DNA of 64,000 nt from an uncultured Succinivibrionaceae bacterium (GTDB taxonomy: Bacteria; Pseudomonadota; Gammaproteobacteria; Enterobacterales; Succinivibrionaceae). Within the stretch, counting starts at the first letter, position 1; every line of letters starts with the position of its first letter. The notes beneath the pieces were generated by a model. The model had not been told where the DNA came from and ran no database searches. It saw nothing but the letters and a program-made list of their open reading frames with translations. The stretch spans positions 1 through 64,000 of the forward strand of contig CALXNX010000004.1 in assembly GCA_944389865.1 (NCBI GenBank), read 5' to 3'. Below are positions 1 through 64,000 of the stretch, piece after piece. Both the position numbers and the translations under genes were made by a program.

Positions 1-1
1 T

Positions 2-295
2 GCAAAAGACGATCAGCTGTTTTCAAAAATATTGGAGGCGGAAAAAATGTTTGTCAGAGACCTAAATGAAATGCGGGCATACGAAGCGCAGGAGCGCTAT
101 GAAATGGATATGGCCACTCTGCTGAAGGCCAAACATAATCAGGGTATTGCTGTCGGTGAAGAGCGCGGTATAGAAAAAGGAGCGCTCAAAAATGCCCTTG
201 AGACAGCAAAATTAATGCTGAGCGCCGGTGAACCGCTGGAGCGCATTAAGCTGTACACCCGGCTTAGCGATGATCAGATAGCAGCTCTGCAGTAG
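2..295 (+). CDS. C-terminal fragment of Rpn-like PD-(D/E)XK nuclease (5' cut by window edge)
   Basis: The reading frame is open from base 2, so the gene starts outside the window; only the last ~97 residues are visible. The tail is charged and helical, with a GIAVGEERGIEKGA stretch and a closing LIKxYTRLSDDQIAAL-like helix. That ending is typical of Rpn family recombination-promoting nuclease / putative transposase proteins, whose C-termini end in a short helical 'GLSxEEIxxL' element. The catalytic domain would lie upstream and cannot be checked. It sits where rpoS usually follows nlpD in gammaproteobacteria, but is in the opposite orientation. Family assignment rests on the tail only. Confidence 0.5.
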   Translation, partial: AKDDQLFSKILEAEKMFVRDLNEMRAYEAQERYEMDMATLLKAKHNQGIAVGEERGIEKGALKNALETAKLMLSAGEPLERIKLYTRLSDDQIAALQ

Positions 296-548
296 TCAGA
301 TCCTTGCTGTAGTTCTTTAAGGTTTGTACTGCATTGAGTCCGAAAGACTTTTTGCTATAACCGCTTTCAATGCGATCGTGAACGCAGTAAGCAGCGAGAG
401 CTTTGGGGCATAAAGATCTCTATCAGGTGCAATCGCCTTGGAGGAGAATGAAGCCGGAGCAGGAACCGGCATCTGAGTTAGAGTCGGTCATGCTTCTTCA
501 CTTCAGCAAGATAGGTCATGCCCCTAGCGCTGGCAATGAAAAGCCGCT
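296..548. other. intergenic region between Rpn-like gene and nlpD
   Basis: No convincing gene. On the minus strand, one frame downstream of nlpD is open for roughly 50 codons and reads like a protein tail (RSLCPKALAAYCVHDRIESG, continuing KKSFGLNAVQTLKNY). It has no start codon and follows two stops. It could be a decayed mobile-element remnant or chance. No terminator hairpin with a T-run was seen after nlpD. Confidence 0.25.
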
Positions 549-1934
549 TTATTTTGGCAGATAGCTTAAAGGATTAACCGACTGACCGCGGTATCTGATC
601 TCAAAGTGCAGCCGCACTGATTTGGCATCGGTTGAACCCATGCGGGCGATCTGCTGACCGCGCTTGACGCTCTGACCTTCCTTGACCTGCAGCACTTCAT
701 TGTGTGCGTAGGCTGACAGATATTCATTAGCGTGGTTGATGATCACTAAGTTGCCGTAACCGCGCAGCGCATTGCCGGCATAGACCACCTGTCCATCGGC
801 AGCCGCTAAAACCTGCTGGCCGCGATTGCCGGCGATGTCAATGCCCTTATTGCCCTGCTCAGAGCGCGAGAAGCTCTCAATAATCGATCCCTTAGCCGGC
901 CACTGCCAGGTCACGCCGCCGACCGTCCGCGACTGTCCCGACACTACCACCGGCTTGGTCAGCACGGTAGTAGTGCTGGCAGGCTCGGCAGTGCTGCTGC
1001 TCTTAGATGAAGCAGCGACGGAAACGGTACTGCTGCTCTGAGAGGAGGATGCACTGGCAGAAGATCCCGCCGCAGCGGCGCTGGAAGAGGCTGTTTGAGA
1101 ACCTAAAGGCTTGATCACGCCGGCTACCGGCACATCAGTCTGCACGGCGCGGTTGGCAGTGGTGGTAGAGTCATGCCGGGCCAGATACAGCACCTGTCCC
1201 ACGGTTAAGGTGTAAGGCGGATTTAAGTCATTAACGCCGGCAAGAAAAGGCACCGACTGCCCATTGTTTTTGGCAATGGAGAATAAAGTATCGCCCTTTT
1301 TAACCACGTAGGTCGGAGCCTTGGAGGCAACGCGGTTTAACGCCAGGCGCTGTCCGACAGAGATGTTGTACGGCGGTTCAATACCGTTGGCTGCCGCTAA
1401 GGCGCGGAAATCAAGGCCGTATCTGAAGGCAATGGAGTACAGAGTATCGCCCTTAACCACGGTATAGGTATCGCTGCTGCCTGCCGCAGCCGCGCTTGCC
1501 GGAACCGCTGCCGGCGCATAAGGCATCACCACGCCGGCGCCGCTGTCTGCGCCTGCGGCGGCAGGAGCCGAAGTGGCCGGCTGCGCGTAGGTATAGCTGT
1601 AATTGGCAGTGTCAGTGACCGGCGCATCAGGCTCTAAAGCTGCAGATGAGGAAGCAGCCGGAGCTCCCGCAGTGCCGGCATAGGCGGTGGGGGATGATGC
1701 CGGTGTGGATGAAGAGTAGGTGCCCTCGAGCCCTGCCTGCGGATTCTGATAGGTTCCGGCGGCATCATAGACCTGCGCCGGGGCCGTACGTGCCGCCCCC
1801 GGATAGCTGCCTGGACGGGCCGTTACGTCCACGATCTGCGCCCCGGAGACATAATCCTGATTGCTGGTTTCACACGCACCGTTCAGCACCGCCGCTGCAG
1901 CGGCGGCAGCTGCCCACATACACTGTCTTAACAC
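549..1934 (-). CDS. nlpD: NlpD-like murein hydrolase activator lipoprotein (2x LysM + degenerate LytM/M23)
   Basis: Outer-membrane lipoprotein expected to activate the AmiC amidase during septal peptidoglycan splitting. The N-terminus has an Ala-rich hydrophobic stretch ending in LNGAC, a slightly atypical lipobox. Two LysM repeats (YTVVKGDTLYSIAFRYG and YVVKKGDTLFSIAKNNG) follow a Ser/Ala/Thr-rich linker. The C-terminal LytM domain carries GIDIAGNRGQ, NALRGYGNLVIINH and LHFEIRYRG. Its first metal-binding His is replaced (GID instead of GHxxxD), as in NlpD/EnvC activators that do not cut peptidoglycan themselves. Start is GTG, one base after the yqaA stop (TAA-A-GTG), so it is probably coupled; ATG at 1919 is an alternative. 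rpoS, the usual downstream neighbour, is absent here. Confidence 0.92.
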   Translation of the reverse strand: MLRQCMWAAAAAAAAVLNGACETSNQDYVSGAQIVDVTARPGSYPGAARTAPAQVYDAAGTYQNPQAGLEGTYSSSTPASSPTAYAGTAGAPAASSSAALEPDAPVTDTANYSYTYAQPATSAPAAAGADSGAGVVMPYAPAAVPASAAAAGSSDTYTVVKGDTLYSIAFRYGLDFRALAAANGIEPPYNISVGQRLALNRVASKAPTYVVKKGDTLFSIAKNNGQSVPFLAGVNDLNPPYTLTVGQVLYLARHDSTTTANRAVQTDVPVAGVIKPLGSQTASSSAAAAGSSASASSSQSSSTVSVAASSKSSSTAEPASTTTVLTKPVVVSGQSRTVGGVTWQWPAKGSIIESFSRSEQGNKGIDIAGNRGQQVLAAADGQVVYAGNALRGYGNLVIINHANEYLSAYAHNEVLQVKEGQSVKRGQQIARMGSTDAKSVRLHFEIRYRGQSVNPLSYLPK

Positions 1935-1935
1935 T

Positions 1936-2562
1936 TTAATCTGCCACCATTTTATAAACTATATAAACCGCAATTAAGATTATACAGGCCCAGCCGATGC
2001 GATCAACATAGCGGCGCAGCGCTTTTTCCATACGCTCCCCGCCCCATTTGATGATGCCGGCCTCAAGGAAAAATCTCATGCCGCGCCCCACTAAGGACAC
2101 CAGCACAAAGTTTAAGATGGTGATCATGCCGGCGCTGCCGGTGCTGGCCATGCTCTCGGCCGCCACCACGCCTGAGGTAATGGCGATAACCTTATAGGGC
2201 ACCGGCGTGAACGCCCCCACAAAGATCATTAAGATGCCGTACTCCATCACATACCAATGGCGCACGGTCTGCATGGCCTCGGTGTAATTGAGCCATGCAA
2301 TAAAGTCTGCAATATAAGGGTCGTAGATGAAGTAGCCCAAATAATAGCCGCAGATGGCGCCGAGCACTGAGGTGCCGGTAGTGAGCGCCGCGTAATGCCA
2401 GGCGCGCTGAGGTTTGGCCAGACACATCGGGGCCAGCATTACATCCGGCGGGATGGGCCAGAAAACGGATTCAATAAAGCTGTTGATGCACAAAAACCAC
2501 GGGGCGCGCGGATGCTTGGCCAGCTGAATGCACACCTCGTATAAATAAGAGAATATCTTCAC
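1936..2562 (-). CDS. YqaA-family (VTT/SNARE-associated) inner-membrane protein
   Basis: 208-residue membrane protein. The core (WFLCINSFIESVFWPIPPDV, APMCLAKPQRAWHYA, GAICGYYLGYFIYDPYIADF and a GAFTPVPYKVIAITSG block) matches the DedA-like YqaA family, with the re-entrant Pro-containing helices of VTT-domain proteins. DedA relatives include lipid scramblases and undecaprenyl-phosphate carriers, but the YqaA role is not settled. A final hydrophobic helix (IGWACIILIAVYIVYKM) ends the protein. It lies between ispF and nlpD, a position known in several gammaproteobacteria, although truD, surE and pcm that often sit there are missing. Confidence 0.8.
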   Translation of the reverse strand: MKIFSYLYEVCIQLAKHPRAPWFLCINSFIESVFWPIPPDVMLAPMCLAKPQRAWHYAALTTGTSVLGAICGYYLGYFIYDPYIADFIAWLNYTEAMQTVRHWYVMEYGILMIFVGAFTPVPYKVIAITSGVVAAESMASTGSAGMITILNFVLVSLVGRGMRFFLEAGIIKWGGERMEKALRRYVDRIGWACIILIAVYIVYKMVAD

Positions 2563-2571
2563 GTGAAACCT

Positions 2572-3057
2572 TTATGCTTTAACTAACAGCGCCACCGCCT
2601 CGACGGCAATGCCTTCTTTACGCCCGATGAACCCCAGCTTCTCAGTGGTAGTGGCCTTGACGCTCACAGCATCAAGATCCGTTTCTAAATCCGCGGCAAT
2701 ATGCTCGCGCATCTTAAGCTCATACGGGGCTAATTTGGGGGCCTGCGCCAGCACCGTGACGTCTATATTGCCGACTTTCCACCCTAAAGCCTTGATCCGC
2801 GCATAAGTGTCGCGCAGCAGAATGCGGCTGTCGATATTTAAAAATTTATCAGAGCTGTCAGGATACAGATGCCCGATATCGCCCAGCGCCAAGGCGCCTA
2901 ACAGGGCGTCGCAGAGCGCATGCAGCAGCACGTCGCCGTCTGAATGGGCAATTAAGCCCTGCTCGTAGGGAACCTTGACGCCGCCCAGGATGCAGGGGCC
3001 CGCGCCGCCGAAGCGGTGCACGTCAAAACCGTGTCCAATGCGAAAATTAGTGCTCAT
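2572..3057 (-). CDS. ispF: 2-C-methyl-D-erythritol 2,4-cyclodiphosphate synthase
   Basis: MEP isoprenoid pathway enzyme that cyclises CDP-ME 2-phosphate to MEcPP with release of CMP. The 161-residue length is normal. Zinc-site motifs are present: GHGFDVHRF near the N-terminus (Asp and His ligands) and [30 protein letters not shown] and the C-terminal [18 protein letters not shown] also match. The start overlaps the last 11 bases of ispD, so the two are probably translationally coupled. Confidence 0.97.
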
Positions 3058-3763
3058 AGTGCAGCAGTGCTTTGGCTAAAAGCAGATCCTCCGCTGTGGT
3101 GATTTTAAAATTATCCGAACGCCCCGGAACGATCAGCACCGGCTGGCCGCAAAGCTCCAGTGCACTGGCCTCATCGGTTACCGCCAGATCCTGCGCCGCC
3201 GCCTGCTGCAGCGCCTCAAGCAGCACCTTCCGCCGGGCACACTGCGGGGTCTGAGCGCGGTAAATGCGCTCACGCGGCAGGGTCTTTTCAATAAAGATCG
3301 CAGCGTCTGCAGATGCAGCAGCGGTCCATTTTAAGGTATCAGCCGCAGGAGAGGCCAGGATCCCGGCGCAGTCATGCTCAAGGCAGGTGCGCGCCAGCTT
3401 CTCAATATCAGACATGCTGACCAAAGGCCGCGCTGCATCATGCACTAAAACCCAAGGCGCGCCGGCCGCCTGCAGTCCGGACAGCACGCTGTCCGCGCGC
3501 TCTTTGCCCCCGTCTGCGCGCACCACCTGCGGATGACGGCTTATGGAGAGCTGCGGAAAATACGGATCATCGGGACTTACAGCAATGATGATGTGTTCAA
3601 TAAAGGGACAGGCGAGAAGCTTCCCCACCGTCGCCTCTAAGATGGTGCGCTCGGCCGTGAGTTTTAAGTACTGCTTAGGCACCTGCGCGCCCATTCTTTT
3701 TCCCACGCCGGCAGCCGGCACTACCGCGTCAAACAAGGCAGGAATGATGGGAGAGCTGCTCAC
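3047..3763 (-). CDS. ispD: 2-C-methyl-D-erythritol 4-phosphate cytidylyltransferase
   Basis: Third MEP-pathway step, making CDP-ME from MEP and CTP. The N-terminal nucleotide-binding signature is clear ([20 protein letters not shown]), followed by [10 protein letters not shown] and a C-terminal [11 protein letters not shown] and [19 protein letters not shown]. Length 238 is typical. It overlaps ispF at its 3' end and the ftsB stop at its 5' end (start 3763, ftsB stop 3760), giving a tight ftsB-ispD-ispF unit as in E. coli. Confidence 0.97.
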
Positions 3764-4038
3764 TGCGCTGCTCCAATGATGCGGTAAAAGGTTTCGCCCT
3801 CTTTGATAAGCCCCAGCTCAGAGCGCGCCAGCTCCTCAATAGCGGCGCTGCCCTGCTTTAAATCCTCAAGCTCAGCTTCCAAGGCGTCGTTGCGCTTGAC
3901 CAGCAGTTCAGAACGCTCCTGCGCCTGCTGCAGCTCCGCGGACAGCAGCTGATACTGCTGCCAGCCGTTGCGCCCGCTGTAGATATCCCAGCCCAAAGCC
4001 AGGATGGCGCAGCACAAAAGCGCTGCCAGCACCCGCAT
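3760..4038 (-). CDS. ftsB: cell division protein FtsB
   Basis: Small bitopic divisome protein of the FtsQ-FtsB-FtsL complex. It has a short cytoplasmic start, one membrane helix (LAALLCCAILALGWDIYSG), then a periplasmic coiled coil (ELQQAQERSELLVKRNDALE) and a conserved tail (ARSELGLIKEGETFYRII). The 92-residue length fits the family. It lies 13 bases after pyrG and upstream of ispD. Enolase, which sits between pyrG and ftsB in E. coli, is absent here. Confidence 0.93.
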   Translation of the reverse strand: MRVLAALLCCAILALGWDIYSGRNGWQQYQLLSAELQQAQERSELLVKRNDALEAELEDLKQGSAAIEELARSELGLIKEGETFYRIIGAAQ

Positions 4039-4051
4039 CGCACGCTCCTTC

Positions 4052-5713
<1,662 letters not shown>

Positions 5714-5730
5714 CTAAAATTTTTGGGAGC

Positions 5731-5736
5731 ATTATA
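5731..5736 (-). promoter_or_regulatory. putative -10 box upstream of pyrG
   Basis: On the minus strand the sequence reads GGGTATAATGCTCCC, a perfect TATAAT about 30 bases before the pyrG start. No good -35 hexamer lies at 16-18 bases, so the promoter call rests on the -10 alone. Confidence 0.45.
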
Positions 5737-5806
5737 CCCTAAAACGGTGTGCCTTTGACCGCAGCGCTGCGGCAGCTCCCTGCTGCGAATGCGCCGTCAG
5801 ACCGGC

Positions 5807-7462
5807 TTAATCTGTAAGCTGCTGCCAATACTCCAGCTGCCGCGTTTCATCACTTATCACCGCCGCTATGCGCATCAGCCTTCTGCCTGCCGACTGCAGG
5901 CCCTGTCCGTAATCCTTTTCCTGCAGCTGCCTTACAGCAGAGTGCAGCAGCCGCTGCCCTTCCTGCTCTGTGCCGCCTGCAGGCAGGCGTTTGAACTCAA
6001 ACACCAAGATGCAGTCAGGACAGACAATTTCCAGATCTGAGCGTCCCAAATGATTGGGAGTTTCAGCTCTGACCTCCACATTCGCGGTCATCAGCGCAAT
6101 TTTGATGATTTCACGGTACAGATGCTCATCGGCCTGCTTTAAGATCTGATAACTGACGGCGCACAGGATGTCATTAAAGCTGCTGATCACTGCCGCCGCA
6201 TCCTGAGTCTTTAAGGCCTGACGCATAGCCGCAGCAAAGGCGGAAACCTCACTGCCCTCTTTATTTAAAGCGTACTGCAGAAAAATGAAGCTGTAGGCGT
6301 TTTTAATCTCCAGGTTCGTAAAGCTGCACTTAAAGGTGCGCAGGCTGAGATTATCTTCACTCAGATCGGCCTTGGTAATGGAGAGATAGCCGCTCTGCGC
6401 CAGCAGCGGCAGCAGCTGCACTTCATGCTGTCCCATGGGATCGGACAGCTCATGCGCCGTCAGCGTTACTCCCTGCAGCGCTATCTTTTCGGGAGATACA
6501 TATTGATGCTGCTGCAGAAAATTGCGCAGGGCATGGGTTACATTGGAGCTGTCCATCCAGTAGAAGCTGAAGGACGGCTTTTTCCGGGCTGAATTGACGG
6601 GCTTAAAGAACTTATTCACCGACCAGGGCGAATAGACTCTGCTGCTGCCGTCATAATCAAAACAGAAACCGTCATACCAGGCTTTAAGTTGCGCTCTTAC
6701 CTCATCGACCGGCATATGCAGGCGCTGCGCCGCCTCCTGCAGATAGGGGGAAAAATAAGCATCAATGTCCTCATCCGTGTAGCCCAGCAGATCGGCATAA
6801 TCCGGATCCATACTGAGATCGGTAAAATCCTCGCCGGTAAACAAAGAGGTGTTTTTATACCGGGCAATGCCGGTAATAAAGATGAAGCGAAAATAGACGT
6901 CGCAGCTGCGCACGGTGCTGTAAAACTTATTTAAGACCGCCGCAGTCTCGTCAAACCGGGCTTTATTATCGATACTGCAGGACAGAGGATAGTCGCTTTC
7001 ATCAATCAGCAGCACCAGACTGTTTTTCTCTGCAGGCGACAGCAGCAGCGCCAAAAGCTCACTGACGTCCTCCGTCTGCAGCTCAGGACCTGAAGCCAGA
7101 CCGGCGTTTTTGAAAGCGATTTTCAGCTGAGCGCATAAAGCGCACTCAAAAGCCTTGGGGCCCTGCAGACACTGCGGCAGCTGCAGCGACAGTCTGACGG
7201 TTTTACAGCGTTCCTGCACCGGCCAGTGCCAGTAAATCTTAAGCCCGGCAAAGCGCTGATCTCCGTGGGTGAACAGCTCTTCGAGCATGGAGAGCAGCAT
7301 GGTTTTTCCAAAGCGCCGCGGACGCGATAAAAAGTACTTGCTGCCTGAGAGCACCAGCTGCGCCAGCTTAGCCGTTTTATCCACAAACAGATAATCGGCA
7401 TTGCACAGCTTGGTAAACTCGGATTCACCGATCGGTATTTGTTTTAAGTGCTGATCGCTCAT
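5807..7462 (-). CDS. DUF1703-type AAA-ATPase-like / PD-(D/E)XK nuclease-fold protein
   Basis: 551 residues with two recognisable parts. The N-terminal AAA-ATPase-like domain has a FLSRPRRFGKTMLLSML P-loop near residues 45-60, a LVLLIDESDYPL Walker B near 149, and a FIFITGIARY sensor-like strand near 193. The C-terminal PD-(D/E)XK part has GRSDLEI (Asp ~476) and LVFEFKRL (Glu ~489, Lys ~491), the nuclease signature. This corresponds to the AAA-ATP_like plus PDDEXK_9 architecture, common in multiple copies in gut anaerobes. The function is not established; mobile-element or defence roles have been suggested. A second copy with the same architecture lies at 58538-60235. Confidence 0.85.
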   Translation of the reverse strand: MSDQHLKQIPIGESEFTKLCNADYLFVDKTAKLAQLVLSGSKYFLSRPRRFGKTMLLSMLEELFTHGDQRFAGLKIYWHWPVQERCKTVRLSLQLPQCLQGPKAFECALCAQLKIAFKNAGLASGPELQTEDVSELLALLLSPAEKNSLVLLIDESDYPLSCSIDNKARFDETAAVLNKFYSTVRSCDVYFRFIFITGIARYKNTSLFTGEDFTDLSMDPDYADLLGYTDEDIDAYFSPYLQEAAQRLHMPVDEVRAQLKAWYDGFCFDYDGSSRVYSPWSVNKFFKPVNSARKKPSFSFYWMDSSNVTHALRNFLQQHQYVSPEKIALQGVTLTAHELSDPMGQHEVQLLPLLAQSGYLSITKADLSEDNLSLRTFKCSFTNLEIKNAYSFIFLQYALNKEGSEVSAFAAAMRQALKTQDAAAVISSFNDILCAVSYQILKQADEHLYREIIKIALMTANVEVRAETPNHLGRSDLEIVCPDCILVFEFKRLPAGGTEQEGQRLLHSAVRQLQEKDYGQGLQSAGRRLMRIAAVISDETRQLEYWQQLTD

Positions 7463-7542
7463 ATCTGCCTCTTATTTGCTGCTGTGCCGTCCTAAACCTT
7501 GGCCTGAAGCTGTTCTCCCCACAGCTGATCTGCTCCTGAAGT

Positions 7543-9789
7543 TTACTCTTGAAGATCAAAGGCCGTAAGCACCGTACCGCCTGCAAACTGCAGCCCTTTA
7601 AGGCGTTGCAGCTGTGACAGGAAGTCCTGGGCCTGCGCCTGCAGTTTACAGTCAGCTGCCATCAGCTTGACCTCAGTGGCCGTACTCAGCTGCGCGGCTG
7701 CCTCACAGGGCACCAGCGCATAATCATAACCTGCCGGCAGATCATCATCCGGCACCTGCTGACTTTGCAGGGCAAAGCTCACCCGACCTTTAAGCTCAGG
7801 CAGCGGGGAGGTAAGGGCTATCAGCTCCACCCCTCCCCTGTTGACAAGATCCTGCGCCAGAGCGCTCAAAGCGCTCTGCAGCTTAGGATCTACTTCATCT
7901 GTAAAGCGCAGCAGCACCTGCCCCTCAAAGCGCGGCAGCTGCTGTACAAAATCTGCGGCTGTCAGGCTGGGATCAGCTGCCAGCACTGCCTCCCCGTCCT
8001 GCAGCCTGACTTCAAGCATCAGCGCCTGCACGCCCTGATTGATGGCCGCGGCGGTGCGGAACAGACTCTGGGGCTCGGTCAGCAGCAGCTGCGGCAATCC
8101 CAGCCGCTCCGCCTCCTGAAGATTAAGTTTGGCCGCCAAAAGCGGATCGTCAGTTAAGCGCTTGTCTTCAATAATGCGCGCGTTGTCAAAGTTTAAGGCA
8201 TAGTCCGCAGCCGTCAGACTGAGATCAGCGCTGCAGGCCTCAGTTTTGATCTGCATCAGCCCCAGCATCCAGTCATACAGGCAGTCATTGGTAAAGGGCA
8301 GCTGCGCGTTGGCCTGCATCTGCCTGAAGGCCTGCGGATAACGCTCCGCATACAGCTCGCTTGCCTTTAAGATCAGCGGCACTCTGGTCATGGTAAAGGA
8401 GAACTGCCCGATATTGTGCCGGCCGCCCGGCGGCGTGACCTCTTCTGCGTGATCAGACAGATACAGCATGGCCGCAAAATCAGGCCGTGAGGCGCAGCGC
8501 CGGTAGATCTGCTCCAGCACCGCATCGTTATAGCGCACCGAGGTCAGATACTGATTGAGCTCCCTCCTTGCATCAAAGCCTGAATCGCTGCAGCCGATCA
8601 TGCTCTCCCCGGACCAATCGTACTCCGTAAAATCCCCGGGATAGCGGTGATCGTATGGCGAGTGATTGCCCATCAGGTGAATCACCAGCAGATGATTGTC
8701 CTTAACTGAAGCCTGGCCCAAATACTCATCAATGACGGGCAGCAGATAGGCGTCTGGACGCTGCTGCTTGCTGGAGCCTTCAGAGAGGTTAATGGAAAAG
8801 TACTGAAAGTCCGCCTTATCAGCCAGAGCCGCAATCGGAGTGTCGAATTTACTCTGCCGTACCTGATTGCTGATCCAGGCGCTCTTGACTCCGGCCGTGC
8901 GCAGCAGCGCAAACAGATTCTCTCCGTAGGGGAAGGTCAGACCGCGCAGCAGATTGCCCTGCGAGAAGGCATTGGTCACCGCCGGCATGGTGTTTACAAA
9001 AGCTGCGTAGGCATTGTCAAAGCGCACGCAGAGCGGATCGGCCGTCAGCTGACTTAAAAACGGCGTATTGTCTAAAAAGCCGTTGTAGCAGCCCATCAGA
9101 TCACGATTTAAGGACTCGCCCAACACCAGCACGTAAAGCTCGCCGCTCTCGGCTTTGTGCGCCGGGACTGCGGCCGTGCGCTGCACCTTAGAGCTTACTT
9201 CATTGAAGATCTCAATCTGCCTTGCGTACTCCTCCTTCATCATGAAGTAGAACTTCACCGGGCGCAGCTGCGTGACGATCACCGCCGCCCCTATCTGAAA
9301 AATCACTGCGCACAGGAGCAGCAGCCTGCGGCGGCGCACCGGCCGATCTTTGGTTCTGACAAAGAAAAAGAGGAGCTCGTACAGCAAAAGACCGCAGGCG
9401 GCAGCCGCACCGGCCCACAGCAGCGCTGACGGCGTGAGGATGTTATAGAGCAGAAAATCGAGCTGTTCTTCAGGGTTGGACTGCATTACCGCCGCCATGT
9501 CATCGCCGGTAATAAAGGAATTGATGCGCCGGTAATAAACGAAAAACAGCACCGTCAGGAAGGCTGACAGCACCGCCAGTAAATTAAGGACTCGGGCATA
9601 GAGCCTGAAGCGCAGCCGATAGCAGATGAGGGCCGCCCACCACCATAACAGCAGTACCACAAACGGCCTGACGCCGTCAGCCGGCGTAGCGCGGCCGCTG
9701 ATTTTGTAAAGACAGTACGACAGCAGTCCAAAAAAGCCCAGCAGCAGCCCGGTCAGCAGCAGTGAACTTAACCTTTGCAGGCGCAGCAT
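7543..9789 (-). CDS. EptA-like phosphoethanolamine transferase with an extra C-terminal domain
   Basis: Predicted inner-membrane sulfatase-fold enzyme that would move phosphoethanolamine onto a surface glycan or lipid A. About five N-terminal membrane helices lead into a periplasmic catalytic domain. Metal-site residues appear in VLVLGESLNRDL (Glu ~225), the nucleophile Thr probably in FVNTMPAVTNAFS (Thr ~267), and YLSDHAEEV and GRHNIGQFS (Asp/His ~446-458). ATG at 9789 is chosen because GAGAG lies eight bases upstream; the longer TTG-started frame (to 9909) overlaps a pseudogene tail. About 190 residues after the catalytic domain are not normal for EptA. They contain a stretch (INQGVQALMLEVRLQDGEAV) that faintly resembles a glycerophosphodiester phosphodiesterase barrel without its catalytic His/Glu. 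The acceptor is unknown. Confidence 0.82.
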   Translation of the reverse strand: MLRLQRLSSLLLTGLLLGFFGLLSYCLYKISGRATPADGVRPFVVLLLWWWAALICYRLRFRLYARVLNLLAVLSAFLTVLFFVYYRRINSFITGDDMAAVMQSNPEEQLDFLLYNILTPSALLWAGAAAACGLLLYELLFFFVRTKDRPVRRRRLLLLCAVIFQIGAAVIVTQLRPVKFYFMMKEEYARQIEIFNEVSSKVQRTAAVPAHKAESGELYVLVLGESLNRDLMGCYNGFLDNTPFLSQLTADPLCVRFDNAYAAFVNTMPAVTNAFSQGNLLRGLTFPYGENLFALLRTAGVKSAWISNQVRQSKFDTPIAALADKADFQYFSINLSEGSSKQQRPDAYLLPVIDEYLGQASVKDNHLLVIHLMGNHSPYDHRYPGDFTEYDWSGESMIGCSDSGFDARRELNQYLTSVRYNDAVLEQIYRRCASRPDFAAMLYLSDHAEEVTPPGGRHNIGQFSFTMTRVPLILKASELYAERYPQAFRQMQANAQLPFTNDCLYDWMLGLMQIKTEACSADLSLTAADYALNFDNARIIEDKRLTDDPLLAAKLNLQEAERLGLPQLLLTEPQSLFRTAAAINQGVQALMLEVRLQDGEAVLAADPSLTAADFVQQLPRFEGQVLLRFTDEVDPKLQSALSALAQDLVNRGGVELIALTSPLPELKGRVSFALQSQQVPDDDLPAGYDYALVPCEAAAQLSTATEVKLMAADCKLQAQAQDFLSQLQRLKGLQFAGGTVLTAFDLQE

Positions 9790-9892
9790 AAAACACACTC
9801 TCAGCTCTGTAACACTGAGACAGGATTTTACCTGAGAGCTTGGAAAAAATGGCAGATCAGATTCACATTGCGCTGATCCTGAAGCCCCTGCT

Positions 9893-10060
9893 TTACTCTG
9901 CTGCTTCAATCTGCTTTAAGATGTACCCCCCGACGACTTTGGCTCCGAAAATAGACAGATGTTCGCCGTCTGAGAATATTAAATTATCATCTGCATCATT
10001 ATCCCTGTGCGCTTCAGCTGTGCTCCTGCCGCAGGTAATTATAAGCGATAAACGGCATGT
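9893..10060 (-). pseudogene. C-terminal remnant of an SGNH-domain acyltransferase
   Basis: An open stretch of 55 codons ends in TAA. It contains LIFSDGEHLSIFGAKVVGGY followed by ILKQIEAAE, matching the C-terminal SGNH block of OafA/YrhL-type acyltransferases. The intact gene at 46049-47968 has LTFSDGSHLSLNGAETIGMY at the same position in its tail. The Asp-x-x-His pair (DGEH) is kept, but no start or upstream domain remains: the frame runs into the end of relA. I read it as the scar of an acyltransferase gene lost by deletion. A TATAAT at 10038-10043 (minus strand) inside the remnant could serve the downstream EptA-like gene. Confidence 0.6.
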
Positions 10061-10067
10061 TTAAGCG

Positions 10068-12308
10068 CTACATGCGCTTAACGCTTTTAACCTTAGGCAT
10101 GGCTCTGAGCTTATCAAGCAGACGGCCTAAGGAATTAGCCCCTACCAGCATCAGATCGACATCGATGATCGAAAGATCGCGCATGCGGTCAATGCGTGAG
10201 CGCACCCCGAGCACATTGAGCTTTTCATTAGCGATCACTGTTGTTACATCGCGCAGAAGCCCTGGGTAGTCCGGGGCTGTCACCCTAATGGTAGCGGTAT
10301 ATCCGGAGTCGTCCTGATTGCCGCCGCCCCACTGCGCTCTGACCATACGCTCAGGATTGGTCTTAATTAAATTCCTGATCTGCGGGCAATCCTGCCGGTG
10401 AATGGAAATGCCGCGGCCTTGAGTAATGAAGCCTACAATCTTGTCGCCGGGGATGGGCTGGCAGCATTTGGCGATGTGGGTCATCATATTACCCACGCCG
10501 TCAACAATGATGCCGCTTTTAGAGCTGCGTTTCTGCAGCAGCTGCTGCTTATTCTTATTGGACGACACCAGAGAAGTCAGGTCAGGCTCCTTCTGCTCTT
10601 CAGGATGTTTGCCCGCCCGCTCCTCAAGGTAGGCAATCACCTGATTGAGCTTAATATCGCCTGCGCCGACGCCGGCATAGACATCGTCCACCGTTTTGAC
10701 GTTAAAGCGGCTGAGCTTTTCTTTAAGCAGCGATGCTACCTGATCTTTATTAAAGTTAAGATTGTGCCGGGCGGTTTCTTTTTCAATTAACTCAGTGCCC
10801 TCAGCAAAATGCTGCTCATAATCGACTTTGCGAAACCACGCCTGCACCTTGGAGCGGGCTTTACTGGTCTTTAAAAAGCCGCTGTCGGCCTTCATCCAGT
10901 CGCGCGACGGATTCGGCTCCTTCTGCGTGATGATCTCAACCTGCTCGCCGGTCTTTAACTGATAGGTATAGGGCACAATGCGGCCGTTGACCTTCGCGCC
11001 GATGCAGCGATGCCCCACCATGGTGTGCACGTGATAGGCAAAGTCCAGCGGCGTAGAGCCGGTAGGCAGATCGATTACCTCCCCCTGCGGGGTGAAAACA
11101 TAGACGCGGTCCTCAAAGACCTGCTTGCGGAATTCCTCCTTCAGCGCGCCGGATTCCACCATATCATCGCGCCACGCCAGCAGCCGGCGCAGGAAGTTGA
11201 TGCGCTGCTCTGCCCCTGAGACCTGTCCGGCCCCTTCCTTATACTTCCAGTGCGCCGCCACGCCCAGCTCCGCCATCTGATGCATGGCTTTAGTGCGGAT
11301 CTGAATTTCCACCGCCTTGCCGCCGTCCCCGTAGACCACGGTATGAATGGACTGATAACCGTTGGGCTTGGGATTGGCAATATAGTCGTCAAATTCCTTG
11401 GCGATATGCTGCCAGCGGGTATGAATGATCCCCAGCGCAGCGTAGCACTCGGGCATGGTATCCACCACCACGCGCACGGCGCGGATGTCATAGAGCTCGG
11501 AAAAATCCACATGCTTTTTCTGCATCTTGCGCCAGATGCTGTAGATATGCTTAGGCCGCCCGTATACCTCAGGATGCATGCCCTCCTGCACCAGCAGATC
11601 TTTGAGCTCCTGCACGAAATCAGCGATGTATTTTTCGCGATCAATGCGCCGCTCACCTAAATCTTTTGCAATCTGCTTGTAAGTCTGCGGATGCAGGAAG
11701 CGGAAGGCCAGATCTTCAAGCTCCCATTTGAGCTGACCGATGCCCAGGCGATTGGCCAGCGGGGCGTAAATATTGGAGACCTCCTGGGCAATGAGCATCC
11801 TCACTTTTTCATCGGCGTTTTTGGCCGCGCGGATCACTGCAATGCGCTCGGCCAGCTTAATTACCACCGCGCGCACGTCATCGACCATGGCAAGGAGCAT
11901 GCGTCTTACTCTATCGACCTTAGCATCCGAGGAGATTTTGCCCTGGCTTAAATTCTGCAGGAAGCGGATAGCTTCCATATCCTTGACTGCCATGAGCAGC
12001 TGCGCCGTGCTCTGTCCAAACTTCTCCTCTACCTCATCTTTATTGATGAGATGATCCTCAAGGGCCGGATACAGTACTGCCACCTCCAGGGATTCGGCAT
12101 CCATATTCAGCGTCATCAGGATACCGACGATTTCGGCGGATAAATGGGAGTGCCTGGCCGCAAGCTCAGGATTGTGCTCCCCGATTTTGCCCATGACGAA
12201 CATATGCGCCTGATGCAGCAGCTCTTTTTCCGGCTGCGGCAGCGCCAGCTGCTCGCTCCACTGCTTGAAATCAAAGGAAGCTTTATGCGTGTCTCTTAAG
12301 GCAACCAT
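10068..12308 (-). CDS. relA: GTP pyrophosphokinase RelA
   Basis: Ribosome-associated (p)ppGpp synthetase of the stringent response. The N-terminal hydrolase domain is dead: LYPALED at residues 79-85 stands where SpoT has its HDxxED metal site. The synthetase domain has GRPKHIYSIWRKMQ, EFDDYIANPKPNGYQSIHT (EFDD is typical of monofunctional RelA) and VEIQIRTKAMH. A TGS domain (VYVFTPQGEVIDLPTGSTPL), a CCQPIPGDKIVGF zinc-finger-like block and a C-terminal ACT domain follow. Length 746 matches RelA. AGGAG lies upstream of the ATG. The gene follows rlmD by three bases, as in E. coli. Confidence 0.97.
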   Translation of the reverse strand: MVALRDTHKASFDFKQWSEQLALPQPEKELLHQAHMFVMGKIGEHNPELAARHSHLSAEIVGILMTLNMDAESLEVAVLYPALEDHLINKDEVEEKFGQSTAQLLMAVKDMEAIRFLQNLSQGKISSDAKVDRVRRMLLAMVDDVRAVVIKLAERIAVIRAAKNADEKVRMLIAQEVSNIYAPLANRLGIGQLKWELEDLAFRFLHPQTYKQIAKDLGERRIDREKYIADFVQELKDLLVQEGMHPEVYGRPKHIYSIWRKMQKKHVDFSELYDIRAVRVVVDTMPECYAALGIIHTRWQHIAKEFDDYIANPKPNGYQSIHTVVYGDGGKAVEIQIRTKAMHQMAELGVAAHWKYKEGAGQVSGAEQRINFLRRLLAWRDDMVESGALKEEFRKQVFEDRVYVFTPQGEVIDLPTGSTPLDFAYHVHTMVGHRCIGAKVNGRIVPYTYQLKTGEQVEIITQKEPNPSRDWMKADSGFLKTSKARSKVQAWFRKVDYEQHFAEGTELIEKETARHNLNFNKDQVASLLKEKLSRFNVKTVDDVYAGVGAGDIKLNQVIAYLEERAGKHPEEQKEPDLTSLVSSNKNKQQLLQKRSSKSGIIVDGVGNMMTHIAKCCQPIPGDKIVGFITQGRGISIHRQDCPQIRNLIKTNPERMVRAQWGGGNQDDSGYTATIRVTAPDYPGLLRDVTTVIANEKLNVLGVRSRIDRMRDLSIIDVDLMLVGANSLGRLLDKLRAMPKVKSVKRM

Positions 12309-12311
12309 GGC

Positions 12312-13658
12312 CTACTCCTGCAGGGCAAACACCAACATCAGTTCAATATGCGCGGTCCGCGGGAACATATCGCACACGCCCCACGTCGTCAGCTGATAGC
12401 CCGCGTGCAGCAGGGCCGCGCTGTCCCGCGCTGCGGCTAAAGGATTACAAGATATCATAACAATTATCCCGGGCTTCAGTGCACCTAAAAAGAGCGCGGC
12501 GCGCTGCGCCCCCTGGCGCCCCGGATCTAAAACTGCAGCCGCGTAAGACTGCTTAGCCCAGGACTGCTGCTCAAAGCTCTGCGCCAAATCCGCCTGCACG
12601 AAGGAGGCCTTGATGCCGTTGGCCGCCGCATTGGCAGAGGCGTTGCTGATCATGCTTTTGACAATATCGACGCCCACCACTTCAGCGCCTGCCGCCGCTA
12701 AGGCAAAGCTGAAATTGCCAAGGCCGCAGAATAAATCCAAAACCTTCCGCCCCTGAATATGCGGCAGCGCCTGCAGCACGCGCTCCACCAGACGCGCATT
12801 AATCTCTTTATTGACCTGCACGAAAGCTGACGGCAGGAAATTGAGCCTGCAGCCGGCATGATCCAAATACAGCTGTGCACTGTTATCCGTTACCACAATC
12901 TCAGTGAGCATTTCAGCCCCGGTAATGGGATGTTTTCCCGGCTCCACCACGCTTATCACCGTGCCGGTCTGCGCGCCGAAGGAATGCAGCGCCGCTTTAT
13001 CCGCCGCCTGCAGGGCGGCGGTCAGGCGCAGCAGCACGCCCGCCGCCCCGTCGCTGTCGATAAGCTCGACGTGTCCCAGGGTCTTTTTTAACTGCAGCGT
13101 ATTGATAAGCGCGGCAAGCTGCGGCAGCAGCGCATTGAGCCTTGCGGTCAGCACGGCGCAGCTGTTGAGCGGCACGATGTCATGCGAATAGCGTCCGCGC
13201 AGCCCCAGCTCCGTTCGGCCGTGATTGATCCGTACGGCCAGACGGCAGGCGCGGCGGTAATGCAGCTCCGCGCCGCTGTCAATAAAATCCGGAGCCGTGA
13301 GCTTCAGGCCGCAGTTTTTATTAAACAGCCGGGCAATCGCCGCGACCTTCCTGTCCAAAGCTAAGGCCGGCGGCAGATGCTGCAGCGTGCAGCCGCCGCA
13401 CTGCTTTAACAGCGGGCAGTCGGGCTCCCGGCGCTGCTGTGATACTGTGATGAACTTTAAAACCTCAGCCGTGCCGCTGTGATCTTTAGTATTTAACGGG
13501 CGGACCTTAGCCTCCTCCCCGGGCATGAGATTGGGAATAAACCAGGTGCGCCCCTGCGCCTTGCCCACGCCGCGCCCGTGCAGATCTAAGGTGTCCGCCT
13601 TAATGATAAAGGGCTTTACTGCACTCTGCCGAGGCTTTTCCTGATAAAAAACTGCCAT
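12312..13658 (-). CDS. rlmD: 23S rRNA (uracil-1939-C5)-methyltransferase RlmD
   Basis: SAM-dependent m5U methyltransferase (RumA type). After the RNA-binding TRAM region come four Cys including CPLLKQCGGC for the [4Fe-4S] cluster, then the SAM motif VLDLFCGLGNFSFALAAAGA, VLDPGRQGA, and the catalytic ISCNPLA. ATG at 13658 is preferred because it lies three bases after the recO stop; the longest frame would extend 36 Ala-rich residues into recO. From this start the product is 448 residues, near the family norm. Confidence 0.95.
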   Translation of the reverse strand: MAVFYQEKPRQSAVKPFIIKADTLDLHGRGVGKAQGRTWFIPNLMPGEEAKVRPLNTKDHSGTAEVLKFITVSQQRREPDCPLLKQCGGCTLQHLPPALALDRKVAAIARLFNKNCGLKLTAPDFIDSGAELHYRRACRLAVRINHGRTELGLRGRYSHDIVPLNSCAVLTARLNALLPQLAALINTLQLKKTLGHVELIDSDGAAGVLLRLTAALQAADKAALHSFGAQTGTVISVVEPGKHPITGAEMLTEIVVTDNSAQLYLDHAGCRLNFLPSAFVQVNKEINARLVERVLQALPHIQGRKVLDLFCGLGNFSFALAAAGAEVVGVDIVKSMISNASANAAANGIKASFVQADLAQSFEQQSWAKQSYAAAVLDPGRQGAQRAALFLGALKPGIIVMISCNPLAAARDSAALLHAGYQLTTWGVCDMFPRTAHIELMLVFALQE

Positions 13659-13660
13659 GC

Positions 13661-14389
13661 TCACCTGCCGTGTATGTTTAAATAATCCAGATACAGCTGG
13701 CGGCTTTTCAGCTGCCGCCGCCCTAGAATCTGCTGCAGCGCGCTGCGATTTAACTGCTTTAAGCACAGCAGCAGCTCGCGCTCCTTTACGGTCCCTGCTT
13801 CCGCTGCAAGGGCCAGTCTGCGCAGCAGTGCGCCCGGATAAAGCGTCAGCTCGGACGCTGCCTCGTGATCCTGGCGCATAAAGCCGGCGCTTAAGCTGAA
13901 GCTGTACAGGGCCGCAGGATCCAAGGCCGCTATGGCCTGCAGATCGAGACCGAAACCTAAATGCGAGAGCAGCTGCAGCTCAAAGCTGCGCAGCGCCGAC
14001 TCAGCCTCAGTCTCAATTTTGCCCTCCAGCGCGCGCAGAGTGCTTAAATAGGAGGCAAACAGCGCAGGAGCCGGATCTGCGGGCTTTAATAAATAATAGA
14101 GCAGCTCATTGATGTAAGCTGCGCAGAAGATCTGCGGCACCTGCAGCTGCAGCGCAGCCCCGGCGCGGTTATACCCGCGCAGCTGATAAATGTCCCCGCG
14201 CCCCTTTATAAAACTCAGTCTCAAGGGACAGAAAGGCTGCAGCAGCGCCTGCGGCTTAACGGTCTTTTTCCCGAGACGGGCCATTAAAGTCAGCCGCCCG
14301 TAATTTAAGGAAAATACCTCTAAGAGGCGGCTGTTTTCCCGGTATTCGCGCGCATGCAGAATAAAGCCAGGCTCCGCCTCGTTAGGCAT
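13661..14389 (-). CDS. recO: DNA repair protein RecO
   Basis: Recombination mediator of the RecFOR pathway that helps load RecA on SSB-coated DNA. The N-terminal OB-fold region reads FILHAREYRENSRLLEVFS and GRLTLMARLGKK, followed by a helical C-terminal domain containing YINELLYYLLKP. Length 242 fits. The start overlaps the era stop by one base, in the usual rnc-era-recO order. Confidence 0.93.
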   Translation of the reverse strand: MPNEAEPGFILHAREYRENSRLLEVFSLNYGRLTLMARLGKKTVKPQALLQPFCPLRLSFIKGRGDIYQLRGYNRAGAALQLQVPQIFCAAYINELLYYLLKPADPAPALFASYLSTLRALEGKIETEAESALRSFELQLLSHLGFGLDLQAIAALDPAALYSFSLSAGFMRQDHEAASELTLYPGALLRRLALAAEAGTVKERELLLCLKQLNRSALQQILGRRQLKSRQLYLDYLNIHGR

Positions 14390-15291
14390 TACCGATCCTC
14401 AAAGTCTGCGTAGCCCAGGCTCTTTAAGGCTCTGGCATCATCCGCCCAGCCGGCTTTGACTTTGACGAAAATGGAGAGGAACACCTTTTGGCCGAACAGC
14501 TTTTCCATGTCGATGCGGGCATCGGTACCTATTTTCTTAATCCGCGCGCCGCCTGCGCCGATGACCATTTTCTTCTGCCCGCTGCGCTCAACTAAGATCA
14601 CTGCGCTGATGCGCAAAAGCTTGCCCTCTTCCTTAAATTCCTGAATTTCCACCGTGGCGCTGTAGGGCAGTTCATCACCCATCTGGCGCATCAGCTTTTC
14701 ACGGATCAGCTCAGCGGCCATAAAGCGTGAAGAGCGATCTGTGATGCTGTCAGAGTCAAAGCAGTGCGGACCGTCCGGCAGCGCCTGGCGCACCAGCTGC
14801 TTTAAGGCCTCAAGATTAGTGCCGTGCGCGGCCGATACCGGCACGATGTCCTTAAACTTAACCCTTGCGCTGAGCTTTTCAATTAAAGGCAGCAGCGTAG
14901 ATTTATCGTGCAGCTTGTCGATTTTATTAATGACGAGAACTACCGGCACGGAGGCCTTTTCTATTTTTGCAAAGACCATTTCATCATCGTCCGTCCACAT
15001 AGTGGCATCGACCACCAGTAAAATCAGCTCTACATCGCCCAAAGCGCTTTCAGCAGCGCGATTCATCAGGCGATTGATAGCCCGCTTCTCCTCGCGGTGC
15101 AGACCTGGGGTATCGACGTAAACAGTCTGATAAATCCCGTCGGTATCGATGCCCAGTACCCGATTGCGGGTAGTCTGCGGGCGGCGCGAGGTAATGCTGA
15201 TCTTCTGCCCTAAAATATGATTCATTAAGGTGGATTTGCCGACATTAGGCCGGCCGATAATAGCTACAAAACCGAATTTCTGATTATCCAT
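14389..15291 (-). CDS. era: GTPase Era
   Basis: Essential GTPase that binds the 16S rRNA 3' end and assists 30S maturation. G motifs are present: [12 protein letters not shown] (G1), [11 protein letters not shown] (G3) and NKIDKL (G4). The C-terminal KH domain has [20 protein letters not shown]. Length 300 is normal. The start codon directly abuts the stop of an inserted GT25 gene (TAA-ATG), whereas in most gammaproteobacteria era follows rnc directly. Confidence 0.97.
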
Positions 15292-16023
15292 TTACACCGC
15301 CTTTTGACCGCGTCCGCCGCCGATTAAGGAATCAAATTTAGAGCCCGCTGCAGACAAAAACGGCTCCACTAAATAAATATTGAGCCGGTTATAGGCCTTC
15401 ATGCCCAGCAGCCGATCGGACTCCATGCGCACCGGGAACCCGAGCTTGACTAAACGCTCGCAGGCATGACGCGACACATAATAGCAGCGTGTGCTTTCCA
15501 CTCTGCGCCGGCGATTGAACAGCCAGTCAAGCCCCGGGATCCCGGCTTTATAGACCGTGTATTCCTGCCCTTCTGCCTTAATTTTATGTTTAGGCGTAAA
15601 CCAGCTCTGCCGCAGTCCGATGCGCGCCACGCTGCGGCCGTTAATCACTTCAGCCTGCGGAATGACTTTTAAAATTTCGCCAAAAACTGAGGTGAAATTA
15701 TTGTCGGCCTCAAAATCATCCTCCAGCACAATTGCCCCCGGCAGCTGATCGGCGATGATTTTTTGATAGAGTCTTAAATGACTGAGGGCGCATCCCAGCT
15801 CTCCGTCGGTCAGTTTTCCGTGAATAATGGTTTTGGAAAATAAATTATTTTTGAGCTCAAAACTTTGAGCGTCATAGATTTCAGGCAAAGAGCGATCCAC
15901 ATCCGCTCCCCACACTGCGGGGAACAGCTCAAAATCCACTCCGTACTGCGCCAGATTGCGGCAGACGCTCTCGCGTCTTGCAGTCTCCCGCTCCAGACTG
16001 ATGACGAAAACCTTCATGCTCAT
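15292..16023 (-). CDS. glycosyltransferase family 25 (LPS glycan) inserted between rnc and era
   Basis: 243 residues starting MKVFVISLERETARRESVC, the typical GT25 opening, followed by GELGCALSHLRLYQKI and AIVLEDDFEADNNF (the acidic metal-binding EDD). These match LPS or lipooligosaccharide galactosyl/glucosyltransferases of the LgtB/LpsA type. Its ATGA start overlaps the rnc stop by four bases and its stop abuts era, so it is fully built into the rnc-era operon and probably translationally coupled. Substrate unknown. Base composition is not obviously foreign by eye, suggesting a settled insertion. Confidence 0.85.
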   Translation of the reverse strand: MSMKVFVISLERETARRESVCRNLAQYGVDFELFPAVWGADVDRSLPEIYDAQSFELKNNLFSKTIIHGKLTDGELGCALSHLRLYQKIIADQLPGAIVLEDDFEADNNFTSVFGEILKVIPQAEVINGRSVARIGLRQSWFTPKHKIKAEGQEYTVYKAGIPGLDWLFNRRRRVESTRCYYVSRHACERLVKLGFPVRMESDRLLGMKAYNRLNIYLVEPFLSAAGSKFDSLIGGGRGQKAV

Positions 16024-16727
16024 TTGCCGCCCTGCAAAAAGTCTAAGGCCTTCTGCGCGGCCATCTGCTCAGCTCGACGACGGGAAGTGCCGGTGCCGTG
16101 AAATACCTGACTGGTGCCGTAAATGCGTGCTGACACGAAGAAGGTCTGATTGTTATCCGCCCCGTCAATGCGCTCAATGGTATACACCGGCAGAGGATGA
16201 TGCCCGGCCTGCAGCAGTTCCTGCAGCTGCGATTTAGGATCCTTCTGATTAACCTCAGGATTGATGGTAGTCAGCCGATCCCTAAACCAGCGCAGTACCA
16301 CGTGATTTACCAAAGTAAAATCCTGCTGCGTATCAATAAACATCGCCCCGATGATGGACTCAACTGCGTCTGCAAGCAGAGAATCGCGCCGTGATCCGCC
16401 CGATTTGAGCTCGCCTGCGCCCAGGCGCAGCTTATCGCCTAATTGAAATTCGCGCGCCATGGCAGCCAGGGTGGTTTCACGCACTAAGGCTGCACGCATG
16501 CGGGTTAAATCACCCTCCGGGGCCTGCGGGAATAAGTCATAAAGCTTTTTGGCAATAACCATCCCTAAAATAGAATCGCCCAAAAACTCTAAGCGCTCAT
16601 TGTGCTCCGGACCAAAGCTGCGATGGGTCAGTGCCCGATCGAGCAGCGCAATATTCTGAAAGCCGTAGCCTAGAGCTGACTCCAGCTGCTGCAGGCTGTT
16701 TTCCCGCTGCGCTTCAATCTTAAACAT
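16020..16727 (-). CDS. rnc: ribonuclease III
   Basis: Double-strand-specific endoribonuclease that processes rRNA and structured mRNAs. It has the signature ERLEFLGDSILGMVIAKKLY with the catalytic Glu/Asp, a second acidic site in AVESIIGAMFID, and a C-terminal dsRNA-binding domain starting DPKSQLQELLQ and ending RRAEQMAAQKALDFL. Length 235 is standard. Its first base pairs abut the lepB stop. Confidence 0.97.
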   Translation of the reverse strand: MFKIEAQRENSLQQLESALGYGFQNIALLDRALTHRSFGPEHNERLEFLGDSILGMVIAKKLYDLFPQAPEGDLTRMRAALVRETTLAAMAREFQLGDKLRLGAGELKSGGSRRDSLLADAVESIIGAMFIDTQQDFTLVNHVVLRWFRDRLTTINPEVNQKDPKSQLQELLQAGHHPLPVYTIERIDGADNNQTFFVSARIYGTSQVFHGTGTSRRRAEQMAAQKALDFLQGGK

Positions 16728-17653
16728 CAGTCAATTCCTCCTAAGCGCTCAAAGCGGATGGCGGACGGCAGCCAGGCAGGCAGGATGCTGCCGTCATCAT
16801 TTTCAAACTCCAGCGACAGCCAAATGCCCACAGTTCTGCCGATGATATAATCGCGCGGCACAAAGCCCCAGAAGCGGCTGTCCCGGCTGTTGTCGCGATT
16901 ATCGCCCATGACGAAATAATGATCTTCAGGCACCGTCCAGGTGGCCAGGTACTCGCCGTCCTGGCGGTAGTAATGGGCTAAAAATTCCGGGGCGCGCGGA
17001 TTTATCAGGGTCAAATGCGGCTCCTGACCCAGCTGCTCTGATGCTAAGACATAGTTTTCTGCAAAGCCCAGCCCCTCGGAGATGCTGTAAGTTCCCACCT
17101 GCTGCAGCGGCACCGGCTGCGGCGCCGGGCAGTTGTCACTGCCGCTGCAGGCGCGGCGAATATAGATCTGCTTATTGCGGTAGGTGATCTCATCGCCTGG
17201 CAGCCCTACCACGCGCTTGATGTAGTCCACTTTAGGATCTTCGGGGTATTTAAACACGATGACATCACCGCGCTGCGGCTCATCGGTACGGATCCAAGTC
17301 GCATTGGTCAGCGGATTTTTAATGCCGTAGGACCATTTGGTCACCGCAATGAAATCGCCGGACAGCAGCGTCGGCATCATCGAGCCTGAGGGAATGCGGA
17401 ATGGCTCAATAATGAAGGAGCGAAATACAAACACCAAAAGGATGATGGGAAACAGACTGGCCAGCTGACCTAACAGGCCCGTCGGCTCCATCAGCGCCCG
17501 GCGCTTTTTGCGATTGAACGTCGGATCGCTCTGCGCCAGCTGCGCGCACTGCGCCAGCCGCTGCGGCCGGCGGTAACGCCAATCGTATATCCAGGCGATG
17601 CCGGTGATGATCGTGGCAATGACTAAAATCAGTGAAAAGGTATTCATCCGCAA
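16727..17653 (-). CDS. lepB: signal peptidase I
   Basis: Inner-membrane leader peptidase. Two N-terminal membrane segments (FSLILVIATIITGIAWIYDW, and LASLFPIILLVFVFRSFI) precede the catalytic Ser in PFRIPSGSMMPTLLSGD and the general-base Lys in YIKRVVGLPGDE. GDNRDNSRDSRFWGFVP is the conserved box E. Length 308 is normal. It follows lepA by one base, the usual order. Confidence 0.97.
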   Translation of the reverse strand: MRMNTFSLILVIATIITGIAWIYDWRYRRPQRLAQCAQLAQSDPTFNRKKRRALMEPTGLLGQLASLFPIILLVFVFRSFIIEPFRIPSGSMMPTLLSGDFIAVTKWSYGIKNPLTNATWIRTDEPQRGDVIVFKYPEDPKVDYIKRVVGLPGDEITYRNKQIYIRRACSGSDNCPAPQPVPLQQVGTYSISEGLGFAENYVLASEQLGQEPHLTLINPRAPEFLAHYYRQDGEYLATWTVPEDHYFVMGDNRDNSRDSRFWGFVPRDYIIGRTVGIWLSLEFENDDGSILPAWLPSAIRFERLGGID

Positions 17654-17654
17654 A

Positions 17655-19466
17655 TTACTCCTTGCCGACCTTTAAGATAGCGAGGAAGGCCTCCTGAGGT
17701 ACCTCGACGCGGCCTAACTGCTTCATGCGCTTCTTGCCGGCCTTCTGCTTTTCCAACAGCTTGCGCTTACGCGTAATATCGCCGCCGTAGCACTTAGCCA
17801 GCACGTCCTTGCGCAGCGCCTTCACGGTGACGCGGGCAATGATCTGCGCGCCGATGGCCGCCTGAATGGCAATATCAAACATCTGCCGCGGGATGAGCTC
17901 GCGCATCTTCTCCACTAAGGCGCGCCCCTTGGACTGCGCTTCATCGCGATGCACGATGAGCGCTAGGGCATCCACGCGCTCGCTGGCAATTAAGATATCC
18001 ACGCGCACTAAATCGCCGCGCTCAAAGCGCTTAAAGCCGTAATCGAGCGAGGCATAGCCGCGCGACACCGACTTCAGGCGATCAAAGAAGTCCAGCACCA
18101 CCTCAGACATCGGCAGTTCGTAGGTCAGCGCCACCTGATCGCCGTGATAGACCATGCCGATCTGCACGCCGCGCTTTTCCTGACACAGCTTCATTACCGG
18201 GCCGACGTATGCTGACGGCATCAGCATGCGGCATTCGGCAATCGGCTCTCTGATCTGCGCGATGTTGCTGACCGGCGGCAGGGCTGACGGGCTGTCGATA
18301 TGAATGACCTCCCCGGAGGTCAGCTGCACTTCATAAATTACCGTCGGCGCGGTGGTGATTAAATTTAAGCCGTACTCACGCTCCAAGCGCTCCTGAATGA
18401 TCTCCATGTGCAGCATGCCGAGAAAGCCGCAGCGAAAGCCGAAGCCCAGCGCTTTGGAATTTTCCGGCTCGAAAAACAGCGAAGCGTCATTTAAGGAGAG
18501 CTTGTCTAAAGCATCGCGGAAAGCATTGTAGTCATCAGTATCAACCGGGAACATGCCGGCGTAAACCTGCGGCTTGGCCTTATGGAAGCCCGGCAGCGGC
18601 TCGGCGGCGCCGTTTTTAGCATTGGTAATGGTATCGCCTACCGGCGCGCCGTGAATGGTCTTCATGCCGCAGACCACCCAGCCCACCTCACCGCAGTTGA
18701 GCACCGGCACATCCACGCGCTTGGGCGTCTGCACGCCAAGGCGCTCAACCTCCCAATTCTGTCCTGTGGACATCACCTTAATCTTATCGCCTTTGCGCAG
18801 CGAGCCGTTCTTTACGCGCACTAAGGACACCACGCCCATGTAGTCATCAAAATAAGAGTCGATGATTAAAGCCTGCAGCGGGGCATTAGGATCTCCCTTG
18901 GGCGGCGGCACCTGCTGCACCAGGCGCTCCAGCACGTCAGTAACGCCCAGTCCGGTCTTGGCGCTGCAGCGGCAGGCATCATGAGCTTCAATGCCGATGA
19001 TATCTTCAATTTCGGCGATCACGCGATCCGGATCGGCAGCCGGCAGATCGATCTTGTTTAAGACCGGAATGACCTCTAAATTCAAATCAATGGCCTGATA
19101 GCAGTTGGCAAGGGTCTGCGCCTCTACACCCTGCCCGGCGTCCACCACTAAGAGCGCGCCCTCACAGGCAAAGAGCGAGCGCGAGACCTCGTAGGCAAAG
19201 TCCACGTGACCGGGGGTATCGATGAAGTTGAGCTCATAGGTCTGACCATCCTGCGCCTTATAGTGCAGCGTCACGGCTTGAGCCTTAATGGTAATGCCGC
19301 GCTCACGCTCGATATCCATGGAATCGAGCACCTGGGCCTGCATCTCGCGGGCGCTCAGGCCGCCGCACTCCTGAATAAAGCGATCTGACAGCGTAGATTT
19401 GCCGTGATCAATATGCGCAATGATGGAAAAATTACGGATTAAACTCTGATCAATAGCCTCAGACAT
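17655..19466 (-). CDS. lepA: elongation factor 4 (LepA)
   Basis: Translational GTPase related to EF-G. It opens with [19 protein letters not shown] (G1), then [16 protein letters not shown] (G3) and [11 protein letters not shown] (G4). The LepA-specific C-terminal domain ends [19 protein letters not shown]. Length 603 is typical (E. coli 599). A TTGAGA-16-TAAAAT promoter lies just upstream, so lepA probably heads its own transcript in addition to any read-through from rpoE-rseAB. Confidence 0.98.
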
Positions 19467-19534
19467 ACAACTACCTAAAAAAGACCAGACTCCCGGCCGG
19501 CTGTGCCGAAAGCGCGCTGAAAATCAAACACGTA

Positions 19535-19562
19535 ATTTTAGCAATAAGCCGCTTATTCTCAA
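19535..19562 (-). promoter_or_regulatory. sigma70-like promoter for lepA
   Basis: On the minus strand TTGAGA (19557-19562) is separated by 16 bases from TAAAAT (19535-19540), about 70 bases before the lepA start. Both hexamers are one mismatch or two from consensus. Confidence 0.55.
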
Positions 19563-19578
19563 AGCGCCGGACAAATTT

Positions 19579-20553
19579 TCAGCGGGCGGCCGGGATTTTG
19601 GCCAGCACCTGCTCGGCAAGACGCAGCGGCACTTCACCTACTACCGCGTATTCCTGCGCCTGCGCCTTACGGCGCAGAATGGTAATGGTGCCGTTATTGA
19701 GCGCCGGGTACAGCACCGAGGTCTGCGGGGCGCGATACACCCGAAAGCTGTTCAGGCCGTCAGAAAATTCCTGAAAATCCACCCGCTCGCCGCCATTGTG
19801 CTCCATATACCCCGCAGCTGTAAGAGTAAAGGCGCGCGGCACGGTCAGCTCCGGCCACACTGTCCTCTGTTCATGATCCTGCTTATGCTGCTGCGCGGCG
19901 GCAAAGCGATCAAAGAACTCCTCATTTATCGGAAAATGCAGACTGGGATTGAGCTTAGTATCCACCGCCATGAGCTTTGAGACCGGCCCTCCCTGCGGAT
20001 CCAGAACCGTGATCTCCACCGGCAGGGCCGTATCATCATCTTTAGCAATCAGATAGCCGTAGCGCTGCCCATCCTGCGGAGCCAGGCGCAGCAGCGAAAC
20101 TTTATGCCCCAGGACGCGCGCCCGCCCGGTAAAGACGCAGACATAGTCTTTAAACTCAGTTTTAGGGCTCAATAAGCGATCCCAAATTAAGGTGGGATGC
20201 CAATTGAGTTCATCTGCCGCCTGCCGGCCTTGATTGTAGTCAAAGCCCTGATCATCACGCAGGGCATAGCCGCGGATCTCGCCGTTTAAATGTTCCCAGA
20301 ACGAGTAGGATCGGCCCTCACGCACGGTTTTGAGCAGTAAAAACGGAGATAATCCGGTTCTATCGGTACTGATCACCGTAAGCTGGGCAGAAGCCTCCTG
20401 ATAGGCCTGCTGCAGCGCTTTATATTCATGCAGACAGGAGAGCGCGTCCTCATGATCGGACGCCTGATCCGGCGCATCAGCTGCCGCCGGCAAAGATAAG
20501 AAAACCGCGAGGACTGTCCACAGCCCTGCGGTCAAAACTGTACTGCGCTTCAT
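19579..20553 (-). CDS. rseB: sigma-E regulatory protein RseB (MucB)
   Basis: Periplasmic partner of the anti-sigma factor RseA; binding shields RseA from DegS until envelope stress or LPS fragments release it. A clear signal peptide (LTAGLWTVLAVFLSLPAAADA) is followed by the MucB/RseB lipid-sensor-like fold, with IWDRLLSPKTEFKDYVCVF and a C-terminal FTLTAAGYMEHNGGERVDFQ domain. Length 324 is normal. It follows rseA by nine bases. rseC, which usually follows, is absent. Confidence 0.9.
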   Translation of the reverse strand: MKRSTVLTAGLWTVLAVFLSLPAAADAPDQASDHEDALSCLHEYKALQQAYQEASAQLTVISTDRTGLSPFLLLKTVREGRSYSFWEHLNGEIRGYALRDDQGFDYNQGRQAADELNWHPTLIWDRLLSPKTEFKDYVCVFTGRARVLGHKVSLLRLAPQDGQRYGYLIAKDDDTALPVEITVLDPQGGPVSKLMAVDTKLNPSLHFPINEEFFDRFAAAQQHKQDHEQRTVWPELTVPRAFTLTAAGYMEHNGGERVDFQEFSDGLNSFRVYRAPQTSVLYPALNNGTITILRRKAQAQEYAVVGEVPLRLAEQVLAKIPAAR

Positions 20554-20562
20554 TTAAACTTT

Positions 20563-21180
20563 TTATTCAGCGGCCGAATGCAGAATATAGCCGCGCACAT
20601 AATAGTTAATCCGCTCCAGCTCCTTCTGCTGCATCTCTTTTAACAGCTGCGGATCGGGGGAGATCTGCTCGCTCTGATCCGGAGTCTGCGCCAAATTATT
20701 CATATTAATGACCAGATCGCGGCTGTCATTCTGATAACTGGCAAGGCTCAAGCCGCCAATCTGCCCCATGGCGGCATTAGCGGCCGGCTCCTCTAAGGTC
20801 GGCACAGATCCTGCGCTGTAGGTCTGCCAGCCGATCACCGTGACTGCAGCTACTGAGGCGGCTACGGCCAGCTGCGAGCATACCACGCCTGCGCGCTTGA
20901 AGAACTGACTAATGCGGCGCGTCGGCAGCAGTTCTACTTCTGACTGATCGGCCAAATCAGGCTTAATCTGTTCCACCGCCGCCATGACATTGTCAGCAAA
21001 GGAGGGCTCAAGCTTAGGCGGCAGCTCATGGCGCAGCGCGCTGCCGATTAAAGACCAATTCTGCAGATGCTGCATGGCAGCTGCATCCGGCTTGGCTAAA
21101 GGGCCGTCAGGCAGATCCTCGCCGTCATAGAGCGCGGATAATTTTTCTAAATCTGCGTCAGCTGCCTTAGTATCCAGCAT
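20563..21180 (-). CDS. rseA: anti-sigma-E factor RseA
   Basis: Inner-membrane anti-sigma factor that holds RpoE. The N-terminal ASD carries LEKLSALYDGEDL and WSLIGSALRHELPPKLEPSF; one membrane helix (VCSQLAVAASVAAVTVIGW) leads to the periplasmic RseB-binding part. ATG at 21180 is preferred: GGAGAG lies eight bases upstream, and the longer frame would add 22 basic residues overlapping the rpoE stop. Product is 205 residues. Confidence 0.9.
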   Translation of the reverse strand: MLDTKAADADLEKLSALYDGEDLPDGPLAKPDAAAMQHLQNWSLIGSALRHELPPKLEPSFADNVMAAVEQIKPDLADQSEVELLPTRRISQFFKRAGVVCSQLAVAASVAAVTVIGWQTYSAGSVPTLEEPAANAAMGQIGGLSLASYQNDSRDLVINMNNLAQTPDQSEQISPDPQLLKEMQQKELERINYYVRGYILHSAAE

Positions 21181-21208
21181 TGATCGATCTCTCCGTTTTT
21201 TCTGCATC

Positions 21209-21811
21209 CTACTTGCCGCCGGCAAGCTGGGCCAGCCGTTCTTCAATAAACTGCCGCGCCCTGAAAATTCTGGATCGCACTGTGCCCAAGGGGGTTTTCA
21301 TGATCAGCGCGATATCTTCGTATGACAGTCCGTCAATTTCCCTGAGGCTCACCGCCTGCCGCAGCTCTGGCGGCAATTCCTGCAGGGCAGCCTCAATGGC
21401 CCGCCCCACTTCTGCTGATTCCAGCAGCTTGTCAGGACTTTCCTGCGAGGTCAGTACTCCCTGCGTATCCTGAGTTTCAAACTCCGGCGCATCGACATCT
21501 ACAGCGTAGCGATGCCTGGAGTTGGACTCTAAATACGTTTTGGCGGTATTGACCGCAATGCGGTACAGCCAGGTATAAAAAGAACTGTCGCCGCGGAAGC
21601 TGTTAATGGCTTTATAAGCCTTAATAAAAGCTTCCTGTGCTACATCACCGGCATCTGCGGGATTCTGCACAAATTTATTGGCCACCTCGCAGATCTTATG
21701 CTGATAACGCAGCACCAAGATGTTGTAGGCCTGTACATCGCCTGCCTGCACCCGCTTGACAATGGCGGCATCTGCAGATGATGCTTGATCGTCAGCGTGC
21801 AGCAGTTTCAT
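21209..21811 (-). CDS. rpoE: RNA polymerase sigma factor RpoE (sigma-E, ECF)
   Basis: ECF sigma factor for envelope stress. Region 2 has FVQNPADAGDVAQEAFIKAY and SFYTWLYRIAVNTAK; region 4 has LPPELRQAVSLREIDGLSYE and GTVRSRIFRARQFIEERL. Length 200 is slightly longer than E. coli (191). A sigma-E-type promoter lies upstream, implying autoregulation. It heads rpoE-rseA-rseB. Confidence 0.96.
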   Translation of the reverse strand: MKLLHADDQASSADAAIVKRVQAGDVQAYNILVLRYQHKICEVANKFVQNPADAGDVAQEAFIKAYKAINSFRGDSSFYTWLYRIAVNTAKTYLESNSRHRYAVDVDAPEFETQDTQGVLTSQESPDKLLESAEVGRAIEAALQELPPELRQAVSLREIDGLSYEDIALIMKTPLGTVRSRIFRARQFIEERLAQLAGGK

Positions 21812-21835
21812 TCCTAAATTCCAACATCTTTGTTA

Positions 21836-21864
21836 TTAAGACCGGCGCTTTTCCGTAAAGTTTC
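21836..21864 (-). promoter_or_regulatory. sigma-E-type autoregulatory promoter of rpoE
   Basis: On the minus strand GAAACTT (21858-21864) is followed after 16 bases by TCTTAA (21836-21841). This matches the sigma-E consensus GGAACTT-N15/16-TCTGA closely and sits 25-53 bases before the rpoE start. Confidence 0.7.
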
Positions 21865-22177
21865 AAAAGACTTACAGATTAATTAGTGATCATCATCACA
21901 ATTCTTGATCTGCAGATCTGCCCAAGCCTCTCTTTGATTAATAACACTGAGACCTAATTAAGGAAGCCAAGGCTGCTCAGCATCTGCCGGCACCTCTGAA
22001 TCGATCTTTTACCGTGCGCAGGCAGAGGCTTTCTGCGCACACATTATAGCCAATTAAACCTGCATCTGCGCCTGCTCTGTTCACTCTCGGAGCTCCGCAC
22101 ACTGCTGCACTCGTACCGCGGCATCGCGCTTTGTGCTATCTTGATTAAACCATAATCACTTGTGCGGACGGTAAATC
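21865..22177. promoter_or_regulatory. divergent intergenic region rpoE / mscK-like
   Basis: No gene is seen. It holds an 8-bp inverted repeat GTGCGCAG (22014-22021) / CTGCGCAC (22033-22040). Beside it a minus-strand TATAAT (22043-22048) could be a second, housekeeping -10 for rpoE, with no clear -35. No confident promoter was found for the plus-strand channel gene. Confidence 0.35.
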
Positions 22178-25100
22178 ATGCCTCAGCTGTTAGTTCTGCT
22201 TGCCCTTTTCATCTTAAGTCTCGGATCTCCGTGCGCTTTCAGCGCGGACAGCGCAAACGCACAGAGCACGGTGATCTCCACTGATTTCGGCGAGATCACT
22301 CTGCCGCAGGACAGTGAAGTCGCTGAGGCCGCAGCTGCCGTTAACGATACAGGATTGTCAGAAGCTGATAAAGCTCAGAAGCTGAGCCTCTACGCCGGAG
22401 CTCCAGCCTTAATTGACAAGTATCTGCAGTTAACTGAGAAGGAACATATCTTTGCAGCGCAGATGAAAGCGGCACCGACACTGCTTAAATCCCTGCAGCA
22501 GGAGCTGACGCAGGCCAATCAGCTGTATGCCCAAGGTATTCCTGATGTCACCGCCTTAGACGATACCGCCATTGAAAAGCGGCTGACGGAGTGCAATCAG
22601 CAGCTGCAGCTGGCGCAGCAGGATTTAAGTGCGGCCAATGCCGACAATATCGCCCTGCAGACTCTGCCCAGCCGCGCCCAGAACACCATCAGCGCCAATA
22701 CCGCCCGCGCTGCGGCTTTAAAGGATGAGCTTACCGGCACCACTGCGGCAACCTCGCCTCTAGACTACCGGCTTAAGGCTTTGGAATACACTGTCTGCCA
22801 GCGTGAAAACGCACTGCTGCAGCAGCAGCTCAGCGCCCAAAGTTCGCTGCAGGATATTGCTGCCTATCAGATCCGCATCAGCACTTTGAAAAAGGACTAT
22901 TACTCCGCATATATCCGCGCCCTGCAGGGGAGGCAGAATCAGCTCCTTGCAGCCGACTTAGTCCAGCAGCACGATAACAGCGAGCAAAAGCCTCTCTCTC
23001 CGGCGCTCAATGCGCAGCTGCAGATAAATCAGCAGATTGCAGGCTACGTGGACCAACAGCTGCAGAGCAACTCCCGCATGGAGCAGGAGCTCAAAGAGGT
23101 CGAAAATGCTTTAACCACAGTCAAGCAGCTGCAGAAATCCCTGACCGAGCAGCTGAGCGAGGTCAACGGCAGCTTAATGCTCTCGCGCCTGCTCAATCGC
23201 CAGCAGACCGAGATCCCCGACGTCAAGGTAAGTTTTAATTTAGACGAGCTCATTCCTAATTTAAATCTGTGGCTGTACGACTTAAGAGCCTATCGTGATC
23301 AGCTCTTTGACCCGGAGGAATATGCCCAAACCCTGATGAAGAAAGATCCTGAGCTCAGCGCCCATCAGGAGGATCTGCTCGAATTAGTGCGCCATCGCCG
23401 CACGCTCTACGATCAGCTCAATCAAAGCATGTCAGCTGCGCTCACCCTCGCAATTAATTTAAAACTGCAGAGCACGGAGCTGAGTGCGATTACGAATAAT
23501 CTCAATGCCGCCATTAATGACCGGCTGTTCTGGCTGGCCAGCAATCTGCCCTTAGGCAGCGATTTAGTCATGTCATACCTGCCCCTGCTCAAGCAGCAGC
23601 TCTCCGCAGCCCTGACCCGGCTGCAGACCCCGGGCTATTGGAGCGGCACTCTGCATACGCTGGCGCTGCTGCTCCTGCCCATGGCGGCCGCGGCGGCGCT
23701 GGCTTACACCGGCAGGCGCAGATTAAATCGCTGGGATGATCGGCTGGCCCTGCGTCTTGATAAGCCGCGCGACGCCTATTACGTGACCCCGCTGGCGCTG
23801 ATCATCAGCTTTATCCGCGCCGTTCCGCAGATTGCCCTGGTCAGCGCCGTAGGCACGCTCATTATCTACTTTGCCCTCAGCGCGCAGGAGCAGCTGCTGC
23901 CGGTCACGCAGATGCTGATGCTCCATGCGGCGGTGTTTATCTTTTTCTTAAATATCTTAAAGCCCAATGCGCTGTTTCAGCGCCATTTCAGTCAGCCCGC
24001 TAAGGTAATTGCCAGGCAGCGCGCCCTGCTGGATAAATTATGGCTTGCGGTGATCCCCATTCTTATCATCGCCAACATCCGCGAGCTTGACCCTACTTCA
24101 ATTAACACCGACATCATCGGCTATACGCTGACGCTCTGCTGCTCACTCTATTTAACCTGCGCCGCCTGCAAATCTCTGCAGCAGGAGTTTTCACAGCATG
24201 AATTAAGTCTTGGAGCATGGATCCGCGGGCTCATCTTTATCGCGGTGCCGCTGACCCTGACTATCATGCTGGCCCTCGGGTATTACTACACCGTCATCAA
24301 ACTGGTCAACCGCATCGCCTTTTCGCTCTATACCTGCCTCATCTATCTAATTATCAGCAGTACAGTGCGCCGCTCACTGTTTCTGGCCGAAAATCGGATG
24401 CGCCGGCGGACGCAGACTGCCCTGCTGGCTGCCAAAGTTAAGCGCCATGCTGCAAAGCAGCCGATCACCGAGCAGAGCAGTCAGCTGCAGCAGCGCAGAC
24501 AGCAGCTGGATACCCTGCGCCTGGAGCTCATCAACACTAAAGCCTATAAGCTTATCAATGTGTTCCTGCTGGCAGGCACGGCTTTTATCCTGTATCTGCA
24601 GTGGAGCGATCTGGCTGGAGTGCTAAACTATCTCAATACCATCTATCTGTGGAAGAGCGAGAGCATAGTGAACGGGGTGCTGACCATCAGCTCATCCCTG
24701 ACGGCAGCCAATGTGATCACCGCTGCGGTGATATTAGCGGCAGCGGCAGTGCTCAACCGCAACCTGCCGGCGCTGCTGGAGCGCTTATTCCTGCTGCGGC
24801 CCAATCCGCGCTTTAAGAGCACCAGCTATACCGTTAAGATCCTCTCCTCCTACATCATTATCGCGCTGGGCATCGTGCTGGCAGCCGGGGCTTTAGGGAT
24901 CAGCTGGGATAAACTGCAGTGGTTGGTAGCGGCCCTGTCCGTAGGCTTAGGCTTTGGACTGCAGGAGATCTTCGCCAACTTTGTCTCCGGCATCATCATT
25001 TTGTTTGAGCGCCAAATTCGCGTGGGCGACATCGTCACCATCAACGATCTCTCCGGGACGGTCAATAAGATCCGCATCCGCGCCACCACCATCATCTCCT

Positions 25101-25516
25101 TTGATAACAAAGAAGTGATGATCCCCAATCGCCAGTTCATCACCACAGCGCTCACCAATTGGTCTCTGTCCAACACCGTCACCAAAATCGAATTTACCAT
25201 CGGCGTCAGCTATGACGCCGATCTCGACAAGGCCAAGAGCATTCTGCATGAGATTGTGCGCAGCTGCAGCTTTTTGGCCCCGGATAAGCCCTACAAAATC
25301 TTTGTCACCAGCCTTGATGCCAGCTGCGTGACCATTACCTGCGAGGTCTTTGTCAATGAGATCGGCAATCGCAAGCCCGCTTACGATTACCTCAGCACCG
25401 AGACCTTAAAGCGCTTTGCTGAAGCCGGGATTGAAGTGCCCTTCAATCAGCTGGATGTGACGATTAAGAATTTAAATAACGGCAGCACCCTTAAGGTGCC
25501 TGCGCCACAGGCTTAA
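22178..25516 (+). CDS. MscK (KefA)-type mechanosensitive channel
   Basis: 1112 residues, matching the large MscK/MscM class rather than small MscS. A signal peptide (LLVLLALFILSLGSPCAFSA) is followed by a ~450-residue periplasmic Gln/Leu-rich coiled-coil region, then about ten membrane helices. The C-terminal MscS pore and beta domain read ALSVGLGFGLQEIFANFVSG, then FERQIRVGDIVTI and DNKEVMIPNRQFITTALTNW. It would open under membrane tension to release solutes during osmotic downshock. Whether it is K+-modulated (MscK) or an MscM paralogue cannot be told, so no symbol is given. It is transcribed divergently from rpoE. Confidence 0.9.
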   Translation: MPQLLVLLALFILSLGSPCAFSADSANAQSTVISTDFGEITLPQDSEVAEAAAAVNDTGLSEADKAQKLSLYAGAPALIDKYLQLTEKEHIFAAQMKAAPTLLKSLQQELTQANQLYAQGIPDVTALDDTAIEKRLTECNQQLQLAQQDLSAANADNIALQTLPSRAQNTISANTARAAALKDELTGTTAATSPLDYRLKALEYTVCQRENALLQQQLSAQSSLQDIAAYQIRISTLKKDYYSAYIRALQGRQNQLLAADLVQQHDNSEQKPLSPALNAQLQINQQIAGYVDQQLQSNSRMEQELKEVENALTTVKQLQKSLTEQLSEVNGSLMLSRLLNRQQTEIPDVKVSFNLDELIPNLNLWLYDLRAYRDQLFDPEEYAQTLMKKDPELSAHQEDLLELVRHRRTLYDQLNQSMSAALTLAINLKLQSTELSAITNNLNAAINDRLFWLASNLPLGSDLVMSYLPLLKQQLSAALTRLQTPGYWSGTLHTLALLLLPMAAAAALAYTGRRRLNRWDDRLALRLDKPRDAYYVTPLALIISFIRAVPQIALVSAVGTLIIYFALSAQEQLLPVTQMLMLHAAVFIFFLNILKPNALFQRHFSQPAKVIARQRALLDKLWLAVIPILIIANIRELDPTSINTDIIGYTLTLCCSLYLTCAACKSLQQEFSQHELSLGAWIRGLIFIAVPLTLTIMLALGYYYTVIKLVNRIAFSLYTCLIYLIISSTVRRSLFLAENRMRRRTQTALLAAKVKRHAAKQPITEQSSQLQQRRQQLDTLRLELINTKAYKLINVFLLAGTAFILYLQWSDLAGVLNYLNTIYLWKSESIVNGVLTISSSLTAANVITAAVILAAAAVLNRNLPALLERLFLLRPNPRFKSTSYTVKILSSYIIIALGIVLAAGALGISWDKLQWLVAALSVGLGFGLQEIFANFVSGIIILFERQIRVGDIVTINDLSGTVNKIRIRATTIISFDNKEVMIPNRQFITTALTNWSLSNTVTKIEFTIGVSYDADLDKAKSILHEIVRSCSFLAPDKPYKIFVTSLDASCVTITCEVFVNEIGNRKPAYDYLSTETLKRFAEAGIEVPFNQLDVTIKNLNNGSTLKVPAPQA

Positions 25517-25579
25517 AGAGGCGGGGGAGATACAGTAGATGCCGTTTTGCGGATCAGGACGGCTGCTCCCAGCTGCAGG

Positions 25580-27880
25580 CTAATCTATTTCGATAACAGC
25601 AGCCAGATCCTGCCTTAATTCAATACTTTCATTGACATCAACTTCCTGCACCAGCCATCCGCGCGCCTGGCATGATTTAATGAACTCCGCCTGTCGATTT
25701 TCTCCCTGCAGTTCTCTGAAGGTGATGACAATGCCGCACTTGATTAGCGGACGCGGCTGATTCTTGCGATGCTTAGCAGTGATCTGCAGTCCGTAATTGC
25801 CGCTGTAAGGGTCTTTACCGCGAGATGAGGAGCTGATTTTATCTTTAAAATCCTTAACGTTGTCCCACTTGGCAAACAGAGTACGATCTTCTTCCTCCGT
25901 AAGCCTGCCTCGCTCTTTATTGTTTCCAATACTGCTTATTTGGGCTTTTCCACTTCCAACGATGCTCTTAACCCGGCCGAATTGAATTGAGAGTTCAATA
26001 TCGCTGTAATCAATCCCCTGGTCGCGATTAACCGGGGTGATATATGCCGCCGTAAGGTGGGCTGCATAATAGATTTTCTGATTACGCTGAGGAATCGGCA
26101 GATCGTAAACATAGGTGGAGTACTCAGAGATATCTACTGAGATCAGCACCTGGATCTCGTCGTCCTTACAGTGAGTGATGTCGTCAATATGCTTTGGTAC
26201 TGTGCCAAAACCCAAATATGGATCGTAGCTGCCGGTAAAATCAGCCGCCTTGTGGATCAGCAGAGCTTTGACAATTTCACGCGGCATATTTAAATAGTGA
26301 ATAAGGTAGGCTGCCTTGCGGGCAATCCACGGAGACGCAAAGGACGTTCCACATTGATCAGCAATTATGCTGCTGCCGACGCATACCTTCAGCGGCTTTT
26401 CGTGCGGTTTGACTGCAGGCTTGTCGCCTCCATAATACGCTAGATCCGGTTTGCGGAAACAGTACAGCACTGGGCCGCAGCGGCTGTAGGATGCTGCAGA
26501 GAGATCGGAAGCCGCCGCATTTACGGTCAAGGCATTAATGGAGTCAGCAGGCGCTCCAATACGGCATTGATCGGCTTTATGTCTGGACGGTTTATTGGTG
26601 CCGGCAATAATAAACAGCACGTTGTACTCGTTCTGCAGTTTATCCAGCTCAAAGGCTTCAATCGACACAAAATTTGGGGAAATCTCTTTTGGGGATCCTA
26701 AAGACAGGTTCCAGACGGTAATATCGCGATTTTCCTCCACGATGCGGCGAATGTGCTGAATAATTTCAAAGGAATTGACATGCGTTCCGTCTAAGACTCC
26801 GAAATGACGCACGCGAAAACGGCCGCATCCATCGTCAAGATCTGGATTTAGAGCAGGACCATCTACGATAATTGAGCTCACAGCAGTCCCATGCTGGGCA
26901 GTATTTTCATTAATTTCGTAAGGGGAGACCATCAAATGCGGCTCAACCCATTCAGCAAAATAACTGTTAGGGTTAAAAGGCATATCAATCACACCGATTA
27001 CAGGTTCATTCTGTGGAGCAGGGATTGAGCGCTGCTGCTCATGTAACAGTTCGTATTTAAATTCATCCAGAGACTGCAGATTATCTACTGCCATGGATAT
27101 GAGATATGGGGCAGTCTTAGTGATTTTGGCGATTTGCTCCGCTGTAAGCAGAGCCGTAGTGTCTGACAGCAGGAATTTTGGATCTACAACGATATCCAAG
27201 GCTGATAATGCGGCAGCGGCTGTTTTGCCGGTATCGTAAAAAGTGATGATGGCTTCATGCAGAGAACTGGGCAGTTCAAACTTATCTATGGCCAGACGGT
27301 TAATATTCGATGCATCTATGATGATTTGGTTGAAGGCGCTGATTGACAGCGGCCTGCCGTGCAGCGTTCTGCGCGCTGAGATCAGCGCATTAAAACGCTC
27401 AAGGTTTAGATCCTTTTTCTGATAAAAACTGTCTAAAGCCTCCGCCGTAATCACGCCTGTTGGGAAAAAAGATTCAGCTGCCGTCAGCGCCTGCTGCAGA
27501 AGCTCCGCTGCATGATTCAGCTTTTCTAATGGCAGGAAATGCGTGATCACGTGAGCAAGTACATCTTTACCATCTCGAGCAGTCTGCTCAAATTTAGCTC
27601 CACGGATACTGCTGTAGGCGCTGTTTGCATCTAAACCGAGAATACGGCTGACGCGCTGACTTTTGGGAATGACTCTATTGTAGTGTACTGAAACAAGCGC
27701 GCCGTCTATTTTATATGGAGCTTCCTGCCAAAACCTGCACAAATCGTTGAGCTCAGAGGACAGCTTCCTAAGGTGCGATATCGATACCGGATGTTTATGC
27801 GACAGCTTAGGGGCTGCGGCCGCACGCTTGTTATTCGGCGCACTGAAGAAGTTTTTCTTCAGCATCAGGATATTATTCAC
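25580..27880 (-). CDS. subtilisin-like (S8) serine protease, IetS-like anti-phage component
   Basis: 766 residues. An ~290-residue N-terminal helical region precedes an S8 catalytic domain: Asp ~299 in VIGVIDMPFN, His ~330 in TAQHGTAVSSII, the oxyanion region WNLSLGSP, and Ser ~513 in QCGTSFASPWIARKAAY. A ~230-residue beta-rich tail follows. There is no signal peptide, so it should be cytoplasmic. It is 19 bases downstream of an AAA+ ATPase. That gene pair and order match IetAS (ATPase + S8 protease), an experimentally shown anti-phage system. Start is GTG with AAAGGGGG upstream. The phage trigger and protease target are unknown. Confidence 0.82.
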   Translation of the reverse strand: MNNILMLKKNFFSAPNNKRAAAAPKLSHKHPVSISHLRKLSSELNDLCRFWQEAPYKIDGALVSVHYNRVIPKSQRVSRILGLDANSAYSSIRGAKFEQTARDGKDVLAHVITHFLPLEKLNHAAELLQQALTAAESFFPTGVITAEALDSFYQKKDLNLERFNALISARRTLHGRPLSISAFNQIIIDASNINRLAIDKFELPSSLHEAIITFYDTGKTAAAALSALDIVVDPKFLLSDTTALLTAEQIAKITKTAPYLISMAVDNLQSLDEFKYELLHEQQRSIPAPQNEPVIGVIDMPFNPNSYFAEWVEPHLMVSPYEINENTAQHGTAVSSIIVDGPALNPDLDDGCGRFRVRHFGVLDGTHVNSFEIIQHIRRIVEENRDITVWNLSLGSPKEISPNFVSIEAFELDKLQNEYNVLFIIAGTNKPSRHKADQCRIGAPADSINALTVNAAASDLSAASYSRCGPVLYCFRKPDLAYYGGDKPAVKPHEKPLKVCVGSSIIADQCGTSFASPWIARKAAYLIHYLNMPREIVKALLIHKAADFTGSYDPYLGFGTVPKHIDDITHCKDDEIQVLISVDISEYSTYVYDLPIPQRNQKIYYAAHLTAAYITPVNRDQGIDYSDIELSIQFGRVKSIVGSGKAQISSIGNNKERGRLTEEEDRTLFAKWDNVKDFKDKISSSSRGKDPYSGNYGLQITAKHRKNQPRPLIKCGIVITFRELQGENRQAEFIKSCQARGWLVQEVDVNESIELRQDLAAVIEID

Positions 27881-27899
27881 GGCCTGTACCCCCTTTCAG

Positions 27900-28964
27900 T
27901 TAATCGGTGCGCTGAGTGCTGCGGGCTATGGAGCTTTTGGAGATCCCGCTTAGGATCTCACTTTCCCGCACACTGAAGCCCTGGGCTTTGAGCTGATCCA
28001 GTGAAATTTGCGGCTTGCCGAGTAACCCCAGGTAAATACGTTTGAAATAGTCCTGCTCATGATCAGGATCGCTGAAGGCAACAGCACTCTTAAGCAGATT
28101 GTTCAGCTCACCAGGGTTAGGCAGTTTCTCTGTAATGCTCAAAATCTTTTTAAACAGTCTGGCATTGCGGTATTTGATCCTGGCCTGCTGCAGATATTTA
28201 TCGAGCCGCTGCTGAGCAATGGTTATCAGATCTTCTTTGGTATAGCGATCAAAATTCAGAACATAATCAAAGCGCCGTACCAGCGCCTGATCCATCATAT
28301 TTATCAGGTTGGTGGTGGCAATAAGCAGAATGCTGCTGTTCATTTCATCGAGGCCTTTGAGTAAAGCCGAAACCGCACGTCCCATTTCTCTTAAGTCCTG
28401 CTGACTGATGCGGTTTAATGCTAAGGCATCAATTTCGTCAAACAGGACAGCGGCTTTATCCGGGGAGCTGAGCTGATTGATTTCAGCAAAAAGAGCGGCT
28501 ATGTTCCTGTTGGTTTGGCCAAGCTTACTGTCAACGATTGTGGAAAAGTTAACGGTATACAGCCTTCTATCCAGCAGCTTGGAAAAAGCATAGGCTGCCT
28601 GGGTTTTGCCTGTTCCCGGCGCGCCGGTAAACAGCAGCTTGCTGAAGCCCATATTGCGCACTACCGCGCGGGCGGCACCTTTCAGATCATCCAGCACGCA
28701 TTCAGGCAGCAGAATATCGTCTGCAGTCTGCCTGCAGCGGGTAAGAAAATTCAGCTCCTTATCATCTTCCTCATCTTCACTGCATGGCATGGCCTGCGGG
28801 ACAAAAATACCGACCCCTGAAATTAGGTGCATGATGTATTGACCGATCCTGTGATCGCCATTTGCATCAAACTCTTTTGCTATCTCAATGGCCTGCTGGC
28901 TAAATCCGGAGTCATCTCCATTTTGATGACATTCAATCAGGCGCACAATATCCTGTTTTTTCAT
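27900..28964 (-). CDS. AAA+ ATPase, IetA-like anti-phage component
   Basis: 354 residues. A ~95-residue helical N-terminus precedes an AAA+ module: Walker A GAPGTGKT at 114-121, Walker B AVLFDEIDALAL near 172, sensor 1 LLIATTNL near 213, and arginine finger RRFD near 230. The C-terminus (LKAQGFSVRESEILSGISKS) looks like a small helical lid or HTH-like segment. It is first in a two-gene operon with the S8 protease, the IetAS arrangement; in such pairs the ATPase is thought to sense or gate the protease. An 8-bp inverted repeat lies just upstream. Confidence 0.82.
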   Translation of the reverse strand: MKKQDIVRLIECHQNGDDSGFSQQAIEIAKEFDANGDHRIGQYIMHLISGVGIFVPQAMPCSEDEEDDKELNFLTRCRQTADDILLPECVLDDLKGAARAVVRNMGFSKLLFTGAPGTGKTQAAYAFSKLLDRRLYTVNFSTIVDSKLGQTNRNIAALFAEINQLSSPDKAAVLFDEIDALALNRISQQDLREMGRAVSALLKGLDEMNSSILLIATTNLINMMDQALVRRFDYVLNFDRYTKEDLITIAQQRLDKYLQQARIKYRNARLFKKILSITEKLPNPGELNNLLKSAVAFSDPDHEQDYFKRIYLGLLGKPQISLDQLKAQGFSVRESEILSGISKSSIARSTQRTD

Positions 28965-28988
28965 GATGCACCTCAGCTAAATCCTAAG

Positions 28989-29014
28989 AAATACAGATAA
29001 TTAAACCTGTATTT
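28989..29014. repeat. inverted repeat in front of the IetA-like gene
   Basis: AAATACAG (28989-28996) and CTGTATTT (29007-29014) form a perfect 8-bp inverted repeat with a 10-base AT-rich spacer, 25-50 bases before the start of the IetA-like gene. It could be an operator or a 5' UTR hairpin. Confidence 0.45.
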
Positions 29015-29419
29015 CCATGAGCTGAAAAGGGGTGTTTTATCGTATTTATTTCATTTTTAAATATAGCATATTGGGACGATAATTAATAAAGACGGGACAC
29101 AAATATTAAAATTAGCATGCAAAACCATAAGTTCAATGAGCCCGAACGGTCTCACGGTTTGCCAGAGATGGACACTTAGCGGAGAATCCACAAACTTGAA
29201 GATCCCCGCACTATGTTTAGAGTACTAATAGATACACTCACCTTCGATTTGATATCACATGTCAGCTACAGTGCGGTTATGCAAAATTTGAGCAATATAC
29301 TAAAATCCCTAAAGGCATTAAAATGGCAAAAATAGGGTAGAATCCTAAATAATGAGTTTTTCACATCCGGCTTAGGGCCCGATTAGCGAATCACAAAAAT
29401 TTAGCAAGGATATTTTGTT
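29015..29419. other. AT-rich intergenic region between IetAS pair and glycan island
   Basis: No sure gene. On the plus strand a frame from ATG 29117 runs 20 codons to a TAG, then continues open for 51 codons (RRIHKLEDPRTMFRVLIDTL and onward) to a TAG ending at 29335. It could be a small broken gene or chance. The boundary between the balanced-GC backbone and the AT-rich island falls here. No tRNA or attachment site was recognised. Confidence 0.25.
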
Positions 29420-30445
29420 ATGACGGGTACTTCTGTACTGATGCCTCTAAATTTTTTACTGTGCATTGACCGCAACTTCGTTTTGGGAGCAGGGGCATTA
29501 ATTGCATCTTTATTTTACCATCATCCTGAGCATAAACTTAAGTTTTTCATCTTTACTTCATCAGAAAGCCAAGCAGAGATTAAAGATTTGCTGTTACCAA
29601 GATTAGCATGCCGTTTCCCTGAAGCTGCAGAATCTATAAGTTTTTTCTCATACGATAAAATAAAGTTATTTAAACGTTTGAAAGATAAAGTCAACAGCAG
29701 AATTCTTGTGCAGTGTATGCGTATTATTGCAGCAAGAGAATGCCAGATTATCGGCAGTAATCTGATCTATTTGGACGCAGATATCGTCTGCTGTGCCCCC
29801 ATTGCAGAATTAGCTGATCTGGATTTGCATGAGCACCCGATAGCTGTAACCGGATATAGCCAAGTACCTAAGACTATTACCACGGATAGCGGCAGCAAAT
29901 TTACTATTGCGCATTATTTTGTATCTGGAGTGATGGTGTTTAATCTTCCAGTTTGGAACAGCACTAATTTAGATGAGCGCTGTATTGAGTTTGTAGCTGC
30001 CGAGCATCCAGTTTTGCCTGATCAAGATGCTCTCAATGTAATTTGCGGAGATGCGGCTTATCATTTAGACGATAAATATCAGCGAGCGCCTAAAACCTTA
30101 AACGGAGCGCTGATCCTGCATTTTGCAGGCGGAAAACCTTGGGCTCCATGGCGCTATAACGAATATCCTGAAGCTACAAATCTATTCAGATTCTACTGCA
30201 AAATGTTCGAGCCTGATGTAGCTCAGTGGATATCCTTCAGAAAAGGTAAAAATACCTTGGTAAACTTTAATACATTTCACGCTCGCAAAGCTGCGAAGTG
30301 GCTCAGCAAAATATTTTTTAAACGAGGCAGATACCTAACAGCATTTTACTATTATTGGCAACATCTGCAAATTAAGATGCAGCAAAAAGGGATCATAGGA
30401 ATAATTCTGATGCGCAGTAATACCAGATCTCGTGGTAAACAATAG
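29420..30445 (+). CDS. glycosyltransferase family 8 (LPS-type)
   Basis: 341 residues with the GT8 fold: LLCIDRNFVLGAGALIASLF opening, the DxD motif in LIYLDADIVCCAPI, YFVSGVMVFNLPVW, LPDQDALNVICGD, and the His-containing ILHFAGGKPWAPW. These are hallmarks of LPS core hexosyltransferases related to WaaI/WaaJ. A C-terminal Arg/Lys-rich tail would support membrane association. It is in the AT-rich island and transcribed opposite to its neighbours. Two other GT8 genes are at 36936 and 44910. Confidence 0.88.
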   Translation: MTGTSVLMPLNFLLCIDRNFVLGAGALIASLFYHHPEHKLKFFIFTSSESQAEIKDLLLPRLACRFPEAAESISFFSYDKIKLFKRLKDKVNSRILVQCMRIIAARECQIIGSNLIYLDADIVCCAPIAELADLDLHEHPIAVTGYSQVPKTITTDSGSKFTIAHYFVSGVMVFNLPVWNSTNLDERCIEFVAAEHPVLPDQDALNVICGDAAYHLDDKYQRAPKTLNGALILHFAGGKPWAPWRYNEYPEATNLFRFYCKMFEPDVAQWISFRKGKNTLVNFNTFHARKAAKWLSKIFFKRGRYLTAFYYYWQHLQIKMQQKGIIGIILMRSNTRSRGKQ

Positions 30446-30730
30446 ATATGCTGCAAGTATCACAGCCTGTCAGGTGATCTGAAACAAAGAATCGGCGTCA
30501 ATGTTACAAATCCTGAGTCAATAAACCAGCGCATTATTTCGGCGCTCAGAATTATTATGTTAATCCGCTGTCAGCGATTATATACACAGACTTCGCAGAT
30601 AATGGCATTAATTCAGAGAGACATTCAGATAAAGCCTAATAAGGCTAAACGCCATAAATTGATACATATTTCATATATGGCTTGGAAAGATCGTCAATCG
30701 CACAATTTTATTTCTAAAAAGCTTAATCAA
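30446..30730. other. AT-rich intergenic region
   Basis: No supported gene or regulatory site. A 64-codon plus-strand frame spans much of it but has no recognisable motif and ends inside the pseudogene tail. Confidence 0.3.
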
Positions 30731-31961
30731 TTACACTCCCGAACGTTTTAAAAATGTAATAGAATCTTTAATTGCCATTAGCCTATTACTATCTACTCTA
30801 TCAAAATCAATCATCTCTGAAAATAAAGCATCATTTTTTGAATCACTAGGTATAAGAAGCCTTGACTCTAAACCAAGTTCCTTAACTAAATTTAACTGTC
30901 TAAAATCATGAATATGTCGCCGAAAGCCGATAAATCTCACATGATATATAGAAGCAAAAACCATTCCATGAAATGAATTAGTAATAAAGTATTAAGCATC
31001 TTTAAACAGAGCTATAAATTCTTTAGGGTCACATTCATCACCTATAATAATGGCATTATTTATAAAGAATTCTTTTCTTTTATTAACACAAACTATTGGC
31101 AGCTTGAAAAACTTTTTAGCTCTTTCAACATATTCGTTTATATATTGTTTATCATTTGGCTTGAGTATATATACTAAAATATATTTAGATTTTAATTTTT
31201 TTACGCTCGATGGCACTTCGGCATTTTCTGCAAGTTCATCGTAATCATTTCTATTTAATAATAAAGTAGGATCTACTGTAACTTCAATATTTTGCTTAAC
31301 TCCGCAATTCAACAAATATTCTGCACTTTCTGCTTCTCTTACAGATATATTAGAAAAATTCATAGCTGAATTTACGAAGAAGTTTGAATAATCATCCTTT
31401 GGAAATATTCCCTGACTGACTGAATAGGCAATTCTTTTTTGATTTTTATGTAAATTGAAATAGCCGAAAAATAGCCCCTCTTTTTTATTCACGTTAATTG
31501 GCATTGAATGCGGCTGACCAGAATGAACAAACCATACACAATCACTACCAACGATGATTAAATCATCTTTTAATTTGCCACGCCTAATATCTCTGACCTT
31601 AAGTGAAGATGATGTCAGATAACACTCATCGATTAGAAATTTTGTGAATTTTTTATATCTTTTCGCGTACTTTAAAATAATTTTATGTTTATAAAATTGT
31701 GAAAATATTTCATAAAGGATTCTAATTTTTCTAAACGATCTTTTTAAATCATACTTAAAACTTATATTTTTTGGATATTTTTTATTAGCAGCGTTTATTT
31801 TATCAAGAATAAATTCAGATAATTTTTTGTCTTCACCGATAAATATTATTCGTGCCGTGTGCCCCCCATTATTACAATAGTTTTTTAGGGCCCATCCTTG
31901 TAACGCGGCACCATAATTATCGTTTTCAGGCAGGGGACAACGTGAGTATAGCTATATTCAT
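30731..31961 (-). pseudogene. polysaccharide pyruvyl transferase family pseudogene (one frameshift, one nonsense)
   Basis: Reassembling the minus-strand frames gives an almost full-length polysaccharide pyruvyl transferase. It starts MNIAILTL at ATG 31961, then ENDNYGAALQGWALKNYCNN, KDDLIIVGSDCVWFVH, NISVREAESAEYLLNCGV, TVDPTLLLNR, and finally the conserved YFITNSFHGMVFASI block. Two lesions break it. First, a run of four C (plus-strand GGGG at 31933-31936) puts the ATG out of frame with the body after about nine codons; removing one base restores it. Second, an in-frame TAA at 30992-30994 comes just before YFITNSFHG. The active gene would have ketalised pyruvate onto a surface glycan. Confidence 0.82.
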
Positions 31962-32149
31962 AGTTATTATCCAAAAGGCATAGTCAGGATTTTATAAAAG
32001 CACGCATCTTCACATAGCTGATTATAACAATGATTGACGGTACAATAAGCATCTTAGAGATCATTTTATCTCTTCACGCTTCGCTTTGCGATACCGTATA
32101 TCTGATGCCTTATTTAATAGGTTCTGCGAAATGCCAAATGCTAGAATCG

Positions 32150-33346
32150 TTAAGCACCACCAACTGCCTTTGATTCTGCACAAAGCAATTCTGATAATCC
32201 ACTCAATACATCAGCTATAGGTATACTGTTCATACATACTGGTTTACTATACTTAGAACAACAAACCTCCCAGTCGTTTAAAAACCACATGCAGGGAGAA
32301 CAATCTTTGCTATGCAAATTGATATCGCAATCGTAACCCACATAACGGTAATCTGTTGGCCCCCACAATACCAGATTGCGCTTGCCTAATATATGACGCA
32401 TGTGAATCAGCCCGCTGTCGTTGTCGATATGGGCACAGGAAGCAAAAAGCAATGCTTCAGTTTCCTGAAGAGAGGTTTTACCAATAAGACATATATCAGC
32501 TTCAGGTATGATGTTACTCGATAGATCTCCCAACTGTACTATGCAGTAATGAGGAAACATTTGCTTAACAGAGGCGCAGATCTGACTGCACATAATGTCC
32601 GGTATAGTTCTCGTTAAATGCGCATTGGTGCGATATTCTGAAATTTTTCCAATTCCACTGTGAATAGTAATAAATTTACAAGACACTAAGCCAAATTTAC
32701 AAAGTGTATCTGTAATAAACGCCGGTTCGAGTTTTTTTACTATTAATGAATCTCTATTAAAACAGCAAAGACTGCAAGCCCCCAGCAGATCATAGCGGTT
32801 CCACCCCTTGAGAACGCAAAGATTCATTAACTGTCCAAAGTACTGTGCTTCATTGAATTTAATATAGTCTTTAGTAAATTTCTCAGCCACCTTGAACTTA
32901 TCTACATAATCAGGAAGGTACTTATAAAGTTTTGAATAATCACACTCTATTACAGAAATAAAGTTATCTGTATTTAATACAACATCAAATTTATATTTTT
33001 CAAAAAAACGTCGCGGTTTTACAGCATCAAACAAGGATGGATCAAAATTAATAAAGCTGTTTTGATTTATATTATCGATTAATAAAATGCATGAAATGTT
33101 TTTGTTCTTAACTTTTATTTCTTTGATAAAAGTCATAATCCATTGCATGCTGATAATTTTGTCACCAATACCGCCCCATAACAAAAAGCACACATTCAGC
33201 TTATCGATGAACAAGTATCGGGATGTTTTTCTTTTTAAATAAAACTTTAAGGACCAGAAAAGCAATTTAACTGGTATTAATGGATCGCCGTACTTTTTCA
33301 AATATGCTTTAGCGCGATTTAGAAATTCATATTTAAAGTAGGACAT
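32150..33346 (-). CDS. glycosyltransferase family 9-like (heptosyltransferase-type) protein
   Basis: 398 residues. The N-terminal Rossmann half has LNVCFLLWGGIGDKIISMQW, and the C-terminal half carries the GT9 nucleotide-sugar block HIDNDSGLIHMRHILGKRNL, continuing VLWGPTD. A Cys-rich segment (KDCSPCMWFL, EVCCSKY) near the end is also seen in some WaaF/WaaC relatives. The AT-rich composition places it in the glycan island. It is 14 bases downstream of the DUF115-like gene, so the two are likely cotranscribed. Donor and acceptor are unknown. Confidence 0.75.
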   Translation of the reverse strand: MSYFKYEFLNRAKAYLKKYGDPLIPVKLLFWSLKFYLKRKTSRYLFIDKLNVCFLLWGGIGDKIISMQWIMTFIKEIKVKNKNISCILLIDNINQNSFINFDPSLFDAVKPRRFFEKYKFDVVLNTDNFISVIECDYSKLYKYLPDYVDKFKVAEKFTKDYIKFNEAQYFGQLMNLCVLKGWNRYDLLGACSLCCFNRDSLIVKKLEPAFITDTLCKFGLVSCKFITIHSGIGKISEYRTNAHLTRTIPDIMCSQICASVKQMFPHYCIVQLGDLSSNIIPEADICLIGKTSLQETEALLFASCAHIDNDSGLIHMRHILGKRNLVLWGPTDYRYVGYDCDINLHSKDCSPCMWFLNDWEVCCSKYSKPVCMNSIPIADVLSGLSELLCAESKAVGGA

Positions 33347-33360
33347 AATATTGGATGATC

Positions 33361-34137
33361 TTATTTAGAAGGTGATGGCTGTATAGAAAACTCGTCTTCA
33401 AACATCCCTTTTAAACCAACGGGATTAATACTGACGATTTTTATAGAAGGGTTGGTAAGTTTTATAAAGTCTCTTAATTTAAGCCAGCCGTAAACTAAGC
33501 CTGTTTGTAAATTGGTTTGTCGTCCTTTGTCATAAAAATAACCGTGAGTGCAGTCACAGCCAACCAAATAAATTATTCTGGGGTTTGTGTAAAGAAGAAA
33601 CTGCATGGCACTAAATACAGTGGAACCAAAATCAGCAAAAGGCTCATGCTCTATGTCGTTAGCAAATGACATATCAGAATAGTGCTTAATATAAAAAAAG
33701 CGGATAAGCGGGTTGGTTTTATATATTTCCGGAATACGCCCCGTAGTATCAATTTTAGCTTGAATACCAAAAAATTTCTTACAGCTGTCAGGTTTATAAT
33801 CAATAAATTTTTGAAAGAAATTAAAATTATGAAAATCTCTCACAAATAAGAAGTCAAAATTTATATTTCGCAGCGAGATTGCCCCATTGATGGCAACATA
33901 TATAGCATCTGGATCCTGCTGATGATCTTTAAAAGCATCAGCAGAAGGTCCTGAAGCTATGAGATAAACTGTTTTACCGGACAGGCAATTAAAAGTGTCT
34001 TTGAAAGTGATAGGGTGTACAGCTATTGCTCGATTCCAACTAATAACGTTATTTACTGTTCTTTGCAAAACTCTGATACTAGGTTTAAAATCTGCCCAAT
34101 AATCTCGATTGATCTTTTTTATCTTAATACCCAACAT
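33361..34137 (-). CDS. DUF115-like protein (MptE-like Rossmann fold)
   Basis: 258 residues. Key segments are SGKTVYLIASGPSADAFKDH, IYVAINGAISLRNINFDFLF and RIIYLVGCDCTHGYFYDKG. The glycine-serine loop followed by 'what is shown to the observer' strands is typical of DUF115 / 6-hydroxymethylpterin pyrophosphokinase MptE-like proteins found in glycan clusters, including flagellin glycosylation. A distant resemblance to GT42 sialyltransferases is possible. No good Shine-Dalgarno site is visible before the ATG. Function unknown. Confidence 0.55.
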   Translation of the reverse strand: MLGIKIKKINRDYWADFKPSIRVLQRTVNNVISWNRAIAVHPITFKDTFNCLSGKTVYLIASGPSADAFKDHQQDPDAIYVAINGAISLRNINFDFLFVRDFHNFNFFQKFIDYKPDSCKKFFGIQAKIDTTGRIPEIYKTNPLIRFFYIKHYSDMSFANDIEHEPFADFGSTVFSAMQFLLYTNPRIIYLVGCDCTHGYFYDKGRQTNLQTGLVYGWLKLRDFIKLTNPSIKIVSINPVGLKGMFEDEFSIQPSPSK

Positions 34138-34565
34138 TCTGTAAATTCGGTGCTCTTCCTGCTTAATTGAAAATAATCCATAAAGTATGCGTATATATAT
34201 ATATATACTCTGTAATTTTTATTAGACTCTTCTGTTTTTATTAGTTCTATTCCCAAAAATTTTTTTTACTTTTGTTTTTTTCCAATGTTCCTTATCAAAA
34301 GAAATCATTGTATTTTTAGTTATAAAGTGAAACATTTATCTAACTCTATATTTTGTATTGGAAATACAATGCCTTCAGCTTCGTACATCGAAACATAATA
34401 ACTTATACAAGAAGTATAAGTTTCCGCAATCATGATCCTTAATTAATTGGAACTAGGTTGATATATTGAATGTCATGCCGCTTTGAAAGCTTACGCAGCA
34501 GATTTAGTAACCACAGAACTGAGCAAAATTTGCTTTTGTGCTTCTTCCATGACATTGCTGTCTGC
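34138..34565. other. AT-rich intergenic region upstream of DUF115-like gene
   Basis: Contains a (TA)n tract, a perfect 9-bp inverted repeat AACTTATAC (34400-34408) / GTATAAGTT (34414-34422), and T-rich runs near 34255-34290. A possible 37-codon minus-strand ORF (34433 down to 34320) starts MIAETYTSCI with AAGG five bases upstream and contains the inverted repeat. It is too short to support as a gene. Nothing else is recognised. Confidence 0.3.
34191..34208. repeat. TA dinucleotide tract
   Basis: GTATATATATATATATAC is eight TA units within an 18-base palindrome, 54 bases before the DUF115-like start codon. Tracts like this can change length by slippage. Confidence 0.6.
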
Positions 34566-34769
34566 TTACTTATGGGGGATCTCTAAGCTCGGATCGTATT
34601 CAAAAATCGCATTGAACTCGCAGACATCAAGGCATGCACCGCAGTCGGCGCATAAATCCGGATCAATACTGCTGTAGCCCTCTTCCTCATGCTCAGTAAT
34701 AGCGTCGCAGGGGCAGCAGTCCTTGCACTCACCGCAGGCGGTGCACAGATCTTTATCAATAGCAAACAT
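34566..34769 (-). CDS. 2[4Fe-4S] ferredoxin
   Basis: 67-residue bacterial-type ferredoxin with two cluster motifs: CTACGECKDCCP (CxxCxxCxxxCP) near the N-terminus and CADCGACLDVCE in the second half, where the usual Pro is Glu. It would carry electrons at low potential in the cytoplasm, in keeping with an anaerobe. ATG at 34769 is chosen because AAAGGA lies eight bases upstream; a start at 34796 adds nine residues without a better site. It is transcribed divergently from yggS. Confidence 0.9.
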   Translation of the reverse strand: MFAIDKDLCTACGECKDCCPCDAITEHEEEGYSSIDPDLCADCGACLDVCEFNAIFEYDPSLEIPHK

Positions 34770-34791
34770 AAGGATATCCTTTAAAAGCTCC

Positions 34792-34812
34792 GGCAAGATC
34801 TTGCCTTATAAT
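34792..34812 (+). promoter_or_regulatory. palindrome next to -10 box between ferredoxin and yggS
   Basis: GGCAAGATCTTGCC (34792-34805) is a perfect 14-base palindrome. A plus-strand TATAAT (34807-34812) begins one base later, 36 bases before the yggS ATG. No matching -35 was found. A dimeric regulator bound here would cover the yggS promoter and lie close to the ferredoxin start. Confidence 0.45.
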
Positions 34813-34847
34813 ATGGACGGTTAGATAATTTTAAAGCTTTTAGAAAA

Positions 34848-35561
34848 ATGGGACAAGTTTCTGCAAATCTTTCTCATATTCATCAGGAAATCTCGCAATA
34901 TTCATCCAGTTATCAGCGTCCTGCCGATGCCGTGACCTTATTGTGCGTAAGCAAAACCAAACCGCAGACTGCCATCATCGAGGCCTATCAGGACGGTGAG
35001 CGGCACTTCGGCGAATCCTACGCCCATGAAGCTGCAGAGAAAATTCAAGATCTGAAGGCGCAAGGCTATAACGACATCATCTGGCATTTCATCGGTCCTA
35101 TTCAGTCCAATAAGACCCGTCTGATTGCCGAAAACTTCGACATCGTTGAGAGCGTAGATCGCATCAAGATCGCAGAACGGCTGAATGATCAGCGCCCTGC
35201 AGGCTTCAAGCCCCTGCAGGTCTTAGTGCAGGTCAATATTTCAGATGAAGATCAGAAATCCGGCTGCTCATTTACCGAGCTGCCTGAACTTATCGGATTT
35301 ATTGAACAGAAAGAGCATCTGCAGCTGCGCGGTCTGATGGGCATCGCCAAAGAAACTGACGATCTCGCTGAAATTGAGCGCTCCTTCATGGCTTTAAAGC
35401 GCGAATTTGATAAGTACAGCGCACAGTATCCGCATTTTAATATTCTGTCCATTGGCATGACCCACGACATGGAAGCGGCGATAAAATGCGGCAGCACCGA
35501 GGTGCGCATCGGCACGGCTATTTTCGGCCCCCGCGAATACAGAAATAAGGAACAAGCATGA
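34848..35561 (+). CDS. yggS: YggS/PROSC-family PLP homeostasis protein
   Basis: Pyridoxal-phosphate-binding protein that buffers PLP and affects amino-acid and keto-acid pools. LLCVSKTKPQ holds the PLP Lys, with WHFIGPIQSNKTRLI and the closing SIGMTHDMEAAIKCGSTEVR, then IGTAIFG. Length 237 fits. It overlaps proC by four bases (ATGA), the familiar yggS-proC-yggT order. No strong Shine-Dalgarno site precedes the ATG. Confidence 0.95.
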   Translation: MGQVSANLSHIHQEISQYSSSYQRPADAVTLLCVSKTKPQTAIIEAYQDGERHFGESYAHEAAEKIQDLKAQGYNDIIWHFIGPIQSNKTRLIAENFDIVESVDRIKIAERLNDQRPAGFKPLQVLVQVNISDEDQKSGCSFTELPELIGFIEQKEHLQLRGLMGIAKETDDLAEIERSFMALKREFDKYSAQYPHFNILSIGMTHDMEAAIKCGSTEVRIGTAIFGPREYRNKEQA

Positions 35562-36373
35562 GTACTATCGCTTTTATCGGCGGCGGCAATATGGCCGGCT
35601 GCATCTTCAACGGCATTATTAAAACCCGCCCTGGACAGGACAAAATTGTGGTCAGCGGACCGCATGTGGACAAACTGCAGCATTTTGCCGATGCCGGGGC
35701 GTCGATTACCACCGACAACGCGGCAGCTGCCCAAGCCGGCGAGGTTATCTTCTTAGGGGTCAAGCCGCAGATGCTGACTGCCGTGCTCACTGAGCTTGCG
35801 GCAGCCAAAGTAGATTTTGCGCATAAATTGGTCATTTCCATGGCCGCGGGCTTTGTCTGCTCCGGCATCTCCAAGCTCACGGGCTCTGATCGCATTATCC
35901 GCATCATGCCCAATACTCCGGCTAAATTAGGCCTCGGCGTCATCGGCATTTATTACGGTGCCGGAGCCAGCGCTGAGGACGGCGCTTTATGCCGCGAGCT
36001 GCTCAAGGGACTGGGATCCTTAGTAGAAACCTCCACGGAGGAAGGCATCAACGTCATCGGCTGCGTAGCAGGATCCAGCCCGGCCTTTATGTACCGCTTC
36101 TTAGAGGCCTTAATTGCCGAAACCGTCAAGCGCGGCTTCAGCAAGCAGGAGGCCAGAGAACTGATCCAGCAAACCGCACTGGGCATGGCCTCGATGTGTA
36201 TTGCCAATTCCGATATCCCGATAAGTCAGCTGCGTGAGGCAGTAACCTCCAAGGGCGGCACTACCTTTGAAGGACTCAAGCAGATGACGGCTTATAAATT
36301 TGAAGAAATGGTAGCGGCTGCGGTGCAGGCTTCCATGGACCGGACCCACGAATTTGAGGAGATGTTCGCGTGA
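35558..36373 (+). CDS. proC: pyrroline-5-carboxylate reductase
   Basis: Last step of proline synthesis, reducing P5C with NAD(P)H. The dinucleotide site is AFIGGGNMAGCIFNGI; the C-terminal signature reads LREAVTSKGGTTFEGLKQM. IMPNTPAKLGLGVIGIYYGA is also typical. Length 271 is normal. It overlaps yggS upstream and yggT downstream by four bases each. Confidence 0.97.
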   Translation: MSTIAFIGGGNMAGCIFNGIIKTRPGQDKIVVSGPHVDKLQHFADAGASITTDNAAAAQAGEVIFLGVKPQMLTAVLTELAAAKVDFAHKLVISMAAGFVCSGISKLTGSDRIIRIMPNTPAKLGLGVIGIYYGAGASAEDGALCRELLKGLGSLVETSTEEGINVIGCVAGSSPAFMYRFLEALIAETVKRGFSKQEARELIQQTALGMASMCIANSDIPISQLREAVTSKGGTTFEGLKQMTAYKFEEMVAAAVQASMDRTHEFEEMFA

Positions 36374-36900
36374 AATTACTGCTCATCGCCGCTGAAGCTT
36401 TAGTGATGCTGTTTGAGCTGCGCTTTTTGCTGCAGTCTGCCAGCGCCGATTACTATCATCCCTTTACTCAAGCCGTGCTTAAGCTGACCAATCCACTGGT
36501 TAATCTGCCGGCACTGCGCAGCCTGCATATTAAAAGCTGGTACATCGGCGGCGCAGTAGTGGGCTTTATTATCAGCTTCGTGTTTTGGCTGGTCTTAGGC
36601 GCATACATCAATCTGCCGCTGCAGTTCAGCCTTACGGTCGGAGCGCTGATGCCTTTTAAAGTCTTCGGCTACCTGCTCTTTATGCTGCTTATCATTCAGG
36701 CGCTGACTTCATGGCTGCCCAGCACCCGCAGTCTGAGCTATTTGATGTATCAGATCACCGCGCCGATCACTGCCCCGGTGCAGCGGATCATCCCGCCCAT
36801 CGGCATGATCGATATTTCACTGATGGTCATCATCTTAGTGCTGTATGCTATAAACAGTCTGTGCTATCGCGTCTTCGGCATTTTCTGGGCAGTGATTTAA
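36370..36900 (+). CDS. yggT: YggT-family membrane protein
   Basis: 176-residue membrane protein with two YGGT repeats, the second containing LTSWLPSTRSLSYLMYQITA and PITAPVQRIIPPIGMIDISL. Four to five hydrophobic helices are visible. YggT proteins sit in the inner membrane and have been linked to osmotic tolerance; the mechanism is unknown. Last gene of yggS-proC-yggT and followed by a hairpin terminator. Confidence 0.9.
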   Translation: MKLLLIAAEALVMLFELRFLLQSASADYYHPFTQAVLKLTNPLVNLPALRSLHIKSWYIGGAVVGFIISFVFWLVLGAYINLPLQFSLTVGALMPFKVFGYLLFMLLIIQALTSWLPSTRSLSYLMYQITAPITAPVQRIIPPIGMIDISLMVIILVLYAINSLCYRVFGIFWAVI

Positions 36901-36904
36901 ACAG

Positions 36905-36925
36905 TGAGCCGGAGATCCCGGCTCA
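36905..36925. terminator. probable bidirectional terminator between yggT and GT8
   Basis: TGAGCCGG (36905-36912), loop AGATC, CCGGCTCA (36918-36925): a perfect 8-bp stem between two convergent genes. T-rich sequence follows in both directions, weak on the plus side (ATTTAT) and TTTAAAT on the minus side. Confidence 0.6.
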
Positions 36926-36935
36926 GCTCGATTTA

Positions 36936-37880
36936 TCACCGATGCTGCATCCGCTCCAAGCGCTTCTTTTTACGGTGCATTCTGCGCTTAAAATTCAAAT
37001 CATGCGCTGAATTTAGCAAGTAAGTCAGCGGCGTGGTTAAAAATTCGATGATATAGAATATCTTATCAAAGCACCTGTGAGAAACAGGCATGCCATGCAG
37101 CTTTAAAAAGTAGAACAGCCTCAGTTCATAGTAGACATATTTGGCATGGCTCCATTTACGCCAAAATCTCCACGGTTTTTGACCAGCATAATGCAGGATT
37201 ACAGCCTGCTCTACATCATTCCGAGAACGGCGCATCATATTGTAGCCAGCGCCAATATTCACCACTGCACTTTGGTCGAGTGAATTGCTGATGGCATCCT
37301 GATCCATGTAGCCAGAGTCTGCAGCATGTTTCTGCAAAAAATCCACACAGCGCGGAGTGAAATCATGATCGTGCAGATACTTAAGATTCATCACCAGCAC
37401 GCCGGAGTTAAGATAATTATCGGTCATGAAAGGATTTTTACTGTTTGGCTCTCGACCTGCTAGTCCGCCGATGGTATTCATTCCATCGTAAATTTTAAAC
37501 AGGCTGTCCAAGGAACGTATGATCAGTACATCGCAGTCTAAATAAATACACTTCTCAATGCCCCGCTGATAGAGCTCCTCTGCAGCAAAAATGCGGGTAT
37601 AAGCGTCAAAACTGCCAAACCACGCAGGAGCTTCATCTAAATGATAAGTATCCAGTACGTGCTTGATGTCATACTGCTCCAGCACCACTTCCTGCCCGTA
37701 AAACTGTGCAGTCTGCATAATCTTCTTCTGATCCTTATCGTAAAGCGAGGAGTAGAAAATAAATACCCGACAGGGAGCAGGAGCATGATCAAAAATCGAG
37801 GCCAAAACTAAGGGCAGCAACCAGCCAAATTCAGCATTGGTCGCAAACATGAAATTGTAGGGATGGAGGGTCATGGTCAT
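36936..37880 (-). CDS. glycosyltransferase family 8
   Basis: 314 residues with GT8 motifs: FMFATNAEFGWLLPLVLASI, the DxD site in KCIYLDCDVLIIRSLDSLF, YLNSGVLVMNLKYL, YMDQDAISNSL and AVILHYAGQKPWRFW. Probably an LPS or glycoprotein hexosyltransferase. The C-terminus is very basic (RRMHRKKKRLERMQHR), suitable for binding the membrane surface. It lies six bases after parC and may be cotranscribed with it, an unusual partner. Confidence 0.87.
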   Translation of the reverse strand: MTMTLHPYNFMFATNAEFGWLLPLVLASIFDHAPAPCRVFIFYSSLYDKDQKKIMQTAQFYGQEVVLEQYDIKHVLDTYHLDEAPAWFGSFDAYTRIFAAEELYQRGIEKCIYLDCDVLIIRSLDSLFKIYDGMNTIGGLAGREPNSKNPFMTDNYLNSGVLVMNLKYLHDHDFTPRCVDFLQKHAADSGYMDQDAISNSLDQSAVVNIGAGYNMMRRSRNDVEQAVILHYAGQKPWRFWRKWSHAKYVYYELRLFYFLKLHGMPVSHRCFDKIFYIIEFLTTPLTYLLNSAHDLNFKRRMHRKKKRLERMQHR

Positions 37881-37886
37881 TTTTCT

Positions 37887-40190
37887 TTAGTCTAAAGTGA
37901 AATCCGCAGTCTCCGGTGCACTAGGCTCATCAGCAGCCGGCAGAACCACTTCAATAAAATCGACTTTTTGGAAGCCGCGCGGCAGCGCGGTGCCGGATTT
38001 GGCTCGAGAGCTCACGCGCTCTTTGAGATCTGCACTGCTGAGTTTTAATACCCGCTTGCCGCAGTGCAGCACCACGCCGGCGTTTTCCGGCACGACAGCC
38101 GCCGCAGCCACGCCGTCAAGCCCCACGTCTAATTTGGCCGCCGCAATATTAATGAGCTTATTGCCCTTGCCGCGCGCAAGGACGGGCAGCTCATTTGCCG
38201 GATAGAGCAGAAATTTGCCCTGCAGGCTGACCACCGCAATTAAATCAGTGTCCTTATTCGCAAGCTTCTGCGGCGGGAGTAATTTGGCTTCCGGATCAAT
38301 AGTCATTAAGGCCTTGCCGGCTTTAAGTCTGGTCTCAAGTTCGGCGTACGGGCAGATAAAACCGTAGGCTTTGGAGGTGGCAAGCAGGAAATAATCCCCC
38401 GGCGATCCAGTCAGAACAAAGAGCGCCTGTTCGTTCGGCTGCAGCGCGGCCTTGCTCGAAAGCGGGTCACCCTGTCCGCGTGCGGAAGGCAGATCTTTAA
38501 TATCCACGGTATAGACGCGGCCCAAATTGGTCAAAAAGACTGCCGCCTGATTGCTCCTGCCGGAGGCTTTAGCCTGGAAGGCATCACCGCCTTTAAAAGC
38601 CATGTGCTCAGCATCAACGTCAGCGCCGACGGCGGCTTTAACCCAGCCCATCTTAGAGAGGATCACGGTCATCGGCGTGCTGGGAGTTAAATCTTCCTCC
38701 GGCATGGCAACAGCTTCCGCCCGCTCAATCACTTGACAGCGCCGCTCATCACCGTAGGTCTTGGCATCGGCCATGATCTCTTTTTTGATAAAGGTCTTCA
38801 GCCGCACCTCAGAGGATAATAAGGTCTCAAGCTTGTGCTTTTCAGTCGTCAGCTTGTCCATCTCATCCTTGATCTTCATTTCCTCCAAGCGCGCCAGCTG
38901 CCGCAGTTTGGTCTCTAAGATGTACTCCACCTGCGCTTCCGTAAGCTTAAAGCGCTCCATCAGCTCTTTTTTCGGATCGTCAGAGTGACGGATGATGGCG
39001 ATAACCTCATCTAAATTTAAGAATACCGTCAGCAGTCCGTCCAGCAGATGCAGCCGCTTATTGACCTGCTCAAGGCGATGCATCAGGCGCTTTTTGACCG
39101 TGTCAATTCTAAAGATCAGCCATTCACTCAGAATGACTGCAAGATTCTTAACTGCCGGCCTGCCGTCAAGACCTAAGATATTGAGATTTACGCGATAAGT
39201 ATTTTCCAGCGAGGTAACCGCAAACAAATGCTCCATTAACTGCGGCACGTTGACGCGGTTCGAGCGCGGCACCACGATAAGCCTGCAGGGATTATTGTGA
39301 TCCGAGGCATTGATGAAATCAGCCACCAGAGGCAGCTTTTTTTTGCTCATCAGATCGGCAATTTCCTTTTCCACCTGGCCGCCGGAGATTTGATAAGGCA
39401 GCGCCGTGATCACGATGCCGTCTTTTTCCACGTGATAGACCGCGCGCTGTCTGACAGATCCGCGCCCGGTTTCATAGATCTTCAGCAGATCAGCTTTAGA
39501 GGAAACAATTTCTGCCCCGCAGGGATAATCCGGCCCCTGCACCAGTTCCATTAAGTCCGCTACTGTCGCCTCCGGATGCTCCAAGAGGTATACGCAGGCG
39601 GCTGCCAGTTCGCGCAGATTATGCGGCGGGATATCGGTAGCCATGCCCACGGCAATGCCGGTAGTGCCGTTCAATAAGATATTGGGCAGCCGTGCCGGCA
39701 GCGCCTTAGGCTCTTCAGTGGTGCCGTCGAAATTGGGTAGCCACTCCACGCAGCCGGTATTGAGCTCAGAGAGCAGAATGTCCGAGAACGGCGACAAGCG
39801 CGATTCGGTATAGCGCATGGCGGCGAAGGATTTGGGCGACTCCACATCGCCCCAGTTGCCCTGCCCGTCCACTAAGGGATAGCGGTAGGTAAAGGGCTGC
39901 GCCATCAGCACCATGGCTTCATAGCAGGCGCTGTCGCCGTGAGGGTGGTATTTACCCAGCACTTCACCCACGGTGCGGGCCGATTTGACGTGCTTAGCTT
40001 TAGGTCCGATCCCGAGCTTGGCCATGGCGTAGATAATGCGCCGCTGCACCGGCTTCATGCCGTCCGTTACCGCAGGCAGAGCGCGGTCGCGGATCACGTT
40101 CATGGAGTAATTAAGGTAGGCATTTTCCGCAAATACCTGCAAAGGCATGGTTTCAATGCCTTCAAGACTGAGATCTTTAGGGTCGGACAT
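37887..40190 (-). CDS. parC: DNA topoisomerase IV subunit A
   Basis: Type IIA topoisomerase breakage-reunion subunit that decatenates daughter chromosomes. N-terminal motifs include [20 protein letters not shown], the [23 protein letters not shown], and the catalytic Tyr in [14 protein letters not shown]. The C-terminal beta-pinwheel is shorter and more diverged than in GyrA, and the GyrA-box is not seen, supporting ParC. Length 767 is normal. parE is not nearby. Confidence 0.93.
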
Positions 40191-40277
40191 AGATTAATTT
40201 CGGGATCAGATGGCGCAATATGATTGAAGCGCTGTAAACTGCAGTTTGTTCTTAGTTCGTGCTACCATTCTAAAACA

Positions 40278-40298
40278 CGCTGTAATTTTTTTACAGCG
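40278..40298. repeat. inverted repeat between parC and L,D-transpeptidase
   Basis: CGCTGTAA (40278-40285), TTTTT, TTACAGCG (40291-40298): a perfect 8-bp stem lying between two divergent genes, followed by AT-rich sequence. It could be an operator or terminator-like hairpin. Confidence 0.4.
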
Positions 40299-40325
40299 CT
40301 TAAATTTTATCGCTTGATACTATTC

Positions 40326-40982
40326 ATGATCTGGACCTTATCTGTAAACCTGCTGCGCTGCACCGCACTCTCTGCCCTTATGATCGGCACTATGCTGACC
40401 TGCCGTCCGGCCTTGGCATCAGCCGCACAATTGCCGCCGGAGCTGCTGACTAACGCTGTGATGGAGAAAATCTCCTACGATCCGGAGTTTGATTATAAGA
40501 AATTAGGCTTTTTTTCCAATTTAGCGCTCTATCCGGAGGGCTGGCGCGCACCTAAGAACTTAGTCGATCACGTCATCGTCAATAAGTCGCATTATCAAAT
40601 GTTCTTAATGCACGGCGATGAAGTGGTGCGTACCTACTGGATTGCACTTTCAGACCGCCCGACCGGCGATAAACAGTATGAAGGCGATCGCCGCACCCCG
40701 GAGGGGACCTATACCCTCGACTATATAAAGCCGCACTCGTATTACTATAAGGCCTTTCATATCTCCTACCCCAATCCGGAGGATATCGCCGAAGCGCGCA
40801 GATTAGGCCGCAGTCCCGGAGGCATGATCATGATCCACGGCCAGCCGCCGTCAGACAGCGAATACCATGAAAGCGTACAGCGCTCTGATTGGACTAACGG
40901 CTGTATTGCCATCTTAAATCCGGAGATGGATGAGCTTATCTCCCTGGTCGATCCGGGTACGCCCATCACCATTAACCCCTAA
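40326..40982 (+). CDS. YkuD-type L,D-transpeptidase family protein
   Basis: 218 residues from ATG 40326. A signal-like segment (LLRCTALSALMIGTMLTCRP) precedes a YkuD domain. It has VDHVIVNKSHYQMFLMHGD, GDRRTPEGTY, MIMIHGQPPSD and the catalytic WTNGCIAILNPEMD, in which TNGC replaces the common SHGC. It resembles YafK/ErfK-like proteins that make or break L,D-linkages or attach lipoprotein to peptidoglycan. The longer frame (from 40224) would place the hydrophobic segment internally and is not preferred. No good Shine-Dalgarno site is seen. Confidence 0.82.
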   Translation: MIWTLSVNLLRCTALSALMIGTMLTCRPALASAAQLPPELLTNAVMEKISYDPEFDYKKLGFFSNLALYPEGWRAPKNLVDHVIVNKSHYQMFLMHGDEVVRTYWIALSDRPTGDKQYEGDRRTPEGTYTLDYIKPHSYYYKAFHISYPNPEDIAEARRLGRSPGGMIMIHGQPPSDSEYHESVQRSDWTNGCIAILNPEMDELISLVDPGTPITINP

Positions 40983-41000
40983 TGATCGGAGGTTCACGCT

Positions 41001-42065
41001 ATGGCCGCGCTTTTACCTATCGCCCACGTAAATTTAGCCCACGGCTTTCGCGGCGGTGAGCGTCAAACCGAACTGCTCATTCAAGCGCTGGCCGAACATT
41101 ACTCCCTGCCGCAGATCTTAGTGTGCCGGGAGGACAGCCCCTTAATTGAGCATTTAAGCGGCTTGGCGGGATTACAGATTTTACCCCTGCGCAATAAGCC
41201 TGATGCCCGCCTGTCCGGGCATTTGCACCTCAAACGACGCTGCGCCCTGATGCACGCTCATGAGGCGCGCGCAGCGCAGTGGGTCTATCTGCACTCCCTA
41301 TTCTATCCAGTGCCTTATATCATTACGCGCCGAGTGCCGGAGCGCATACGAGACAATGCGCTCAATCGCCGCATCAACGGCAAAGCTGCAGCCTTGGTGG
41401 CTATATCCAAAGCCATTGCCCAAGGGCTGGAGCAGCAGTTCAAGCGCAGCGTTGAAATTATCCCCAGCGTAAACGCCGGCTTTGCTCCCAATCAAGAGAT
41501 CAGCGCACAGCTGCAGGCACAGTACGCCGACCACTTCGTCATCGGCCAAGTGGGAGCCTTAGTTGACCGCCATAAGGGGCAGTCTGTGACCTTGAAGGCT
41601 GCAGCGCTGCTTAAAAGTAAGATCCCTGACCTTAAAGTGCTGTTTTTAGGCGCAGGCGAGGATGAGGCACAGCTGCAGCAGCTGGCGCATGATTTGGGTG
41701 TTGATGCCGAATTTTTAGGCTTTAAAGACAATGTGGCGGATTATCTGCCCTGCTTTGACGTGTTTGCCTTTCCGTCAAATTACGAGGGGCTAGGTTCAGT
41801 ACTGCTCGATGTGATGGCAGCACGGGTGCCGATTGTAGCAGCGCGCACCGGCGGCATCCCTGATATCGTCATTCCCGAGCACAGCGGCCTTTTAATTGAG
41901 CCGCAGGACAGCGCTGCTTTAGCTGCCGACATTCTGCGCATCAAGGGCGATCCCAAGCTGCGCGCCCAGCTCATTCAGGGAGAACTGCAGGTGGCCGCAG
42001 AGCACAGCCCAGCGCAGATGGCAGAAAGATATTTGGCGCTTTATCAGCGGCTGCTTAAAGCCTAA
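41001..42065 (+). CDS. glycosyltransferase family 4 (GT-B)
   Basis: 354 residues. The N-terminal acceptor half starts PIAHVNLAHGFRGGERQTEL; the C-terminal nucleotide-sugar half has IGQVGALVDRHKGQS, VLFLGAGEDEAQLQQLAH, VFAFPSNYEGLGSVLLDVMA and GGIPDIVIPEHSGLLIEP. The EGLG...LLD block is the E-x7-E-like region of GT4 retaining transferases. Likely an LPS core or O-antigen enzyme. GGAGG lies ten bases upstream of ATG. Donor and acceptor are unknown. Confidence 0.9.
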   Translation: MAALLPIAHVNLAHGFRGGERQTELLIQALAEHYSLPQILVCREDSPLIEHLSGLAGLQILPLRNKPDARLSGHLHLKRRCALMHAHEARAAQWVYLHSLFYPVPYIITRRVPERIRDNALNRRINGKAAALVAISKAIAQGLEQQFKRSVEIIPSVNAGFAPNQEISAQLQAQYADHFVIGQVGALVDRHKGQSVTLKAAALLKSKIPDLKVLFLGAGEDEAQLQQLAHDLGVDAEFLGFKDNVADYLPCFDVFAFPSNYEGLGSVLLDVMAARVPIVAARTGGIPDIVIPEHSGLLIEPQDSAALAADILRIKGDPKLRAQLIQGELQVAAEHSPAQMAERYLALYQRLLKA

Positions 42066-42136
42066 GTAGGAATTATCCATAATCTGCACAGGCCGCAAAA
42101 GCTGTTCCGGCTGTTTTTGGCCTGCCTAAACTGCTG

Positions 42137-42163
42137 CAAAGGCGATGCTGCAGCCTTTGTTTA
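42137..42163 (+). terminator. rho-independent terminator after GT4
   Basis: CAAAGGC (42137-42143), 9-base loop, GCCTTTG (42153-42159), then TTTA. A second imperfect hairpin (CAGGCC...GGCCTG) lies just before it. Confidence 0.55.
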
Positions 42164-42231
42164 TCCGGAGCTCACTTCGGACAAAAGCAGGATCTGCAGA
42201 CTGTGTGTAAGCTCTGCCCAACCAGATGACC

Positions 42232-43404
42232 TTAGACGTTGTGGAAGAGGTCGCGGGTATAAACCTTGTCCTTAACATCCTCCAGCTCCGGCGCAGCGCG
42301 ATTAGCTAAGATCACGTCGCACTCTGCCTTAAATGTATTCAGGTCGCGTTCCACGCGGGAGTTAAAGAACAGATCTTCTTTAAGCAGCGGCTCGTACACC
42401 ACCACCTCGATGCCCTTGGCCTTAATGCGCTTCATCACGCCTTGAATAGAGGACTGGCGGAAGTTATCCGATCCACTCTTCATGATGAGGCGGAAGACAC
42501 CCACGCGCTTTGGCCGCATATCGATAATAGAATCGGCGATGAAGTCTTTGCGGACGCTGTTGGATTCCACAATAGCCCCGATGAGGCAGTTAGGCACATC
42601 TTCAAAGTTGGCCCGCAGCTGCTTGGTATCTTTGGGCAGGCAGTAGCCGCCGTAGCCAAAGGACGGATTATTGTAGAAATCACCGATGCGCGGATCTAAG
42701 CACACGCCCTGAATAATGGCCTTGGAGTCGAGACCTTTCTTGCAGGCGTAGGTATCAAGCTCATTGAAAAAGGAAATGCGCAGCGCAAGATAAGTATTGG
42801 AAAAAAGCTTAACACTTTCTGCCTCGGTGGGCGGAATGATCAGGATGGGAACATCAGGCTTTAAGGCCGCCTGCTGCAGCAGAGCGGCAAAGCGCTGACC
42901 TGCTTCCGGATTTTCCGTACCTACAATAATGCGGCTGGGATAGAGATTATCGTGCAGGGCCATGCCCTCGCGCAGGAATTCCGGCGAGAAGTGCAGCTTC
43001 TGCGTATTGAAACGGACCGATGCTTCCTTGGTGTAGCCTACCGGCAGAGTGCTCTTGATGATCATCTCAGCCTGCGGGGCATATTCCAGCGCTTCAGTAA
43101 TCACTGCATCCACTGAGCTTACATCAAAGTGATTGAGCTTAGGATCATAATTGGTGGGGGTGGCGATGATGATGAACTCCGCATCCTGCATTAAAGCCTT
43201 AGCATCAGAGCCCACGGTGAGGTTCAACTCTTTATGCGCCAGGAAGTCCTCGATGTTCTTATCAACGATGGGGCTCTTTCTCTGCTGCAGCAATGCTACC
43301 TTAGCGGGATTAATTTCCACTAAACGCACTTCATGGCGCTGCGCCAGCAGCACCGCCAAAGACAGGCCGACGTAGCCGGCGCCTGCCACGCAAATCTTAG
43401 TCAT
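42232..43404 (-). CDS. ugd: UDP-glucose 6-dehydrogenase
   Basis: Makes UDP-glucuronate from UDP-glucose with two NAD+ reductions. NAD site [58 protein letters not shown], and the catalytic Cys in [18 protein letters not shown]. Length 390 matches E. coli Ugd (388). It is the last gene of a minus-strand run GT8-hypothetical-GT9-ugd with gaps of 0-8 bases, so UDP-GlcA or a derivative probably feeds this glycan. Confidence 0.95.
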
Positions 43405-43407
43405 GAT

Positions 43408-44520
43408 CTATCCTTTAAGATTAGTTAGTTCATTGTGAAACTGCCGCTGCAAAAAGTCAAAAAATGCCGGCTTAAAATCAGCAAAGCTGAGCTCATCAAT
43501 GGCGCTGCCCTGCTTGCTGAAAGCCGTACACTCCGAGGCAAAGGGAGCAGGGCCCCAGCGCTTAATACCGTCAGGATCTAAGCCGCCGTACAGACAGAAA
43601 GCAGGCACCCGACTGCCATTGGCCAAATGCACTGCGGCACTGTCCACTGACAAAATAACAGAGCACTGGCCAATTAATGCGGCATATTCTAAAACCGTAG
43701 TCTTTTCGGGCAGAGCCAGCAAACGCTCGCCCAGCAGAGCTTCCGCATGCTGCTTCAGCTGCCCGCTGGGCTTAAACAAGAGCGCTGCATTAAAAGTGGT
43801 CCTTTCAGCAATAAATTCCATCAGCTCCTGCAAAGCCGCATCACTGAGACGTCTATGCGAAGACGCCCCGAAAGGCGCGATCCCAAGGCACGGTTTGCAG
43901 ATCACTCCGACGGCCTTGGACTGTTCTTTTGAGGTGTATAAGGGAATGTAGGACGGATCCTGCACACTCTCCGGGATGCCGCCTGCAGCGAGCAGATCAG
44001 CAAAATACTGCGTGATATGTTTGCCCAAGCTCCTGGGCTTTAAATTGAGATTGACGGTGCCGCTGCGCTCTTCAATGCCGATGAGATAGGCAGGCTTTAA
44101 CAGATAGTTTAAGTACAGGTCACGGGAGCGGAAGTTGGGCTCAGTGGTGAGCAGCGCATCACAAGGGACAGCAAATAATGTCTGCGCACCTTTAAGCGCT
44201 TCTTCTACCTGATGCGGCTGAGCCTTTTTAGGGACTTCCACGGTCTGCAGACCTAGAATATCCTGATAAATCGGCGCGACATTGGGCGTACAGATCACGG
44301 TGACGGCCAGCTGCGGACACGCCCGGCGCAGATTGCGGATAAATGGGGTAATGACCTGACTGTCGCCCAGCTTGCCGTCCATTTTGGCGATGACTAAATG
44401 CCTTAGATGTGCAAAAGCAAAGTCTTTAACAACACCATCCGGCTTGAACCGCCAGCGGCGCAGATTATATACAAGGCGCACTCGATCACGCAGCGAGTGC
44501 CAGATTTTGCCCAAACCCAT
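43408..44520 (-). CDS. glycosyltransferase family 9 (heptosyltransferase-type)
   Basis: 370 residues. The N-terminal half has LVIAKMDGKLGDSQVITPFI and AVTVICTPNVAPIYQDILG; the C-terminal half has LGIAPFGASSHRRLSD and SVDSAAVHLANGSRVPAFCL, then YGGLDPDG, the GT9 nucleotide-sugar block. A heptose or other sugar in LPS core is the likely product. It starts directly after the small hypothetical gene's stop. Confidence 0.88.
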   Translation of the reverse strand: MGLGKIWHSLRDRVRLVYNLRRWRFKPDGVVKDFAFAHLRHLVIAKMDGKLGDSQVITPFIRNLRRACPQLAVTVICTPNVAPIYQDILGLQTVEVPKKAQPHQVEEALKGAQTLFAVPCDALLTTEPNFRSRDLYLNYLLKPAYLIGIEERSGTVNLNLKPRSLGKHITQYFADLLAAGGIPESVQDPSYIPLYTSKEQSKAVGVICKPCLGIAPFGASSHRRLSDAALQELMEFIAERTTFNAALLFKPSGQLKQHAEALLGERLLALPEKTTVLEYAALIGQCSVILSVDSAAVHLANGSRVPAFCLYGGLDPDGIKRWGPAPFASECTAFSKQGSAIDELSFADFKPAFFDFLQRQFHNELTNLKG

Positions 44521-44901
44521 CTAGCTCTCCGGGAACCACTGCACGGCGCAGTAATCATTATTCTCCTGAGCGGACAGCAGGATCTTGGCAGCAATTTCCT
44601 CAGGTTCTACATCTGCATCTGTCTCTGCATCCTCCGGCAGCGCTGCATAAAAGAGGGTGAACTGCACCAGCTCCTCAGTCTCTAAATCCTCAGGCAGCAG
44701 ATCGGTATCCTGCCATTCGGCAAACTGGGGATCTTCAGTAAAGGCGAGGCACAGCTGCAGGCGCGGGTTGTCACCTAAGCGCAGTAAACGCTGATAAGCC
44801 GGATCTTCAAGCCAGTCCTCGGCGGCGTGCTTAAATATATTCAAAGCGCGATCTTCCAACGCGCTGTACTGATCATCAGAAATTGGATTCACGGCTGACA
44901 T
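44521..44901 (-). CDS. hypothetical acidic protein in glycosyltransferase operon
   Basis: 126 residues from ATG 44901, a start that leaves eight bases after the GT8 stop; the longer frame (44931) overlaps that gene. Very acidic, with segments YSALEDRALNIFKHAAEDWL, AYQRLLRLGDNPRLQLCLAF and DAETDADVEPEEIAAKI. No signal peptide or membrane helix. I do not recognise a family. It is sandwiched between GT8 and GT9 in a tight operon, so it may be an accessory protein for them. Confidence 0.7.
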   Translation of the reverse strand: MSAVNPISDDQYSALEDRALNIFKHAAEDWLEDPAYQRLLRLGDNPRLQLCLAFTEDPQFAEWQDTDLLPEDLETEELVQFTLFYAALPEDAETDADVEPEEIAAKILLSAQENNDYCAVQWFPES

Positions 44902-44909
44902 AAAAGTCC

Positions 44910-45830
44910 TTAAATAATAAAGGCTGGGCACTTGTCGCCCAAGTGTTTGCGCAGCGATACCATGAGATTAAAGACTGGACGGAGTTTGGCGTATTTGCGT
45001 ATCTGCCGCTTAACAAACGTCAGGTCGGCATTTTTGCCGGCGAGACAAGCTTCACAGCCCTTGCGATAAGCCTGCCAATAGACTTTCTTCATGCGCCAGC
45101 GGGTCTGCGGCATCCACGGCTTAAAAGGACCGGTGTAATGCAGGATCACCGCCGCTGCAACCTTTTCTTTACTCGGCAAATATTCGTTATAGCGCTGCGA
45201 GATCAATTTAAGATCTGACGCCGAAATGACATTGTTGATAACGTCCTGATCGGGACAGACGAGATCCTGTAAATGCTCCTTGATAAAGACCGCACACTTT
45301 TCAATAAAGTTGATGCGGGATAAGTAACTTAAAGATAAGAGCAAAAGTCCTGAGTTGATGTAAGTAGGCGTAATTAAGGGATAATTAAGCTTGATGGATA
45401 CTGTATCGAGCACCCCGCCGAAGGTCACGAGCTTCTCGCACTCTGCAACCAAAGGCGCTATATCCCCCTTGCAGACCATATCAACATCCAGATAAATTAG
45501 CTTATCTAAGTTTCTGCCTGCAAATATTTCGGTGACAAAAAGACGGGTATACGGGTCAAAGCAGTCGCGAAAGGAGTTTACATTCAGTCCGTGCTCTTCC
45601 AATTTTGCTTTGACATCCACTGGAATAAATTCAATTGTGAAAGCAAGATCGCGCATGCAGGACATGCGCTCAATTAGAGAGTTAAGCTGCTCTCTATCCT
45701 TATCATTTAAGGAAGAGTAAAGCACGAAGAAATTAAGCGGCACGGAGGTGTGCAGCAGAATAGAATAAATTAAGACAGCTAAATGCTGCGCGTAGCGGCT
45801 GTCAGTACAGAACACCAAATTTCCTTTCAT
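44910..45830 (-). CDS. glycosyltransferase family 8
   Basis: 306 residues from ATG 45830 (AGGA upstream), giving MKGNLVFCTDSRYAQHLAVL as the usual GT8 opening; the longer frame adds 11 residues. DxD site LDKLIYLDVDMVCKGDIAPL, YINSGLLLLSLSYL, CPDQDVINNVI and AVILHYTGPFKPWMP. First gene of the GT8-hypothetical-GT9-ugd operon. Confidence 0.88.
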   Translation of the reverse strand: MKGNLVFCTDSRYAQHLAVLIYSILLHTSVPLNFFVLYSSLNDKDREQLNSLIERMSCMRDLAFTIEFIPVDVKAKLEEHGLNVNSFRDCFDPYTRLFVTEIFAGRNLDKLIYLDVDMVCKGDIAPLVAECEKLVTFGGVLDTVSIKLNYPLITPTYINSGLLLLSLSYLSRINFIEKCAVFIKEHLQDLVCPDQDVINNVISASDLKLISQRYNEYLPSKEKVAAAVILHYTGPFKPWMPQTRWRMKKVYWQAYRKGCEACLAGKNADLTFVKRQIRKYAKLRPVFNLMVSLRKHLGDKCPAFII

Positions 45831-46048
45831 AATAATCGTCCTGCATACTGCTGTTAAAAACAAAGATTTTAAAAATGCAGTTCGTCTCTCTATATATGCC
45901 TGAAATTTAACCTATTACAAAATGCTCACTGATAGGAAACAGCAGCCATTCAAACACTCCTGCAATAATAAGATTAGGCATATTTAAGAAAAAACTCATA
46001 AACCCCCGTCAATGGTCAAACGTCTTAATTAAGCTTCTCGCTGCCGCC

Positions 46049-47968
46049 TTACTTTGTATCTGCTGTTAAGTCGGGACAATCAGGAAAAATCTGCTGCAGT
46101 ATATACATCCCTATAGTTTCGGCGCCGTTTAACGATAAATGGCTTCCATCTGAAAAGGTAAGCATCTCACCTTTAACCACATCACACTGCTGACCATGAC
46201 AAATCGCAGGATTCGGATCAATAAAAATCAAATTACCCCCCACGCAGACTTCTGCCAACTGCTGATTAACATAATCCACCGCTGTAAAATCCCCGCGCTG
46301 CGTCTGAGCACAGTCCAGCCAACTGAATAAACTGTTAATTAACGGGTGCGGATGACTCTTCAGCAGCGAACAGTCGGGCATAATATGATTGAATGAGACT
46401 GTCTGGCCAATGATATAAAATTGCTTATCCGGAAATTCCTTTGCTAAATCAATCAAACTCTTCTTTACCAGCTCAAGCCTTTCGTCAACACTCATGTTTG
46501 GGGCTGAGGTATACTTTTCTTTGTTGAGGTGAGCATACCAATTATGTGCCAGCATCACTTTCTTACAATCTTCATTCTGCAGCATCAGCATAAAGTTGGC
46601 ATAATAATCTTCTGCATGCTGCACCCACTCCTCTCCCCCAGCCGCTTGAAAATATTTTAAGTAGAGCTGTCCATCACAGAATACCGAAACATACGGCAGG
46701 TGCTGATTAAAAAACAAACCATATTGTCTGGCAAATGAGTCGCCGGCTAATATCAATTCAGGTCTTCCCGGCAGCGTCCCATGAGAGATCTGTCCTTCAT
46801 TTGGTATATATCCGCCGCCGTAAAATATTTGATGGTATCTATACGGAGGAAATGATTTATTAAACAGCGTATACCCTTTATTGCCGGACTCGTACTGGGA
46901 AAATCCAATCAGTACTGCATAAATAACAATTATTTTCCAATGCCATTTGCGCTTCGTTTCAATGAAATAATAAGATAAAGCTGAATAGGCAAAAATAATC
47001 AGCAGAATAACAATGAAATTATCTATAAGTTCTAATTTAGCACTGACAACTATAACCGGCCAATGAATTAAATACGTTGAATAGGATATCTTGCCGCAAA
47101 ACTGAAAAAATACATTGGACACGCAGGATCGTTCAATGTTCAGCCACAGCATAAAAGCGCAGGCCAGTACTCCCGGCAGTACTGAAAGCGTGCTCCATCC
47201 ATCCATGGGCTTAGCCAGCACAATATTTAAAATGATGACTAACAGAGCCCCCAGCTCCAGCGCTCTTGCAGTAAAAGCTTTCAGCTTAAGCTGCGGCAGA
47301 AGAAATACAATGCCGCCGCTCAACAGCTCCCAAGCTCTGACGTGCAGCATAAAGTACGAGCTGCTGTAGTCAGCTAAAACAAAAGAGGATGCAAAACTTA
47401 TCCCCCATAAGATGCCGACAAAATGGAGCAGGGTTTTGACTGAGACAAACCTTGCCCACAGCATTAGAAACAGCGGGTATAACAGATAGAACTGCCACTC
47501 AACGGATAAAGACCAAGAGTGCAGCAGAGGTTTATCTAAGACAGACTCAGTAAAGTACCCCTCATCTCGAGCAAACCAAAAATTGCTTACAAACAGCAGA
47601 GCGCGTAAGGCCTCACGTGAGGTTTCTTTATAATTGTATGGCAACTGAGTGAAGTAGCCCCAGGCCATTACTAAAATAACGACCGCGAGTAGGGCAGGAC
47701 AGATACGCCCAGCACGGCGTTTCCAGAACTCCCACACACTGAACGAGCCTGACTCCAAGCGTTTGACAATGATTGAGGTCATTAGAAAGCCGGATATCAC
47801 AAAAAAGATATCAACTCCGACATAGCCCCCAGTAAAATAATCTCCCTGCGGAAGAATTCCCTGATACTTAAGATAAGCAAAAAGATGAAACAGCAGCACT
47901 CCCAAGACTGCTACAGCTCTAAGTCCATTAATATCCCGCCTAAACAGTCCTGATGATGCTGAAGACAT
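46049..47968 (-). CDS. OafA/YrhL-type O-acyltransferase with SGNH domain
   Basis: 639-residue membrane acyltransferase. The acyltransferase-3 membrane domain (about ten helices) starts RRDINGLRAVAVLGVLLFHL, with the catalytic His in LLFHL, and includes GYVGVDIFFVISGFLMTSII. The periplasmic SGNH domain carries LILAGDSFARQYGL (Ser nucleophile) and TFSDGSHLSLNGAE (Asp/His pair). Such proteins O-acetylate O-antigen or other surface glycans. It is separate from the GT8-GT9-ugd operon by 218 bases. A C-terminal scrap of a similar gene is at 9893-10060. Confidence 0.92.
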   Translation of the reverse strand: MSSASSGLFRRDINGLRAVAVLGVLLFHLFAYLKYQGILPQGDYFTGGYVGVDIFFVISGFLMTSIIVKRLESGSFSVWEFWKRRAGRICPALLAVVILVMAWGYFTQLPYNYKETSREALRALLFVSNFWFARDEGYFTESVLDKPLLHSWSLSVEWQFYLLYPLFLMLWARFVSVKTLLHFVGILWGISFASSFVLADYSSSYFMLHVRAWELLSGGIVFLLPQLKLKAFTARALELGALLVIILNIVLAKPMDGWSTLSVLPGVLACAFMLWLNIERSCVSNVFFQFCGKISYSTYLIHWPVIVVSAKLELIDNFIVILLIIFAYSALSYYFIETKRKWHWKIIVIYAVLIGFSQYESGNKGYTLFNKSFPPYRYHQIFYGGGYIPNEGQISHGTLPGRPELILAGDSFARQYGLFFNQHLPYVSVFCDGQLYLKYFQAAGGEEWVQHAEDYYANFMLMLQNEDCKKVMLAHNWYAHLNKEKYTSAPNMSVDERLELVKKSLIDLAKEFPDKQFYIIGQTVSFNHIMPDCSLLKSHPHPLINSLFSWLDCAQTQRGDFTAVDYVNQQLAEVCVGGNLIFIDPNPAICHGQQCDVVKGEMLTFSDGSHLSLNGAETIGMYILQQIFPDCPDLTADTK

Positions 47969-48195
47969 GATTTGTCCTGATTAATAATGCTGCTGTGGAT
48001 AACTGCAGCGTATTTAGAATTTTGCTGCATACGCCGACAGGTATAAATTTGGGCATGAATTAAATCAGCCGGCACAGCAGCCTGACGCGTACGCTCGATT
48101 GTACTTAAGATAATACAGACTAACTTTTAACCGTGGTAAGTCTGCTGGCATTATAACCCGTTTCGGTTATCAGCTTTTGATAATTTCCAAACCGC

Positions 48196-48224
48196 GAAAA
48201 ATTTGGGCCGCCCGCAGGCAGCCC
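48196..48224 (-). terminator. rho-independent terminator of the alpha operon
   Basis: Minus strand: GGGCTGCC, loop TGCG, GGCGGCCC, then AAATTTTTC. The hairpin arms are 48205-48212 and 48217-48224. It lies 9 bases after the stop of the second rpoA gene, so that gene is the last in the operon. Confidence 0.85.
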
Positions 48225-48232
48225 AGATCCGC

Positions 48233-49225
48233 TTAACGAGCGCCCTCTAAATCGGGAGGAGGCCAGTGCTCCAAGCGCATACCTAAGGTCAGCCCGCGAT
48301 CGGCCAGTACGTCCTTGATTTCAGTTAAGGACTTCTTGCCCAAATTCGGGGTCTTGAGCAGTTCGACCTCGGTGCGCTGCACCAGATCGCCGATGTACTT
48401 AATGCCTTCAGCCTTAAGGCAATTGGCAGAGCGTACGGTAAGCTCCAGATCTTCGACCGGGCAAAGCAGCTTCGGATCGATGAGCGGTCTGAAGGAGCTG
48501 TCCTCAGGCGGAGTGACGGAATTGCGGATATCCACAAAGCAGCCCAGCTGCTCTGAGAAGATGGTAGCCGCGATCGACACGGCCTCAGCCGGGTCAATAG
48601 TGCCGTTGGTCTCGATATCAAGGAACAGCCGCTCCTTGGAGTGATCGGCGTATGACTCGGTATGCACGGCCACATTGAGCACCGGGCAGTAGGAGGCATC
48701 AATGAGCAGACGCCCGATGAAGCGCTCCTCGCCGGAGCCTTCGATATGCTGATGGGCCGGAGTCTGCACATAGCCGCGGCCGCGGGTAACGTGCATCAAA
48801 GCATGAAGCTTGACGTTGGGATCGGTGATGTGGCAGATCACCAGGTCCTTGTTCATGATCTCAACGCCGCCCGGGCAGACGATGTCTCCGGCCGTCACCG
48901 GACCTACGCCGCTCTTATTGAGCTCTAAGGTGGGCTCAGTGTGGAGCAGCCCGTCGGCTTTCACTGCCGCTTCCTTTAAGTTAAGCAGGATGAGCAGGAT
49001 ATCTTCCTGCACGCCCTCCAAGGCGCTGTACTCGTGCACGGCGCCATCAATCTCCACCTCGGTAATGGCATAGCCGGGAATAGAGGAAAGCATGATGCGG
49101 CGCAGAGCAGTGCCGATGATTTGGGCTTGGCAGGGCTCAAAAGGCTCCAGCGTGACGCGGCAGGCATTAACCGCAGTCTGCGTGACATCCTTAATCTGAG
49201 GCTTTAAAACATTGTTTAGATCCAA
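48233..49225 (-). CDS. second RNA polymerase alpha subunit (RpoA2, after rplQ)
   Basis: 330-residue alpha subunit. It keeps [20 protein letters not shown] (E. coli R44, R45 and L48 equivalents), [15 protein letters not shown] (K86), [11 protein letters not shown] and RGRGYV. It has lost the invariant RGFGHTL of motif [13 protein letters not shown] (here [13 protein letters not shown]), and the VEQRTDL block is replaced by ADHSKERL with a three-residue gap. The C-terminal domain is intact: [20 protein letters not shown] (R265 equivalent), [19 protein letters not shown]. In E. coli R45/L48 are needed to bind beta and K86/V173 to bind beta'. I infer this subunit fills the beta-binding alpha-I place. 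Start is TTG with GAGGG eight bases upstream. A terminator follows. Confidence 0.93.
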
Positions 49226-49334
49226 GGTTGCAACCCTCGTTAAAGAAAGAAGGCAGGGCCTGAGAGCTCCCGCCTTTGTGCACTCAGGGCCTGTGAACCT
49301 GAGCGCGGCGGCGGGAGCGCCTTAAGGGGACCGC

Positions 49335-49760
49335 TTATTCAGCGGCCGGAGCGGTCTCAGCTGCGGCGGGTGCCGGAGCTGCAGTCTCCTCAGGGGCCTC
49401 TTCGGGCTTATCGACGAACATGATGTAAGCCATCGGGGCATTATCGCCGTGACGGAAACCGCACTTTAAGATGCGGGTATAGCCGCCCTGGCGCTCAGCC
49501 ACGCGCTTGCCGATGTCGTTGAAGAGCTTGGCCACCGCGTCCTTGTCGCGCAGACGGGCGAAGACTAAGCGGCGGTTGGCAACGGTATCCACCTTGGCGA
49601 TGGTGATTAAACGCTCGGCAAAGCGGCGCAGTTCCTTGGCCTTAGGCAGAGTGGTCTTAATGCACTCGTATTTCACCAGAGCCTTCGTTAAATTGCGGTA
49701 GAGTGCGGCGCGGTGAGCAGAAGTGCGGCCTAAATGACGGCCTGCTAAACGATGACGCAT
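49335..49760 (-). CDS. rplQ: 50S ribosomal protein L17 with Ala/Pro-rich tail
   Basis: Core [20 protein letters not shown] and [20 protein letters not shown] are typical L17. At 141 residues it exceeds E. coli L17 (127); the extra tail is [20 protein letters not shown]-like low complexity. Normally L17 closes the alpha operon; here a second rpoA follows after 109 bases. Confidence 0.96.
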
Positions 49761-49784
49761 TTTACAATCCTTCCTATTGGGTAA

Positions 49785-50771
49785 TTATTTGGTTAAGCGC
49801 AGTCCCTGCGGCGGCCAGTTGGCAATACGCATGCCAAGCGACAGGCCGCGCTGAGCAAGCACGTCCTTAATTTCAGTTAAGGACTTCTTGCCCAGATTGG
49901 GGGTCTTGAGCAGTTCGACTTCAGTACGCTGGACCAAATCGCCGATGTAGATGATCTGCTCAGCCTTCAGGCAGTTGGCAGAACGCACGGTCAATTCCAA
50001 ATCATCGACCGGCTGCATCAGCACGGGATCCGGCATCGGCGGCACCGCAGGCGCGGCGGCGCGCTCTGCGGTCTCATCCTTATCGACCAGATTGTCAAGC
50101 GGCGCATCCAAAAGCTGCGCGGCCTGCATTAAGGCCTGATCCGGGGCCAGAGTGCCGTCGGTTTCAATATTGATGACTAAGCGATCCAAGTCGGTACGCT
50201 GTTCGACGCGGGCGGACTCGACCTCATAGACGAAGCGGCGGATGGGGCAGAAGTTGGCATCGATGAGGATGTCATGCTCGGCTGCCATCATGTGCCGATC
50301 GTCAGTGGCGAGGACATAGCCGCAGCCCCTGACTACGCGAAGCTCAAGGTGCAGCTTGGCCTTATCACCCACTAAGGTGCATATGGGGGCAGCAGGATCA
50401 GAGACGCTGACGCCGGCGGGCAGCTGCAGCGCAGCGGCGGTTACGGGACCGGGGCCGCTGCTCTCGCAGGTCACCCACAGCGGAGCGGTAAGATCCACGG
50501 CTGCAGAGAAAGACAGTTCCTTTAAGTTCATGATGAGCTCAAAGACGCTTTCCAGCATATCATCTTTAGCGCCGCTGACGCTCTCCACGCCTTCAAGGCG
50601 GAAGGCATCTACAGCATACCCCGGCATGCACTTGAGCAGTACGTCGCTTAAGGCTACGCCTAAGGTATGGCCGAAACCGCGCTCTAACGGTTCAAGCACG
50701 ATCCGCGCGCTGTGGCGCCCGGTTTCCGCAAAGCTCACCGGCTTTGGCTTGAGCAGTTCAAATACTGACAC
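49785..50771 (-). CDS. rpoA: first RNA polymerase alpha subunit (RpoA1, canonical position)
   Basis: Alpha subunit at the usual place after rpsD. It keeps [13 protein letters not shown] and [20 protein letters not shown], but the following block reads [20 protein letters not shown] instead of NALRRILLSSMPG: E. coli R44 and R45 become Ser and Asp, and HEY/GVQEDI are also lost. R45 is needed for beta binding in E. coli, so this subunit probably takes the beta'-side alpha-II place. K86 is kept (LIMNLKEL). The C-terminal domain is intact and nearly identical to RpoA2. GTG at 50771 is preferred over a TTG at 50795 because GGGG precedes it and because both alphas then have LKP at residues 7-9. Product 328 residues. 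Confidence 0.93.
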
Positions 50772-50819
50772 TGTTTTATTCCCCACAACATTCAAAGAGG
50801 TGCAGGCTTACTGCCGTTA

Positions 50820-51443
50820 TTACTTCGAGTACAACTCGACAATGAGCTGTTCCTTGATATCGGAAGGAAGCTCAGCACGCTCAGGCTTGCTCTTGTAAGT
50901 ACCCTTCATGGCGTTGACATCAACGTCGATCCAGGTGGGCTTAAGGGCACGCTGAGAGGATAAATCGATAGCGGCCTTGATGCGCAGCTGCTTCTTGGCC
51001 TTCTCGCGCACGGCCACCACGTCAGAGGGCTGCACCTGATATGACGGGATGTTGACCACCTTGTCATTCACGGTAATAGCCTTGTGGCTGACCAGCTGGC
51101 GGGACTCCATGCGGGTAGAGCCGAAGCCCATGCGGTACACCACGTTATCTAAGCGGCCCTCTAAGAGCTGCAGCAGATTCTCGCCGGTGTTGCCGGGCAT
51201 ATTGGCAGCCTTCTTGTAGTAGTTGCGGAACTGACGCTCCAGCACGCCGTAAATGCGGCGCACCTTCTGCTTCTCACGCAGCTGCATGCCGTAGTCGGAA
51301 AGACGAGTCTTGTTAGCGCCATGCTGACCCGGGGCAGTATCCAACTTGCACTTGGTCTCAATAGCGCGGACGCCGGACTTTAAGAAAAGGTCAACACCCT
51401 CGCGGCGGCATAACTTCAGGGCAGGACCGGTATATTTAGCCAT
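50820..51443 (-). CDS. rpsD: 30S ribosomal protein S4
   Basis: Assembly protein that, in E. coli, also represses the alpha operon by binding its leader. It has [36 protein letters not shown] and the S4 domain [20 protein letters not shown]. Length 207 is close to E. coli (206). The N-terminus has no four-Cys zinc motif. Confidence 0.98.
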
Positions 51444-51468
51444 TTATCTTTCTCCTGATACTAGCCGA

Positions 51469-51996
51469 TTAGACGCGGCGCTTCTTGGGCGGACGGCAGC
51501 CATTGTGCGGGATCGGGGTAACATCGGTGATGTTGGTGATCTTGTAGCCGATGGCATTGAGGGCGCGAATGGAAGACTCGCGGCCGGGGCCGGGGCCCTT
51601 AACTAAGACCTCAAGGTTCTTCACGCCGAACTCCTTGGCAGCCTCACCGGCGCGCTCGGCTGCAACCTGAGCTGCGTAGGGGGTGGACTTGCGGGAGCCG
51701 CGGAAGCCTGAACCGCCGGCGGTAGCCCAGGATAAGGCGTTGCCCTGACGGTCAGAGATGGTCACGATAGTATTGTTGAAAGATGCATGGATGTGAGCCA
51801 CGCCGTCAGCGATCTGCTTCTTGGAGCGCTTGCCGGAACGGGTGCGCGGAGCGGCAGCAGCCTTAGGAGCAGCGGCAGCGGGAGCTGCAGGAGCTGCGGC
51901 AGGCGCCGGGGCAGCAGCTGCGGGAGCTGCAGGAGCTGCGGCAGGCGCCGGGGCAGCAGCTGCGGGAGCGGCGGTTTCTTTAATCTGATCAGACAT
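51469..51996 (-). CDS. rpsK: 30S ribosomal protein S11 with N-terminal Ala/Pro-rich extension
   Basis: The conserved body ([56 protein letters not shown]) starts near residue 50. Before it lies an Ala/Pro tract encoded largely by two perfect 42-bp repeats. Length 175 versus 129 in E. coli. The ATG at 51996 is close behind rpsM (gap 11 bases), with AGGAGG upstream, so the extension is probably translated. Confidence 0.97.
51878..51961. repeat. two perfect 42-bp tandem repeats in rpsK
   Basis: Positions 51878-51919 and 51920-51961 are identical 42-base units, followed by the start of a third. They encode a 14-residue Ala/Pro unit and preserve the reading frame of rpsK. Confidence 0.9.
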
Positions 51997-52007
51997 TCAA
52001 GTGCCTC

Positions 52008-52364
52008 CTACTTCTTAATGCTCTTGCGCGGGCCCTTGCGGGTACGTGCATTAGTCTTAGTACGCTGACCGCGCACCGGCAGGCCGCGGCGATGACGCAG
52101 ACCGCGGTAAGTACCGAGGTCCATCAGGCGCTTGATGTTCATCGAGATCTCGCGGCGCAGATCACCTTCCACGGTGTACTTAGCCACTTCCTGACGGATC
52201 TTCTCCACGGAAGCTTCATCGAGATCTTTGAATTTAGTTAACTGATCTACACCGGCGGCAGCGCAGATGTCGCGTGCGCGGGTAGGGCCGATGCCGAATA
52301 TAGACTGCAGAGCAATCAGGGCAATCTTTTGATCAGGCACGTTAATGCCAGCAATACGGGCCAC
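52008..52364 (-). CDS. rpsM: 30S ribosomal protein S13
   Basis: [37 protein letters not shown] and the tail [30 protein letters not shown] identify S13. Length 118 matches. First gene of the alpha operon, 130 bases downstream of a strong promoter. The start codon is GTG. Confidence 0.98.
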
Positions 52365-52449
52365 TATTGATCTCCTAACAAAGGTCGGTTAATGAAAAGC
52401 AGCCGCAAAGCCCGTGAGGATACGCGGCCGCCGTATAGTGCCATTTGGC

Positions 52450-52487
52450 AAAAAATCGTAACAAAGCGCCTGAGCATGCTCAGACGC
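52450..52487 (-). promoter_or_regulatory. hairpin plus U-tract in alpha-operon leader
   Basis: Minus strand: near-perfect hairpin GCGTCTGAGC AT GCTCAGGCGC (52466-52487) followed by TTTGTTACGATTTTTT. It starts about ten bases after the predicted transcription start and ends ~85 bases before rpsM. It looks like an intrinsic terminator inside the leader, i.e. a possible attenuator. In E. coli, S4 represses this operon at a pseudoknot nearer the rpsM start; that element cannot be confirmed here. Confidence 0.55.
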
Positions 52488-52503
52488 CTGTAAAGAGCAG
52501 CGT

Positions 52504-52532
52504 ATTATAAAAACTTTTTTAAGTTTTGTAAA
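52504..52532 (-). promoter_or_regulatory. strong sigma70 promoter of the alpha operon
   Basis: Minus strand TTTACA (52527-52532), 17-base spacer, TATAAT (52504-52509). The -10 is perfect and the -35 has one mismatch. It lies between rpmJ and rpsM. Confidence 0.85.
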
Positions 52533-52551
52533 TAAACTGCAGGGAAAATCA

Positions 52552-52570
52552 GCAGAGCTGTCAGCTCTGC
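52552..52570 (-). terminator. hairpin after rpmJ
   Basis: Minus strand GCAGAGCT, loop GAC, AGCTCTGC, then TGATTTTCC: perfect 8-bp stem 15 bases after the rpmJ stop. Probable partial terminator for the spc operon upstream of the alpha promoter. Confidence 0.65.
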
Positions 52571-52585
52571 CGGAAAATTTTGAAA

Positions 52586-52699
52586 TTAACCCTGACGCTG
52601 CTTGTGCTTGGGGTTGACACAAATGATGCGCACAACGCCGTGGCGGCGAACCACCTTGCAGTTGCGGCAGATCTTCTTAACAGAAGCACCAACTTTCAT
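52586..52699 (-). CDS. rpmJ: 50S ribosomal protein L36
   Basis: 37-residue zinc-type L36 starting [19 protein letters not shown], with CxxC (C11, C14) and a later Cys and His ([11 protein letters not shown]) completing the zinc ligands. It lies between secY and rpsM as usual, with AGGAG before the ATG. Confidence 0.96.
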
Positions 52700-52725
52700 T
52701 TCAATTCTCCTAATAAGGGCTGCAT

Positions 52726-54075
52726 TTAACGCCCGTAATTCCTGAGATTGGCTTTCTTCAGCAGATCCCCATACTGCTGCTGCATCATGTGACTCTGCAG
52801 CTGAGCTACGAAGTCCATAATGACCACCACAATAATGAGGAGCGAGGTGCCGCCGAAATAGAACTGCACATTGAACCAGTTCATTAACAGCTGCGGTACC
52901 AGGCAGACTAAAACCATGTAAATGGATCCGGACAGCGTGAGACGGGTCATCACTTTATCAATAAAGCGCGCAGTCATCTCACCCGGTCTGATCCCCGGAA
53001 TAAACGCTCCGCTCTTCTTCAGATTCTCGGCCACTTCACGCGGGCTGAACACCAGCGCCGTGTAGAAGAAGGTAAAGAATACAATGGCCGCGGCATAGAG
53101 CAGCTCATATAAAGGCTGCCCCGGCTGCAGGAACAGTGAAATATCCTGCAGGACGTTTGCCACTGCATTGTCGCCCTGACCAAACCATGACACCACGGTG
53201 CCCGGGAATAAAATGATCGACGAGGCGAAAATCGCCGGGATCACGCCGGACATATTGATCTTCAGCGGCAAGCTGGAGCGCGGCTGAGAATAAATACGAT
53301 TGCCCATCTGACGCTTGGCATAATCGATGACGATGCGGCGCTGTCCGCGTTCCACGAACACCACAAAGAAGGTCACTGCCACCACCACTACGCCGATGAT
53401 CAGCAGAGCGATGGTAGAAAGATCTCCCTGACGGGCCTGCTCAAAGGTGTGACCCAGGGCTGCAGGCAGTCCTGCCACGATGCCGGCAAAGATGATCATG
53501 GAGATGCCGTTGCCGATGCCGCGTTCAGTGATCTGCTCGCCCAGCCACATGATGAACATGGTGCCGGTGACCAGAGAGATGGTCGTCACGAAATAAAAGC
53601 CGAATCCCGGGTTGTCCACCAGCCCCGGCATCATATTGGGGATGCCGGTAGCAATGCCCACTGCCTGCAGGGCAGCGAGGAATAAGGTGGAGACGCGGGT
53701 ATACTGCGTCAGTCTGCGTCTGCCGCTCTCGCCTTCCTTCTTCATTTCGGCAAGAGTAGGATTAACTACGGCCAGAAGCTGAATAATAATAGAAGCAGAG
53801 ATGTACGGCATGATGCCCAATGCCAGAACGGAGGCGCGCTCTAAGGCGCCGCCGGAGAACATATTGAACATGCCGATGATGGTACCGCTCTGTTCGTCGA
53901 AAAGACGCGCCAGAACCTCAGCGTTCACCCCGGGAACCGGGACGTAGCAGCCAAGTCTGTATACCACCAGACCGATGATCACGAACAAGAGGCGCGAACG
54001 CAGCTCGGAGCCGCCTTTCATGCCCTTGCTGATGCCGGCCTCGCGGCTTTTTTCCAGGAGCGATTTTCTAGCCAT
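52726..54075 (-). CDS. secY: preprotein translocase subunit SecY
   Basis: Channel subunit of SecYEG. Ten membrane helices are visible; signatures are [40 protein letters not shown] and [37 protein letters not shown] is the conserved C4-C5 region. Length 449 fits. Last part of the spc operon before rpmJ. Confidence 0.98.
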
Positions 54076-54109
54076 TTTATCTCCAAAAGGGCGGCGTACC
54101 GCCCCTTAC

Positions 54110-54712
54110 TTACTTCTTAGCCTTAGCAGCCTTTTCAGCCTTGGCAGCCGGATCCTTCTTAGCAGGCTTCTTGATGCCTTCAGCTAAGAGCTTATCCTGC
54201 AGAGCCTTAACCTTAGCGGCGCGGCGGTTGGTGGAGATCTCGCGGCGCTTGGCTGCAGCAGCAGAGCGCTCAGAGGTCTCGACGGTGCCGCCGGCAGCCT
54301 CAATGGCAGCCTTGGCGCCGCGGGTGACGCCTAAGCCCTTCACGGTCACCTTGCGGGTGAACTCCGGGAGCTTGGAGAGCACAATCTTGGCATACTTGAC
54401 GCGCTTGCCGATTAAGCCGGCCTTCTGCAGAGCAGCCAGATCGATGACGTCGCCTTCCACCTTGTTTAAGGAGTTTAAGGAAACTTCAGCGGTGACGTAG
54501 GACAGCTTGGACCAGAAGCCGAACTTCGGCAGTCTGATCTTCATCGGCATCTGACCGCCTTCAAAGCCCGGACGTACGTTCGGGCTCTTGCGGGCGCCGG
54601 AACCCTTGACACCGCGGCCGCAGGTCTTGCCGAGGCCGGAGCCGATGCCGCGGCCGACGCGCACGTGCTTTCTGCGGGCGCCTTCACCGGGCTTTAAGGT
54701 ATTTAAGTACAT
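54110..54712 (-). CDS. rplO: 50S ribosomal protein L15 with C-terminal extension
   Basis: [37 protein letters not shown] and [18 protein letters not shown] are L15. At 200 residues it is ~55 longer than E. coli (144): a basic/Ala-rich tail ([15 protein letters not shown] at the end) follows the normal domain. It abuts rpmD. Confidence 0.96.
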
Positions 54713-54715
54713 ACT

Positions 54716-54901
54716 TTACTCCTCGACCTTAACCATGTAGCTGACTTTGTTAATCATGCCGCGAATGGAGGGAGTATCCTCCAGCTCGACGGTATGACGG
54801 ATGCGGCGTAAGCCTAAACCGCGCATAGTGGCGATGTGATCAGGCTTGCGGCCAATGGTGCTCTTGGTCTGAGTCACCTTAATGGTTTTCTTCTCGGCCA
54901 T
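54716..54901 (-). CDS. rpmD: 50S ribosomal protein L30
   Basis: 61-residue L30: [20 protein letters not shown] and [20 protein letters not shown]. Three bases separate it from rpsE and rplO on either side. Confidence 0.97.
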
Positions 54902-54904
54902 GTC

Positions 54905-55414
54905 TTACTCCAGAATTTCCTTGACAGAAAGACCGCGCTTGGCGGCGACAGCCTCAGGAGAACGCATGGAAGCTAAAGCGGCAACGGTAGCGCGCACCAC
55001 GTTGATGGGGTTGGTGGAACCGTAGGCCTTAGCGAGCACATTGCGCACGCCGGCAACTTCCAGCACGGCGCGCATAGCGCCGCCGGCGATAATGCCGGTA
55101 CCTTCAGAGGCGGGCTGCATGTAAACCATGGAGCCGGAGTGTTCGCCCTTGACGGCATGGAATAAAGTGCCGTTGTTTAAGGTAATGGTGTTGTTGATGT
55201 TGCGGCGGGCCTGCTCAATGGCCTTCTGAATGGCAGCCGGAACTTCACCGGCCTTGCCGTAGCCGAAGCCCACGCGGCCGTTGCCGTCGCCCACTACGGT
55301 TAAGGCAGTGAACGAGAAGATGCGGCCGCCCTTGACCACTTTAGCCACGCGGTTTACCGCGACTAACTTTTCCTGCAGCTCACCGGCCTGCTGGGTTTCA
55401 TCTTTATGTTGCAT
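54905..55414 (-). CDS. rpsE: 30S ribosomal protein S5
   Basis: [40 protein letters not shown] and [20 protein letters not shown] are typical of S5. Length 169, near E. coli (167). Confidence 0.98.
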
Positions 55415-55426
55415 CTTAATGCTCCT

Positions 55427-55780
55427 TTAGAACTTAAGACCAGCAGCGCGCGCAGCATCAGCTAAAGCAGCGACGCGGCCGTGATACTGATAACCGGATC
55501 TGTCAAAAGCCACGGTATCAACGTTGGCGGCTAAAGCGCGCTCAGCGACAGCCTTACCGATGACCTTGGCAGCTTCGATATTGCCGGTGGACTTTAAATC
55601 CTTAACTAAGTCCTTCTCCAGCGTGCTGGCGCAGGCGAGCACATGGCTGGACTTGTCAATGATCTGCGCGTAAATGTGGCGCGGGGTGCGGGTTACCACT
55701 AAGCGGGTAACGCCTAACTCACGCATCTTGGCGCGGCTCTTGGCTGCGCGGCGCATACGGGAGACTTTCTTTTCAAACAT
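55427..55780 (-). CDS. rplR: 50S ribosomal protein L18
   Basis: 117 residues, the E. coli length. [20 protein letters not shown] and the C-terminal [20 protein letters not shown] are typical. Binds 5S rRNA together with L5. Confidence 0.97.
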
Positions 55781-55797
55781 AGTATTAACCCTCAGCC

Positions 55798-56331
55798 TTA
55801 CTTCTTCTTAGCTTCCTTCAAGCGGACCACCTCATCGGCGTATCTGACGCCCTTGCCCTTATAAGGCTCAGGAGCGCGATAAGCGCGGATATCAGCGGCG
55901 ACCTGGCCCAACAGGCACTTGTCGAAGCTCTTCAGCACGATTTCGGTCTGAGACGGGGTCTCGCAGGTCACACCCTCCGGGATCGCGTGCTCAATGGGAT
56001 GAGAAAAGCCTAAAGCAAGGTTTAAAACCTTGCCCTTAGCCTGAGCGCGGTAGCCCACGCCGACTAAAGTCAGCTTCTTCTCAAAGCCCTTGTCTAAACC
56101 TACCACCATGTTGTGGATTAAGGCGCGGGTAGTACCGGACTGCATGTTGGCATCCTTGGAGTCATCCTTGACGGAAACCAGCAGCTTGCCGTCGGTAAAT
56201 GCTACGCCCACTTTGTCATGGACATTAAGGGACATCTGGCCGGCCTTGGACTTGATGGTCACATTCTGACCGTCAATCTTGACCTCCATGCCCTGGGGAA
56301 CGATGACAGGCTCTTTTGCAATACGTGACAT
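55798..56331 (-). CDS. rplF: 50S ribosomal protein L6
   Basis: 177 residues, as in E. coli. [20 protein letters not shown] at the start, [20 protein letters not shown] in the middle and [20 protein letters not shown] near the end. Confidence 0.98.
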
Positions 56332-56348
56332 GTTATCTCTCCCCTGAT

Positions 56349-56741
56349 TTACGCAACGTAGCAGATGACTTCACCGCCCAGGCCGTCACGGCGGGCAGCA
56401 CGGTCAGTCATCAGGCCCTTGGAAGTGGAAATCACCGCAATGCCCAGGCCGTTCATAATGCGCGGCAGGTCACGGCACTTCTTGTAAATGCGCAGGCCGG
56501 GACGGGAAACGCGCTGAATCATCTCAACCACGGGCTTGCCCTCGTAGTACTTCAGCTCGATCTCCAGGACCTTCTTCACATCGCCGCTCTCGGTAACTTT
56601 GGCCACATAGCCTTCCTTCTCTAAGAGCTTGGCGATAGCCAGCTTCTGCTTGGAGGACGGCATGGAAACCGAGACCTTGCCAGCAGCCTGGCCGTTGCGG
56701 ATGCGAGTCAGTAAATCCGCGATCGGATCTTGCATACTCAT
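56349..56741 (-). CDS. rpsH: 30S ribosomal protein S8
   Basis: 130 residues. [20 protein letters not shown] and [20 protein letters not shown] are hallmarks. In E. coli S8 represses the spc operon by binding within the rplX-rplE region. Confidence 0.98.
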
Positions 56742-56755
56742 TTATGTATCTCCTC

Positions 56756-57061
56756 TTACCAGCTGGCCTTTCTTAAGCCGGGGATCTCACCGCGCATCAT
56801 GTGCTCGCGCAGCTTAATGCGGCACAGACCGAACTTGCGCAGATAACCATGCGGACGCCCTGTCTCAGAGCAGCGATTGCGCTGACGGCAGCGGCTGGAG
56901 TCGCGCGGCAGCTTGGATAACGCGATTACGGCCGCCCAGCGCTCTTCGTCGGAGGCAGATACACTGGAAATAGTCTTTTTGAGCTCTTCGCGCTTGGTGC
57001 GATACTTAGCCTCAAGACGCTGTCTCTTGAGCTCGCGATTTAACATTGAAGTCTTAGCCAT
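56756..57061 (-). CDS. rpsN: 30S ribosomal protein S14 (zinc-free type)
   Basis: 101 residues with no CxxC pairs, the zinc-independent long form. [40 protein letters not shown] and the tail [12 protein letters not shown] match. Fifteen bases after rplE. Confidence 0.97.
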
Positions 57062-57075
57062 AGACAGTTACTCTC

Positions 57076-57630
57076 TTACTTGCTGGCCTGAGTAGTACGG
57101 AACGGGAAGTTGAAGGCCTCTAACAGAGCACGGCCCTCTTCATCGGTCTTCGCCGTCGTGGTAATGGTGATGTCAAGGCCGCGGATCGCGTCAACCTTGT
57201 CATAGTCGATCTCAGGGAAAATGATCTGCTCGCGCACGCCCATGGAATAGTTGCCGCGTCCGTCAAAAGACTTGGAGGACAGACCGCGGAAATCGCGAAT
57301 ACGCGGAATAGCGATCACGATTAAGCGTTCGAGGAATTCCCACATACGCTCGCCGCGCAGAGTAACCTTACAGCCGATAGGATAACCCTCACGAATATGG
57401 AAGCCCGCTACAGACTTGCGAACCTTGGTGATAAGCGGCTTCTGACCGGAAATAGCGGCCATATCGCGGGCAGCGTTCTCTAAAACCTTCTTGTCTGCCA
57501 CAGCCTCACCAACACCCATATTAAGGGTGATCTTCACAATCCGAGGGACTTGCATGACTGTTTTGTAACCAAATTTCTCGGTTAAGGCTTTGATTACTTC
57601 CTGCTTGTATTGATCATGCAGTTTCGCCAT
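57076..57630 (-). CDS. rplE: 50S ribosomal protein L5
   Basis: 184 residues. [57 protein letters not shown] and [18 protein letters not shown] identify L5, which binds 5S rRNA. Confidence 0.98.
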
Positions 57631-57656
57631 CGTTTATCTCCTGATTAAAACTGCTG

Positions 57657-57986
57657 TTACTTGGTACCGTTAGGAATGACTTCGTTGGTGGACTTGAAGA
57701 AACGGACCTTCTTGCCGTCTTCAAAGCGGAAGCCAACCTTGTCAGCCTTCTGGGTAGCATTGTTGTAAATCGCGACATTAGAGACATCAATCGGAGCCTC
57801 TTTGTCCACGATACCGCCCTGAATATTTAAATTCGGGTTTGCCTTCTGGTGCTTCTTCTTCAGGTTGATGCCTTCAACCAGCACCTTATGCTCACGCGGA
57901 AAAACCTTGGTGACCTTGCCGGTCTTGCCCTTGTCCTTGCCGGTGATAACGATTACTTCATCGTTGCAACGGATTTTCGCTGCCAT
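57657..57986 (-). CDS. rplX: 50S ribosomal protein L24
   Basis: 109 residues with the KOW motif [20 protein letters not shown] and [20 protein letters not shown]. Assembly initiator of the large subunit. Confidence 0.97.
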
Positions 57987-58002
57987 TACTTACTCCTGTG
58001 AA

Positions 58003-58371
58003 TTAGAGTACTTCGGGAGCTAAAGACACAATCTTCATGAACTGCTCAGTACGTAATTCACGCGTGACCGGTCCGAAGATACGAGTGCCGATAGGCTCAT
58101 GCTGTGAGGTTAATAACACAGCTGCGTTGCTGTCAAAGCGAATGAGGGAACCGTCCGGACGGCGCACACCCTTCTTGGTGCGGACCACTACGGCATCCAC
58201 CACATCGCCCTTCTTGACCTTGCCGCGCGGGATCGCTTCCTTGACAGATACCTTGATGATATCGCCAATGCCAGCATAACGACGCTTAGAGCCGCCTAAG
58301 ACTTTAATGCACATTACGCTGCGAGCGCCTGAGTTGTCGGCAACATCAAGCATGCTTTGCATCTGGATCAT
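58003..58371 (-). CDS. rplN: 50S ribosomal protein L14
   Basis: 122 residues from ATG 58371 (GGAG eight bases upstream), giving [20 protein letters not shown] as in E. coli MIQEQTMLNVADN; the longer frame (58404) adds 11 unlikely residues from the leader. [20 protein letters not shown] and [17 protein letters not shown] follow. First gene of the spc operon. Confidence 0.97.
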
Positions 58372-58386
58372 TTCAAATGCTCCGGT

Positions 58387-58426
58387 TAAAAAACAAAAAG
58401 ACACACCCCCGCATACTGCAGGGGCG
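58387..58426 (-). promoter_or_regulatory. hairpin plus U-tract at the 5' end of the spc leader
   Basis: Minus strand CGCCCCTGCA, loop GTA, TGCGGGGGTG (58404-58426; 10-bp stem with two G-U pairs), then TGTCTTTTTGTTTTTT. The hairpin starts within a few bases of the predicted transcription start. It is shaped like an intrinsic terminator, so it may act as an attenuator, or as a 5' stem that protects the mRNA. Confidence 0.6.
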
Positions 58427-58430
58427 CTGT

Positions 58431-58459
58431 ATTATATCAGCTAAATTTGCAATGAACAA
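58431..58459 (-). promoter_or_regulatory. sigma70 promoter of the spc operon
   Basis: Minus strand TTGTTC (58454-58459), 17-base spacer, TATAAT (58431-58436), ~60 bases before rplN. Position matches the E. coli spc promoter. Confidence 0.85.
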
Positions 58460-58537
58460 GGTAGAAACTTGATTTTTACGGCCCTTTTGGCGCCGCTCTG
58501 AGGCAGTTCAGTCTCACAAAAACCATCCCGCCCTGCA

Positions 58538-60235
58538 TCAATTATTTTGGACAGTTGCTACGCGCTCAACAGCCGCCACCTCGCGCACAGGCTCACGCTC
58601 CCCATCCCGCTTCTCATTGACGATGATCACGGCAAGCGCGCTGACCTCTTTTGAGGTTAATCTTAAAGCGTACTTCTTATCCCTGATCTGCGCTTTGGCC
58701 TCAGTAAGCTTCTCCTTAACCTTAGCAGCGCTGCCTGCGACCTTGAACTCTAAAATGTAGAGGCGGCTGCCATCTTCAAAACACAGATCGCTTCTGCCTA
58801 AGGCCGTCTGATATTCCGTGCAGGTGTCAAAGCCTATCAGCTGCAGCACCACCTTGTAAATGTCTCGGAAGGCATATTCCCCGAAGTTTACTATGCTGTG
58901 ATAAGAGAACTCATTTAGGATTTGATTAAAGAGATCCTTAAGGGCTGAAAAATCACCTGCATCCAAGGCGGCTTTTACGCCTGCGCCATACGCGGCGCTC
59001 AGCTCATCTGAAGTTTTATCCGTTAAGGCCTTTAAGACGATGTTGGCAAAAGCCTTTTTTACCTCCAGATTGGGAATTCCAACTTTAAGATATTCATAGC
59101 CTGCGTCCTTAACGGTGAAGTAGCCTGCCTGATAAAGAATGGCAAAGAACGGAAAATTATTACTCTCGATGCTTTCAATGTTTGGAGATAATTTTGCAGT
59201 GCTGGTGACGGTGGTGAAGTCGAGATCTAAATAATCAACCAGCTCAGCCTGCTGCACTTTTTTATGGATAAGGGTATTTAAGTAATTCACTAAAAGCGAG
59301 GGCGCAGCCCCGCCGGTATCCAGCCAATACGGCTTAAATCCATACTGCGGCTCAGCTAAAAAGTTCAGGATTGACCAGGGATTATAAACATGGCATTGAC
59401 ATTCTTCGTCAAAGCAGTAGCCGTCATAATGTTTTTTAAGCAGATCCAAGATCAGCTCATAACAGTATTGATCCGTATTTCGCTTTTTATTCAGCACCTC
59501 AGCCGCGTTTTCCAGATAATCCTTAAAGTAATGCTCCAGCTCCTCCTGGGTGTAGCCTGCGATAGATCCGTAGGTAGGATTAAAGCTTATATCCTTGAGA
59601 TTGTTAAAGGCCGAGAAAATCGATACATGAGAGTAACGCGTCACTCCCGTGATAAAAACAAAGCGGAACTGCTGTAAATAGGATTTTACCGTGGAAAAAA
59701 AGTTCGACAGGACATCCCGCCTGGCTGCAAATTCGTCTTTATCTCCCATGACGGCAGTTAAAGGGGCATCATATTCATCGATCAGCAGCACCAGATTGGC
59801 TGTGTCTTGTTTAATAAATCTGGCATCAAAATATTGAGCAGCGGTTTTTACATTCTCATTTAAAATTCTTTCATATCCGCAGCCCCAGAAAGCATCATCA
59901 AGCTGCTTTAAAAAAACCTCCTTAAATGATTCATCCCGGTCTTTATCTTTTAGTTTTGAAAAATCAAGATGAATTACTTTATAGGTAGTGTCATGCCATA
60001 AATTTTGAGTATCGATTTTAAGGCCTTTAAACTTCTCCAGCCCGTTTTCAAATAATTCATGAAAAGTGCTCACCAGAGTTGACTTGCCGAAGCGGCGCGG
60101 ACGGGATAAAAAGAAAGGATTTCTAAAACGCGCAATATTTGCCACCAAATCAGTCTTATCCACATAGATCATCGAATAGTCAGAAAATTTGCGGAATGAG
60201 GTAATGCTCAGAGGCAGTTTAGTAATATCAATCAT
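58538..60235 (-). CDS. DUF1703-type AAA-ATPase-like / PD-(D/E)XK protein at the S10/spc junction
   Basis: 565 residues, same architecture as 5807-7462. P-loop FFLSRPRRFGKSTLVSTFHE near 41-60, Walker B NLVLLIDEYDAPL, sensor-like RFVFITGVTRY, and a C-terminal nuclease core GRSDLCFEDGSRLYILEFKV (Asp ~483, Glu ~496, Lys ~498). The two copies are clearly diverged. It is inserted in the same orientation between the S10 operon (ending at rpsQ) and the spc promoter, a junction where E. coli has only a short spacer. Function unknown. Confidence 0.85.
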   Translation of the reverse strand: MIDITKLPLSITSFRKFSDYSMIYVDKTDLVANIARFRNPFFLSRPRRFGKSTLVSTFHELFENGLEKFKGLKIDTQNLWHDTTYKVIHLDFSKLKDKDRDESFKEVFLKQLDDAFWGCGYERILNENVKTAAQYFDARFIKQDTANLVLLIDEYDAPLTAVMGDKDEFAARRDVLSNFFSTVKSYLQQFRFVFITGVTRYSHVSIFSAFNNLKDISFNPTYGSIAGYTQEELEHYFKDYLENAAEVLNKKRNTDQYCYELILDLLKKHYDGYCFDEECQCHVYNPWSILNFLAEPQYGFKPYWLDTGGAAPSLLVNYLNTLIHKKVQQAELVDYLDLDFTTVTSTAKLSPNIESIESNNFPFFAILYQAGYFTVKDAGYEYLKVGIPNLEVKKAFANIVLKALTDKTSDELSAAYGAGVKAALDAGDFSALKDLFNQILNEFSYHSIVNFGEYAFRDIYKVVLQLIGFDTCTEYQTALGRSDLCFEDGSRLYILEFKVAGSAAKVKEKLTEAKAQIRDKKYALRLTSKEVSALAVIIVNEKRDGEREPVREVAAVERVATVQNN

Positions 60236-60484
60236 AGCAAACTCTCTTTGTCCGTCTGTGAGCGCTGAATCTGAATAATATTCTGTGATCTTGATGCGGT
60301 CTGTTTTATATTAGCCCATGCGGCATCAAGGTGAAAGTTAAATTTTAGGAGGCGCTGACAGTCTCAGCTGACGCCTGGTGATAGTGCTGCGTCTGTATCT
60401 GCAGATGGGCAGGACATAAATGGGGCTGCGGACAATTGGCCCAGGATCATGGAAAAATCAGAATTCTTTCAACGAGGAAGGAAA

Positions 60485-60697
60485 ATGCAGGACAACCGCA
60501 GAGGACTGCCGTGGTGGAACGCTGACGGCATTGACAGGGAAGGTGACGACATTCCGGAACTGACCGCTGAAATGCTGGCTGACGCCAACTTTTATGACGG
60601 CAGGAAACTGGCTGAAAGGCGCAGAAATGGTCGTGCGACTTCAGCTGAGCAGGCGGCAGACGGCATAACTTATCATAGCGCTGCGCAGAGTTCCTGA
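60485..60697 (+). CDS. small BrnA-like antitoxin remnant or orphan
   Basis: 70 residues from ATG 60485, preceded by GAGGAAGG; a start at 60449 would add 12 residues. The segment WWNADGIDREGDDIPELTAE, then MLADANFYDGRKLAERRRNG, resembles the N-terminal half of BrnA-type antitoxins (acidic 'PELTDE..F' region followed by an RRGRP-like patch). The ribbon-helix-helix part that should follow is missing or degenerate, and no BrnT toxin gene is next to it. Opposite strand to all ribosomal genes around it. Tentative. Confidence 0.45.
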   Translation: MQDNRRGLPWWNADGIDREGDDIPELTAEMLADANFYDGRKLAERRRNGRATSAEQAADGITYHSAAQSS

Positions 60698-60804
60698 GCG
60701 GCAGCTGGGTCTTACTCTGCCCCTTTTCAAAGAATCCTGCATGATCGGATCACAGCAGAAAGGCACGGATTTGAAAGGTCACTGCCGATCTGCAGATGCA
60801 AAGA

Positions 60805-60866
60805 GGGCAGCCCGTGCGGACTGCCCCCTTTTCTGTACAAGCGCCGGAAAGAACCTTCCGACGCTT
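60805..60866. terminator. double hairpin ending the S10 operon / small plus-strand gene
   Basis: Hairpin 1: GGGCAG (60805-60810) with CTGCCC (60821-60826) and an inner CCG/CGG pair, followed on the plus strand by CCTTTTCT; it can end the BrnA-like transcript. Hairpin 2: AAGCGCCGGAA (60839-60849) with TTCCGACGCTT (60856-60866), an 11-bp stem just after the rpsQ stop on the minus strand. Together they can end transcription from both sides. Confidence 0.65.
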
Positions 60867-60881
60867 CAAGCCTGCTGTGAA

Positions 60882-61148
60882 TTAGACCTTCTCAGCGCGC
60901 TCAATAACCTGCACTAAAGTCCAGGCGATAGTCTTAGAGACCGGACGGCATTCCTTGATTTCCACGGTATCGCCGATCTTAGCCTCATTGTTGACGTCCT
61001 GCACATGCAGCTTAGTGGTGCGCTTGACGATCTTGCCGTACAGCGGATGCTTTACACGGCGCTCGATCGCGACGGTGCAGGCCTTCTGCATCTTATCGCT
61101 GACGACGCGGCCGCGCAGAGTACGCACAATCTTAGTAGTATCAGTCAT
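60882..61148 (-). CDS. rpsQ: 30S ribosomal protein S17
   Basis: 88 residues: [40 protein letters not shown] and [19 protein letters not shown]. Last gene of the S10 operon. Confidence 0.97.
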
Positions 61149-61159
61149 AATGCGCTCCT

Positions 61160-61360
61160 TTACTCAGCCTGCTCTTTGAGCTTCTGGGTTAATACAGTGT
61201 TGACGCGCGCGATATCGCGGCGCACCTGTCTTACGTTGTCAGTCTGCTGCAGAGAGCCGGTCTTTAACTGAAAACGCAGGTTGAACTGCGCACGGTGAAG
61301 AGAAGAAAGTTCATTCTTCAGCTCTTCAACAGTCTTAGTCTTTAAATCCTTAGCTTTCAT
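61160..61360 (-). CDS. rpmC: 50S ribosomal protein L29
   Basis: 66 residues. [20 protein letters not shown] and [20 protein letters not shown] identify L29, near the tunnel exit. Overlaps the rplP stop by one base. Confidence 0.97.
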
Positions 61361-61773
61361 TAAATCACCGCCTTGCGAACAAAAGTAGTGGTCACAGAGA
61401 GCTTGGCTGCGGCTAAGCGGAAAGCCTCGCGCGCAGTGGCCTCAGGAACGCCGGCGACCTCAAAGAGCACCTTGCCGGGCTGAATCGGGCATACCCAGTA
61501 TTCCACGGCGCCCTTGCCTTTACCCATACGAACGCCTAAAGCTTTCTGAGTCATAGGCTTGTCCGGGAAAACGCGGATCCACACCTTGCCCATACGCTTC
61601 ATCTCACGGGTGAAGGCGCGGCGGGCAGCTTCGATCTCACGGGCGGTAATAGCGCCTCTGGAGGTAGCCTTAAGGCCGAACTCGCCGAAGGACACCTCGT
61701 TGCCGCAGTAGGCTAAGCCCTCATTGCGGCCCTTCTGGGTCTTGCGGTATTTAGTACGCTTAGGTTGCAACAT
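61360..61773 (-). CDS. rplP: 50S ribosomal protein L16
   Basis: 137 residues. [40 protein letters not shown] and [12 protein letters not shown] match. The Arg hydroxylated by YcfD in E. coli (R81) is in the [10 protein letters not shown] region. Confidence 0.98.
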
Positions 61774-61789
61774 TGCCTTTACCTCCTAA

Positions 61790-62602
61790 TTACTGTGCAG
61801 CCGGAGCCGGGGCAGCGGCCTGCTCAGCGGGAGCTGCCGGCTTCTGGGCGCGCGCAGCGGACTTGCCGTCGCCGCGGCGGCCGCGGCCGCGCATCTCACC
61901 GCCGTCACGGCGGCGCTTGCGGCCTGCAGGAGCCTGCGCGTTCTTATCTTCTTCTTCCTGAACGAGAGGCATGCCGCCTAAAACCTCGCCCTTGAAGATC
62001 CAGACCTTAACGCCGATCACACCGTAGGTGGTCACGGCCTCAGATAAGGCGTAATCAATATCTGCACGCAGAGTGTGCAGCGGCACGCGGCCTTCGCGCA
62101 GCCACTCGGAACGAGCGATTTCAGCGCCGCCTAAACGGCCGGACACTTCGATCTTGATGCCCTTGGCGCCGACGCGCATGGCATTCTGAATCGCCTTCTT
62201 CATGGCGCGGCGGAACATCACGCGGCGCTCTAACTGAGAGGCGATGCTGTCAGCAACGAGCTTGGCGTCGAGATCCGGCTTTCTGACCTCAGAGATATTG
62301 ACCTGAGCAGGCACGCCCGCGATCTCAGCAATCTTACGGCGCAGCTTCTCAACGTCCTCACCCTTCTTGCCGATCACGATGCCAGGACGAGCGGTGTGAA
62401 TGGTCACGCGGATGCTCTTGGCCGGACGATCGATCACGATCTTGGACACGGAGGCGTTCTTTAACTCAGCGGTTAAAAACTTGCGCACCTCGTTGTCGCT
62501 CTTGATGTTATCGCGGAAAGCCTCTTTTTTAGCGAACCAGGTTGATAAATAAGGCTTAGTAATACCAAGTCTTATGCCGATAGGATTAACCTTCTGTCCC
62601 AT
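61790..62602 (-). CDS. rpsC: 30S ribosomal protein S3 with C-terminal extension
   Basis: [20 protein letters not shown], the KH domain [20 protein letters not shown] and [20 protein letters not shown]. At 270 residues it exceeds E. coli (233). The tail adds an Arg/Gly-rich stretch ([20 protein letters not shown]) and an Ala/Pro end ([16 protein letters not shown]). Confidence 0.97.
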
Positions 62603-62615
62603 TTAATTACTCCTG

Positions 62616-62957
62616 TTAACGCTCAGCAACGTAAACGGAAATATGAGAGGTACGCTTGACGATGCGATCAGCGCGGCCCTTAGCGCGCGGCATAATGCGC
62701 TTTAAGGAAGGACCCTCATCAACCATAATACGTGATACCACCAGATCGTCCACATCTAAGGACTGATTGTTGGCGGCGTTGGCAACGGCAGAGCTCAGCA
62801 CCTTGTAGATGATGGCTGCAGCCTTGCGCGGGCTGAACTTTAATAAATCCAAGGCGGCAGCTGCCGGCATGCCGCGCACCTGATCAGCAACTAAGCGGGC
62901 CTTCTGGGCAGAGGTGCGAGCATAGCGATGTACTGCTTTTACTTCCATTTCACTCAC
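62616..62957 (-). CDS. rplV: 50S ribosomal protein L22
   Basis: 113 residues. [20 protein letters not shown] and [20 protein letters not shown] are L22; it lines the exit tunnel. Start two bases after rpsS. Confidence 0.97.
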
Positions 62958-62959
62958 TC

Positions 62960-63235
62960 CTACTTAGCTTTCTTATCGGCCGCAACGTGACCGCGGAAAG
63001 TTCTGGTCGGGGCAAACTCGCCTAACTTGTGACCTACCATTTCATCAGAAACGTATACGGGCACATGCTGACGGCCGTTGTGAACGGCGATGGTCATGCC
63101 AATCATGTCAGGCACGATCACCGAGCGGCGGGACCAAGTCTTAATCGGCTTCTTGTCGCCGCCTGCGAGCGCCTGCTCAACCTTCTTCAATAAGTGGTCG
63201 TCAATGAACGGACCCTTTTTAAGAGAACGTGGCAT
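62960..63235 (-). CDS. rpsS: 30S ribosomal protein S19
   Basis: 91 residues. [40 protein letters not shown] and [20 protein letters not shown] match. Confidence 0.98.
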
Positions 63236-63250
63236 TGTAATTCCTCTCTA

Positions 63251-64000
63251 TTAACGGCGATGCAGAATGTACTTATCAGTACGCTTATTCTTTCTAGTCT
63301 TGTAGCCCTTGCAGGGAGTACCCCAAGGAGTACGCGGCTGAATACCCTTGTTGCGGCCCTCACCACCACCATGCGGGTGGTCGATCGGGTTCATGGCCAT
63401 ACCGCGGACGGTAGGACGCACGCCCAGCCAGCGCTTGGCGCCTGCCTTGCCTAACTGGCGCAGCATGTGCTCGGCATTGCCGATTTCACCGATGGTGGCG
63501 CGGCCGTCTGCCAGCACGCGGCGGCGCTCGCCGGAACGCATGCGTAAAGTGACGTACTCGCCTTCACGGGCTAAGATCTGGCAGCTGCAGCCGGCAGCAC
63601 GGGCGAACTGAGCGCCGGCGCCCGGATAGAGCTCCACAGCGTGCACATTGGTGCCCACCGGAATGTTGCGCATCGGCAGGCTGTTGCCCACCTTGATGGG
63701 AGCGCTGTCGCCGGAGACTACAGTATCGCCGGCCTTCAGGCCCTTCGGGGCTAAGATGTAGCTTCTCTCGCCGTCTGCGTAGCAGATCAGGGCGATGTGA
63801 GCTGAGCGGTTAGGATCGTACTCTAAACGCTCCACCTTAGCGACGATGCCGTCCTTCTTGCGCTTGAAATCGATTAAGCGATAGCGCTGCTTGTGACCGC
63901 CGCCGATATGACGGGTGGAGATGTGACCGTAGTTGTCACGACCGCCGGTCTTTCTCTTCTCGGTGGTCAGAGCGCGGAACGGAGCCCCCTTCCACAGACC
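63251..64000 (-). CDS. rplB: 50S ribosomal protein L2 (5' end beyond window)
   Basis: The frame stays open to the last base, so the start is outside; about 24 N-terminal residues are missing. Visible are [70 protein letters not shown] and the end [17 protein letters not shown] near 63835 is an internal Val codon, not a start. L2 is needed for subunit association. Confidence 0.97.

What the first reader, a model, noticed from the sequence alone, without database searches (positions are those of the whole stretch)
25580..28964. IetAS-type anti-phage pair next to a glycan island
An AAA+ ATPase and an S8 protease with intact Asp/His/Ser triad form a two-gene operon, matching IetAS, a known anti-phage system of ATPase plus subtilisin-like protease. 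The long N-terminal (~290 residues) and C-terminal (~230 residues) regions of the protease are not explained by the S8 fold and could carry the sensor. It adjoins glycosyltransferases and a broken pyruvyl transferase, i.e. genes that often shape phage receptors.
Basis: partly seen in the sequence, partly recalled or inferred. Interest (0 to 1): 0.65.

Follow-up and report, generated by a model that had tools for sequence, protein, structure and literature searches.

The report
IetAS toxin-antitoxin pair with conserved operator
The two genes form a divergent version of IetAS, a known bacterial pair in which an intracellular subtilisin-like protease (toxin) is kept in check by an ATPase partner, and related copies in many bacterial phyla share an apparently undescribed DNA control site that the ATPase itself probably binds.

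Summary
An AAA+ gene (27900-28964, -) lies 19 nt upstream of an S8 protease gene (25580-27880, -) with an intact Asp299/His330/Ser513 triad. Both hit PADLOC IetA/IetS profiles (3e-38, 2e-73) but score far below NCBIfam's IteA/IteS cut-offs: a divergent subfamily. Relatives (36-50% identity) occur in seven phyla by record title. IetA precedes IetS in all 88 loci where both were found; the pair is absent from four congeners and sits in a variable spot, so it is not housekeeping.

Mycoplasma homologues, with a full-length M. hyorhinis relative here, behave as toxin plus antitoxin. Phage defence by this subfamily is untested.

New here: IetA ends in a conserved helix-turn-helix, and 77 of 92 ietA upstream regions carry two GTCCC boxes 20-21 bp apart (0.02 expected), typically straddling the -35 and abutting the -10 element. 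The window has both. The two loci lacking any box have altered helices. IetA is therefore probably an autorepressing antitoxin. The 'unexplained' protease flanks resemble a subtilisin propeptide and a C-terminal beta-sandwich; adjacency to glycan genes looks incidental.

The parts
25580..27880 (-). ietS-like gene, 766 aa intracellular S8 (subtilisin-like) protease, predicted toxin/effector; Asp299, His330, Ser513; residues ~206-290 propeptide-like, ~571-721 beta-sandwich
   Evidence: PADLOC IetS E=1.7e-73; Pfam S8; triad invariant in 85; AF2 pLDDT 87.4, pTM 0.90; fold matches
27900..28964 (-). ietA-like gene, 354 aa AAA+ ATPase, predicted antitoxin and regulator; N-terminal helices (3-48), AAA core, C-terminal HTH (322-351)
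   Evidence: PADLOC IetA E=3.2e-38; Pfam AAA; AF2 pLDDT 84.8; AAA fold Z about 19
27900..28001 (-). C-terminal helix-turn-helix of IetA (residues ~322-354, LDQLKAQGFSVRESEILSGISKSSIARSTQRTD)
   Evidence: Pfam HTH_38 in 8 of 84 members (best 1.3e-4) and 5 of 15 (best 1.3e-5); not matched in the window's own protein; AF2 helices 322-327, 332-339, 343-351; K343, S344, R348 nearly invariant or invariant
29094..29098 (-). operator box 1 (GTCCC, in TGTGTCCCGTC)
   Evidence: pair found in 3 of 20,000 dinucleotide shuffles of this upstream region
29073..29077 (-). operator box 2 (GTCCC, in ATCGTCCCAATATGC), 21 bp from box 1
   Evidence: pair of boxes in 77 of 92 homologous upstream regions
29060..29065 (-). 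putative -10 element TATATT, at the position of TATAAT in the clade consensus
   Evidence: clade consensus TTGTCCCAATATTGACAAATATGTCCCAA..TGTTATAAT; window sequence; the window's -35 is weak
28988..29015 (-). 9-bp perfect inverted repeat GAAATACAG-N10-CTGTATTTC in the predicted leader; role unknown, not shared by relatives

Best explanation
This is a divergent IetAS-type toxin-antitoxin pair. IetS is a cytosolic subtilisin-like protease that is harmful when uncontrolled; IetA is the AAA+ antitoxin that restrains it. IetA's C-terminal helix-turn-helix binds two GTCCC boxes, 20-21 bp (two helical turns) apart, over the operon's own promoter, and represses it. When IetA falls (loss of the element, or takeover of the cell by a phage), IetS is released and cleaves cell or phage proteins, giving element retention and/or abortive infection. 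Shown by sequence here: gene pair, catalytic residues, constant linkage, helix-turn-helix, box pair, sporadic distribution. Shown by others in relatives: toxicity of the protease and neutralisation by the ATPase. Inferred: IetA binding to the boxes, repression, the trigger, the protease targets, and any anti-phage effect of this subfamily.
For: Profile membership. Profile-profile alignment to canonical pairs: IetS 281-752, 99.9%, E=5.6e-36; IetA nearly end to end, including the tail, 99.8%, E=1.7e-27. IetA directly upstream of IetS in 88 of 88 loci where both were found, distance -29 to +6 nt (one further contig is cut before IetA). Catalytic residues invariant. Toxin-antitoxin behaviour of homologues: SGI1 sgiAT (PMC5006074); Mycoplasma 132/133, where loss of the AAA gene alone is lethal and loss of the pair is tolerated (PMC6755753), with neutralisation shown for several species and M. 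hyorhinis listed as a carrier (PMC8562856). The M. hyorhinis pair is a full-length relative of the window pair (L032). Operator: 77 of 92 upstream regions with two GTCCC boxes versus 0.02 expected from shuffles; 77 of 81 such pairs in 2.79 Mb of strand-bases lie upstream of ietA; the only two loci with no box have altered helices (L031 SISTLSREV; L032 degenerate). Own genome: seven pattern matches versus 43 for the reversed control, and the one at this locus is the only one placed in an ietA promoter.
Against: No experiment exists on this pair or a close relative (best identity 43-50%). The window IetS is the most divergent of its set (branch 2.87; 33 departures at 95%-conserved columns, against 17 for the next), so altered or decaying function is possible although the catalytic residues are intact. 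The window's HTH carries departures at T331 and I335 and its -35 element is weak. Only a minority of members reach Pfam's HTH model. No IetA-IetS complex or IetA-DNA complex was modelled. The window's own GTCCC pair is not rare on a whole-genome count; its meaning rests on its position and on the relatives.
Confidence: 0.66

Rival explanations
1. A dedicated anti-phage system: IetA senses a phage product and activates IetS, which degrades phage or host proteins. Toxicity of free IetS is a by-product.
For: Family named as defence in PADLOC and NCBIfam. Neighbours of relatives include defence genes (mad2/mad3, DrmD, GajB, DRT, Fic, methyltransferases) and phage integrases; a canonical pair sits beside Shedu and the M. 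hyorhinis pair beside DNA-methyltransferase/type III restriction genes. Correlative link to phage resistance in Pseudomonas (PMC11878078).
Against: No phage assay for this subfamily was found. The closest tested relatives score as toxin-antitoxin. The neighbourhood survey had no control set. The HTH plus operator is typical of an antitoxin.
Confidence: 0.45
2. The GTCCC boxes belong to a host regulator, and the IetA tail is a protein-docking element rather than a DNA-binding domain.
For: HTH-like trihelical tails can mediate protein contacts (general knowledge). Pfam support for HTH_38 is weak in most members.
Against: The boxes occur upstream of ietA in hosts of several phyla and almost nowhere else in the same loci, so the regulator must travel with the pair, and IetA is the only candidate. 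The two loci without boxes are the two with changed recognition helices.
Confidence: 0.12
3. A decaying or repurposed copy: the unusually long branch means the pair no longer works as in relatives.
For: Window IetS and IetA show the most departures from conserved columns and the longest end branch. A genome of the family keeps only the last ~56 residues of an IetS, so loss happens.
Against: Both frames are intact, all catalytic residues are kept, and both operator boxes are kept at the right spacing.
Confidence: 0.15

Closest known systems
Mycoplasma mycoides TA132/TA133 and its homologues (AAA 353 aa / S8 757 aa)
   Same: Same gene order and nearly the same sizes (354/766 aa here); the homologue in M. 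hyorhinis, named in PMC8562856, aligns over the full length with both window proteins (36-37% and 45-46%).
   Different: The M. hyorhinis copy lacks the GTCCC boxes and has a degenerate tail helix. The M. mycoides sequence itself was not compared here.
IetAS of pTiC58 and SgiAT of SGI1 (toxin-antitoxin/stability)
   Same: AAA+ antitoxin gene followed by S8 toxin gene; SGI1 genes separated by 20 bp, here 19.
   Different: Those are carried on a plasmid or an island with shown stabilisation; here the pair is on a 75-kb contig among housekeeping genes. Their sequences were not compared directly. No GTCCC pair was seen in the few canonical upstream regions examined.
IetAS/IteAS as an anti-phage system (PADLOC; NCBIfam NF042956 and NF042959)
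   Same: Significant matches of both proteins; homology over the catalytic and C-terminal parts of IetS and nearly all of IetA.
   Different: 202 bits against a cut-off of 900 for IteS and 111 against 510 for IteA. N-terminal 280 residues align only weakly (E about 0.04).
KP-43 / SubHal subtilases and pro-subtilisin E
   Same: Catalytic fold plus C-terminal beta-sandwich (Z 27.8, 3.1 A, 361 residues) and a propeptide-like domain before it (3whi, model 206-570).
   Different: Those are secreted proteases. No secretion-signal-like N-terminus is apparent here (by eye), and the first ~200 residues are extra.

Membership tests
IetAS (PADLOC) | IetS-type S8 protease matching an IetS profile | tested here: met
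   PDLC02197 E=1.7e-73 over 276-754; six further IetS profiles at E<1e-5
IetAS (PADLOC) | IetA-type AAA+ ATPase matching an IetA profile, adjacent to IetS | tested here: met
   PDLC02196 E=3.2e-38; 19-nt gap; 88 of 88 linked in relatives
IetAS (PADLOC) | Intact protease triad and Walker motifs | tested here: met
NCBIfam IteS/IteA equivalogs | Score above the curated cut-off | tested here: not met
   202 of 900 bits and 111 of 510 bits: a divergent subfamily, not an equivalog
IetAS toxin-antitoxin | Protease toxic alone, neutralised by the AAA partner | not testable with these tools
   Shown by others for homologues only
Type II-like toxin-antitoxin module | Antitoxin binds DNA and its operon carries an operator | tested here: inconclusive
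   Sequence support for HTH and operator; binding not tested
Anti-phage defence system | Protects against phage | not testable with these tools
   No phage data for this subfamily were found in the held library
   Absent in four congeners; 10 of 57 genomes in the family with any hit, 8 of them full-length; neighbours contiguous without the pair in congeners

The most novel reading that the evidence does not exclude
IetA is a three-in-one protein: ATPase antitoxin, operon repressor and DNA-based sensor. In a large cross-phylum subfamily its helix-turn-helix reads GTCCC direct repeats over its own promoter, and the same DNA binding (or its loss when the phage degrades or titrates host DNA) is what frees the protease during infection.
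Probability: 0.15. Interest if true: 0.75.

Novelty: new variant of a known kind. Interest (0 to 1): 0.5.

Why it matters
How IetAS works is described as unknown in the papers read here (PMC9958689, PMC11878078). The conserved operator and the helix-turn-helix give a direct, cheap test: they predict that IetA is a DNA-binding autorepressor, tie the anti-phage and toxin-antitoxin descriptions together, and give a sequence signature (TTGTCCCAA, 20-21 bp direct repeat at the promoter) for finding and delimiting this subfamily. The protease would be a toxin held by an AAA+ ring rather than one switched on by it.

Tried and rejected
Single-sequence search of genome contigs with the window IetS found nothing; the alignment-based search found 414 relatives, of which 80 were kept. 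Inverted repeats upstream of ietA: 31 of 95 loci have one (12 expected from simple shuffles) but no shared sequence, so the window's 9-bp inverted repeat was not taken as the operator. An operator-like hit in a genome without IetS (G005) lies by an unrelated gene and was rejected. Direct repeats upstream of canonical ietA were too few and too AT-rich to judge. The original IetAS papers (Yamamoto 2009; Gao 2020) were not held. The M. mycoides sequences could not be reached ('of' takes only genome handles). The fold searches say little about the first ~200 residues of IetS; that part was not folded alone. The defence-gene neighbourhood survey has no control and is only suggestive. The glycan/phage-receptor link was considered and rejected as coincidental.

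Full report
Observation. The upstream gene, 27900-28964 (-), encodes a 354-aa AAA+ ATPase; the downstream gene, 25580-27880 (-), encodes a 766-aa S8 protease; 19 nt separate them, with a GGGGG-containing ribosome-binding site before the GTG. Pfam gives AAA (6.2e-25) and Peptidase_S8 (2.6e-28). Asp299, His330, Asn429 and Ser513 are invariant among 85 sequences and the Walker A/B, sensor-1 and arginine positions among 84.

Family. PADLOC IetS (1.7e-73) and IetA (3.2e-38) are the top matches. NCBIfam IteS and IteA also match, but at 202 and 111 bits against cut-offs of 900 and 510. Profile-profile comparison with four canonical pairs (Acidovorax, Dongshaea, an E. coli phage, a viral contig) aligns IetS 281-752 (99.9%, 5.6e-36) and nearly all of IetA (99.8%, 1.7e-27). 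The C-terminal part of IetS alone aligns at 1e-8 and the N-terminal part only weakly (0.04), with the [AP]K[ST]xR motif in register. So it is a distant subfamily of IetAS.

Distribution. In the family, 10 of 57 genomes have a match (8 of them, the window's own included, over the full length), none in four congeners. In the order, 17 of 394 have any match. Plasmids of Carnobacterium and Macrococcus, the M. hyorhinis record (deposited as a plasmid, 844 kb), gut 'phage' contigs and 414 stretches in genome contigs encode relatives. In the tree, rows of the window's family fall in several separate places and Pseudomonadota rows need four changes, consistent with repeated transfer (metagenome bins and long branches limit this). 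In the window's genus the flanking mscK and the YggS/ProC/YggT-like genes are contiguous in G016 and G014 without the pair, and G015 has only the GT8 there. The GT8, the pyruvyl transferase with an in-frame stop near 30992-30994, and the GT9-like gene are thus co-residents of a variable spot.

Linkage. IetA lies directly upstream of IetS in all 88 loci where both genes were found, from 29 nt overlap to 6 nt gap; one further contig is cut before IetA.

What is known. IetAS was first reported as a toxin-antitoxin system of pTiC58 (Yamamoto 2009; cited in PMC5006074; the paper itself was not held). SgiAT of SGI1 is a functional toxin-antitoxin pair in E. coli (PMC5006074). In the minimal Mycoplasma cell, deletion of the AAA gene is lethal, deletion of the protease or of both is tolerated (PMC6755753). 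Toxicity and neutralisation were shown for M. mycoides, M. feriruminatoris, M. bovis and M. gallisepticum, and M. hyorhinis was listed as a carrier (PMC8562856). The M. hyorhinis pair aligns over its full length with the window pair. Papers on defence call the IetAS mechanism unknown (PMC9958689, PMC11878078).

Structure. AlphaFold2 with 85 sequences gives IetS pLDDT 87.4, pTM 0.90. The best solved matches are SubHal and KP-43 (Z 27.8 and 27.7, 3.1 A, about 360 residues, model 291-721), so the C-terminal region is the beta-sandwich found in those subtilases; pro-subtilisin E aligns from model residue 206, covering a propeptide-like domain. Residues 1 to about 200 remain without a tested fold. 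The IetA model (pLDDT 84.8, pTM 0.71) is a classic AAA ATPase (NVL, proteasome, FtsH and Vps4 relatives, Z about 18-20) with three N-terminal helices and a C-terminal trihelical unit at 322-351.

Helix-turn-helix. The last ~35 residues of IetA read GFTVREIEILTGxSKSxVSRELKE across the subfamily. HTH_38 is hit in 5 of 15 members (best 1.3e-5) and 8 of 84 (best 1.3e-4); the window's own protein does not reach it. K343, S344 and R348 are among the most conserved residues outside the ATPase core. Canonical and other IetA proteins also end in HTH-like tails, aligned in register at E=0.0024.

Operator. While looking at inverted repeats I noticed GTCCCAA upstream of several ietA genes. Tested on all 92 upstream regions: 90 contain GTCCC (about 6 expected) and 83 contain GTCCCAA (0.3 expected). 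Two GTCCC boxes 18-24 bp apart occur in 77 (60 at 20 bp, 16 at 21 bp, one at 24 bp); dinucleotide shuffles give 0.02 loci for the 20-21 bp spacing. Of the 15 others, 12 have a second box with one or two mismatches at 20-21 bp, one has a single box, and two (L031, L032) have none. Consensus: TTGTCCCAATATTGACAAATATGTCCCAA..TGTTATAAT, i.e. -35 between the boxes, second box in the spacer, -10 just after. In whole loci, both strands, 77 of 81 such pairs lie upstream of ietA. The window has boxes at 29098-29094 and 29077-29073 (21 bp) followed by TATATT; 3 of 20,000 shuffles of this region contain such a pair. In its genome the pattern has seven matches, fewer than the reversed control (43); the other six were not examined further and are compatible with chance. 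The two loci without boxes are the two with changed tails: Macrococcus (SISTLSREV) and M. hyorhinis (degenerate). Because the boxes travel with the genes across phyla, the regulator should be encoded in the pair, and IetA is the only candidate. I found no description of this element or of an IetA HTH in the papers read, but the library is partial.

Mechanism and limits. The simplest reading is a toxin-antitoxin pair with an autorepressing AAA+ antitoxin; release of the protease would give element retention or abortive infection. The neighbourhoods of relatives contain integrases, restriction genes and known defence genes, in keeping with either role, but this survey had no control. The window copy is the most divergent of the set (33 departures from 95%-conserved columns in IetS, 18 in IetA), so its activity should be tested, not assumed.

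Noticed in passing
window 30734-31951 (-): Polysaccharide pyruvyl transferase gene interrupted by an in-frame stop near 30992-30994; the same frame stays open on both sides, and no standard start was assigned to the longer 5' part.
   Followed up: partly
window 25516-34848: Variable spot between mscK and the YggS/ProC/YggT-like genes: pair plus GT8, pyruvyl transferase and GT9-like genes here; GT8 only in G015; neither in G016 or G014. G+C drops to 33% at 30-32 kb.
   Followed up: partly
L053:9672-9839 (genome G022): Remnant of an IetS: the last 56 residues, 87% identical to the IetS of G051, with no IetA or IetS body nearby; shows loss of the pair.
   Followed up: partly
L031 (Macrococcus plasmid), 103 bp upstream of ietA: A different direct repeat (TTTTTCATTA) with the same 20-bp spacing in the copy whose recognition helix differs; could be a co-varying operator or chance in AT-rich DNA.
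   Followed up: no
L278, L281, L291, L294, L295 upstream of canonical ietA: Recurring GTTTCA/GTATCA/TGAAACGA-like words upstream of canonical ietA genes, possibly that clade's own operator.
   Followed up: no
L141, L142 (viral contigs): IetAS pairs of this subfamily lie in contigs classified as viral, and terminase genes occur among the neighbours surveyed, suggesting carriage as prophage cargo.
   Followed up: no
genome G055 contigs C25 and C41: Tandem TGTCCC-containing repeats with a 21-bp period (VNTR-like), unrelated to ietA as far as seen.
   Followed up: no
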